Positions 1-35,177 of a DNA stretch of 35,177 nt are shown here, piece after piece (the stretch's first letter is position 1; every line of letters starts with the position of its first letter). The notes under the pieces were generated by a model. That model did not search any database, had not been told where the DNA came from, and was given only the letters and a program-made list of their open reading frames with translations. The translations under genes were made by a program, and so were the position numbers. The DNA lies in NCBI GenBank assembly GCA_947581645.1, contig CANPVF010000121.1:1-35177 (forward strand), read 5' to 3'. The stretch comes from Candidatus Caribbeanibacter nitroreducens (GTDB taxonomy: Bacteria; Gemmatimonadota; Gemmatimonadetes; Palauibacterales; Palauibacteraceae).

Positions 1-1
1 G

Positions 2-742
2 GGGGACGGCGGATCGCTGCGTCTCCTGGGCGTCCTGGGGAGCGGCGATCTGGTGGCCGGGGCCAGCGGGAGCTTCGGGGGCGAGGACGGTCCCTCGGAC
101 GGGCGCTACCAGCGCCCCCTCTCCATCCACCGGTACGGGGAGGGACGATCGCCGGAGGCGCAGCTGACACGGGTCCGGGGCGACGAGATGTACCGGACGA
201 GCTACCGGTCGGACGGGCGCGAGGGCTTCCTCCTGTTCCCCCATCCCTTCGGGGCCAGCACCTCGGTGGCCGTCGGCAGGGACCGGATCTGCGTCTCCAC
301 CGGCGAGCGGTTCGAGGTGCGCTGCCGCTCGCCGGAAGGCCGGCTCCGGACGGTGGTGCGGGACTCGGCCCGTCGGCGACCGGTGACGGACGGCGCGATC
401 GATCGTCTGCTCGAGAGTCGTCTCGGGGAGATCGAGCGCCAGGAGTTCCGCCGCCGGCTCCGCGAGGCGTACGAGTCGGTCCAGGAGTACCCGGACCGGA
501 TGCCGGCCGTGGACCGGATGATCATCGATTCCGGGGGCGACCTGTGGGTCCGCGTCTACCGCCCGGAGTACGGGGAGGGCGGGCGCAGCTGGCGGGTGTA
601 CGGGCCGGACGGCGTCCGGCGCGCCCGGGTGACGATGCCCGAGGGATTCCGGCCGTACGCCATCGAGCAGGACCTGGTCGTGGGACAGTGGACGGATGAT
701 CTGGGCGTGAACTACGTCCGCGTCTACCGGATCGGGCGGTAG
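2..742 (+). CDS. Six-bladed beta-propeller-like protein, 3' part (5' end outside window)
   Basis: The reading frame is open from the first bases of the window to the TAG at 740-742, so only the last 246 residues are seen. Short beta-strand segments rich in Trp, Tyr, Arg and Asp are visible, such as DLWVRVYRPEYG, RSWRVYGPDG and VVGQWTDDLGVNYVRVYRI. Between the blades lies a charged helical insert (about residues 135-165, LLESRLGEIERQEFRRRL). A blade-helix-blade pattern ending in 'GxWTDxxxxxxVRxYR' is typical of exported NHL/6-bladed beta-propeller proteins that are abundant in Gemmatimonadota; this assignment is from memory of the family. An internal GTG at 53 exists, but the upstream residues GSLRLLGVLGSGDLV continue the blade pattern, so I treat the gene as cut by the window edge. 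The function is unknown, probably periplasmic or surface-exposed. A GC hairpin follows the stop directly. Confidence 0.7.
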   Translation, partial: GDGGSLRLLGVLGSGDLVAGASGSFGGEDGPSDGRYQRPLSIHRYGEGRSPEAQLTRVRGDEMYRTSYRSDGREGFLLFPHPFGASTSVAVGRDRICVSTGERFEVRCRSPEGRLRTVVRDSARRRPVTDGAIDRLLESRLGEIERQEFRRRLREAYESVQEYPDRMPAVDRMIIDSGGDLWVRVYRPEYGEGGRSWRVYGPDGVRRARVTMPEGFRPYAIEQDLVVGQWTDDLGVNYVRVYRIGR

Positions 743-744
743 AC

Positions 745-762
745 GCCGGGCCGAAGCCCGGC
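745..762 (+). terminator. GC hairpin directly after the propeller gene, candidate terminator
   Basis: Perfect 7-bp stem GCCGGGC / GCCCGGC with a CGAA tetraloop, starting 3 nt after the TAG stop. No T-tract follows, so intrinsic termination is an inference from position and stem stability. The rest of the 127-bp gap to 870 holds a weaker CTCCGG/CCGGAG repeat (815-837) and no gene. Confidence 0.45.
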
Positions 763-869
763 CATGAAGCGCCGTACGGGCCGGGAGCGGCCCCGAATGG
801 TGCACCTGCGGGAACTCCGGGGGTACCTTCTCCGGAGACACCCATGCGAAGCGCAACGACGGTCGGACC

Positions 870-1541
870 ATGACGGACGTGCCCACGCTGCTGGCCATCG
901 CCGCGTCGGCGGTGGCGGTGATCGGGCTCGGGCTGGCGGCCGTCGCCTGGACCTCGCTCCGCCGCCGGCGCTGGTCCGCCGGTGCCCTGGCCTCGCTCTC
1001 GGGACTGGTGCTCCTGCTGCTGGCCGTGCTGGGGTGGGGTGTGGTGCTCGGGACACGCGGCTACCGGGCGCTCACCCGGGAAGAGGTGGCCGCGTCGGTC
1101 ACGACCCGGTCCACGGGCCCCCGGTCCTTCCGGGCGGTGGTCGAGAGGCCCGGCTCCCGGCCCGATACCTTCAGGATCGCCGGCGACCAGCTGTACGTGG
1201 ACGCCCACGTGCTCCGGTGGCAGCCCTGGGTGAACGTCCTCGGCGTCCACACCGGGTACCGCCTCACCCGTATCGGAGGACGCTATCGATCGCTCGAGGC
1301 GGAGCGGGACGCCGAGCGGACGGTCTACGGCCTGTCGGAGGCGCCGCCCCTGGACCTCCTGGAGACCCTCGACCGCCTTCCGGTGGTCGGCCGCGTCGTG
1401 GACGCCACCTACGGCTCCGGCTCGTTCGTGCCGGCCGACGACGGGGGGAGCTACGAGGTGCGGGTCACGACGAGCGGTCTCCTGATCCGGAGCGCCCCGG
1501 ACACCGCGGACGGCGACGGATCCGCCGGGGGGCTGTGGTGA
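870..1541 (+). CDS. Uncharacterised two-TM membrane protein (family often mislabelled 'cation/multidrug efflux pump')
   Basis: Protein of 223 residues. Two hydrophobic helices lie near the N-terminus (about 7-28 and 40-63), followed by a soluble, probably periplasmic, domain. The soluble part contains YRALTREEVAASV, a 'GDQLYVDAHVLRWQPWVNVLG' segment and DATYGSGSFVPAD. This order matches a conserved family in proteobacteria whose database names claim an efflux pump, but two helices and a small domain do not make a pump, so I assign no function. The ATG at 870 is the first plausible start; its Shine-Dalgarno is weak. The final TGA overlaps the next gene's GTG by 4 nt (GTGA, 1538-1541). Translation is therefore probably coupled to the L,D-transpeptidase, which suggests a cell-envelope role. 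Confidence 0.75.
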   Translation: MTDVPTLLAIAASAVAVIGLGLAAVAWTSLRRRRWSAGALASLSGLVLLLLAVLGWGVVLGTRGYRALTREEVAASVTTRSTGPRSFRAVVERPGSRPDTFRIAGDQLYVDAHVLRWQPWVNVLGVHTGYRLTRIGGRYRSLEAERDAERTVYGLSEAPPLDLLETLDRLPVVGRVVDATYGSGSFVPADDGGSYEVRVTTSGLLIRSAPDTADGDGSAGGLW

Positions 1542-3286
1542 GACGTCGGCTTGCCGTGCTGCTGTCGGTGGCGGCCGCCGCGGTGCTGTCGGCGTCCGCG
1601 GCCTCGCCGGCGGCGGCCCAGGATCGCGCCGTCACCGAGCGGCTGCAGGAGCGGATCCGCCTGCGCCTGGAGGGGGAGCCCGAAACGGCGGCGGCGCGGG
1701 AACCGACGCTGCGGTCGGACGGTCGCCGGATCCAGGCGACCCGGTCGCTGCGGCGGTTCTACGGCGAGCGGGTGCACCTCCCCGCGTGGGTCACCGCCGA
1801 CGGGCGCGTGCGCCCCGGGGCTCGAGAGATGCTGGCCGGGCTGCGCTCGGCGCGAGAGCACGGCCTCCCGCCGGACGACTACCACGCGGCGCGCATCGAG
1901 TCCCTCCTCTCCGAGCTGGACGCCGGTCGCGAGGGCGCCGGAGCGAGGTTCCCGGATGCCGACACAGATCGGCGGCTGCGCCTGCTGGCGGAGCTCGACC
2001 TTCTGCTCACCGATGCCTTCCTGAGCTACGGGTCGCACCTGGTCTCCGGCCGCGTGGACCCCCGCAGCATCGACCCGCTGTGGACCGTGAACGGGCGCGA
2101 GAGGAACATGGCGGCCCTCCTCGCCCGCACGCTGGAGCAGGGCCGGTCGCCCCGGGCGGCGCTCGCGGAGCTGGCTCCCCGGCATCCGGGGTACGCCCGC
2201 CTGCAGGAGGCGCTGACCGAATACCGGCGGATGGCGGCGGCCGGGGGATGGCCGACGGTGCCCGGGGGACCGGCGCTCCGGGCAGGGGACGCGGGACCGA
2301 GAGTGGCGGACCTGGGCCGGCGGCTGGCGGCGTCCGGCGAACTGTCGGCGGACGACGGGAAGGACGACGCGGTGTCCGACACGGTGTTCGGCGACGCCCT
2401 GGACGCGGCGGTTCGGAGCTTCCAGCGGCGCCACGGCCTGGAGGCCGACGGGATCGTGGGCGAGGCCACGCTCGGCGCCCTGAACATCCCCGCCGAGAGC
2501 CGGGTGCGGCAGATCGAGCGCAACCTGGAGCGGTGGCGATGGCTCCCGGCCGAGCTGGGCGAGACGCACCTCCGGGTCAACATCGCCGACTTCGGGCTGG
2601 AGGTGGTGGAGGGCGACTCCACCGTGCTCTCCATGCGGGCCGTCGTCGGGAGGGACTACCGCCAGACGCCGGTGTTCAGCGACACGATGCGGTACGTGGT
2701 GCTCAATCCGACGTGGAACGTGCCCCGATCCATCGCGGCCCGGGACATCCTGCCGCGGCTGCGCGAGTCGGTGTCGTACCTGGAGGAGCAGGGCATGGTG
2801 GTCTACGACGGATGGAGCCCCGACGCCCGACCCGTGGACCCGTCGGCGGTGGACTGGTCGCGCCTGAGCGCGGACTCGCTCCCGTACCGCTTCGTGCAGC
2901 GCCCGGGGCCCCTCAACGCGCTGGGGCGCGTCAAGTTCATGTTCCCCAATCAGTTCGCCGTCTACATCCACGACAGCCCGGCCCGGTCGCTGTTCGGCCG
3001 GAGCGTGCGCAGCTTCAGCTCGGGATGCATACGGGTGGAGCGCCCCCTGGAGCTGCTGGACTACGTGCTCCGCGGGAGCGAGGAGTGGTCGCCGGCGAAG
3101 CTCCGCGGCGCCCTGGAGACCGGCCGCGAGCAGACCATCCGGCTGCCCCGGGAGCTCCCGGTGCACATCGAGTACTGGACGGCCTGGGTCCCCGAGGAGG
3201 ACGGGGCCGTCCACTTCCGCCCGGACGTGTACGGCCGGGACGCCCGCCTGGCGTCGGCGCTGGAGGCCGAGCCCCCGGGCGACTGA
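1538..3286 (+). CDS. YcbB/LdtD-type L,D-transpeptidase, periplasmic
   Basis: Forms 3-3 (mDAP-mDAP) peptidoglycan cross-links in the periplasm, going by its family. The 582-residue protein starts with a signal peptide (VRRRLAVLLSV...AAAQ, about 1-28). A helical scaffold follows, then a peptidoglycan-binding_1 domain (about 247-317, with AVRSFQRRHGLEADGIVGEATL) and a YkuD catalytic domain (about 343-530). The active-site motif is complete: His478 in YIHDSPA and SSGCIRV with catalytic Cys497. A large capping insert between PTWNVPRSIAARDILP and the motif is typical of YcbB rather than small Ldt enzymes, and the length is close to E. coli YcbB (about 615). The reading frame is open back to 764, but the residues before 1538 lack domain character; the GTG at 1538 begins the signal peptide and overlaps the upstream stop (GTGA). 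It converges with mscS, leaving 10 bp between the stops. Confidence 0.93.
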   Translation: MRRRLAVLLSVAAAAVLSASAASPAAAQDRAVTERLQERIRLRLEGEPETAAAREPTLRSDGRRIQATRSLRRFYGERVHLPAWVTADGRVRPGAREMLAGLRSAREHGLPPDDYHAARIESLLSELDAGREGAGARFPDADTDRRLRLLAELDLLLTDAFLSYGSHLVSGRVDPRSIDPLWTVNGRERNMAALLARTLEQGRSPRAALAELAPRHPGYARLQEALTEYRRMAAAGGWPTVPGGPALRAGDAGPRVADLGRRLAASGELSADDGKDDAVSDTVFGDALDAAVRSFQRRHGLEADGIVGEATLGALNIPAESRVRQIERNLERWRWLPAELGETHLRVNIADFGLEVVEGDSTVLSMRAVVGRDYRQTPVFSDTMRYVVLNPTWNVPRSIAARDILPRLRESVSYLEEQGMVVYDGWSPDARPVDPSAVDWSRLSADSLPYRFVQRPGPLNALGRVKFMFPNQFAVYIHDSPARSLFGRSVRSFSSGCIRVERPLELLDYVLRGSEEWSPAKLRGALETGREQTIRLPRELPVHIEYWTAWVPEEDGAVHFRPDVYGRDARLASALEAEPPGD

Positions 3287-3296
3287 CCGCGGGCCC

Positions 3297-4286
3297 TCAG
3301 CCCGGGCGCTCTCCCGGGTCCGGCTCCGTCTCCGCGGAGACGTCCCGCCCCCCGGCGCCGGGCTCCTCTCCCCCGTCCCCGGCGATCCGGATGGGGAACG
3401 GCTCCGTGGCGGAGCCCACGTAGAGCGTCCGGTGCGGGAAGGGGATCTCGATGCCCTCCTCGTCGAATCGCCCCTTGATGTCCTCGTGAATCGTGTTCTT
3501 CAGCTCCAGCCAGTTCTCGCGCGTGGCCCACACCCGGAAGCTGAAGTTGAGCGCCGACTCGCCGTAGGCGTCGAACAGCACCACGGGCTCGGGCTCCATG
3601 AGGCACAGGGGGTTCTCGCTGGCTACGTCCAGGAGCACCCGGCGAACGTGCTCGACGTCCTCCTTGTAGGCGACGCCCACGGCGACGTCGAGGCGGCGGA
3701 TCGGGTACCGGGTGATGTTGGTGACCTCGGTCTTGATGATGGACTCGTTGGGGATCCGGACGAACTTGTTGTCGAAGGTCCGGAGCTTGACCGAGAGCAT
3801 GTCGATGGACTGCACCCGGCCCACCGTGGTCCCGATCTGGATGATGTCGTCCACCATGAACGGCTGCTCCGCCATGAGGAAGAAGCCGCTGATGATGTTG
3901 GAGACGCTGGTCTGGGCGGCGAAGCCCAGGGCGATTCCCATGATCCCCGCCGCGCCCAGGAGCGGCGCGATCCCGAACCCCAGCTCGTCCAGGAACCAGA
4001 CGACGAGGACGGCCGCGCCGACGTAGAAGAAGAGCTTGCCGGCGATCATGCCCCGCTGCTGGGAGTCGACGCCGGCCACCCACCGCCGGAGCGCCCGGGA
4101 GAGGGCCAGGACGATGGGGAAGCCCAGGACGACGATCAGGGCCGCCCGCAGGATGGGCCCGAAGCCCTCGGTGAGCACCAGCTGCCGCAGGCTCTCCAGC
4201 GGCGAGGTCGGCGCCTGAGCCCCCTCGGTGGCGGCCTCCTGCAGCGCCAGCAGCAGAGGCGCCGTGACGGACGAGACGACGTGCAT
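3297..4286 (-). CDS. MscS-family small-conductance mechanosensitive channel
   Basis: Inner-membrane channel that opens under membrane tension and releases solutes on osmotic downshock. The protein has 329 residues (E. coli MscS has 286). Three TM helices are visible: about 44-66, 83-100 and the pore helix from 105, with its glycine/alanine-rich GAAGIMGIALGFAAQTSVSNIISG. A beta domain follows (DIIQIGTTVGRVQSIDMLSVKLRTFDNKFVRIPN), then the alpha/beta domain, ending near IPFPHRTLYV. The C-terminal 35 residues are acidic and low complexity. The ATG at 4286 shares one base with the TGA of the upstream DUF432 gene (TGATG), so it is the last gene of a coupled operon running methyltransferase, DUF432, MscS. 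Identity as an MscS channel is firm; the subfamily is not resolved. Confidence 0.93.
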   Translation of the reverse strand: MHVVSSVTAPLLLALQEAATEGAQAPTSPLESLRQLVLTEGFGPILRAALIVVLGFPIVLALSRALRRWVAGVDSQQRGMIAGKLFFYVGAAVLVVWFLDELGFGIAPLLGAAGIMGIALGFAAQTSVSNIISGFFLMAEQPFMVDDIIQIGTTVGRVQSIDMLSVKLRTFDNKFVRIPNESIIKTEVTNITRYPIRRLDVAVGVAYKEDVEHVRRVLLDVASENPLCLMEPEPVVLFDAYGESALNFSFRVWATRENWLELKNTIHEDIKGRFDEEGIEIPFPHRTLYVGSATEPFPIRIAGDGGEEPGAGGRDVSAETEPDPGERPG

Positions 4287-5101
4287 CAGATTCCCCCCAG
4301 GCCCGAGAGCGTCCGCAGTCGGCTGAAGGTGCGTGTCCGGAAGCTCTTCGTGAGCGGGGTCCGGGGCGGCGTCACCCTGCGGGCACCCGAGCCGGCCTCC
4401 TCCGGTGCTCTGCCGGCGACGTCGATGTCGCTGCCCTCCTTCTCGCCGCGGTAGCGCACGCGGGTCACGTCGGCCCAGAGCCCCTGCTCCGTCCGGAAGA
4501 CGGAGAGGTGGGCCACCCGGAGCGCGATCTTCTCGACCTCCAGCTCGTCCTCGGAGCGGTTGGAGAGGTCCAGCGGGCAGACGGCCCGGTGCGGGGCGAA
4601 GACGTCCGGCCCCACGCTCCGGCGGGCCGAGGTGGGGAGCCAGTAGCACAGCTCCCCGTCGGTGAACTCGCCCCACCAGGTGTCGGAGAGGACCACCGAC
4701 GGCACCTCGGTCAGCGTGACGTCCTCCTCGCCTCCGGTGGCCTCCACGCGGGCCCACAGGGGGACGCGCACGTAGATGCGGGCGCCGGAGCGCGGAAGGA
4801 GGCGGAAGGAGAGCTCAGGCTTCACCACCAGGGTCCGCGGTGGGAAGACCGGCGAGAGCCGCAGCCCCCCGGTCCCCTCCGGCACCGGCCAGCGCACCCA
4901 GCCCTCCTCGTCCGACGGCGGCTCCCGGGGGGGCTCCACGTCCGTGCTGGCCCAGTCTCCGGAGGCGTGGGCGAGCCAGATCTCGCCGGCGCGGGAACGG
5001 GCCCAGAGCGTGAGCGGACCGATCTCGATCGACGTCGCTGCCCCGGGACGGAGCTCGTGGCTCCCCCAGGGCGCGTCCTGCTCCGCCGGCGTCCCGCTCA
5101 C
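4286..5101 (-). CDS. DUF432 family protein
   Basis: Protein of 271 residues without signal peptide or TM helix, predicted cytoplasmic and mainly beta-strand. The fold shows in alternating segments such as ATSIEIGPLTLWARS, ARIYVRVPLWARVEA, VVLSDTWWGEFTDGELCYWLPTSARR and CPLDLSNRSEDELEVEKIALRVAHLSVF. The 'DTWWGEFTDGELCYWL' and 'CPLDLSNRSEDELEVEKI' blocks, the length and the position directly before an mscS gene match DUF432 (PF04254 as I remember it), a family of unknown function that often neighbours MscS channels. An upstream ATG at 5155 is possible, but the GTG at 5101 overlaps the methyltransferase stop (GTGA) and has GGAG 8 nt upstream, so I chose it. The stop shares a base with the mscS start. 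A role in channel regulation is plausible but not shown by the sequence. Confidence 0.8.
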   Translation of the reverse strand: MSGTPAEQDAPWGSHELRPGAATSIEIGPLTLWARSRAGEIWLAHASGDWASTDVEPPREPPSDEEGWVRWPVPEGTGGLRLSPVFPPRTLVVKPELSFRLLPRSGARIYVRVPLWARVEATGGEEDVTLTEVPSVVLSDTWWGEFTDGELCYWLPTSARRSVGPDVFAPHRAVCPLDLSNRSEDELEVEKIALRVAHLSVFRTEQGLWADVTRVRYRGEKEGSDIDVAGRAPEEAGSGARRVTPPRTPLTKSFRTRTFSRLRTLSGLGGI

Positions 5102-6006
5102 GGCTGCCACTCCACCAGAGAGGAGTCGGAGTTCGCCACGCGCCGGCCGCTCCACGCCCCCCCGGCGGTCCGGCCCTCCATCCGGGCGCCGGAGACCGTG
5201 CCCGCCAGGGTCGTGGCCTCGCCGTCGGCCGCCGAGTCGGCGACGACCTCCAGACGCACGCTGTCACCGGCCACACGGGCCTCCCGCACGCGAAGCCCGC
5301 CGGGTCGGGTCACCGTCGCCCGGAGCTCGGCGAACTTCTGATCGATCGTCAGCCGGAGCCTCTCGCCCGCCGCGGGCGCGCCGGACACCGAGAGCTCCCA
5401 GGTGCCGCCGACCCGGGCGGGTACGCGCCACAGGTAGAGGGTCGCGTGTCCCCCGAGCCCGCCGGGCGTCTGCGAGACGCTGTCGGCCGCCCATTCCTCC
5501 ATGTCGAAGTCGTGGGCGACGATCCGGGCGCCGGGGCGCAGCTGTCGGAAGAGCATCGCCTCGAGCTTCGCCATGGTCCGGGGGAGCAGGTAGAGGGTCA
5601 CCACGGTGGCCGGCGCGAGGTCCACCTCGAACAGGTCGCCGCGAACCATGCGGACCCGGTCCCCTACGCCCTCGCCGGCCGCCCGCTGGCGGGCCTCGGC
5701 CACGAGGCTCGAATCCAGCTCCACGCCGAGGCCGGCAGCGCCGTAGCGGCTGGCGGCGGTGACCACGATGCGGCCGTCGCCGGAGCCCAGGTCGTAGACG
5801 GTGTCCCGGCCCGAGACGTCGGCCATCTCCAGCATCTCGGCCACGACCTCCGGCGGCGTGGGCACGAACGGGTAGTCGGCGCCGTCCGTCCCCCGCCCGT
5901 CGGTGCCCTGGGCAGCGACGGTGGAGGGGAGCGCGACGAGCGCCAGGAGCGCCGCGGCGAGGGCCGCCGGTGCCGCTCCTCGGGATGTCGTCGGACGCCT
6001 CGTCAT
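5098..6006 (-). CDS. Exported class I SAM-dependent methyltransferase (FAM173-like core) with C-terminal beta domain
   Basis: The 302-residue protein begins with a Sec-type signal peptide (MTRRPTTSRG, then an Ala/Leu core, ending TVAAQ near residue 33). The Rossmann core follows: motif I YDLGSGDGR (71-79), acidic loop GVELD (94-98), GDLFEVDL, VVTLYLLPRTMAKL and GARIVAHDFDMEEW. The DLGSGDGR...YLLP...HDFDM pattern resembles the eukaryotic FAM173/ATPSCKMT lysine methyltransferases; this is inference from motif memory. After about residue 185 a beta-rich domain starts (ATLYLWRVPARVGGTWEL) and ends in SSLVEWQP. The ATG at 6006 has GGAG 9 nt upstream. The gene is first in the operon with DUF432 and mscS. 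A paralog with the same architecture lies at 24233-25219. A SAM enzyme with an export signal is odd, since SAM is cytoplasmic. The substrate is unknown. Confidence 0.88.
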   Translation of the reverse strand: MTRRPTTSRGAAPAALAAALLALVALPSTVAAQGTDGRGTDGADYPFVPTPPEVVAEMLEMADVSGRDTVYDLGSGDGRIVVTAASRYGAAGLGVELDSSLVAEARQRAAGEGVGDRVRMVRGDLFEVDLAPATVVTLYLLPRTMAKLEAMLFRQLRPGARIVAHDFDMEEWAADSVSQTPGGLGGHATLYLWRVPARVGGTWELSVSGAPAAGERLRLTIDQKFAELRATVTRPGGLRVREARVAGDSVRLEVVADSAADGEATTLAGTVSGARMEGRTAGGAWSGRRVANSDSSLVEWQP

Positions 6007-6208
6007 CAGGGAGAGCTCCGTGGGGTGGTCGCGATTGGGGCGTCGCTCGGGGCGCATCGTCCCCGGAGCGGCATCGCGTGCGAGGATCGTTCCGCCGCAT
6101 GCCGCGCCGCGCTCTGCTCCGGGCGGATCCCGGCGGACGGCGCCGGGCGGACGCCCCCGACTCACTGAACGTGAAGCCGACGGCGGTCTATGAAGGGATG
6201 GTCTATTT

Positions 6209-6230
6209 AACGCTCGTTCGGGCCAGCGTT
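6209..6230. promoter_or_regulatory. Inverted repeat AACGCT-N10-AGCGTT in divergent intergenic region, possible operator
   Basis: Perfect 6-bp inverted repeat (arms 6209-6214 and 6225-6230) in the 284-bp region between the methyltransferase and the coiled-coil gene. It sits next to the only AT-rich patch there (TCTATTTAA, 6202-6210), where a promoter would be expected. No convincing -35/-10 pair was found. The rest of the gap shows no gene. Confidence 0.25.
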
Positions 6231-6290
6231 CGTTCCGATCGAAGCATCGACATCGTCCGCAGTTCACTCTTCTCGCGACAAGGAACCACG

Positions 6291-6887
6291 ATGTTCCACC
6301 GTTCGTCCACCGACATCGACGTCTCTCGCACGGGGAGCCGGGGCCTGCTCGGCGCACTCGTCCTTCTCCTGGTCCTGACGGTCGCCCCCGCCGTCCAGGC
6401 GCAGGGCGGGATGGGCCAGGGCCAGAGGCAGAGTCTCATGAAGCTGCGCCAGATCAACCAGCAGCTGAGCAAGATCCGGCGCCAGGCCATGCAGGACTCC
6501 GCCCTCCAGGCCCGCCAGCAGAAGCTCACGCAGATGATCCTCTCGGAGATGAAGACGCTGGACGACTCCACGGCGGCCAGGGTCGAGCGGATGTCGACGC
6601 TGCAGGAGGATCTCCGGTCCGCGCAGCAGGAGCAGGACACGGCCGGCGCACGGACCGCCGTGAAGGAGCTCCGGAAGCTGAGCAAGGCCCTGGGTCCGGC
6701 GCGGAAGAAGGTGCTCCAGCGTCCCGCGATCCAGAAGCGGGTGAAGGCCTTCCAGAAGGCTCTGCAGTCGAAGATGAGCGAGATCAACCCGCAGGCGGAC
6801 AGCCTCCGGTCCGTGGCCGATTCGATCACCCGCCAGCTGCGCGGAAGCATGGGCGGAGGGCCCGGCGGGCCGGGCGGAGGCCGCTGA
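6291..6887 (+). CDS. Secreted coiled-coil protein of unknown function
   Basis: Protein of 198 residues. The N-terminus carries a signal peptide with a Leu/Val core (GLLGALVLLLVLTVAPAVQAQ, cleavage near residue 39). The mature part is almost entirely charged alpha-helix rich in Gln, Lys, Arg and Leu (LMKLRQINQQLSKIRRQAMQ, ARVERMSTLQEDLRSAQQEQ, VKELRKLSKAL) and should form a coiled coil. The tail is glycine-rich (SMGGGPGGPGGGR). The ATG at 6291 has AGGA 6 nt upstream and starts the signal peptide, so longer upstream frames are not needed. It stands alone, divergent from the methyltransferase operon. It loosely resembles periplasmic chaperones or stress sensors of the Skp/CpxP type in being small, helical and exported, but I see no LTxxQ motif and claim no homology. 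Confidence 0.75.
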   Translation: MFHRSSTDIDVSRTGSRGLLGALVLLLVLTVAPAVQAQGGMGQGQRQSLMKLRQINQQLSKIRRQAMQDSALQARQQKLTQMILSEMKTLDDSTAARVERMSTLQEDLRSAQQEQDTAGARTAVKELRKLSKALGPARKKVLQRPAIQKRVKAFQKALQSKMSEINPQADSLRSVADSITRQLRGSMGGGPGGPGGGR

Positions 6888-6920
6888 GCCCGTAGCCTCT
6901 CGCCCACAGCTCGGCGGTGA

Positions 6921-6940
6921 GCCCCGCGTCCCCGCGGGGC
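6921..6940 (+). terminator. GC hairpin after the coiled-coil gene, candidate terminator
   Basis: Perfect 8-bp stem GCCCCGCG / CGCGGGGC with a TCCC loop, 34 nt after the stop at 6887. No T-tract follows. It separates the coiled-coil gene from the sigma-factor operon. Confidence 0.45.
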
Positions 6941-7034
6941 CCTCGCCGCACGATCCCTCCGGCGCCGACGCGCCCCGATCCAGGGGCGGGTCGGACCGGG
7001 GCCCGGATCGTCTCCCCCTCCGGCTCCATGCGGG

Positions 7035-7098
7035 CCTCCTCCTCTTTCTCCCTCTTCCTGGCTCTTTCCTCTCCCTTTCCTCTCACCCCTCCCGCCTC
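7035..7098 (+). other. Polypyrimidine tract (60 of 64 bases C/T) upstream of the sigma operon
   Basis: From 7035 to 7098 the top strand is C or T except at 7060, 7061, 7085 and 7094. It lies in the 347-bp stretch 6888-7234, which has no credible gene: the open frame there is low complexity and unlike the start of a sigma factor. Besides the hairpin at 6921-6940 and this tract, the stretch holds two GTCACC copies (7143 and 7184) that may be binding sites. A start of the sigma operon transcript within it is likely, but no promoter could be pinned down. Confidence 0.5.
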
Positions 7099-7234
7099 AA
7101 CTTCTTCGGGTACGGCCGGCGTCCCCGGTTCGACGGCGGGCCGTCACCAATCTCTCACTCGACCGTCCCTGCACCGCGAGCGGTCACCGCGGCCGGGGGG
7201 TCGAGCAGCCACGGAGGGGAGTGCGTCCGGGAAG

Positions 7235-7735
7235 GTGTCCTTCGACGAGATCTTCGAGACGTATCACCCCGAGGTCTATCGATACGTCCAGCGGCTCACC
7301 GGCCACCCGGAGGAGGCGGCCGACATCACCCAGGAGACCTTCAGGCGTCTCCTGGAGCAGGACGAGCGGCCGGACGACGTGAAGGGATGGCTGGTGACGG
7401 TGGCCCTGAACCAGGTGCGCGACCGGGAGAGGACACGGAGCCGGCGCCGGGAGCTGGCGGCCGGGGAGGACCTGGAGCCGGACGGCCCCGAACGGCCGGA
7501 CCGGGCGTTCGATCGGAGCGAACGAATCTCGGCGGCGCGCCGGGCGCTGGACGAGCTGAACGAACGAGATCGGAAGATGCTCCTCCTGCGAGAAGAGGGC
7601 TTCAAGTACCGGGAGATCGCGGAGATGATGGGTGTGAAGACGAGCTCGGTGGGCACGATGCTGGCCCGGGCTCTGGAGTCGTTCGCGGAGGCCTACGACG
7701 GTCCGCGGCCCGGGGCGGGAGGACCACGTGAGTGA
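7235..7735 (+). CDS. ECF-type RNA polymerase sigma factor
   Basis: Directs RNA polymerase to a small regulon. About 166 residues. Region 2 runs from VSFDEIFETYHPEVYRYVQRL through EEAADITQETFRRLLEQ to VKGWLVTVALNQVRDRERTR. Region 4 contains ALDELNERDRKMLLLREEGFKYREIAEMMGVKTSSVGTMLARA, with the helix-turn-helix YREIAEMMGVKTSSVGTML. The start is uncertain: the frame is open upstream to 6917, but those residues are low complexity. I chose the GTG at 7235, just before the conserved FDEIF segment, with GGAGGGG about 15 nt upstream, which is a little far. Its stop overlaps the anti-sigma GTG by 8 nt (7728-7735). The order sigma, anti-sigma, TonB-dependent receptor indicates envelope-linked control, probably autoregulated. 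Confidence 0.9.
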   Translation: MSFDEIFETYHPEVYRYVQRLTGHPEEAADITQETFRRLLEQDERPDDVKGWLVTVALNQVRDRERTRSRRRELAAGEDLEPDGPERPDRAFDRSERISAARRALDELNERDRKMLLLREEGFKYREIAEMMGVKTSSVGTMLARALESFAEAYDGPRPGAGGPRE

Positions 7736-8519
7736 GGGGCACCCGGACCGGGGCCGGCTGCTGGCGTATCTGGACGGCGAGCTCGGAGCGGAGCGGCGAG
7801 CGGAGGTCCGCCGCCACCTGGACGGGTGCGGCCGCTGCCGCCGGCGGCTGGAGGAGGTGGAGTCGCGGGAGAGCCTCTTCTCGCACGCTGCCGACCGCCT
7901 GGACCGCCCGATGCCGGAGATCCCGAACCCGGCGGCCGCCGGGGGGGGCGCGTCCGGTGCCGCGGATGGCGGCGGGGTCCGCTCCGCCGGGTTTCCACCG
8001 CTCCGGGCCGCCGCCGTCGTTCTCCTCCTCCTGCTCGGCGGGGCGCTGCTCACGCCGCCGGGCCGGGCACTGGCCGAGCGGGCCCTCGGCGGCATCGCCG
8101 GGCTCTTCCGGGAGGCGCCGACGTCGCCGGTGGCGACGGCGGGTCGGGACACGGCGCCTCGCCAGGACGCCTCGCCGAGGCGTCAGTCCACCGCGGTGAG
8201 CGTCGCCGCCAGCGGCGGCCGGCTGCGGGTGATCATCGAGACGCCCGACACCGCGGCGGGCGTCCTGCGGGTGGGGCCACGCGCCGGCGACCGGGCGCTG
8301 GTGGAGGGGATCCTCGGAAACGTGGAGCGAGGGCCGGGCCGCCTCCGGTTCCGGGTCGACGCCCTGGACGGCATCCGGCTCCGGATGCCCGACAGCGTGG
8401 GAGCGGCCGAGGTGGTGGTCGACGGCCGCCCGGTCCTGACACAGTCCGGCCGCTCGGTGACCCCGGCCGTGGGCGCGGACACCGTGGACGGAGACGTGCT
8501 GCTCAGGGTCGGCCGATGA
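7728..8519 (+). CDS. Membrane anti-sigma factor with N-terminal zinc-finger (ZAS-like) domain
   Basis: Expected to hold the preceding sigma factor inactive at the inner membrane. In 263 residues the N-terminal domain (about 1-45) carries LLAYLDGELGAERRAEVRRHLDGCGRCRRRLEEVE, with the HxxxCxxC zinc motif of anti-sigma factors. One TM helix follows (about 90-108, AAAVVLLLLLGGALL). The C-terminal half is probably periplasmic and beta-rich (LRVIIETPDTAAGVLRVG, LRFRVDALDGIRLRMPDSVG). The GTG at 7728 has GGGAGGA 4 nt upstream and overlaps the sigma stop by 8 nt; the stop overlaps the receptor ATG (ATGA). The signal sensed by the periplasmic half is not evident. The gene contains a perfect hairpin at 8166-8184. 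Confidence 0.88.
   Translation: MSEGHPDRGRLLAYLDGELGAERRAEVRRHLDGCGRCRRRLEEVESRESLFSHAADRLDRPMPEIPNPAAAGGGASGAADGGGVRSAGFPPLRAAAVVLLLLLGGALLTPPGRALAERALGGIAGLFREAPTSPVATAGRDTAPRQDASPRRQSTAVSVAASGGRLRVIIETPDTAAGVLRVGPRAGDRALVEGILGNVERGPGRLRFRVDALDGIRLRMPDSVGAAEVVVDGRPVLTQSGRSVTPAVGADTVDGDVLLRVGR
8166..8184 (+). repeat. Intragenic perfect inverted repeat in the anti-sigma gene
   Basis: GACGCCTC / GAGGCGTC, an 8-bp stem with a GCC loop, inside the anti-sigma coding region at the start of the periplasmic part. A near copy of the left arm (GGCGCCTCGCC) precedes it. It may be chance in such GC-rich DNA, or it may attenuate transcription into the receptor gene. Confidence 0.35.
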
Positions 8520-10825
8520 GCGGCTTTTTGGCCGCCGCCCTCCTGGCCCTGCCCTGTGCCGCGCCGGACAGCGGCACGGCGGAGCTCCGCGGGCGGGTCC
8601 GGGACGCCACCGCCAGCGCGGCCGTGGCCCACGCCGTCGTCGAAGTCCGGTCCGACGGCGGGAGCCTCCGCCGGGCGAGAACAGGTCGGGACGGCCGGTA
8701 CCGGCTGCGGGACCTGCCGGCGGGGTGGCTCACGGTGGCCGTGCGGCACCAGGGCTATCGGGAGTCGAGGGTCCGGGTCCGGGTCTCGCCGGGACAGTGC
8801 CTGGACGTGGATTTCACGGTCGAGCTGGATCCGGTGGCTCTGCCGGCGCTGCAGGTGGCCGGGCTGCCGGCGCCGGGCCGTGTGGAGTCCCCGGCCGTCG
8901 GGAGCGGAGGTCGTCTCGCCGGCGCCGTGGGGCCCGGGTCGCCGCGGCTGGAGGCGCTCCGGACCACCCCCCTGGGCGGGTCGGGCCTGGGGCGGGCGGT
9001 TCGCCGCTCGCTGCGGCAGGAGCCCGCCGATCCCTCCGTCCTCTACCTGCGGGGCACCACCGCTCCGTTCAAGCAGATCCTCCTGGACGGCGCTCCGGTC
9101 CAGACTCCCTTCCACCTCTCCGGGCTGCTGGCGGCCCAGCCGCGGGGCGTGTTCGGGAGCTCGCGGCTCCGTTCCGGCGGCCCGTCCCCCCGGTTCGGCG
9201 GCGGGCTCCTGTACACGCTGGACCTGGAGACGCGGTCGGCGGCCGGGGAGACGCGTGCCGCCGGCTCCGTCGACCTCCTGGGCGCCACCGCCCGGGCCTC
9301 CGGCCCGGTGCCGGGCGGCTCCTACCTGGCCAGCGCCCGCACCCTGCACCCGGGCCGGGACCTGGGGCGGGGATCCGCCCTGGAGGGACGCCGGTACTCG
9401 GACGGCCTCGTGCGGCTGTCCACCGGCGGGGAGGACGGGCTCCGGGGGTCGGTCACCGGATTCTGGAACCGGGCCTCGACGCCCCTGGTGGCGGACCACG
9501 GGACGCCCACGGAGGCCGAGTGGACGAACCGTGCCGGCTCGGCCCGGATCGCCACGGGGAGCCGGCGGACGGGATGGAGGGGCACGCTGGCCGGCAGCCG
9601 CTACCGGAGCGGGCTGCCGCTCAGGGAGGCGGCGGCGGACCGCGTCGCGGCGGTCGTGGACGAACAGCGTCTCGTGCTCCGCCGCGAGGATCGTCGCGGA
9701 GAGCTGGAGTGGGAGACCGGCGGAGCGATGCGCCGGAAGGCCCAGCGTCTCGCCTTCACGGGCGGCCTCCCCGCCGGGGCCGGGGAGGGAACCGGGTCGG
9801 CCTACCGGCTCGGCGGCTTCGGCTCGGCGCGGTGGCACGTCTCGGAGGCGGTCTCGCTGCGGGGCGGGCTCCGGGCCGACTACTTCTCTCCGGACGGCGC
9901 CGTCCGGGCCGCTCCCCGGGGCGCCGTCCTCCTGCGGATGGGCCCCGGGACCACCGTCCGCCTGTCGGCGGGCCGGGTCCATCAGCTCCTGGCGGGGTGG
10001 AGCACGGTGGACGCGTCCGTGCCGTCCGGGGCGCCGGCCGACTCCGCGGAGCCGGCCACCTCCGGCCCTCCCGAGCCGCGTGTCGCCGGCGCCAGCCGGC
10101 TGGAGCTGCGACTCGAGCACGACGACGGCGAGGGGCTGCGCCTGGGCACCGAGGGACACTTCCGTCACCTGGAGGGGGTCTCGCCCACCGCCCTCTTCGA
10201 CACGGTGGGCGTCGACTCGGCCGGCGCGTTCCGGCCCATGGAGGCCGACCCCGACGAGGGAGGCGTGTTCTCCTCCGGCCTGGAGCTCTGGGGATCGTGG
10301 CGGGCCGAGGGGCTCCGGCTGTGGGCCAACTACTCCCTCACCTGGCTGTGGGGCGCTCCCGGCGCCTCGGGCGTGAGTCGGCGCTTCGCCGGCCGGCAGG
10401 TCCTCTCCGGCGGCGGCCAGGTGGGCCTCCCGGCGGGCTTCCGGGCCCGGGCGTCGCTCTCGGGGAGCTGGGGGCTGCCCATGACGCCGCTGCCCGTCAC
10501 CGGTGGCGACGGGCTGTCGGTGGAGAACCCCACGGTCTCCGGTCCCGGACGTGAGGAGGAGGGGGCGGCGGCGCGCCGCGGGACGTCGCCCTACCTGCGG
10601 GTGGACGCCCGGGTCGAGCGGGTCTTCGACACCGGGCTGTTCGGGGGACGGGTCCGGCTCACGCCCTACGTCGAGCTGATCAACGCCCTGGACCGGAAGA
10701 ACTCGCTCTTCCACCGGGTCCCCGCCGCCGGCGGCGGGCTCCAGCCGGTGAACCCGGTGCCCATGCTCCCGGTAGTGGGCGTCAGTTTCCGCGCGCTCTC
10801 TGGATCGCCGAGCGGAACGCGCTGA
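8516..10825 (+). CDS. TonB-dependent outer-membrane receptor with carboxypeptidase-regulatory-like N-terminal domain
   Basis: Predicted outer-membrane importer, 769 residues. A short signal sequence (SGFLAAALLALPCAAP) precedes a CarboxypepD_reg-like beta domain (about 22-105: ELRGRVRDATASAAVAHAVVEV, GRDGRYRLRDLPAGWLTVAVRHQGY). A plug follows (about 135-245: SVLYLRGTTAPFKQILLDGAPVQTPFHLSGLL), then a long barrel of alternating strands ending LTPYVELINALDRKNSLFH...PVVGVSFRALSGS. No STN signalling domain or clear TonB box is seen. The ATG at 8516 overlaps the anti-sigma stop (ATGA), although the frame stays open far upstream. The last 44 bp overlap the 3' end of the dsbA-like gene on the other strand. 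The substrate is unknown. Position in a sigma/anti-sigma operon suggests it is a target or partner of that switch. Confidence 0.87.
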   Translation: MSGFLAAALLALPCAAPDSGTAELRGRVRDATASAAVAHAVVEVRSDGGSLRRARTGRDGRYRLRDLPAGWLTVAVRHQGYRESRVRVRVSPGQCLDVDFTVELDPVALPALQVAGLPAPGRVESPAVGSGGRLAGAVGPGSPRLEALRTTPLGGSGLGRAVRRSLRQEPADPSVLYLRGTTAPFKQILLDGAPVQTPFHLSGLLAAQPRGVFGSSRLRSGGPSPRFGGGLLYTLDLETRSAAGETRAAGSVDLLGATARASGPVPGGSYLASARTLHPGRDLGRGSALEGRRYSDGLVRLSTGGEDGLRGSVTGFWNRASTPLVADHGTPTEAEWTNRAGSARIATGSRRTGWRGTLAGSRYRSGLPLREAAADRVAAVVDEQRLVLRREDRRGELEWETGGAMRRKAQRLAFTGGLPAGAGEGTGSAYRLGGFGSARWHVSEAVSLRGGLRADYFSPDGAVRAAPRGAVLLRMGPGTTVRLSAGRVHQLLAGWSTVDASVPSGAPADSAEPATSGPPEPRVAGASRLELRLEHDDGEGLRLGTEGHFRHLEGVSPTALFDTVGVDSAGAFRPMEADPDEGGVFSSGLELWGSWRAEGLRLWANYSLTWLWGAPGASGVSRRFAGRQVLSGGGQVGLPAGFRARASLSGSWGLPMTPLPVTGGDGLSVENPTVSGPGREEEGAAARRGTSPYLRVDARVERVFDTGLFGGRVRLTPYVELINALDRKNSLFHRVPAAGGGLQPVNPVPMLPVVGVSFRALSGSPSGTR

Positions 10826-11435
10826 GGGGCTGGGCCCCCACCAGGGGACTCCCGTTGACGAAGAAGGTCGGCGTGCCCCGGATCCCCAGCCGACGCCCGG
10901 TGGACATGTCCTGCTCCACCGTCTGGCTCTCCGCCCCGGACTCCAGACATTCGTCGAACTGCCCGCCGTCCAGCCCGAGCTCCCGGGCGTAGCTCTTCAG
11001 GTCCGACGGCTCCAGGGCGTCGGCGTTCTCGAAGAGGTGGTCGTGGTAGTCCCAGAAGCGGTCCTGGTTGTGGGCGCACTCCGCCGCCTCGGCCGCCTTC
11101 CGGGCGTTGGGATGGATCGAGAGGGGATAGTTGCGCACCACGTAGTGGACCTCGCCCTCGTATTCCTGCAGGAGCTGGTGATACGTCTGCCGGTAGTAGC
11201 GCCGGCAGTAGGGGCACTCGTAGTCGGTGAACTCCACGATCGTGACCGGGGCGTCCGACGGCCCGCGGCTCGGACGGTCGTCGGCGGCCAGCGTGGGCCG
11301 GCCGGAGCTCGACGTGGAGGCGGAGGCGGACGCAGACGCCTCTCCGCCCGTCTCGCGGGCGGTGACGAAGCCGGCGGCGAAGCCGAGCAGGAGGCCGGCG
11401 ATGAGGAACAGATACTTGCGGTCGGGCAGTGTCAC
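10782..11435 (-). CDS. DsbA-family thiol:disulfide oxidoreductase, membrane-anchored
   Basis: Introduces or rearranges disulfides in exported proteins. In 217 residues, an N-terminal signal-anchor (about 8-26, YLFLIAGLLLGFAAGFVTA) is followed by a low-complexity Ala/Ser linker (about 32-45) and a thioredoxin-like domain. The active site is CPYC (Cys74, Cys77) within VEFTDYECPYCRRYY. The inserted helical domain and the cis-proline loop RGTPTFFVNG are present. This is the DsbA/BdbD-like 'thioredoxin_4' type. The start is a GTG at 11435 with a poor Shine-Dalgarno; no better in-frame start is visible. Its last 44 bp lie antisense to the end of the receptor gene. No DsbB-like partner is in the window. 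Confidence 0.9.
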   Translation of the reverse strand: MTLPDRKYLFLIAGLLLGFAAGFVTARETGGEASASASASTSSSGRPTLAADDRPSRGPSDAPVTIVEFTDYECPYCRRYYRQTYHQLLQEYEGEVHYVVRNYPLSIHPNARKAAEAAECAHNQDRFWDYHDHLFENADALEPSDLKSYARELGLDGGQFDECLESGAESQTVEQDMSTGRRLGIRGTPTFFVNGSPLVGAQPLSAFRSAIQRARGN

Positions 11436-11592
11436 GATGGGGTCCGGATTGGGCCATGGAGCGAGGGCGATCGTTCGAGACCGGCCTCGAAGTTAACGTG
11501 ATGCTGTCCTCCTGGCCCACGAGTCGCCGCGGAGCGGGCGCGACGCTCCCGCTCACGGGACGCGGCCCGCCGGGAGGCGAGCCGGGAGCCGA

Positions 11593-12876
11593 ATGCCAGC
11601 GAACGGGGAGGAGACCGTGACGGATACGGAGCGCGAAACAGGGGGCGGCGATCCGGACGGCGACCGGGGGGACGGCGACGGGCGACCGGCGCCGCTCCGG
11701 GACCTCCGGGTGCTCTCCATCGCCCAGTTCGGAGCCGGCCCCTTCGGCACCACCCTGCTGGCCGACCTCGGCGCCGAGGTCATCAAGATCGAGAACCCGG
11801 CCACGGGCGGCGACGTGGCCCGCTACGTGCCGCCCACCGACGTGGAGGGAGACTCCCTGTACTTCCAGGGGTTCAACCGGGGGAAGAAGTCGGTGGGGAT
11901 CGATCTGCGGGAGCCCGGAGGGCGCCGGGTCTTCGAGGAGCTCGTTCGGGTCTCCGACGGCCTGTACTACAACCTCCGGGGGGACCTGCCACGCAAGCTG
12001 GAGCTCACCTACGACGACCTGAAGCACCTGAACCCGGCGCTGGTCACCTGTTCGCTCTCCGGGTTCGGGACGACGGGCCCCCGGGCGGAGCAGCCGGGAT
12101 ACGACGCCCTGGTCCAGGGCCTGGCGGGCTACCTGTCGATGACGGGCGAGCCCGGCGCTCCGCCCACGAAGTGCGGCGTCTCGGTGGTGGACTTCGCCAG
12201 CGGCTACAGCTCGGTCCTGGGCCTGGTCGCCGGGCTCCTGGAGGCTCAGCGCACCGGGCGGGGGCGGGACGTGGACGTGAGCCTCATGGACACGGCCGTC
12301 TCCATGCTCTCCTACTTCGCCGCCTGGCATCTGAACCTGGGCTGGGAGCCCGAGCGGATGCCGGGATCCGGCCACCAGAGCCTGGTCCCGGCCCGCATCT
12401 TCGAGACGGAGGACGGATGGGTCTCGGTCTTCTGCGCCAAGGAGGTCTTCTGGCGGCGTCTCGCGGAGGGGTTGGGGCGGGAGGAGCTGCTGGAGGACCC
12501 GCGGTTCGGGAGCTTCGCCGACCGGAGGGAGCACCGGGAGCAGCTGGACGCGTTGCTGGAGGAGGCCTTCGGCCGGAAGACCACGGAGGAATGGCTGCGC
12601 GAGCTGGAGGGCGACGTGCCCATCGCCCCGGTCAACTCGCTGGCCGACGCGCTCCGGGACGAGCAGGTCCGGGCCCGGGAGATGATCCTGGAGGTGGAGC
12701 ATCCGGAGTTCGGAACTGTCCGCCAGGTGGCGCATCCGGTGAAGACGGAGGGGGTCCCGGCCCGGCCGGAGCCGGCACCGGAGATGGGGGGAGACACGGA
12801 CCGGATCCTGGCGGACCTCTGCGGGCTGTCCGCCGAGGAGATCGAGGAGCTGCGCGCGGAGGGCGCCGTGGCCTGA
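11593..12876 (+). CDS. CaiB/BaiF family (class III) CoA-transferase, probable C5-dicarboxyl-CoA transferase
   Basis: Transfers CoA between carboxylic acids in the cytoplasm. The 427-residue length and the motifs LRVLSIAQFGAGPFGTTLLADLGAEVIKIE, LYFQGFNRGKKSVGIDL, LVTCSLSGFGTTGP and GYDALVQGLAGYLSMTG are diagnostic of family III. The catalytic aspartate is probably Asp200 in SVVDFASGYSSVLGL. The first 35 residues are acidic and disordered. The ATG at 11593 has GGGAG 5 nt upstream; a GTG at 11617 is an alternative. It converges with a minus-strand operon encoding a mesaconyl/itaconyl-CoA hydratase-like enzyme, a CitE-type lyase and an acyl-CoA dehydrogenase. I infer that the substrate is mesaconate, itaconate or a related C5 acid, as for Mct of the 3-hydroxypropionate bicycle or Ict/RipA of itaconate degradation. 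Family is sure, substrate is not. Confidence 0.92.
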   Translation: MPANGEETVTDTERETGGGDPDGDRGDGDGRPAPLRDLRVLSIAQFGAGPFGTTLLADLGAEVIKIENPATGGDVARYVPPTDVEGDSLYFQGFNRGKKSVGIDLREPGGRRVFEELVRVSDGLYYNLRGDLPRKLELTYDDLKHLNPALVTCSLSGFGTTGPRAEQPGYDALVQGLAGYLSMTGEPGAPPTKCGVSVVDFASGYSSVLGLVAGLLEAQRTGRGRDVDVSLMDTAVSMLSYFAAWHLNLGWEPERMPGSGHQSLVPARIFETEDGWVSVFCAKEVFWRRLAEGLGREELLEDPRFGSFADRREHREQLDALLEEAFGRKTTEEWLRELEGDVPIAPVNSLADALRDEQVRAREMILEVEHPEFGTVRQVAHPVKTEGVPARPEPAPEMGGDTDRILADLCGLSAEEIEELRAEGAVA

Positions 12877-12921
12877 GCGACGGCGCCGGCCCCCGCCGAC
12901 GCGGGTCCGGTCCGCCCGCCG

Positions 12922-13806
12922 TCAGGCCTCCGATTCCCCCGTGCTCCGATCCGACGAGACGTCGGCCCGGGCTCTCATGGCCACGTTCCCCCTGGCGTCG
13001 ACGGCCCGCAGCTCCAGGCCGCGCTCCGCCTCCGGGCCGGGCGCGTCCCCGGTCCAGCCCGCGAGGGTCATCTCCTCTCCGCAGAAGAGCGGGCTGGTCG
13101 CCCGGTACTCGAAACGGTCCAGGGGCGAGGGGCGACGGCGGTCGGCCGCGTCCGCCAGGAGCGTCGCGGTCAGCGGGGCGTGGACCAGGCGCTCGGGATA
13201 CCCCTCGCTGTCGGTGGCGTACCCGCGGTCGTAGTGGATGCGGTGTGCGTTGAAGGTCAGCGCCGAGTACCGGAAGAGGAGGACGGGGTCCGGCACCAGC
13301 GCCTCCCGCCACAGCGGCTCTCCCGCCAGCTCCTCTCCCGGACGGCGGGGCTCGTCGGCCCCGCGCTCCTCCCGGTAGACCAGCACCTGCTCCTCCTCCA
13401 CGGCCGTCCCCCGCGGCGAGAGAAGCTCGTGGCCCACGGTGACGAACACCAGTCGACCCGTGCTCCCGCTCTTCTCCTCCACCGAGAGGATCATGGAGCG
13501 CCGCTCGGCCGGCTGTCCGATCCGGAGGGGGCGCGAGAAGCGGAGCTTCCCTCCGGCCCACATCCGGCGCGGGAGGGACACGGGCGGCAGGAACGCGCCC
13601 CGGCGCTCGTGGCCGTCCGGACCGAGCTCGGACTGCGGCACGGTGTCCCGGAAGTAGAGCCAGTGCCAGCACGGCGGCAGGGGGGTGCCGGGCTCGAAGG
13701 CCTCCGGCGACCGATCCAGGAGGGCCGCCATCCCCCGGGCGGGAAAGGGAGGCAGGACCTCGTGCGTCGTTCGCTCCTCGCCGACCCAGTCCTGCAGGTC
13801 AGCCAC
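12922..13806 (-). CDS. HTD2/MaoC-type hot-dog hydratase, mesaconyl-C4-CoA (3-methylfumaryl-CoA) or itaconyl-CoA hydratase-like
   Basis: Predicted to hydrate a C5 enoyl-CoA to citramalyl-CoA. In 294 residues an N-terminal FAS1-like dehydratase half (LQDWVGEERTTHEVLPPFPARGMAALLD, PLPPCWHWLYF) precedes a catalytic hot-dog half with FRYSALTFNAHRIHYDRGYA (His188, His191). This motif is typical of the HTD2/Meh group. The length fits 3-methylfumaryl-CoA hydratase (roughly 280). Upstream in-frame residues to 13968 are the shadow of the lyase gene. The GTG at 13806 overlaps the lyase stop by 8 nt and starts exactly at the conserved ADLQDWVG, so I chose it. Last gene of the operon acyl-CoA dehydrogenase, lyase, hydratase; it converges with the CoA-transferase. 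The choice between mesaconyl- and itaconyl-CoA cannot be made from sequence alone. Confidence 0.85.
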   Translation of the reverse strand: MADLQDWVGEERTTHEVLPPFPARGMAALLDRSPEAFEPGTPLPPCWHWLYFRDTVPQSELGPDGHERRGAFLPPVSLPRRMWAGGKLRFSRPLRIGQPAERRSMILSVEEKSGSTGRLVFVTVGHELLSPRGTAVEEEQVLVYREERGADEPRRPGEELAGEPLWREALVPDPVLLFRYSALTFNAHRIHYDRGYATDSEGYPERLVHAPLTATLLADAADRRRPSPLDRFEYRATSPLFCGEEMTLAGWTGDAPGPEAERGLELRAVDARGNVAMRARADVSSDRSTGESEA

Positions 13807-14806
13807 CGGGCCCTCGCTCCCCTCCCGGGAGGTCCCCGTCGTCTTCTCCCGCGGAGGATCGCGGGCCCTCGCCGGAGCCCCCCGCCCGCCGCGCCCGGGA
13901 GAGAAGCCGACGCGCGGCCTCGGCCACGGGCCGATCGACCATGCGGCCCCCGACGCGCACCGCTTCACCGCCGGCCTCCTCGAAGGCGGAGAGGACGGCG
14001 CGGGCCTCGGCCACCTCGTCCTCCGACGGCGTGAACGCCCGGTTCACCGCCTCCACCTGGCGTGGATGCAGGGCCAGCTTTCCGTCGAAGCCCAGGCGCC
14101 GGGCCGCCCGGGCCTCGCGGGCGAGCCCCTCCGGGTCGGAGAGCTCGGTGTACGGCCCGTCGAGGACGGGCACGCCTCCGAGAGCGGCGGCGTGCACCAG
14201 GCGTGATCGCGTGTAGAGGAGCGGCTCCCAGTCCAGCTCGCAGCCCAGGTGACGCGCCATGTCCACGGGGCCCAGGGCCAGGGCTCTGAGCGCGTTCGCC
14301 TCCCGGGCCATCGACTCCGCCGCGGCCAGGCCCTCCGGGCTCTCCACCAGGGCCACCACCGGAACGGAGAGCTCCCCGGCCACGCGGTCCAGCTCGTCGA
14401 CGGACGCCGCCCCGGGGACCACCACGGCCGCCGGCCGGCCCGACGCCTCCCGGACGTCCCGGAGGTCGCGCCGGCCCTCCCGGCCGGACGGGGCGTTCAC
14501 GCGGACCAGCAGCTCCACCGATGCTCGCCCTCCGGATCCGGAGCCGGCGTCTGCGGGCGCCGGTGCCTCGAGCCGTCCGGCGTCGGACGTTCGCTCCAGC
14601 GCCGCACGCGCCGCGGAGCGCGCGTCGTCCTTGCCGGAGGGGGGCACGGCGTCCTCGAGGTCCAGGCAGACGGCGTCGGCGCCGGAGGCCAGGGCCCCGT
14701 CGAGCATCTCCCGGCGGTGGCCCGGAAAGAAGAGGACGCTCCGCGGCGGCGGTCGCCCGGTTCGCCCGGTGTCGTTCGCCGCGTCCTCCCCGTGCCGGTG
14801 GCGCAC
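13799..14806 (-). CDS. CitE/HpcH-family lyase, probable citramalyl-CoA (malyl-CoA) lyase
   Basis: Predicted to cleave (3S)-citramalyl-CoA to pyruvate and acetyl-CoA, or a related beta-hydroxyacyl-CoA. The 335-residue protein has the TIM-barrel motifs of the family: RSVLFFPGHRREML, ADAVCLDLEDAVPPSGKDDAR, LLVRVNAP, PVVALVESPEGL (metal/substrate Glu), LALGPVDMARHLG and FDGKLALHPRQVEAVN. About 45 residues between the LEDAV and RVN motifs are Ala/Gly-rich and look like an inserted linker. The C-terminal tail after RRLLSRARR is disordered. The GTG start at 14806 lies 5 nt after the acyl-CoA dehydrogenase stop, with a weak Shine-Dalgarno; the 3' end overlaps the hydratase start. With transferase, hydratase and lyase together, citramalyl-CoA is the most likely substrate. 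Free-standing CitE proteins also include malyl-CoA lyases. Confidence 0.87.
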   Translation of the reverse strand: MRHRHGEDAANDTGRTGRPPPRSVLFFPGHRREMLDGALASGADAVCLDLEDAVPPSGKDDARSAARAALERTSDAGRLEAPAPADAGSGSGGRASVELLVRVNAPSGREGRRDLRDVREASGRPAAVVVPGAASVDELDRVAGELSVPVVALVESPEGLAAAESMAREANALRALALGPVDMARHLGCELDWEPLLYTRSRLVHAAALGGVPVLDGPYTELSDPEGLAREARAARRLGFDGKLALHPRQVEAVNRAFTPSEDEVAEARAVLSAFEEAGGEAVRVGGRMVDRPVAEAARRLLSRARRAGGSGEGPRSSAGEDDGDLPGGERGPGG

Positions 14807-14811
14807 CGGGC

Positions 14812-15951
14812 TCAGTAGGAGCGGGGCATGCCGAGCACGTGCTGCCCCACGTAGCTCAGCACCAGGTTGTTCGAGACGGGGGCCACGAGGTAGAGGCGCG
14901 CCTCGCGGAACTTGCGCTCCAGGCCGTACTCCGTGGCCATGCCGTACCCTCCGAACGTGTCCATGGCCGCGTTCGCCGCCTCCCAGGCAGCCTCCGACGC
15001 CAGGTACTTGCAGCTGTTGGCCTCCTCCGCGCAGGGTCGGTCGGCGTCGAAGAGGTCCGCGGCCCGGTCCCGCATCACGGCGGCCGCGCGGACCTTCATG
15101 TACGCCTCCGCCACCGGGAACTGCACGCCCTGGTTGGAGCCGATCGGGGCGCCGAAGACCTCCCGCTCCGACGCGTAGTCCGAGGCCCGATCGACGAAGT
15201 AGAGGCCGTCACCGACGGACTCGGAGGCGAGCAGGATCCGCTCGGCGTTCATCCCCGACAGGATGTACCGGAACCCCTCGCCCTCCTCCCCGATCCTGTT
15301 CTCCGCCGGCACCTCCAGCCCGTCGAAGTGGAGCTCGTTCGTCTCGTGGTTGATCATCGTCTCGATGGGCCGCACCTGCAGCGCGTCTCCGGCACGGCGG
15401 AGGTCGACGACGAAGACGCTGAGTCCGTCCGTCCTCTCCTCCACCTCCTCCAGGGGAGTGGTGCGGGCCAGCAGCACCATGAGGTCCGAGTGCTGGACGC
15501 GGGAGATGAACACCTTGGTGCCGCGGAGCACGTAGACGTCGCCGCGGCGCTCGGCCCTGGTCTGGATCCGGGTGGTGTCGGAGCCCGCGTCCGGCTCGGT
15601 GACGGCGAAGGACTGGAGGCGCAGATCGCCGCGGGCCACCTGCGGGAGCCATCGCTCCTTCTGCTCCTCGGATCCGTGGCGGAGCACCGTCCCCATGGTG
15701 TACATCTGCGCGTGGCAGGCGGCCGCGTTGCCGCCGGAGCGGTTGATCTCCTCCAGGATGACGCCGCCCTCGGAGACCCCGAGGCCGGCCCCGCCGTACT
15801 CCTCGGGGATCATGCACGCCAGGTACCCGGCGTCCGTCAGCTCCTGTACGAAATCCGCGGGATACGCGCCGCGGCGGTCCAGCTCCCGCCAGTACTCGTC
15901 GGGATACCGGTCGCACAGGTCACGGACGGCGTCGCGGAGCCGATCTTCCAT
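14812..15951 (-). CDS. Acyl-CoA dehydrogenase family flavoprotein, lacking the usual C-terminal Glu
   Basis: FAD-dependent alpha,beta-desaturase of an acyl-CoA, 379 residues, normal family length. Visible motifs are MIPEEYGGAGLG, SFAVTEPDAGSDTTRIQTRAERRGDVYVLRGTKVFIS, ETNELHFDGLEVPAENRIGEEGEGFRYILSGMNAERIL, FGAPIGSNQGVQFPVAEAY and DTFGGYGMATEYGLERKFREARL. The C-terminal EGT that holds the catalytic Glu in most members reads VAP here. Instead Glu237 in NAERILL aligns by eye with the catalytic Glu of isovaleryl-CoA dehydrogenase. The frame can start at TTG 15960, but ATG 15951 is better. First gene of the dehydrogenase, lyase, hydratase operon. In that context a methylsuccinyl-CoA or similar branched C5 substrate is a reasonable guess. 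It is much shorter than classical methylsuccinyl-CoA dehydrogenase, so it would be a different lineage. Confidence 0.9.
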   Translation of the reverse strand: MEDRLRDAVRDLCDRYPDEYWRELDRRGAYPADFVQELTDAGYLACMIPEEYGGAGLGVSEGGVILEEINRSGGNAAACHAQMYTMGTVLRHGSEEQKERWLPQVARGDLRLQSFAVTEPDAGSDTTRIQTRAERRGDVYVLRGTKVFISRVQHSDLMVLLARTTPLEEVEERTDGLSVFVVDLRRAGDALQVRPIETMINHETNELHFDGLEVPAENRIGEEGEGFRYILSGMNAERILLASESVGDGLYFVDRASDYASEREVFGAPIGSNQGVQFPVAEAYMKVRAAAVMRDRAADLFDADRPCAEEANSCKYLASEAAWEAANAAMDTFGGYGMATEYGLERKFREARLYLVAPVSNNLVLSYVGQHVLGMPRSY

Positions 15952-15991
15952 GGAGCCCAACGTCGGGGCGAGGCGGCGGGCCCGAAAGGAG

Positions 15992-16011
15992 GGACGCTCC
16001 GACGGGCGTCC
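15992..16011 (-). terminator. Small hairpin between the membrane-protein gene and the acyl-CoA dehydrogenase operon
   Basis: GGACGC / GCGTCC, a 6-bp stem with an 8-nt loop, 17 nt after the stop at 16028 on the minus strand. It may end the upstream transcript and separate it from the dehydrogenase operon. There is no T-tract and the stem is short. Confidence 0.25.
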
Positions 16012-16027
16012 GGCGCCGGGCCCGTGA

Positions 16028-16585
16028 TCAGGCGGGCCACAGCCAGCCGAAGACGCCGGCCGTCAGCAGGCCGTAGAGCAGGGCGTCGAAGACCATCTTG
16101 AGCGAGAAGCCCCAGGGCCGTCCGAACCAGATGGCATCACCCACGTAGGCCAGCCCGTACGCCGCCCAGGCCACCGTGCCGGTGATCTGGAAGACGTCCA
16201 GGTACTCCGCCCCGGCGGGCAGGGTCTGGGCGGCGACGTAGGCCGTGAGCAGCCCGACACCCGCGGAGTAGAGAAACCATCCGACGAACTGGCGCGTCAT
16301 GTCCGGCGGGCCGTCCATGACCGTGATCACGGCCACCGGCCCCTCCTCGAACTTCCGCTGGATCTCCTCCGACCCGTAGGCCTCGCGGTCCGGGGCGTAC
16401 GGGACGTGGTACTGTCCCGGCGTCAGGTCGGGTGAGGCCAGGGCGTCGCGGACCGCCTCCTCGTCGGGGAGTCCGCCGAAGTCGTCCCGGTGGTACGGGA
16501 GGAACATCCAGACGACGGAACTGGCGACGAAGACGGCGACGGCGGAGAGCAGGATCGGGAGCCACAGGGAGCCGAGCGATACCAC
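16028..16585 (-). CDS. Conserved four-TM membrane protein of unknown function
   Basis: Protein of 185 residues. One TM helix is at the N-terminus (about 6-27, LWLPILLSAVAVFVASSVVWMF). A soluble segment follows with YHRDDFGGLPDEEAVRDAL, LTPGQYHVPYAP and KFEEGPVAVITVM. Three more TM helices lie near 97-120, 130-150 and 162-183, with DAIWFGRPWGFSLKMVFDALLYGLLTAGVFGWLWP at the end. This arrangement, including the 'YHRxDxxxLPxExAV' and 'PGxYxxP' signatures, matches a widespread uncharacterised family that I know only as hypothetical proteins. A TTG at 16591 is possible, but AAGGAG lies 6 nt before the GTG at 16585, which decides the start. It is divergent from the ABC transporter gene at 16807. 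The 221-bp gap between them shows no gene and no convincing promoter. Confidence 0.8.
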   Translation of the reverse strand: MVSLGSLWLPILLSAVAVFVASSVVWMFLPYHRDDFGGLPDEEAVRDALASPDLTPGQYHVPYAPDREAYGSEEIQRKFEEGPVAVITVMDGPPDMTRQFVGWFLYSAGVGLLTAYVAAQTLPAGAEYLDVFQITGTVAWAAYGLAYVGDAIWFGRPWGFSLKMVFDALLYGLLTAGVFGWLWPA

Positions 16586-16806
16586 GGGCAACTCCTTGTC
16601 GGAGGAAGTGGCGTCGTGCGTCGTTCCGCGAGCGTCGGTACCGTGCCGCAGCAGGGAGGCAAGATCGCGGATCCCGCCGTCCGGCGCGAGAGAGCACAGG
16701 CCCGGCGTGGCCCGTCCGCTGCTGAAACTCGCAGGAGGCCGGCCTCGTGGTGTGGGCCTGGGGACGGAGAGCTCCGCGTCACGCGAACGATTCGGGAGGG
16801 ACGAGG

Positions 16807-17730
16807 ATGGCGGTCATCGAGACCCGGGACCTGACCAAGCGGTACGGCGACACGCTGGCCGTGGACGACCTGAGCATCCGGGTGGAAGAGGGGCAGGTCT
16901 TCGGATTCCTGGGCCCCAACGGAAGCGGGAAGACCACGACCATCGGCATGCTCCTGGGCATCCTCACGCCCACGTCGGGGACCTTCAGCCTCCTGGGCGG
17001 CGAGGGCCGACGGGAGCTGGTGGAGGCGCGCCAGCGCGTCGGAGCCACGCTGGAGCAACCCAACTTCTACCCGTACCTGACCGGCCGTCAGAATCTGCGT
17101 CTGGTGGCACGGGTGAAGGGCGTCGGCGAGGAGGCGGTGGCCCGCTCGCTCGAGCGGGTGGGGCTCGCCGCCCGGGCCGGGGACAGGTTCAAGGAGTATT
17201 CCCTGGGGATGAAGCAGCGCCTGGCCCTGGCCGGGACCCTCCTGTCCGACCCCGAGCTCCTGATCCTGGACGAGCCCACCAACGGCCTGGACCCGGAGGG
17301 CATGCGGGAGATCCGACGCCTCGTTCGCCGGCTGGGCGAGGACGGTACCACGATCTTCCTCTCCAGCCACCTGCTGTGGGAGGTGGAGCGGGTCTGCACG
17401 CACGTGGCCATCCTCCGGGAGGGACGGGTGGTGCTGGAGTCCGCCGTGGACGAGCTCACCGCCGGCGCCGCCCGGGTGGCCGTGTCGGCGCCGGACGCGG
17501 AAGCGCTCGAGGCGGGGATCGACGCCCATCCCGCCGCCCGGGTGGTGGACCGGGAGGGGGCGCTGCTGATCGCCGAGCTGGAGGACGAGGATCCGGCGGC
17601 GCTCAACCGCCACCTGGCGGAGCGGGGGGTCCACGTCTCGCGCCTGGAGCCCCGGAAGAAGAGCCTGGAGGACGTGTTCCACGAAACGACCGGCTCCTCG
17701 GAGGAGCCCGGCATGGAGGAGGTGGCGTGA
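16807..17730 (+). CDS. ABC transporter ATP-binding protein (ABC-2 exporter type)
   Basis: Energises export or membrane extrusion together with the next gene. In 307 residues: Walker A GPNGSGKTT (36-44), Q-loop region VGATLEQPNFYPYLTGRQN, signature SLGMKQR (132-138), Walker B LLILDEPTNGLDP (Asp155, Glu156) and H-loop LSSHLL. The C-terminal 85 residues form an alpha/beta extension ending KKSLEDVFHETT, as in bacitracin/lantibiotic-type (BcrA-like) and gliding/Nos-type ATPases. The SLGMK signature in place of LSGGQ is normal for this group. The ATG at 16807 has GGGAGG 7 nt upstream; residues further up the open frame do not fit. Its TGA shares one base with the permease ATG (TGATG). Substrate unknown. 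Confidence 0.92.
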   Translation: MAVIETRDLTKRYGDTLAVDDLSIRVEEGQVFGFLGPNGSGKTTTIGMLLGILTPTSGTFSLLGGEGRRELVEARQRVGATLEQPNFYPYLTGRQNLRLVARVKGVGEEAVARSLERVGLAARAGDRFKEYSLGMKQRLALAGTLLSDPELLILDEPTNGLDPEGMREIRRLVRRLGEDGTTIFLSSHLLWEVERVCTHVAILREGRVVLESAVDELTAGAARVAVSAPDAEALEAGIDAHPAARVVDREGALLIAELEDEDPAALNRHLAERGVHVSRLEPRKKSLEDVFHETTGSSEEPGMEEVA

Positions 17731-18557
17731 TGGGAGGCATCGCCCTTCGGAACGAGATCTCGAAGATGATCCGGCGGCCGGCGGCGATGGTCACGGTGGG
17801 GTTCATGCTCCTGGTGGCCGGGCTCGACTTCGGACAGTCCTGGTGGCAGGCGAGGGAGAGCGCCGAGGCGAGCTTCGCGCTGCCCGGCGCCTGGCCCGAG
17901 ATCATCACCGGCATGGCCCAGCCCGCGCTCATCTTCGGCTCCGTGCTCCTCATCCTCCTGGTGGCGAGCGAGTTCTCGTGGCGCACGGCCCGCCAGAACG
18001 TGATCGACGGGCTCTCCAAGGAGGCGTGGTTCCGGGGCAAGGCATACCTGGTCGTCGTGCTGGCGGCGCTGTTTCTCCTGCTGCTGGTCGGCACGGGGGG
18101 CGCCTTCGCCGCGGCCGGCACGGACTCGCTCACGTCGGGAGCCCTGGCGCCGGACGCTCAGCAGCTCTCGGCCATGGGCGGCTTCCTCCTGGCGTTCATG
18201 GGATACGGCGGGCTGGCGCTCCTGGTCTCCGTGTCGGTGCGGGGCACGGGGGCGTCGATCGGCGTGTGGTTCCTGTACGTGGCCCTGGGGGAGCGGCTGA
18301 TCCGCACGGGCCTCGGCGCCCTGGGCGGCGCGGCGGCGGACGCCGCGCGGTATCTGCCGGTGCAGGCGTTCAACAGCCTGGTGAGCTACCTGCAGCACGA
18401 CCCGGCGGCCCTGGGCCGCGCCGCCTCGCAGGCCGCGGCCGCCGGCGACCCGCCGCCCCAGGTCTGGGAGTGGGAGGTCCTGCTCCCGGTGACCGTGGGG
18501 TGGGCCGCGCTGTTCTTCGCCGCCGCCTTCGTGGTCCACCGGCGCAGGGACCTGTAG
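17730..18557 (+). CDS. ABC-2 type transporter permease
   Basis: Membrane partner of the ATPase just upstream, 275 residues. About six TM helices are visible: MVTVGFMLLVAGLDFG, ITGMAQPALIFGSVLLILLV, AYLVVVLAALFLLLLVGTGG, MGGFLLAFMGYGGLALLVSVSV, SIGVWFLYVALGERLI and LLPVTVGWAALFFAAAFVV. The loop after the second helix, SEFSWRTARQNVIDGLSKEAWFRGK, is the hallmark of ABC-2 permeases of this type ('SEFxxxTxRQNVIxGxSR'). The start is fixed by the TGATG overlap at 17730. It converges with the NTF2-like gene. The substrate cannot be read from sequence. Confidence 0.88.
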   Translation: MGGIALRNEISKMIRRPAAMVTVGFMLLVAGLDFGQSWWQARESAEASFALPGAWPEIITGMAQPALIFGSVLLILLVASEFSWRTARQNVIDGLSKEAWFRGKAYLVVVLAALFLLLLVGTGGAFAAAGTDSLTSGALAPDAQQLSAMGGFLLAFMGYGGLALLVSVSVRGTGASIGVWFLYVALGERLIRTGLGALGGAAADAARYLPVQAFNSLVSYLQHDPAALGRAASQAAAAGDPPPQVWEWEVLLPVTVGWAALFFAAAFVVHRRRDL

Positions 18558-18580
18558 GCAGCCGACGGACCCGGGGACCG

Positions 18581-19135
18581 TCACCGCCCGCCGGCGGTTC
18601 CCCCCTCTCGGCCGCCCGGCGGACCCTGGCACCCCTGCTCGCGGCTCGTGTCGGCGATGGAGAAGGCGACCCAGCCGCCCTCCAGGCGGACGAGCTGGAA
18701 GGCGTTCACGCCGCAGTGATGGAGCTCGCCGTCCAGGTAGAACGCATACTGCATCCAGGCGGTGGCCAGCCGGCCGTCCCGGCGCACCTCCAGGTCCCAG
18801 ATCTCCTCGTCCAGCTGGCCCGGCTCGGCGCCGCCGATGGACCGGAGCCAGCCCCCGACCCCCGAGACGCTGAGCGCCTGCTCCCCATCTTCCTCGACGG
18901 GGCGCTGCAACCGCGCGTCTGGATGCAGGTAGTTGCGCGCCGCGGCGCTGTCGGCGGAGCGCATGGCGTCGAAGAGGCCCCGGACGGCGGCCTCCGGCGT
19001 GGCGGCACCGGCCGCGTCGGGTTGCTGCGACGGCGCCGGGGCCGGCAGCGCGAGCAGGGCCAGGGCCGCGGCCAGCAGGGCGGCCGGAGCGGCAGAATCG
19101 GAGAGGCGGGGGCGACGGGAATTCTTCTGGTTCAC
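18581..19135 (-). CDS. Secreted NTF2-like (DUF4440-type) protein
   Basis: Exported protein of 184 residues. A signal peptide (about 1-37, Ala/Leu-rich, ending APSQ) precedes a cone-shaped NTF2-like domain. That domain opens with TPEAAVRGLFDAMRSADSAAARNYLHPDARLQRP and ends with WDLEVRRDGRLATAWMQYAFYLDGELHHCGVNAFQLVRLEGGWVAFSIADT. The 'WxxYxFYxDGxxxHCGVxxFxLxRxxxGWxIxxxxDT' pattern is common in exported NTF2-like proteins. These often bind small ligands or are non-enzymatic, and no catalytic pair stands out here. Cys residues in HHCGVN and EQGCQG may pair. The GTG at 19135 has GGGAG 8 nt upstream. It lies 35 bp after the unknown gene 19171-19521 and may be in the same transcript. Confidence 0.82.
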   Translation of the reverse strand: MNQKNSRRPRLSDSAAPAALLAAALALLALPAPAPSQQPDAAGAATPEAAVRGLFDAMRSADSAAARNYLHPDARLQRPVEEDGEQALSVSGVGGWLRSIGGAEPGQLDEEIWDLEVRRDGRLATAWMQYAFYLDGELHHCGVNAFQLVRLEGGWVAFSIADTSREQGCQGPPGGREGGTAGGR

Positions 19136-19170
19136 GGCGGGGCTCCCGGTGGGGGTGAATCGGCGGACGG

Positions 19171-19521
19171 CTACATCCGGCGCAGGTCCCGCTTCGACGG
19201 GGCGACGTCCTCCCGGAAGAAGATGATGGAGCGGCGGGCGCCGCTCGCCGCGTGCACGGTGCGAAAGACGACGCTCCGCGGGTCGCGGTCGGCCAGGTAG
19301 GCGGGCTCCATGATCTCGTCCAGGTCCCGGTCCACGAAGAGCTCGTCCTCCACCCGGACGGCGGTCTGCTCGCGGTCGGCGATGCCGGGGATCTCCAGGT
19401 CGTCCCACTGGCTCACGGAGCTGTACTGCACCGGGGACTCGTCGTAGGTGAGATCCGGCCCCTCCTCGACCCACCGGATCTCCTGCTTCAGCACCCGGAG
19501 GGCGACGTCCGACGGCGGCAT
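19171..19521 (-). CDS. Small protein of unknown function
   Basis: 116 residues, no signal peptide, no TM helix, acidic in the middle (ADREQTAVRVEDELFVDRDLDEIMEPAYLADRD). A beta-rich end follows, SVVFRTVHAASGARRSIIFFREDVAP. I do not recognise the family. The ATG at 19521 has AGGAG 11 nt upstream, slightly far. Gene status rests on frame length and position in a run of minus-strand genes: it is 100 bp after the ABC permease and 35 bp before the NTF2-like gene. The 100 bp before it shows neither a promoter nor a hairpin that I trust. Confidence 0.6.
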   Translation of the reverse strand: MPPSDVALRVLKQEIRWVEEGPDLTYDESPVQYSSVSQWDDLEIPGIADREQTAVRVEDELFVDRDLDEIMEPAYLADRDPRSVVFRTVHAASGARRSIIFFREDVAPSKRDLRRM

Positions 19522-19621
19522 CAGCAGGCTTCTCCTCGGGTCATGTCTCGGCCTCCGCTCTAGCGTCCCCGCGCCGTCTTCATCCCGTCATCCCAGTGCC
19601 CGCCATTCGTCCCCCGGGCCG

Positions 19622-21283
19622 TCATCCCACCGCGCTCATCTGGCGCTGGCGTCCCGGCCACGCCAGGAGCGCCAGCGCCGCCGCGGACAGGGTGAACCAT
19701 CCCGACGCGCCCACCTCCACAGCCTGTCCGGAGACGCCCATGAAGTCCAGGAAGGGCACGCCGTTCACGGGACCGATGTACCAGAGGACGACGTAGAGGG
19801 CCTCGAACGGGCGCGTGCTCCCGCTCCAGGCGCCGAGGCAGAGGGCCAGGGCCGGGACGAAGACGGCTCCGGCGCCCAGGGCCGCCAGGGAGACGAGGTC
19901 GCCAGACAGGAAGAGGGCGACCACCGGGCCGGCGGCGGTCAGGAGGGCCAGGCCCGCGCCGGCGGCCAGCTGCGCCGGGAGCTGCCGGAGCCGCGGGCCC
20001 GGGGCGGAGAAGAGCATCTGCTCCGTGCCGTGCTGTCGCTCGCGGCATCCCAGCGAGGACCAGGCCGAGACGGGCAACAGCCAGGCGGCCAGGAGGACCG
20101 TCTGGGGCGGCGTGCCGGAGGGGAGCAGGAAGGCGGCGACGCTGGCCGCCGCCACCAGGCCGTACCACCACCAGGCGTGGCCCGACACCAGGAGCCGGAG
20201 CTCGCCGCCGGCGGTGCGGAGGAAGGCCCGCACGGCGGAGGCGGCCCGCGGCGACGGGAGCCCCGAGGCGGAGAAGCCTCCGGCAGGCGAGCGAGCGGTG
20301 CCGTCGCCGCGGGCCGTCGTCCCTGCGTCGGCGGCCGCTGTCCCGGTGCTCGCGGCAGCCTCCTCGTCCGGGTCGCCGGCTTCGGCGCCGTTCTCCTCGG
20401 CGTCCTCCTCCCGCGAGCCCGACCGGTCGCCGAACGGGTCGAAGAGGTGGAGGAACAGGGCCGCGAGTCCGGCGAGGCCGGTGCCGGCCGCCACCCAGTA
20501 CAGCCGCCACGCCACGGCCCCGGGCGACCACGATACGCCGGCCCACTCGAAGCGCGTCACGTCGGGTAGGCCGCCCGGGCGGAGCTGGACGGTGAGCCCG
20601 CTGGCCGAGACGTCGGGACGGGCCGCGGCCAGCGCCTCCCGGAGGCTGTCGTGGATGAGCGCGTAGCCCGTGAGGTCCAGCGCGGGAGACCCCGCCACCG
20701 AGGCCCCGATCAGGCCCGACCACACGAAGAAGTACAGCACGTTGCCGGCGGCTCCCCGCAGCCACGGCACGCTGTCGAAGAGCACGGCGAGTCCCGCCAC
20801 CAGCACCAGGGTCGGGGCGGCGATCAGGAGCGTGGGAGCTCCGATCTGCCAGATGGCCGCCGCCGAGACCCCGGACCGCCACCAGGCCATGGCCACCGCC
20901 AGCGCGCCGAGCACCAGGAGCATGGCGCCGAGGACGGCCGTGTTGCTGACGAATTTCGCGGCGGTGTACTGGAGACGGGTCCCTGCAGGTGTGGCGGCGA
21001 GGATCTGCCCGACGCCGGTGCGCTGGTCCCGCTCCACCGAGCCCTTCACCACGTAGAAGCCCACCAGGGAGAGGATGATGCCGGTGGCCTGGGCGACGAG
21101 CATGCCCAGGCGCACGGGCCCGCTGGCCGGGGCGTACTCCCCGATCCGCACCAGCCACCAGCCGGCGTGGACCGTGTAGGCCAGGTACGCCGCCGCGCCC
21201 AGGGTGAGGAGGAAGCTGTACCGGCGGGCCCGTTCCCGGAAGTCGCCCAGGGCCAGGTCGAGGATCGTGCGGAGACGGCTCAT
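19622..21283 (-). CDS. Large ABC transporter permease with an acidic internal linker
   Basis: Membrane partner of the ATPase encoded upstream, 553 residues. The N-terminal half has about six TM segments (YSFLLTLGAAAYLAYTV, VAQATGIILSLVGFYVV, NTAVLGAMLLVLGALAVAM, TLLIAAPTLVLVAGLAVLF, VLYFFVWSGLIGASV, WRLYWVAAGTGLAGLAALFL). A disordered Asp/Glu/Ala/Gly/Thr linker follows (about residues 285-330). The C-terminal half has about six more (WWYGLVAAASVAAFLL, TVLLAAWLLPVSAW, AGLALLTAAGPVVALFL, AALGAGAVFVPALALCLG and others). The motif GSVERDQRTGVGQILAATP is typical of ABC-2 permeases. It looks like two permease modules fused in one chain, so one gene may provide the whole membrane part. Start at 21283 overlaps the ATPase stop (ATGA). 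Confidence 0.83.
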   Translation of the reverse strand: MSRLRTILDLALGDFRERARRYSFLLTLGAAAYLAYTVHAGWWLVRIGEYAPASGPVRLGMLVAQATGIILSLVGFYVVKGSVERDQRTGVGQILAATPAGTRLQYTAAKFVSNTAVLGAMLLVLGALAVAMAWWRSGVSAAAIWQIGAPTLLIAAPTLVLVAGLAVLFDSVPWLRGAAGNVLYFFVWSGLIGASVAGSPALDLTGYALIHDSLREALAAARPDVSASGLTVQLRPGGLPDVTRFEWAGVSWSPGAVAWRLYWVAAGTGLAGLAALFLHLFDPFGDRSGSREEDAEENGAEAGDPDEEAAASTGTAAADAGTTARGDGTARSPAGGFSASGLPSPRAASAVRAFLRTAGGELRLLVSGHAWWWYGLVAAASVAAFLLPSGTPPQTVLLAAWLLPVSAWSSLGCRERQHGTEQMLFSAPGPRLRQLPAQLAAGAGLALLTAAGPVVALFLSGDLVSLAALGAGAVFVPALALCLGAWSGSTRPFEALYVVLWYIGPVNGVPFLDFMGVSGQAVEVGASGWFTLSAAALALLAWPGRQRQMSAVG

Positions 21284-22161
21284 CGGCCCTCTCCTCCGTC
21301 CTCTCTCCCGTCCTGCATGAGCCCCAGGTATGCGTCCTCCAGGCTCGGGTCGACCTGCCGGGCATTCTCCGTCGGCGGCCCGTCGGCCACCAGTCGCACG
21401 TGGGCGCCGTCGGCCCGGTGAGCCGCCGAGGCCACGGGATATCGTGAGCGGAGGTCGGGGAGCCGGTCGGCCGCCACCACGGCCTCCCACACGCGCCCCT
21501 CGACGGCGGCCAGCAGCTCCTCCGGCGGCCCGTCGGCCCGGAGGTGGCCGTCGTCCAGCACCGCGATTCGCTGGGCGGTGGCCTCCACGTCGGAGACGAT
21601 GTGGGTGGAGAGGAGCACGATCCGATCGCCGCCCAGCTCGGAGAGCAGGCTCCGGAACCGGGCCCGCTCCTCCGGGTCCAGGCCCACGGTGGGCTCGTCG
21701 ACGATCAGGAGATCGGGGTCGTTGAGGAGCGCCTGGGCGATCCCCACCCGCTGCCGCATCCCTCCGGAGTAGGTTTCGAGTTTCCGGTCGGCGGCCTCCC
21801 GCAGGTTCACCACCGACAGCAGCTGCTCCAGACGCTCGTCGGCGTCCAACCCCTTGGCCGAAGCCAGGTACCGGAGGAACTCCCGCGCCGTGAGCCTCGG
21901 ATACAGCCCGAACTCCTGTGGCAGGTAGCCCAGGGTGCGCCGGAGGCGGTCGGGGTCGTCCGTCAGCGGGCGCCCCTCCCACAGGACCCGACCCTCGGTG
22001 GGACGGGAGATGGTGGCCAGGATTCGCATCAGGGTCGACTTCCCGGCGCCGTTCGGTCCCAGGAGTCCCACCACGCCGCGGTCGATCTCCAGGGAGACGT
22101 CCCGGAGCGCCCACAGGTCGCCGTAGCGCTTGCTGACGCTCTCGATCTCCAGTCTGCTCAT
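21280..22161 (-). CDS. ABC transporter ATP-binding protein
   Basis: ATPase of 293 residues. Walker A LGPNGAGKST (34-43), Q-loop region LGYLPQEFGLYPRLTAREFL, signature YSGGMRQRV, Walker B LLIVDEPTVGLDP and H-loop LLSTHIV are all present. The C-terminal part (from about 215) is a small alpha/beta extension. The 'YLPQEFGLYP' and 'TYSGGMRQRVGIAQALLNDP' forms are those of ABC-2 exporters of unknown substrate common in Bacteroidota and Gemmatimonadota (memory of family). The ATG at 22161 has only a weak GAGAG before it. Translation of the permease is coupled through an ATGA overlap at 21280-21283. This system and the one at 16807-18557 are separate transporters facing each other. Confidence 0.92.
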   Translation of the reverse strand: MSRLEIESVSKRYGDLWALRDVSLEIDRGVVGLLGPNGAGKSTLMRILATISRPTEGRVLWEGRPLTDDPDRLRRTLGYLPQEFGLYPRLTAREFLRYLASAKGLDADERLEQLLSVVNLREAADRKLETYSGGMRQRVGIAQALLNDPDLLIVDEPTVGLDPEERARFRSLLSELGGDRIVLLSTHIVSDVEATAQRIAVLDDGHLRADGPPEELLAAVEGRVWEAVVAADRLPDLRSRYPVASAAHRADGAHVRLVADGPPTENARQVDPSLEDAYLGLMQDGREDGGEGR

Positions 22162-22270
22162 CTCTCGGGTCCCGGCGCCGGGGTTCGCGGAGTCACGGTC
22201 GGACGGACGTCATCGCAGGGCCGCACTACGCCGCGGAGGAAGGAGGCGTTTCAGCCGGAAGGCGGGCATC

Positions 22271-22292
22271 GGCCGCCGGCGCACCGGCGGCC
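22271..22292 (-). terminator. Strong GC hairpin downstream of the serine hydrolase gene, candidate terminator
   Basis: Perfect 9-bp stem GGCCGCCGG / CCGGCGGCC with a CGCA tetraloop, 24 nt beyond the hydrolase stop on the minus strand and before the ABC operon. No T-tract. The rest of the 155-bp gap holds no gene. Confidence 0.5.
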
Positions 22293-22316
22293 CGCAGGCG
22301 ACCCGTGACGTGCCCG

Positions 22317-23777
22317 CTACTCGCCGCCCGAGGTGGGCTCGATGGCCTTCAGGACCTCACGGGTGAGGCTCCAGTTGTCGAAGCCCTGCTCCCCGTAGTC
22401 GAGGCCGCGGCGGACGATCACCACGTCGTGGGAGGGAACGACGATCATGTACTGGCCGCGGTTCCCGGCGGTGGAGTAGGCGCCCTCGGGCACGTCGTCC
22501 CGGTCGTCCGGGGGGAGCCACCACTGGCCGCCGTAGAAGTTCCCGCGGTCGGAGGTGGAGGGCGCCGGGGTGCGGACGAAATCGATCCACTCCTCGGAGA
22601 TGAGCCGCTCCCCGTTCCAGGTGCCGCCGTTCAGGTACAGGAGGCCGAGCCGGGCCAGGTCCCGCGCGTTGGTGTAGACCTGGCTGCTCATGATGAAGTT
22701 GCCGAAGCGGTCGGTGCTCAGCAGGGTGTTCCGCATGCCGATCCTGTCCAGGAGAGCCCGGTGGGGGTACTCCCGGTAGGTCTCTCCGCCGCCCAGCACC
22801 CGCTTCATCTTCAGCACGCCGAGCAGCGTGTCGTAGTTCTCGTATTCCCAGAACGTGCCCGGCTCGCGCACCAGCCCCCGGTCCCGGGCGCCCCGGGCCG
22901 AGTTGGCCCCTGCCCAGTAGGCCAGCCCGGAGCCCGTGGCGTACTCGAGGCCCTGGCCGTCCACCGGGTAGAGCCCGCTGGACATCCGGAGCACGTTCCG
23001 GAGCGTGATCTCGTCGCGGGGATCGGGCGTCTCCGAGTCCAGCTCCGGGAGCCAGTCGAAGCCCAGCGGCTCGTCCAGGTCGACGCGTCCGTCGAGGGCC
23101 AGCGTCCCCAGGACCGTCACGAACAGGCTCTTGGCCGTGGACCACGTCCGGGTCCGCGTGTCCATGTCGAAGCCCGGGGCGTAGCGCTCCAGGACGATCT
23201 GCCCGTCCTTCACCACCAGGAGGCTCACGGTGACCTGGTACGGCGACTCCCGGTCGAAGGCCCACTCGGCGGCCTCCTGGAGGGCGGCGGAGTCCACGCC
23301 GGCCGGCAGGGGCCCGTCCTCCACCAGGTCGCCGTCAGGCCACGGAATCGTGTCGGGATCGCCGGGGGGCGGCGGCACCTCGATCTCCGGGAGGGTGGAG
23401 ATGTCGGCGAAGGTCTGGTCCGGCGACATTACGACGCAGCCGATGCCCTCGCGGAAGGCCGCCCGCATCACGGGCGTGCCGCCGGGCGCCCCGATGGCCA
23501 CCGCCTCCCGCCCCCGGTCGATGCGGACCTCGTCGCGGGGTACCGGCGGCGGGCCGTACGCCAGCTCCTGCTCGTAGACCTGCTCCACGGTCCGGTGGGA
23601 CGTGAAGAGCCCGTTGCACGTGAGAATGGCCTGGACGCCGCGCCAGACCATGTCCCGGTTGTAGCTCCAGTAGTCGTAGCTCGACTCCGGCGCCTCCTGG
23701 GCGGCGGCCGGCGCGGCGAACGAGGGAAGCGTGGCGAGAACGGCGACGGCGGCGAGTGCGGCGGTCAGACGCTTCAT
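22317..23777 (-). CDS. Secreted serine hydrolase, beta-lactamase/penicillin-binding (class C-like) family
   Basis: Exported hydrolase or esterase of 486 residues. The signal peptide is MKRLTAALAAVAVLATLPSFAAPAAAQ (about 1-27). A family-specific N-terminal region of about 150 residues (WSYNRDMVWRGVQAILTCNGLFTSHRTVEQVYEQEL) precedes the beta-lactamase fold. The nucleophile motif is STAK (Ser213, Lys216) in RTRTWSTAKSLFVTVLGTL. The second motif is YEN (Tyr312, Asn314) in FWEYENYDTLLGVL, and a GNRGQYMIVVPSHDVVIVRRG strand takes the place of the KTG motif. The N-terminal 'CNGLFxSxR' block is usual for amide-hydrolase-like members of this group. The ATG at 23777 has GAGG 9 nt upstream and begins the signal peptide; the frame is open far upstream, but that is not coding. 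It stands alone between a candidate promoter and a strong hairpin. Substrate unknown. Confidence 0.9.
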   Translation of the reverse strand: MKRLTAALAAVAVLATLPSFAAPAAAQEAPESSYDYWSYNRDMVWRGVQAILTCNGLFTSHRTVEQVYEQELAYGPPPVPRDEVRIDRGREAVAIGAPGGTPVMRAAFREGIGCVVMSPDQTFADISTLPEIEVPPPPGDPDTIPWPDGDLVEDGPLPAGVDSAALQEAAEWAFDRESPYQVTVSLLVVKDGQIVLERYAPGFDMDTRTRTWSTAKSLFVTVLGTLALDGRVDLDEPLGFDWLPELDSETPDPRDEITLRNVLRMSSGLYPVDGQGLEYATGSGLAYWAGANSARGARDRGLVREPGTFWEYENYDTLLGVLKMKRVLGGGETYREYPHRALLDRIGMRNTLLSTDRFGNFIMSSQVYTNARDLARLGLLYLNGGTWNGERLISEEWIDFVRTPAPSTSDRGNFYGGQWWLPPDDRDDVPEGAYSTAGNRGQYMIVVPSHDVVIVRRGLDYGEQGFDNWSLTREVLKAIEPTSGGE

Positions 23778-23829
23778 CCTGGGGCCTCGTTTCGCGGGAT
23801 CAGTTGGGTCCGCTCGGGCGACGCCACCG

Positions 23830-23838
23830 ATGATAACA
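23830..23838 (-). promoter_or_regulatory. Extended -10 promoter candidate for the serine hydrolase
   Basis: On the minus strand the site reads TGTTATCAT: a TG dinucleotide one base before TATCAT, which matches TATAAT at 5 of 6 positions, 52 nt before the ATG. No good -35 is seen, as allowed for extended -10 promoters. This assumes a housekeeping sigma with the usual preference. Confidence 0.35.
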
Positions 23839-23883
23839 GGATCGAGGCGGACGGCGCGAGAGCGACTGAAACCGACGCGGGAC

Positions 23884-23905
23884 CGCGCCCGTAGGGACGG
23901 GCGCG
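23884..23905. repeat. Perfect 9-bp hairpin in a divergent intergenic region
   Basis: CGCGCCCGT / ACGGGCGCG with an AGGG loop, between the divergent serine hydrolase and small lipoprotein genes. Since no gene ends here, it is unlikely to be a simple terminator. It is followed directly by a tandem repeat at 23905-23922. It could be a protein-binding site or a 5' leader structure of the lipoprotein transcript. Confidence 0.45.
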
Positions 23906-23930
23906 AAGAGAGCGAAGAGAGCGGAGAGAT
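23905..23930 (+). repeat. Short tandem repeat, GAAGAGAGC twice plus a degenerate third unit
   Basis: Two exact copies of the 9-mer GAAGAGAGC (23905-23913 and 23914-23922), then GGAGAGAT in the third position. It starts at the last base of the hairpin at 23884-23905 and lies 48 nt before the ATG of the small lipoprotein gene. Confidence 0.5.
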
Positions 23931-23977
23931 CCGACGACGGCGATCGAGCGAGTCGAACTTCGATCCGGGACGACGAC

Positions 23978-24148
23978 ATGGACGTGACCAGACTGGCCGG
24001 CGTGGCGCTGGCCTCAGCGATGATCTTCGCCTGCGCGGGGCGGGCGGCCCCGGGAGCCGCGGCGTCGGCCCCCGGGCCGGACGCGGCCCCACTTCCCGCG
24101 TCGGTCCATCAGCTCCAGGCCGAGGACGGAGAGGACCCCCGGAGCTGA
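23978..24148 (+). CDS. Small putative lipoprotein, 56 residues
   Basis: Small open frame with a lipoprotein-like N-terminus: MDVTRLAGVALASAMIFAC, where a short basic start and hydrophobic core lead to I-F-A-C with Cys19 as the possible lipidated residue. The rest is Ala/Pro/Gly-rich and then acidic (HQLQAEDGEDPRS). GGGA lies about 10 nt before the ATG. A large bidirectional hairpin follows at 24203-24231. I see no homology, so gene status rests on the signal sequence and the position in an otherwise empty gap. It converges with the second exported methyltransferase. Confidence 0.42.
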   Translation: MDVTRLAGVALASAMIFACAGRAAPGAAASAPGPDAAPLPASVHQLQAEDGEDPRS

Positions 24149-24202
24149 CCCGACGCCGCGGCCGTTGCCGGCGCGCGGGCCCGGGGCCACCTTCGGCATC
24201 TT

Positions 24203-24231
24203 CCGGATCGGGCGGCTGAGCCGCGTTCCGG
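24203..24231. terminator. Bidirectional hairpin between converging lipoprotein and methyltransferase genes
   Basis: Two nested stems: outer CCGGA (24203-24207) with TCCGG (24227-24231), and inner GCGGC (24212-24216) with GCCGC (24220-24224) around a TGA loop. It ends 2 nt from the methyltransferase TAA stop and 55 nt after the lipoprotein stop, so it could end both transcripts. A short GGTTT follows on the plus strand. Confidence 0.5.
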
Positions 24232-24232
24232 T

Positions 24233-25219
24233 TTACCCCTCCCACTCCAGGATGGAGGCGTCGGTGTCCCCGGTGCGGCGGGCGGACCAGGCCTCGCCCG
24301 CGGCGGATCGCCCCTGCATCCGCTCCCCGTCCACGGTCCCCCGCAGGCGGAGCGTCTCGCCATCGGCCACGAGTCGGATCTCCACACTGTCGGCGTGGAC
24401 CCGTGCCGAGGACACGGTGTCGATCCCGCCGCCGACCGCCGCCGCCCGAAGCTCCTGGAACCGCTGGTCGATCCGGACGCGTCCGCTTTCGCCGCCCGGC
24501 AGCCTGAACGCCCAGGTCCCGCCCACGTCGGCCGGTATCACCCACAGGTAGAGGGTGGCCCGGCCGGTCCCGGCGTCCACGTCGGGGAGGAGCGTGTCCG
24601 CGGCGGTCGTCCGGTCGCCGAACTCCTCCCGGCCGTCGAAGAGCCCGTCCGGGAGCTGCACTCCGCCTCGCTTCCGGACGGTCACCACGCTGTCGGCGTC
24701 CCACTCCCCCATGGAGAAGTCGTGGGCCACCACGCGGTTCCCGGGCTCCATCTCCCGCAGGATCCGGGGGCGGAGCCGCTCGTTCATGCCCGGGAACAGG
24801 TACAGGGTGAGGACGGTGGCCGGGCGGATGTCGGTCTCGAACAGGTCCCCCCGGACGAAGCGGACCAGGCTGTCGACGCCGGCCTCCCGGGCGTGGCGAC
24901 GGGAGCGGGCCACCAGGCCCGAGTCCAGCTCCACGCCCAGGCCGCGGCTCCCGTACAGCCGCGCCGCGGTGATCGGCAGGCGGCCGTCTCCCGATCCCAG
25001 GTCGTAGACCGTGTCGCGGGCCGTGATCCCCGCCAGCTCCAGCATCTCCGTCACGACGCCCATGGGCGTGGGGACGTAGGGCGCGCCGGGCTCCTTCGCG
25101 TCCGGGTCCTCCTGTGCCGGAGCCCCCGGAGGGGCCGCCAGGGCCAGCAGGAGGACGAGGAGGGACGGGAGCAGGAAGCGGCGGAGAGCAGGGCGGCGGT
25201 CGGGGCGTGGTTCGCGCAT
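24233..25219 (-). CDS. Second exported SAM-dependent methyltransferase, paralog of the one at 5098-6006
   Basis: The 328-residue protein opens with a basic region (MREPRPDRRPALRRF), a Leu-rich core and a GAPAQ cleavage site near residue 36. The Rossmann core shows YVPTPMGVVTEMLELAGITARDTV, YDLGSGDGR (72-80), LGVELDSGLVARSRRHA, VRGDLFETDIRPATVLTLYLFPGM and NRVVAHDFSMGEWDADSV. It then has an insert of about 30 residues (LPDGLFDGREEFGDRTTAADT) absent from the other copy, and the same C-terminal beta domain (ATLYLWVIPADVGGTWAF ... SILEWEG). Motif order and wording are shared with the first copy from the 'VPTP' segment to the final EW, so they are true paralogs. The ATG at 25219 is a weak start by Shine-Dalgarno but begins the signal peptide. 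It is divergent from the PLP-enzyme gene, 67 bp away. Substrate unknown; the same puzzle of SAM supply applies. Confidence 0.88.
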   Translation of the reverse strand: MREPRPDRRPALRRFLLPSLLVLLLALAAPPGAPAQEDPDAKEPGAPYVPTPMGVVTEMLELAGITARDTVYDLGSGDGRLPITAARLYGSRGLGVELDSGLVARSRRHAREAGVDSLVRFVRGDLFETDIRPATVLTLYLFPGMNERLRPRILREMEPGNRVVAHDFSMGEWDADSVVTVRKRGGVQLPDGLFDGREEFGDRTTAADTLLPDVDAGTGRATLYLWVIPADVGGTWAFRLPGGESGRVRIDQRFQELRAAAVGGGIDTVSSARVHADSVEIRLVADGETLRLRGTVDGERMQGRSAAGEAWSARRTGDTDASILEWEG

Positions 25220-25286
25220 GGGGATCGGGTCCGTAGCTTGAGACGGTGAGGGCAGGTGAGGCGCGCACCGGGGGGTTCATACAGGG

Positions 25287-26456
25287 ATGCCGGAGAAACG
25301 AGCGACGGAGCCGGACTTCGACCTGGCGGCCTGGCGGCGCCGGATCCCCGTCCTGGAGCGCGCCGTGCCCATGAACGCCTGCTCCCAGGGCCCACTGACC
25401 GACCGCGCCGGGGAGGCCATGGAGTCGTTCATGGAGTCCTGGCGACGGAGGAGCATGGACTGGGAGCGCTGGCTCGGGGAGGTGGAGGAGGCCCGCCGCC
25501 TCTTCGCCGGGCTCGTCGGCGCCGAGCCCGGCGAGGTGGCCCTGGCCAGCTCCGTCTCGGCGGCGGCGAACAGCGTGGCCAGCGCCCTGGACTTCGGCGG
25601 CCGCCGCCGGACCGTGGCCGTGACCGAGGCGGAGTTTCCGTCGGTGGCCCACGTGTGGCTCGCCCGGCGCCGCGACGGCGCCCGGGTGGAATGGATCCCG
25701 GCGACGGAGGAGGGGATCCGCCCCCGGGCGTACGAGCGGGTCGTGGACCGGGAGACGCTGATCGTCTCGGCGTGCCACGCCCACTACGAGACCGGCTTCA
25801 CCCAGGACCTGGCGGCGGTGGCGGAGCGGGTCCACGACGCCGGCGCGCTGCTCTTCGTGGACGCGTACCAGTCGGCCGGGACCCGGCCCATCGACGTGAA
25901 GGAGACCGGGGTCGACTTCCTGGCCGCGGGGTGCCAGAAGTTCCTCATGGGCACCTCCGGGATCGCCTTCCTCTACGTGGCGCCCCGGCTGGTGGATCGC
26001 CTCGAGCCGCGGGACACGGGGTGGTTCGGGCGGCGGGACCCCTTCGCCTTCGACGCGGAGACGCTGGACTGGGCGCCCGACGCCTCCCGCTTCGAGATCG
26101 GCACGCCCCCGGTGCCCTCGGCCTACGTGGCACGGGCCGGCATGGAGGTGATCGACGAGGTGGGCACGGAGGCGGTCCGGGACTGGACCCGGCGGCTGGG
26201 ACGGCGTCTGCAGGAGGGTGGCCGCGACCGGGGGCTGGAGCCGGTGGGCCCCGGGGACCCGGCCCGCAGGAATCCGACGGTGGCCTTCCGGTGCCCGGAG
26301 GGGACGGAGGCGGCCGAGGTCGGCCAGCGGCTGCGCGACGCGGGCGTGATCGCCGCGCCCCGGGGGCGGGTGGTCCGCCTGACGCCCCACTTCTACAGCA
26401 GCCGGGAGGACGTGGACCGGTCGCTGGACGCCCTGGCCGGGGCCATGGCGCCGTGA
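25287..26456 (+). CDS. Class V aminotransferase-fold PLP enzyme (cysteine desulfurase/epimerase-like)
   Basis: Cytoplasmic fold-type I PLP enzyme, 389 residues. Motifs are VPMNACSQGPLTDRAGEAMESFMESW (N-terminal substrate region), EVALASSVSAAANSVASAL (phosphate binding), TVAVTEAEFPSVAHVWLA, VSACHAHYETGFTQDLAAVAERVHDAGALLFVDAYQSAG with Asp192, and VDFLAAGCQKFLMGTSGIAFLYV with the Schiff-base Lys218. The 'CQKFLMG' form differs from the SGHKxxGP of SufS/IscS, and no catalytic Cys loop of a desulfurase is visible near residue 330. A lyase, epimerase or aminotransferase is therefore more likely than a sulfur donor. The gene lies 19 bp before a sodium:amino-acid symporter and is probably co-transcribed, which suggests an amino-acid-like substrate. 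Confidence 0.87.
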   Translation: MPEKRATEPDFDLAAWRRRIPVLERAVPMNACSQGPLTDRAGEAMESFMESWRRRSMDWERWLGEVEEARRLFAGLVGAEPGEVALASSVSAAANSVASALDFGGRRRTVAVTEAEFPSVAHVWLARRRDGARVEWIPATEEGIRPRAYERVVDRETLIVSACHAHYETGFTQDLAAVAERVHDAGALLFVDAYQSAGTRPIDVKETGVDFLAAGCQKFLMGTSGIAFLYVAPRLVDRLEPRDTGWFGRRDPFAFDAETLDWAPDASRFEIGTPPVPSAYVARAGMEVIDEVGTEAVRDWTRRLGRRLQEGGRDRGLEPVGPGDPARRNPTVAFRCPEGTEAAEVGQRLRDAGVIAAPRGRVVRLTPHFYSSREDVDRSLDALAGAMAP

Positions 26457-26475
26457 ACGCCGCGAGGGGAGAGCC

Positions 26476-27816
26476 GTGAGCGGGCGGGAGACCTTCGCCA
26501 CCCGCTTCGGCACGGTGGCCTCGATGGTCGGCGTCGCCGTGGGGCTCGGGAACCTGTGGAGGTTCCCGTACATGGCGGGGGAGTTCGGCGGCACGGCCTT
26601 CGTGGCCTTCTACCTGCTGGTCGTGGCGGCCATCGGCGTACCGGGCCTCATGGCGGAGTGGACGCTGGGCCGGCACACCCGCCGCGGTCCGGTGGGGGCC
26701 TTCGAGCGGGCGGGCCTCCCGGGCGGCCGCGCCCTGGGCTGGCTCTTCTTCCTGGGGGTGGCCGGGGCCACGGGCTACTACACGGGCGTCATCGGGTGGA
26801 CGGCCTACCACGCCCTGGCGGAGCTCTCCCGACTGGCCGGAGCGACGCTGGATCCGTCCCTGGTCCTGCCGCCGGAGTCCGGCTTCCGCCCGGAGGCCTA
26901 CGCCCTGGCCACCGGGCTCACGCTGGCCGTGACGGCGGCCGCCGCGGCGGTGCTCCTCCGCGGCGTGCGCCAGGGGATCGAGGCGGCCAGCCGGGTCATC
27001 GCCCCGGGCCTGTTCCTCATCCTCCTGGCCCTGATCGCCCGTTCCCTGACCCTGGAGGGGGCGGGCGGCGGCCTGGCGTGGTACCTGGGCGGCTTCGACC
27101 CGGAGGAGCTGACCCCGTCGGTGATGATCGCCGCGCTGGGACAGGCCGTCTTCTCCCTGGGGCTCGGCGGGACCTACATGGTGGTGTACGGCTCCTACCT
27201 GGACGCCGACGGGGGGCTGCTGGGAAACGCGGTCTATACGGCGGCCGGCGACACGGCCGCGGGGCTCCTGGGCGGGCTGGCCATCTTCCCCGCCGTCTTC
27301 GCCCTGGGGATGTCCCCGGCCAGCGGGCCCGACCTGATCTTCTCCACCCTGCCGGATGTCTTCGCGGCGATGCCGGCCGGCGCGCTCCTGGGGGCCCTCT
27401 TCTTCTCCGCGCTGGCCGCCGTGGCCTTCCTCTCGGACGTGGCCGCCTTCGAGGTGCTGGTGGCGGGTCTCACCGACAACACCTCGCTGCCGCGCCGGAC
27501 GGCGGTGGTCCTGGTGGCGGCGATCGTGTTCCTCTTCTCGCTCACGCCCATGATCAACATGGAGCTGTTCGTGCCGTGGGACCTGGCCTTCGGCTCGGGG
27601 CTCCAGATGGGCGGGGCCCTCCTGGCGGCGCTCTGCGTGGGATGGGCCCTGGACCGGGGCGCGGTGCTCGAGGAGCTCGCCCGCAGCGGGAAGGGCGGGC
27701 GGGGCGGAGGGGAGGTGTCGCCGTGGCTCTACCGCTGGATCCGGTACGTCATCCCAGGCGCCATCGGCCTGGTGGCGGCGTGGTGGCTGGCGAGCGACGT
27801 GCTGGGGCTGGCCTGA
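26476..27816 (+). CDS. Neurotransmitter:sodium symporter (NSS) family transporter
   Basis: Inner-membrane Na+-driven uptake of an amino acid or amine, 446 residues, typical for bacterial LeuT/MhsT-like members. TM1 carries the family signature VGVAVGLGNLWRFPYMAGEFGG with the unwound GNLWRFPY. TM2 to TM3 show FVAFYLLVVAAIGVPGLMAEWTLGR. TM6 has QAVFSLGLGGTYMVVYGSYL and TM8 FFSALAAVAFLSDVAAFEVLV. Roughly eleven helices can be counted, ending YVIPGAIGLVAAWWLASDVLG, so it may lack TM12, as MhsT does. The GTG at 26476 has GGGGAGAG 3-5 nt upstream. It follows the PLP enzyme by 19 bp, so import may feed that enzyme. It converges with the membrane protein of the sigma-factor pair. Confidence 0.93.
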   Translation: MSGRETFATRFGTVASMVGVAVGLGNLWRFPYMAGEFGGTAFVAFYLLVVAAIGVPGLMAEWTLGRHTRRGPVGAFERAGLPGGRALGWLFFLGVAGATGYYTGVIGWTAYHALAELSRLAGATLDPSLVLPPESGFRPEAYALATGLTLAVTAAAAAVLLRGVRQGIEAASRVIAPGLFLILLALIARSLTLEGAGGGLAWYLGGFDPEELTPSVMIAALGQAVFSLGLGGTYMVVYGSYLDADGGLLGNAVYTAAGDTAAGLLGGLAIFPAVFALGMSPASGPDLIFSTLPDVFAAMPAGALLGALFFSALAAVAFLSDVAAFEVLVAGLTDNTSLPRRTAVVLVAAIVFLFSLTPMINMELFVPWDLAFGSGLQMGGALLAALCVGWALDRGAVLEELARSGKGGRGGGEVSPWLYRWIRYVIPGAIGLVAAWWLASDVLGLA

Positions 27817-27844
27817 GCCGCGGCGGCCGGGGGGTACCGGAGGG

Positions 27845-28438
27845 CTACCCGCCGTTCGCCTCGATCCGATCCAGCATCCGGGCCAGCTCCCGGCGGCGGG
27901 GACGGAGGCTCCGGCGCACGGCCCGCCGGTTCAGCCACCAGACCAGGACGCTCACGGCCAGGATCACGGCGACGGAGATCAGCGTGCCCACGTGGCCGTC
28001 GCCGATCCCCACGACGAAGAGGAGACAGCCCGCGGCCAGGGGGCCCACGTACCACCACAGCACGCTCTCCAGCAGCCGGATCTGGGCGTCCACCTTCTCG
28101 AGCTCGGCCCGGAGCCGCTCGGCCACCGGGCGCCCGGCCAGCTCGTCCCTGCCGTCCCGCCGCGCGCTCCGGAGGCGCCACACCACCAGGACGGACCCGG
28201 CGACGACCACGGCGGCCCCGATCCGGGCGAGCCAGGCCGCGGACGTCAGGGCCTCGTAGCCGAAGAAGATCACGACCAGGGCGGCGGCCGCGATCTCGAG
28301 CCAGTCCCGGCGTCGGATCGTCCGGTCGAAGGCCTCGGACCGCTCCTTCACCTCCGCCAGGAGCTCCTCCTCGTCCAGGTCGGCGTCCGGGTCCGTCCCG
28401 TGTCCCTGCCACGCGTCGCGGTACTCCTCGAGGGTCAC
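27845..28438 (-). CDS. Four-TM membrane protein coupled to an ECF sigma factor, possible anti-sigma factor
   Basis: 197 residues. A soluble acidic N-terminal segment of about 45 residues (TLEEYRDAWQGHGTDPDADLDEEELLAEVKERSEAF) precedes two TM helices (WLEIAAAALVVIFFGYEAL and WLARIGAAVVVAGSVLVVW). A helical loop (AERLRAELEKVDAQIRLLESVLWW) and two more TM helices follow (YVGPLAAGCLLFVVGIG, TLISVAVILAVSVLVWWL). The tail is very basic (RRAVRRSLRPRRRELARM). An ATG at 28459 is possible. The GTG at 28438 overlaps the sigma stop (GTGA), has GGAGGAGAC right before it, and is the better start. There is no zinc-finger motif. The coupling and the cytoplasmic N-terminal segment make an anti-sigma or signal-transducing role plausible, by inference only. 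Confidence 0.8.
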   Translation of the reverse strand: MTLEEYRDAWQGHGTDPDADLDEEELLAEVKERSEAFDRTIRRRDWLEIAAAALVVIFFGYEALTSAAWLARIGAAVVVAGSVLVVWRLRSARRDGRDELAGRPVAERLRAELEKVDAQIRLLESVLWWYVGPLAAGCLLFVVGIGDGHVGTLISVAVILAVSVLVWWLNRRAVRRSLRPRRRELARMLDRIEANGG

Positions 28439-28944
28439 GTCTCCTCCTCGCTCAGCCATGTCGAGAGCCTCTTCCGAATCCGGTGGAGCCTGACGCCGAC
28501 GTAGTTCTCGGTGATGCCGAGCACCTCGGCCATCTCGCTGTAGCTCTTCTCGTCCAGGTACATGAGGACCAGCGCCCGGTCGGCGTCCTCGAGACGATCG
28601 ATGGCGGCGTAGAGCCGCTCCAGGCGCTCCCGCTCACGATGCTCCCGGTCCGGGCGGGACGGAGCGTCGGGAATGGCGTCGTCCTCCCTGTGCAGCCGCG
28701 CCTCCTCCCGGGTCTCGCGGTCGCGGCGACGGCTCAGGGCCGTGTTCAGGGCCACGCGATACAGCCAGGTGCCGGCGTCCGCGTCGCCGCGGAACGAAGG
28801 CAGCGAGCGCCACAGCTGGAGCAGGATCTCCTGTCGGAGGTCCTCCCGGTCCGCGGCGTCGTCTCCGTACACGCGGCAGATCTTGCGCAGCTGTCCGCGG
28901 TTCTCCCGGATCAGCCGCAGGTACGTCTGTTCCCGATCGTCCAC
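28435..28944 (-). CDS. ECF-type RNA polymerase sigma factor
   Basis: 169 residues. Region 2 shows QTYLRLIRENRGQLRKICRVYGDDAADREDLRQEILLQLWRSLPSFRGDADAGTWLYRVALNTALSRRRD. Region 4 shows ERLYAAIDRLEDADRALVLMYLDEKSYSEMAEVLGITENYVGVRLHRIRKRLSTWL, with a clear helix-turn-helix. The 'DREDLRQEILLQLWRSLPSFRGDADAGTWLYRVALNTAL' wording fits ECF factors that stand next to a small membrane protein. The GTG at 28944 has GAGGAGA 4 nt upstream. The stop overlaps the next gene's GTG. It is unrelated in detail to the sigma factor at 7235. A promoter candidate lies about 75 nt upstream. Confidence 0.93.
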   Translation of the reverse strand: MDDREQTYLRLIRENRGQLRKICRVYGDDAADREDLRQEILLQLWRSLPSFRGDADAGTWLYRVALNTALSRRRDRETREEARLHREDDAIPDAPSRPDREHRERERLERLYAAIDRLEDADRALVLMYLDEKSYSEMAEVLGITENYVGVRLHRIRKRLSTWLSEEET

Positions 28945-29016
28945 GGTCTCTCCTCGATGCGTCGGCCGCTCGTCTCTCCCCCTCCCGGGACCGGATTGGT
29001 CGCCCGGACCCCTCTC

Positions 29017-29044
29017 ATCTTACAGACCATCCTGCAGATGTCCG
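29017..29044 (-). promoter_or_regulatory. Promoter candidate for the second sigma-factor operon
   Basis: On the minus strand CGGACA (29044-29039), a 16-nt spacer and TAAGAT (29022-29017), with TG just before the -10. Matches to TTGACA and TATAAT are 4 of 6 each. On the plus strand GTGACA (29055-29060), a 17-nt spacer and TCTTAA (29078-29083) could serve the small coiled-coil gene. The 219-bp divergent gap is less GC-rich here than its surroundings. Both calls are by eye. Confidence 0.3.
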
Positions 29045-29163
29045 GGCGCGGGGTGTGACATTTCGCGCTCTGAATCGTCTTAAGGACGAGAAGGATGAGC
29101 GGAACGAACGGGAAGAGGGTGAGGAGCCGCTCGCCGTGAGACCGGCCATCGGGATTGGGTGAC

Positions 29164-29442
29164 ATGAGGGACGAGGAACGCCGGTACGACGAAGCGTCGC
29201 AGCTCTGCCGAGCCGCCGACGACCTGAAGGATCGGATCGAGAGCCTGGAGGAGCGCGTGCAGGCGTCCTCCGGATCGGACGGCCGGGACCGGGAGGACCT
29301 CGAGGGGGCGCGGGAGGCCGCCGCGGAGGCCCTGAGGCATCTTCGCCGCTACCGGGAGAAGCTGGTGGGCGGCAGCCCGGACGAGATGGGAGCACCGCCC
29401 GGCACGACCGACGGAGCCGCCAGGGAGATCGGCGCCGGCTGA
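29164..29442 (+). CDS. Small coiled-coil protein of unknown function
   Basis: 92 residues, no signal peptide or TM helix. A charged helical core (YDEASQLCRAADDLKDRIESLEERVQ, then REDLEGAREAAAEALRHLRRYREKLV) with heptad-like Leu/Val/Ala spacing suggests a helical hairpin or coiled coil. The tail (GSPDEMGAPPGTTDGAAREIGAG) is disordered. A TTG at 29155 is in frame, but the ATG at 29164 is the simpler start; the Shine-Dalgarno is poor. Divergent from the sigma-factor operon. I do not recognise a family. The 106 bp after it, up to the converging lipoprotein gene, show nothing that I can call. Confidence 0.52.
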   Translation: MRDEERRYDEASQLCRAADDLKDRIESLEERVQASSGSDGRDREDLEGAREAAAEALRHLRRYREKLVGGSPDEMGAPPGTTDGAAREIGAG

Positions 29443-29548
29443 CCGTCTCCGGGCTCCGCACGCTCGGACGCTCTTCCCCGCGATTCCACGTCCGGGCCCT
29501 TCCTCTCCTGCCCGGGAGTAGCGCCGGTGCGGCGCGGCGATTGGCCTC

Positions 29549-29968
29549 CTACGGCAACGAGTCCAGGGTGAGGTCCAGCTGCACGCTGTCGACCCCGGGG
29601 GACCAGATGGACCGGGTGGAGATCTCCACCCGGGTCGTGCTCAGGTCGTCACGGGCCGCGGGGACGGCCTCCACCGCCAGGCACCCCCGGAGGCGAGTGC
29701 GGAAGAAGAGCAGGGTGTCGGAGTATCGGCCCTCGCTGTCCGTCAGGGTCTCCGACTGCACGGCGACCCGGGAGCCGCAGAGGTTCGAGTAGGCCGTGGT
29801 CCTCACCGTGGCGCTGTCCACCGGCTGACCGCCGGCGTCGCTGACGGTGCCGTAGACCAGGGCCGAGTTGTCGGAATCCAGGCCCGTCACGTCCTTCCGG
29901 CACCCCGCGGTGGCCACCACCAGGGCGATCGCCGCCAGGAGGGCGGCGCGCAGCGCTCCACGTCTCAC
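29549..29968 (-). CDS. Lipoprotein with carboxypeptidase-regulatory-like (transthyretin-like) domain
   Basis: Envelope lipoprotein of 139 residues. The N-terminus MRRGALRAALLAAIALVVATAGC gives a lipobox with Cys23. The mature part is a single beta-sandwich: ALVYGTVSDAGGQPVDSATVRTTA, then TDSEGRYSDTLLFFRTRLRGCLAVEAVP and VDSVQLDLTLDSLP. The G-x-V-x-D-x-x-G-x-P-V and D-x-x-G-x-Y patterns identify the CarboxypepD_reg-like fold. Cys in SNLCGSR and RGCLAV may form a disulfide. The GTG at 29968 has GAGGAA 8 nt upstream. Such single-domain lipoproteins are frequent in Bacteroidota and Gemmatimonadota, and their role is unknown. Downstream of the small acidic protein gene, with a hairpin between. Confidence 0.78.
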   Translation of the reverse strand: MRRGALRAALLAAIALVVATAGCRKDVTGLDSDNSALVYGTVSDAGGQPVDSATVRTTAYSNLCGSRVAVQSETLTDSEGRYSDTLLFFRTRLRGCLAVEAVPAARDDLSTTRVEISTRSIWSPGVDSVQLDLTLDSLP

Positions 29969-30004
29969 GACCGTCGTTCCTCGCTCCGGATCAGTTGTCT
30001 CGCA

Positions 30005-30028
30005 CCGGCCGGCCCGCTCGTCGGCCGG
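30005..30028 (-). terminator. Hairpin between the small acidic protein gene and the lipoprotein gene
   Basis: CCGGCCG / CGGCCGG, a 7-bp stem with a 10-nt loop, 72 nt beyond the stop of the small acidic protein gene and 37 nt before the lipoprotein start. It may be a terminator or leader structure. No T-tract. Confidence 0.3.
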
Positions 30029-30099
30029 GGCGGTCTCTCCCGCTCGTGCGGAAGACGGGTACCCGGCTCCGGGCGTGGAGGTCGCTCCGGGCAGGGAGG

Positions 30100-30273
30100 T
30101 CAGCGCTCCTCGTCCTCGACCTCCTGGATGGCGTGCACCTCCTCCTCGTCCCAGGAGGCCACTTCCCGGTCGTCGGAGTCCATCAGGCGGACCTCACCGT
30201 AGGCGTCCACGACGCGGTCGGCCTGATAGATCTCGATGCTGCGGTCGCGGAAGGTCACCTTGAATCGCGTCAT
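30100..30273 (-). CDS. Small acidic protein of unknown function, 57 residues
   Basis: Compact open frame reading MTRFKVTFRDRSIEIYQAD, then RVVDAYGEVRLMDSDDREVA, then SWDEEEVHAIQEVEDEER. It looks like a real small domain: alternating beta-strands (FKVTFRDRSIEIYQADRVVDAYGEVRLMD) and an acidic helical tail containing SWDEEEVHAIQEV. This resembles small DUF-type beta proteins, but I cannot name the family. A good Shine-Dalgarno (GGAGG) lies about 10 nt before the ATG. It is divergent from the barrel protein gene at 30410, with a perfect 9-bp hairpin in the gap. Strand alternation, the strong ribosome site and lack of competing frames support a gene. Confidence 0.7.
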   Translation of the reverse strand: MTRFKVTFRDRSIEIYQADRVVDAYGEVRLMDSDDREVASWDEEEVHAIQEVEDEER

Positions 30274-30299
30274 CCGTCCGGCTCCTCCGGTCGGAGTGG

Positions 30300-30320
30300 G
30301 CCGCCCGGCACCCGGGCGGC
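30300..30320. repeat. Perfect 9-bp hairpin in the divergent gap before the barrel protein gene
   Basis: GCCGCCCGG / CCGGGCGGC with a CAC loop, between the divergent starts at 30273 and 30410, so not a terminator by position. A weak TATCCT -10 candidate for the plus-strand gene lies at 30362-30367. The hairpin could be an operator for one or both genes. Confidence 0.45.
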
Positions 30321-30409
30321 GGGCGCCGGGGGCGGATCTGGTCGAGCGGCCGCGGGGACCATATCCTCCCCGCTCGTCTCCACGGCCCGTCCTGCGTCCC
30401 CCATTCTAC

Positions 30410-32668
30410 ATGATGTCCGGCAACCGCCTCACGTTCACCCCCGCCGTGCGCACCGCCGCCTTCCTCCCGAGTCTCGTCGCCGCGGCCCTGCTGGCGGTGG
30501 CGGCGCCCGGAGATCTCGGGGCCCAGGAGGGCGGGGAACCCCGCTCCCTGGAGGCCCTCCGGCTTCCCGAGGACGCGGAGATCACACTGGACGGCCGGGT
30601 CCGGGAGCCGGCGTGGGACCGCGCGGACGTGGCCACCGACTTCCTGCAGCAGGAGCCGCGGGAGGGGGAGCCGGCCACCGAGTCCACCGAGGTGCGGGTG
30701 GCCTACGACGACGAGAACCTCTACATCGGCGCGGTCCTGTACGACAGCGATCCGGACGGGGTGCTGGCCTACAAGCGGAAGCGGGACGCGGGGCTCGGGG
30801 CCGACGACCGCTTCATGTGGATCCTGGACACGTTCCTGGACGAGCGCACGGCCTACTTCTTCGAGATCAACCCCGCCGGCCTCATGGGCGACGGCCTAAT
30901 GGGGTCGGGCTTCAACAAGTCCTGGGACGGGATCTGGGAGGCCCACGTGGAGCAGGGCCAGTGGGGGTGGTCGGCGGAGATCCGGATTCCCTTCAGCACG
31001 CTCAACTTCGATCCCGACCTCACGCGCTGGGGGATCAACTTCCAGCGGACGGTGCGCCGGAAGAACGAGGAGATCCTGTGGGAGGGACACCGCCGGAACC
31101 AGGGGCTCTTCAACCCGACCTACGCGGGGCGCCTGACCAACCTGACCGGCATCTCCCAGGGGCTGGGGCTCCAGTTCCGGCCCTACGGCCTGGGGACCTG
31201 GCAGCGGGAGCCCGGGGCGGCCGGCGATCCCACCGACGCCAGCGTGGACGGCGGCTTCGACCTCTCCTACAGCCTGACGCCGGGCCTCCGGGCGGCGGCC
31301 ACGGTGAACACCGACTTCGCCGAGGTGGAGGTGGACCAGCGGCGGGTGAACCTCACCCGGTTCCCGCTCTTCTTTCCGGAGAAGCGTGACTTCTTCCTGG
31401 AGAACTCCGACGTCTACACCTTCGCCCCGAGCAACGGCCAGCGTCCCTTCTTCAGCCGGCGGATCGGTCTGGTGGAGGGGCAGGAGGTGCCCATCGACGC
31501 CGGGGTGCGGCTCGGCGGGCAGGCCGGCGACTACGAGCTCGGTCTGCTGCAGGTGCGGACCGGCGACAGCGAGGTGAAGCCGGCCGAGGACTTCACCGTG
31601 GCCCGGGTGAAGCGCCGCATCCTGGAGGAGTCCACCATCGGCGCCATCTACACCCGCCGCGCCACCGCGCCGGGGGAGGACGGCGTCTCGCCCCCGGACC
31701 GCCACACCGTGGGGACGGACCTGCTCTACTTCACCTCCAGCTTCCTGGGCGACCGCAACCTGCGCGCGCAGGCCTTCGGCGTCTGGCACTCGCGCCTCGA
31801 ACGGGACGCGGAGACCGACTTCGGCGACCGCTCCACCCGGGGCGTGCGGCTCTCCTACCCGAACGACGTCTGGCGGGGACACGTCTCCTTCCGCGAGTTC
31901 GGCGACGACTACTCGCCTCCCGTGGGGTTCGTCCAGCGCACCGGGTTCCGCCGCCTGCAGCCGTCGGCCAGCTGGAACCCGCGTCCGGACTTCCTGCCGT
32001 GGCTGCGGCAGGCGAACCTGGGCGTCCGCATGGAGGACCTGTGGAGCCTGGAGGGGACGCTCCTGACCCGGAACCGGAGCTTCACGCTGCCGGGGCTCAA
32101 CCTGGAGAGCGGGGACGAGGTGAGCTTCGAGTTCGGGTGGAACACCGAGCGCCTCCGGGACGAGTTCGAGATCAGCGACGGGGTGGTGCTCCCGGTGGGG
32201 CGCTACGACAACTTCGACTGGACCCTGAGCGCGGAGACGGCGGGCCGCCGGGTGGTGTCGGGCGAGGTGTCGGTCACCCACGGCGGCTTCTGGTCCGGGG
32301 ACCGGACGCGCTGGGAGGGAAGCGCCACGGTGCGGCCCCTGACCGGCGTGAGCGCCGAGGGACAGGTGGTGCGCAACGAGGTGGAGCTGCCGCAGGGCGA
32401 GTTCACGACCAACGTGTACCGCTTCATCGGCGAGTGGCACCCGAGCCCCTGGCTCTCGGTCACCCAGAACTGGCAGTACGACGACGTGAGCGACGTCCTG
32501 GGGCTCCAGGGGCGGCTCCGGTGGATCGTGGAGCCGGGGAACGAGCTGTACGTGGTCTACACCCACAACTGGCGGAGCCGCGCCGGCAGCCTGGACCCCT
32601 TCGCCCCGGACCTGACGACGCTGAGCCGGAGCGCCACCACGAAGCTGGTCTACTCCATGACGCTCTGA
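30410..32668 (+). CDS. Outer-membrane protein with CBM9-like domain and DUF5916-type barrel
   Basis: Exported protein of 752 residues. Signal peptide about 1-39 (AAFLPSLVAAALLAVAAPGDLGAQ). An N-terminal CBM9-like domain (about 45-220) follows: LPEDAEITLDGRVREPAWDRADVATDFLQQEPREGEPATESTEVRVAYDDENLYIGAVLYDSDP and WILDTFLDERTAYFFEINPAGLMGDGLM. The DUF5916 region contains RWGINFQRTVRRKNEEILWEGH, FDLSYSLTPGLRAAATVNTDFAEVEVDQRRVNLTRFPLFFPEKRDFFLEN and long beta-hairpin repeats to the C-terminus, as expected for an outer-membrane barrel. The family is frequent in Bacteroidota and Gemmatimonadota and often sits near hydrolases; its exact role is unknown. The two adjacent ATG codons (30410, 30413) have no Shine-Dalgarno, since the preceding bases are C/T-rich, so initiation may be unusual. 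Stands alone. Confidence 0.88.
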   Translation: MMSGNRLTFTPAVRTAAFLPSLVAAALLAVAAPGDLGAQEGGEPRSLEALRLPEDAEITLDGRVREPAWDRADVATDFLQQEPREGEPATESTEVRVAYDDENLYIGAVLYDSDPDGVLAYKRKRDAGLGADDRFMWILDTFLDERTAYFFEINPAGLMGDGLMGSGFNKSWDGIWEAHVEQGQWGWSAEIRIPFSTLNFDPDLTRWGINFQRTVRRKNEEILWEGHRRNQGLFNPTYAGRLTNLTGISQGLGLQFRPYGLGTWQREPGAAGDPTDASVDGGFDLSYSLTPGLRAAATVNTDFAEVEVDQRRVNLTRFPLFFPEKRDFFLENSDVYTFAPSNGQRPFFSRRIGLVEGQEVPIDAGVRLGGQAGDYELGLLQVRTGDSEVKPAEDFTVARVKRRILEESTIGAIYTRRATAPGEDGVSPPDRHTVGTDLLYFTSSFLGDRNLRAQAFGVWHSRLERDAETDFGDRSTRGVRLSYPNDVWRGHVSFREFGDDYSPPVGFVQRTGFRRLQPSASWNPRPDFLPWLRQANLGVRMEDLWSLEGTLLTRNRSFTLPGLNLESGDEVSFEFGWNTERLRDEFEISDGVVLPVGRYDNFDWTLSAETAGRRVVSGEVSVTHGGFWSGDRTRWEGSATVRPLTGVSAEGQVVRNEVELPQGEFTTNVYRFIGEWHPSPWLSVTQNWQYDDVSDVLGLQGRLRWIVEPGNELYVVYTHNWRSRAGSLDPFAPDLTTLSRSATTKLVYSMTL

Positions 32669-32777
32669 CGTCCGTCCGGCCGACGCCGGGGTCCGTACGT
32701 CGGGTTGCCGGAGCGGGCCCGTCCGCGGAGGTTGATCCTCTCGCGCGAGGCTCCGCTCCCCCGGACCGGAGGCGGAC

Positions 32778-33902
32778 ATGAAGGCGCCCTCCCTGACGCT
32801 CGGGATCGAGGAGGAATACCAGGTCGTCGATCCGGAGACCCGGCAGCTCAGCTCCTACGTGACGGAGATCATGGAGGACGACCGGGTGGTCCTCGAGAAC
32901 ATCCACCCGGAGCTGCACGCGTCGACGCTGGAGGTGGCCTCCAGCGTGTGCTCCGACCTGGACGAGGCCCGCGGGGAGCTGATCCGCCTGCGGAGCCGGG
33001 TCCGGGACCTGGCCCGGGAGAGCGGCCTCGAGATCATGGCCGCCGGCACCCATCCCTCGGCGTCCTGGGAGCAGCAGGAGATCACGCCGCTGGCCCGGTA
33101 CCGCGGGATCCAGGAGGACATGGCGGAGCTGGCCCAGCGGATGCTGATCTTCGGCCTCCACGTCCACGTGGGCATCGAGGACCGGGAGTTCCTCGTGGAC
33201 GCCATGAACGTCGCCCGCTACTTCCTGCCCCACATCCTCTGCCTCTCCACCAGCTCACCCTTCTGGCACGGCCGGCGAACGGGGCTCAAGTCCTACCGCA
33301 GCGTGGTGTGGGAGAACTTCCCGCGAACGGGCATCCCGCCGAAGCTGGACTCGTGGGCCGAGTACGAGAGCACGGTCCAGACGCTGGTGAACACGGGATG
33401 CATCGAGGACGGGACGAAGATCTGGTGGGACGTCCGCCCCAACTGGACGTATCCCACCCTGGAGTTCCGGATCTGCGACGCCTGCCCGCGGGTGGACGAG
33501 GCCCTGTGCATGGCGGGGCTCTTCCAGGCCCTGGTGCTGAAGCTCTGGAGGCTCCGGCGACAGAACATGACGTTCCGGGTCTACCCGAAGAGCCTCCTGG
33601 ACGAGAACAAGTGGCGGGCCGTGCGCTACGGCCTGCAGGGGCGACTGATCGACTTCGGGCGGCAGGAGGAGCTGCCGGCCCGGGACCTGGTGCGGGAGCT
33701 CATCGAGGACTTCCTGGCCGATCCCATCGACGAGCTCGGCATCCGGAGCGAGGTGGAGCACGCCTACCGGATCATGGACGAGGGGACGAGCGCCGAGCGG
33801 CAGCTGGTGGCCTACGAGGAGGAGGGGAGCCTGGAGGCGGTGGTGGATCAGCTGGTCGCCGAGACCTCCGAGGGGCTCGACGAGGAAGGCGCGGCGGCGT
33901 AG
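32778..33902 (+). CDS. ybdK: YbdK-type carboxylate-amine ligase (glutamate-cysteine ligase family 2)
   Basis: ATP-grasp-like glutamate-cysteine ligase fold enzyme that joins a carboxylate to an amine; E. coli YbdK shows weak gamma-glutamylcysteine ligase activity. 374 residues against 372 in E. coli. Motifs are [18 protein letters not shown] (N-terminal metal/ATP site), [103 protein letters not shown] and [17 protein letters not shown]. The start is clear: ATG at 32778 with GGAGG 6 nt upstream. It converges with an M20 peptidase that could act on dipeptide-like products, which is a guess. The physiological substrate of this family is not settled. Confidence 0.92.
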
Positions 33903-33930
33903 GACCGGGCCGGGACCGCGCAGGGTGGCT

Positions 33931-35177
33931 TTACGGCGTCACCGGCGTCGAGAGCACGGCGATCATCGTCTCGATCCCCCGCAGGAAGTTGCCGACCCGG
34001 AGGTTCTCGTTCGGGCTGTGCTGGTTGTTGTCCGGGTTCACCGTGGGCACCGAGACGGCCGGCACGCCCAGGGTGGTGACGAAGGGCGAGATGGGGATCG
34101 ACCCCCCGCTGGTACGGATCCGGATCGGCTCCCCGCCGTACAGCCCCCGGTAAGCGCGGGTGAGCCACCGGCCGGGCTCCGAGTCGAAGGGAGTCCGGAA
34201 GGCGGCGTAGCTCACCGTCGAGGTCATGGAGGCCAGCCGCGGATGGCGCTGCCGCTCCGCGTCCGTGGGCTCCCGGTCCAGCACGTGGAATCCCTGTCCC
34301 TCCACGTGCTCCCTCAGCAGCCGGAGCAGCCTCCCGGGGTCGCTCTCGGCCACCAGCCGGACGTCGATCTCCGCCACGGCCCGATCGGGGATGATCGTCC
34401 GGGCCTGGTCGCCGACCCAGCCGGCCCGGACGCCGCGGACGTTGAGCGAGGGATACTGCACGGCGCCCTGGAGGGAGCTCGCCACGCTGTCGATCATCCC
34501 GATCCCCAGGTCCCGCTGGATCTGCTCCTCGTCGTCCGGCACGGCGGCCAGGATCTCGCGGGTCTCCGGGTCCAGTGAGACGCCGTCGTACCAGCCCGGA
34601 AGGGTCACCCGGCCGGCGTCGTCCTTCGCGGCCGCCAGGATCTCGGCCATCCGGAAGACGGGGTTCGGCGCGTAGTTGCCGTAGTGGCCGCTGTGCACCG
34701 GCACGCGCGGGCCGTAGGTGGTCAGGGTGACGGTGGCGATGCCCCGGGCGCCGAACTTGAGCGTCGGCCGGCCGGAGAGGTGGGGCGGGCCGTCGAAGAT
34801 CACCAGCATGTCGGCGGCCAGCCGGTCCCGGAAGCGCTCCACGGCGTCCGGGAGATGGGGCGAGCCCTGCTCCTCCTGGGGGTCGACGATGACCTTCAGG
34901 TGGAAGTCGGGCCCCGCGCCGGCACGATCGGCCAGGGTGAGGGCGGTGAGGAACTGGGCGATGGGGCCCTTGGAGTCGGAGGCGGAGCGGGCGAAGATCC
35001 TCCAGTCGGGGTCCGGCTCGCCCTCCAGCCGCGACCACGGGATCTGCCGCCACTCGCCCGCTTCCGTGCGCTCCTTGAGCACGGCCTGCCACGGGCTCTC
35101 CTGGTTCCACGCCGAGGGATCCACCGGCTGGCCGTCGGCCTGCAGGTACACCAGCACGGTGCGGTCGGCTCCGGGGA
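33931..35177 (-). CDS. M20-family metallopeptidase (dipeptidase-like), N-terminus beyond window, with H-to-Q at first zinc ligand
   Basis: Zn-peptidase or deacylase of the M20/ArgE/DapE group. The start lies past the window edge; 415 residues are visible, ending VLSTPVTP. Visible motifs: ARSASDSKGPIAQFLTAL (bridging Asp, then KG), IVDPQEEQGSPHLPDAV (catalytic Glu-Glu), IFDGPPHLSGRPTLKFGARGI, VHSGHYGNYAPNPV (dimer-domain His), IIPDRAVAEIDVRLVAESDP, SGGSIPISPFVTTLGVPAVSVP and NNQHSPNENLRV (zinc His). The first ligand motif, normally GHxD, reads LQADGQPVDPSAWN. The His is thus Gln while the Asp is kept; I recall other M20 relatives with this 'QxDGQ' form. The gene may carry a signal peptide outside the window. 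Converges with ybdK, leaving 28 bp between the stops. Confidence 0.9.
   Translation of the reverse strand, partial: PGADRTVLVYLQADGQPVDPSAWNQESPWQAVLKERTEAGEWRQIPWSRLEGEPDPDWRIFARSASDSKGPIAQFLTALTLADRAGAGPDFHLKVIVDPQEEQGSPHLPDAVERFRDRLAADMLVIFDGPPHLSGRPTLKFGARGIATVTLTTYGPRVPVHSGHYGNYAPNPVFRMAEILAAAKDDAGRVTLPGWYDGVSLDPETREILAAVPDDEEQIQRDLGIGMIDSVASSLQGAVQYPSLNVRGVRAGWVGDQARTIIPDRAVAEIDVRLVAESDPGRLLRLLREHVEGQGFHVLDREPTDAERQRHPRLASMTSTVSYAAFRTPFDSEPGRWLTRAYRGLYGGEPIRIRTSGGSIPISPFVTTLGVPAVSVPTVNPDNNQHSPNENLRVGNFLRGIETMIAVLSTPVTP

Follow-up and report, generated by a model that had tools for sequence, protein, structure and literature searches.

Exported aKMT-like methyltransferases are genetically paired with a LAT-type exchanger and may form an extracytoplasmic SAM-dependent methylation system

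Bacterial SAM chemistry is treated as cytoplasmic, and the best-described relatives of the protein family studied here lack export signals of the kind reported below. The broad-specificity protein lysine methyltransferase aKMT (aKMT4) of Sulfolobus islandicus (PDB 5FA8, 5FAD and 5JWJ) has the same core as this family, including VPTP, DLGxGDGR and NxxLRP-type motifs, but is without a signal peptide, a C-terminal barrel or a known exchanger partner. The related structure 5BXY from Salinibacter ruber consists of a 158-residue core only; its bound SAH shows cofactor binding in this branch. No functional test of it was found in open-licence papers, and 'RNA methyltransferase' is the name under which it was deposited. 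FAM173A and FAM173B (ANT-KMT and ATPSc-KMT), distant aKMT homologues that are likewise membrane-associated and lysine-specific (PMC9006661), have mitochondrial targets, an uncleaved targeting region and a membrane anchor, and show no cleavable signal, lipobox or exchanger pairing. FAM173B, whose anchor stays uncleaved, is explicitly termed a distant homologue of aKMT (PMC9006661), and its aspartate mutant D94A is reported to be inactive (PMC5828452). On the transport side, the LAT- and BasC-type exchangers (SLC7 light chains and bacterial BasC, 6F2G) share their full fold, with its GxGIF and GGW regions, with the partner protein described here. Precedents for the cargo proposed below are Sam3 and Gap4, amino-acid permeases that carry SAM (PMC5177730), and SLC25A26, whose SAM/SAH exchange serves a second compartment (PMC9239748); unlike the bacterial partner, these are fungal or mitochondrial and are not paired with a secreted methyltransferase.

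We analyzed a stretch of 35,177 nt from Candidatus Caribbeanibacter nitroreducens, referred to as the window. On its minus strand, ORF reading, paralogue alignment and structure matches identified a class I SAM methyltransferase of 302 aa with an aKMT-like core (copy 1; 5098..6006), running from an ATG at 6006 to a TGA that ends at 5098; translation of the plus strand over 5098–6006 gives an unrelated frame. The initial annotation had placed a methyltransferase with a signal peptide, an intact core marked by four motifs and a C-terminal beta domain at this position, and each of these elements was recovered. The protein begins with MTRRPTTSRGAAPAALAAALLALVALPSTVAAQ, in which a charged n-region (MTRRPTTSRG) and an h-region spanning approximately A11–P27 are followed by a Sec/SPI cleavage site, V30-A31-A32↓Q33 (signal peptide VAA↓Q, aa 1–32; 5911..6006, minus strand). 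In all five intact host paralogues the signal peptide terminates in AxA↓Q, and P27, A32 and Q33 are invariant among them, a pattern that a hydrophobic stretch arising by chance would not show. The ATG is preceded by GGAG. A gene start downstream of the signal peptide, looked for as a refutation of export, was rejected, there being no in-frame start codon from the end of the signal peptide up to the conserved YPFVPTP at the beginning of the core. By our own rules, applied to the n-, h- and c-regions and to an AxA site conserved in relatives, the prediction that the window protein is Sec-exported is well supported.

Behind the signal peptide, a short linker (aa 33–44, within 5098..6006, minus strand) leads into the methyltransferase core (approximately aa 45–194; 5425..5874, minus strand), which contains VPTP, DLGSGDGR, VELD, GDLF, TLYLLP and HDFDM. 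The motifs named in the initial annotation map to residues 71–79 (YDLGSGDGR), 94–98 (GVELD), 139–142 (YLLP) and 165–169 (HDFDM). A Rossmann-like fold with a DxGxGxG motif I and an acidic motif II places the protein in class I, and none of 60 family members departs from D72, G74, G76, D77, G78 or R79. In an AlphaFold2 model built from an alignment of 60 relatives, residues 51–290 mostly reached pLDDT >90. This model matches SAH-bound 5BXY (54% identity over the core, TM-score 0.90) and aKMT (41% identity to 5FAD, TM-score 0.91), with 5BXY and aKMT (5FA8/5FAD) far ahead of all other solved structures. The fold itself is already known. The closest relative of 5BXY among the sequences compared (L112, 77%) has both a signal peptide and an adjacent exchanger.

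All 60 members scanned matched NCBIfam NF041081 (archaeal protein-lysine N-methyltransferase), and no other family came near that number. The window copy scored 110 bits (E = 7.5e-32) on this model, below its curated cut-off of 200; judged by sequence, it is an aKMT homologue, with aKMT as its best named match, outside the aKMT equivalog family. Protein-lysine specificity is thus suggested by homology only, at a score below the cut-off. The resemblance to FAM173/ATPSCKMT enzymes proposed in the initial annotation held in part: kinship through the aKMT/FAM173 group appears real but remote, whereas the N-termini differ in kind, with a cleavable signal or lipobox in the present family and an uncleaved anchor in FAM173. 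The uncleaved anchor and the targeting domain ahead of the methyltransferase that characterize FAM173 proteins, which we compared by description (PMC9006661), are absent from the window protein. Outside the SAM site, the family conserves VPTP and NxxLRP. While its SAM motifs are intact, the window copy deviates at near-invariant positions elsewhere, including F120M, N145M, R149E and P150A; with N145, R149 and P150 lost, its specificity may have shifted, or the copy may be inactive or decaying. The C-terminal domain (approximately aa 195–302; 5098..5424, minus strand) is predicted to form an 8-strand lipocalin/FABP-like beta-barrel, with its strands at residues 201–292 of the model. It had no Pfam match above chance, and its fold matches to lipocalin/FABP-like barrels were weak (E = 0.03 or worse).

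Clustering of ORFs around relatives of this gene revealed a recurrent partner. An exchanger of ∼460 aa was present at 53 of 94 methyltransferase loci, the next neighbour family at only 8. It belongs to the AA_permease_2 / L-type amino acid transporters, its nearest solved structures being xCT-consensus, BasC, b0,+AT and LAT1, and it forms a distinct clade, mostly scoring 590–694 bits on its own profile compared with ≤349 for other LATs of the window's phylum. Summed over four clade samples, this exchanger was found in 54/68 methyltransferase-positive but in only 1/774 negative genomes. The individual counts were 5/10 versus 0/288 in the window's phylum, 13/15 versus 0/131 in Cyanobacteria, 2/2 versus 0/196 in Bacteroidia and 34/41 versus 1/159 in Burkholderiales (Fisher P = 1e-8, 8e-17, 5e-5 and 3e-30, respectively, values that overstate independence because the genomes are related). 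Across the 298 genomes of the phylum, the profile recovered five proteins at 590–631 bits, all in methyltransferase-positive genomes and adjacent to the methyltransferase gene, ahead of the next LAT at 349 bits; two of the five, from G086 and G298, were absent from the profile's own sequences. Where no exchanger was adjacent (32 genomes), 16 genomes had one elsewhere at >600 bits and one more at 439 bits. The pair also occurs on plasmids, and on a conjugative Agrobacterium plasmid the two genes overlap. Methyltransferase and exchanger distances were correlated over 52 loci (Mantel r = 0.42, 0/2000 permutations), although shared ancestry alone could account for this. The export signal and the genetic pairing with the exchanger are both well supported. 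In the annotated records that we read, the methyltransferase genes go only by 'class I SAM-dependent methyltransferase', 'methyltransferase domain-containing protein' or 'hypothetical protein', and the neighbour mostly 'amino acid permease'.

The host genome itself encodes an exchanger of this clade on contig C160 (615 bits), where it lies directly upstream of a sister methyltransferase copy. Neither of the two copies in the window adjoins an exchanger gene in our gene list.

The most informative loci for the role of the exchanger were found in Burkholderiales, where seven genomes that we read directly (G740, G784, G706, G754, G699, G862 and G825; loci L210–L218) carry head-to-tail arrays of 5–14 exported methyltransferase genes with one exchanger at the end. 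Copy numbers from the search itself are at-least values in this order, with at most 12 candidates scored per genome, and the runs in G706 and G754 are interrupted by a few other genes. Copies within one array are only 28–61% identical (median 38–43%). One-to-one orthologues nevertheless follow in the same order between species, at 84–96% identity for G706 and G754 and 67–79% for G740 and G784, so each copy is kept for its own reason, which suggests many separate targets. That many divergent enzymes come with a single exchanger is, in turn, the strongest reason to think that its cargo is their common co-substrate pair, SAM/SAH, rather than each product. In or beside several of the arrays, on the opposite strand, we also observed a gene for a membrane protein whose C-terminal domain resembles spermidine synthase (Pfam Spermine_synth; L210 8394–10160, plus; L211 7158–8786, minus; L216 4409–6067, minus; L217 9772–11439, plus), with a further case at L083 (4194–5873, minus). 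It is a possible further component of the system.

We therefore propose an extracytoplasmic SAM-dependent methylation system composed of exported methyltransferases and a dedicated LAT-type SAM/SAH exchanger, and assign this reading a probability of roughly 0.5. The window enzyme would be exported by Sec to the periplasm, while the exchanger in the inner membrane would move SAM out and bring SAH, or a related amino acid, back. The exported enzymes would then use this SAM on envelope targets, most likely protein lysines, perhaps aided in target recognition by the C-terminal barrel. In the host, the single exchanger on C160 would serve five diverged paralogues, two of them in the window. We infer the cargo, the direction of transport, the lysine specificity and the role of the barrel. 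The broader version, in which one to more than 12 secreted or lipid-anchored aKMT-like enzymes modify envelope molecules in many phyla at the expense of SAM exported by the LAT-type protein, which also returns SAH, falls slightly short of even odds in our judgement. In TM6 of all 38 linked exchangers, GGW[NS] is immediately followed by an acidic residue (Glu or Asp), and most of them have Leu at the position of the gating Phe252 of LAT1; both features are compatible with a larger cationic substrate. Against the model, 14 of the 68 methyltransferase-positive genomes have no exchanger, both window copies sit apart from one, and the window copy has lost the near-invariant residues named above.

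The initial annotation had objected to the export reading that SAM, made in the cytoplasm, would need a source outside it. Pairing with the exchanger offers a possible answer and turns the puzzle into the question of whether the exchanger carries SAM and SAH. We found no report of periplasmic SAM, or of SAM transport by a LAT-type protein, in the open-licence literature, and likewise no description of this exported enzyme family, the arrays that it forms or the linked exchanger, the matches being unrelated (e.g. pathogen effector work). SAM export, if shown, would represent a new kind of system. As far as we found, a widespread exported SAM enzyme with a co-inherited transporter would open an unexplored methylation compartment, and the pairing suggests an unstudied chemical modification of molecules outside the cell membrane.

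The exchanger could instead handle the substrate or product of the reaction, with an amino acid or small amine being methylated outside the cell and SAM coming from lysed cells or chance leakage. By homology, LAT proteins exchange amino acids, and many class I methyltransferases have small-molecule targets, yet up to 14 methyltransferases of ∼40% identity per exchanger fit a shared co-substrate better, and the nearest characterized relatives act on proteins (PMC9006661). We regard this explanation as unlikely, albeit the strongest of the competitors. Less likely again is SAM scavenging, in which the exported fold would bind SAM/SAH in the periplasm and supply an importer with it. Such a role would fit the SAH-bound crystal of a close relative, the amino-acid-transporter ancestry of the exchanger and the import of SAM by yeast Sam3 and Candida Gap4 (PMC5177730); however, both the size and diversity of the arrays that share one transporter and the conservation of VPTP and NxxLRP outside the SAM site suggest that different targets are modified catalytically, rather than binding alone. 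That the enzymes methylate the exchanger itself, as FAM173A does membrane carriers, is very improbable. The strict gene pairing and the methylation of ANT and ATP synthase subunit c by FAM173A and FAM173B (PMC9006661) would be in line with this, but no lysine is conserved in the 38 exchangers (53% Lys in the best column), and up to 14 divergent methyltransferases per exchanger would be odd for such an arrangement.

Export as assumed by the proposed methylation system was not confined to the host. Of 80 relatives from a scan of GTDB, 77 had an N-terminal export signal, and exported forms spanned Pseudomonadota, Bacteroidota, Cyanobacteriota, Acidobacteriota, Aminicenantota, Planctomycetota, Myxococcota and others. 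Signals were called by our own rules and by eye; the regular expressions for lipobox and Tat signals are loose, and we relied on the sequences as read by eye. Nearly all cyanobacterial forms have a lipobox (xAGC, xTGC or ASC) followed by a long flexible linker, lipoboxes also occur in relatives from other groups, and some signals are Tat-like in appearance. The initial annotation had considered that the signal peptide might really be an anchor that keeps the enzyme on the inner side of the membrane, in which case the hydrophobic N-terminus would stay uncleaved, comparable to the membrane anchor of FAM173. The kinship to the aKMT/FAM173 group speaks for this, but we consider it highly unlikely, given the brief h-region and subsequent AxA↓Q of every host copy, the cleavable signals, lipoboxes and long linkers of relatives, the free variation of the sequence between cleavage site and core, and the plain absence of the hydrophobic segment from cytoplasmic relatives. 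The latter include a small clade (L116, L130 and L137) that has the C-terminal barrel but neither a signal peptide nor an exchanger in the genome, a natural cytoplasmic control. Together with a relative from G208, of the same class, these cytoplasmic forms had an exchanger in 0/4 cases, compared with 64/77 for exported ones. The G208 protein (L078 7773–9287, minus) is fused behind a long N-terminal region, and its gene adjoins asparagine-synthase-like and PqqD-like genes (named by eye), an arrangement that recalls a peptide-modification cluster.

Within the host, the five intact copies lie on four contigs (two on C121 and one each on C131, C160 and C88) and form one clade (support 97/93), of which the window copy is the longest branch. 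Close relatives were absent from 34 genomes of the same family and 8 of the same order, and present in 10 of 298 genomes of the phylum, host included. Given the single clade, the most likely history, as read from the sequences, is an expansion after one acquisition; contamination as the source of the gene is made less likely by the spread of these copies over four contigs and by the similar GC of the contigs sampled. Fragments at the edges of contigs C5 and C75 (L053 and L054) nearly duplicate the genes on C88 and C160 and represent either strain variants or further copies. The second copy in the window (24233..25219, minus strand; 328 aa, signal peptide GAPA↓Q), 18 kb from copy 1, shares the two-domain layout of the latter apart from an insert ahead of the barrel, and lies ∼460 bases upstream of a beta-lactamase-family serine hydrolase gene on the same strand.

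Copy 1 is followed by a DUF432-family gene (4286..5101, minus strand). The GTG start codon of this gene shares bases with the stop codon of copy 1 (GTGA), and the two genes are probably co-transcribed. A MscS-type mechanosensitive channel gene (3297..4286, minus strand) in turn overlaps the DUF432 gene as the third member of the run. This arrangement was not seen at the other loci examined. DUF432 and MscS found no support as general partners: a DUF432 homologue occurred in only 1 of 59 relatives searched, and MscS was present at only one other methyltransferase locus, where it was non-adjacent. Beyond the run, the plus strand encodes an L,D-transpeptidase with scaffold, peptidoglycan-binding and YkuD domains (1535–3286).
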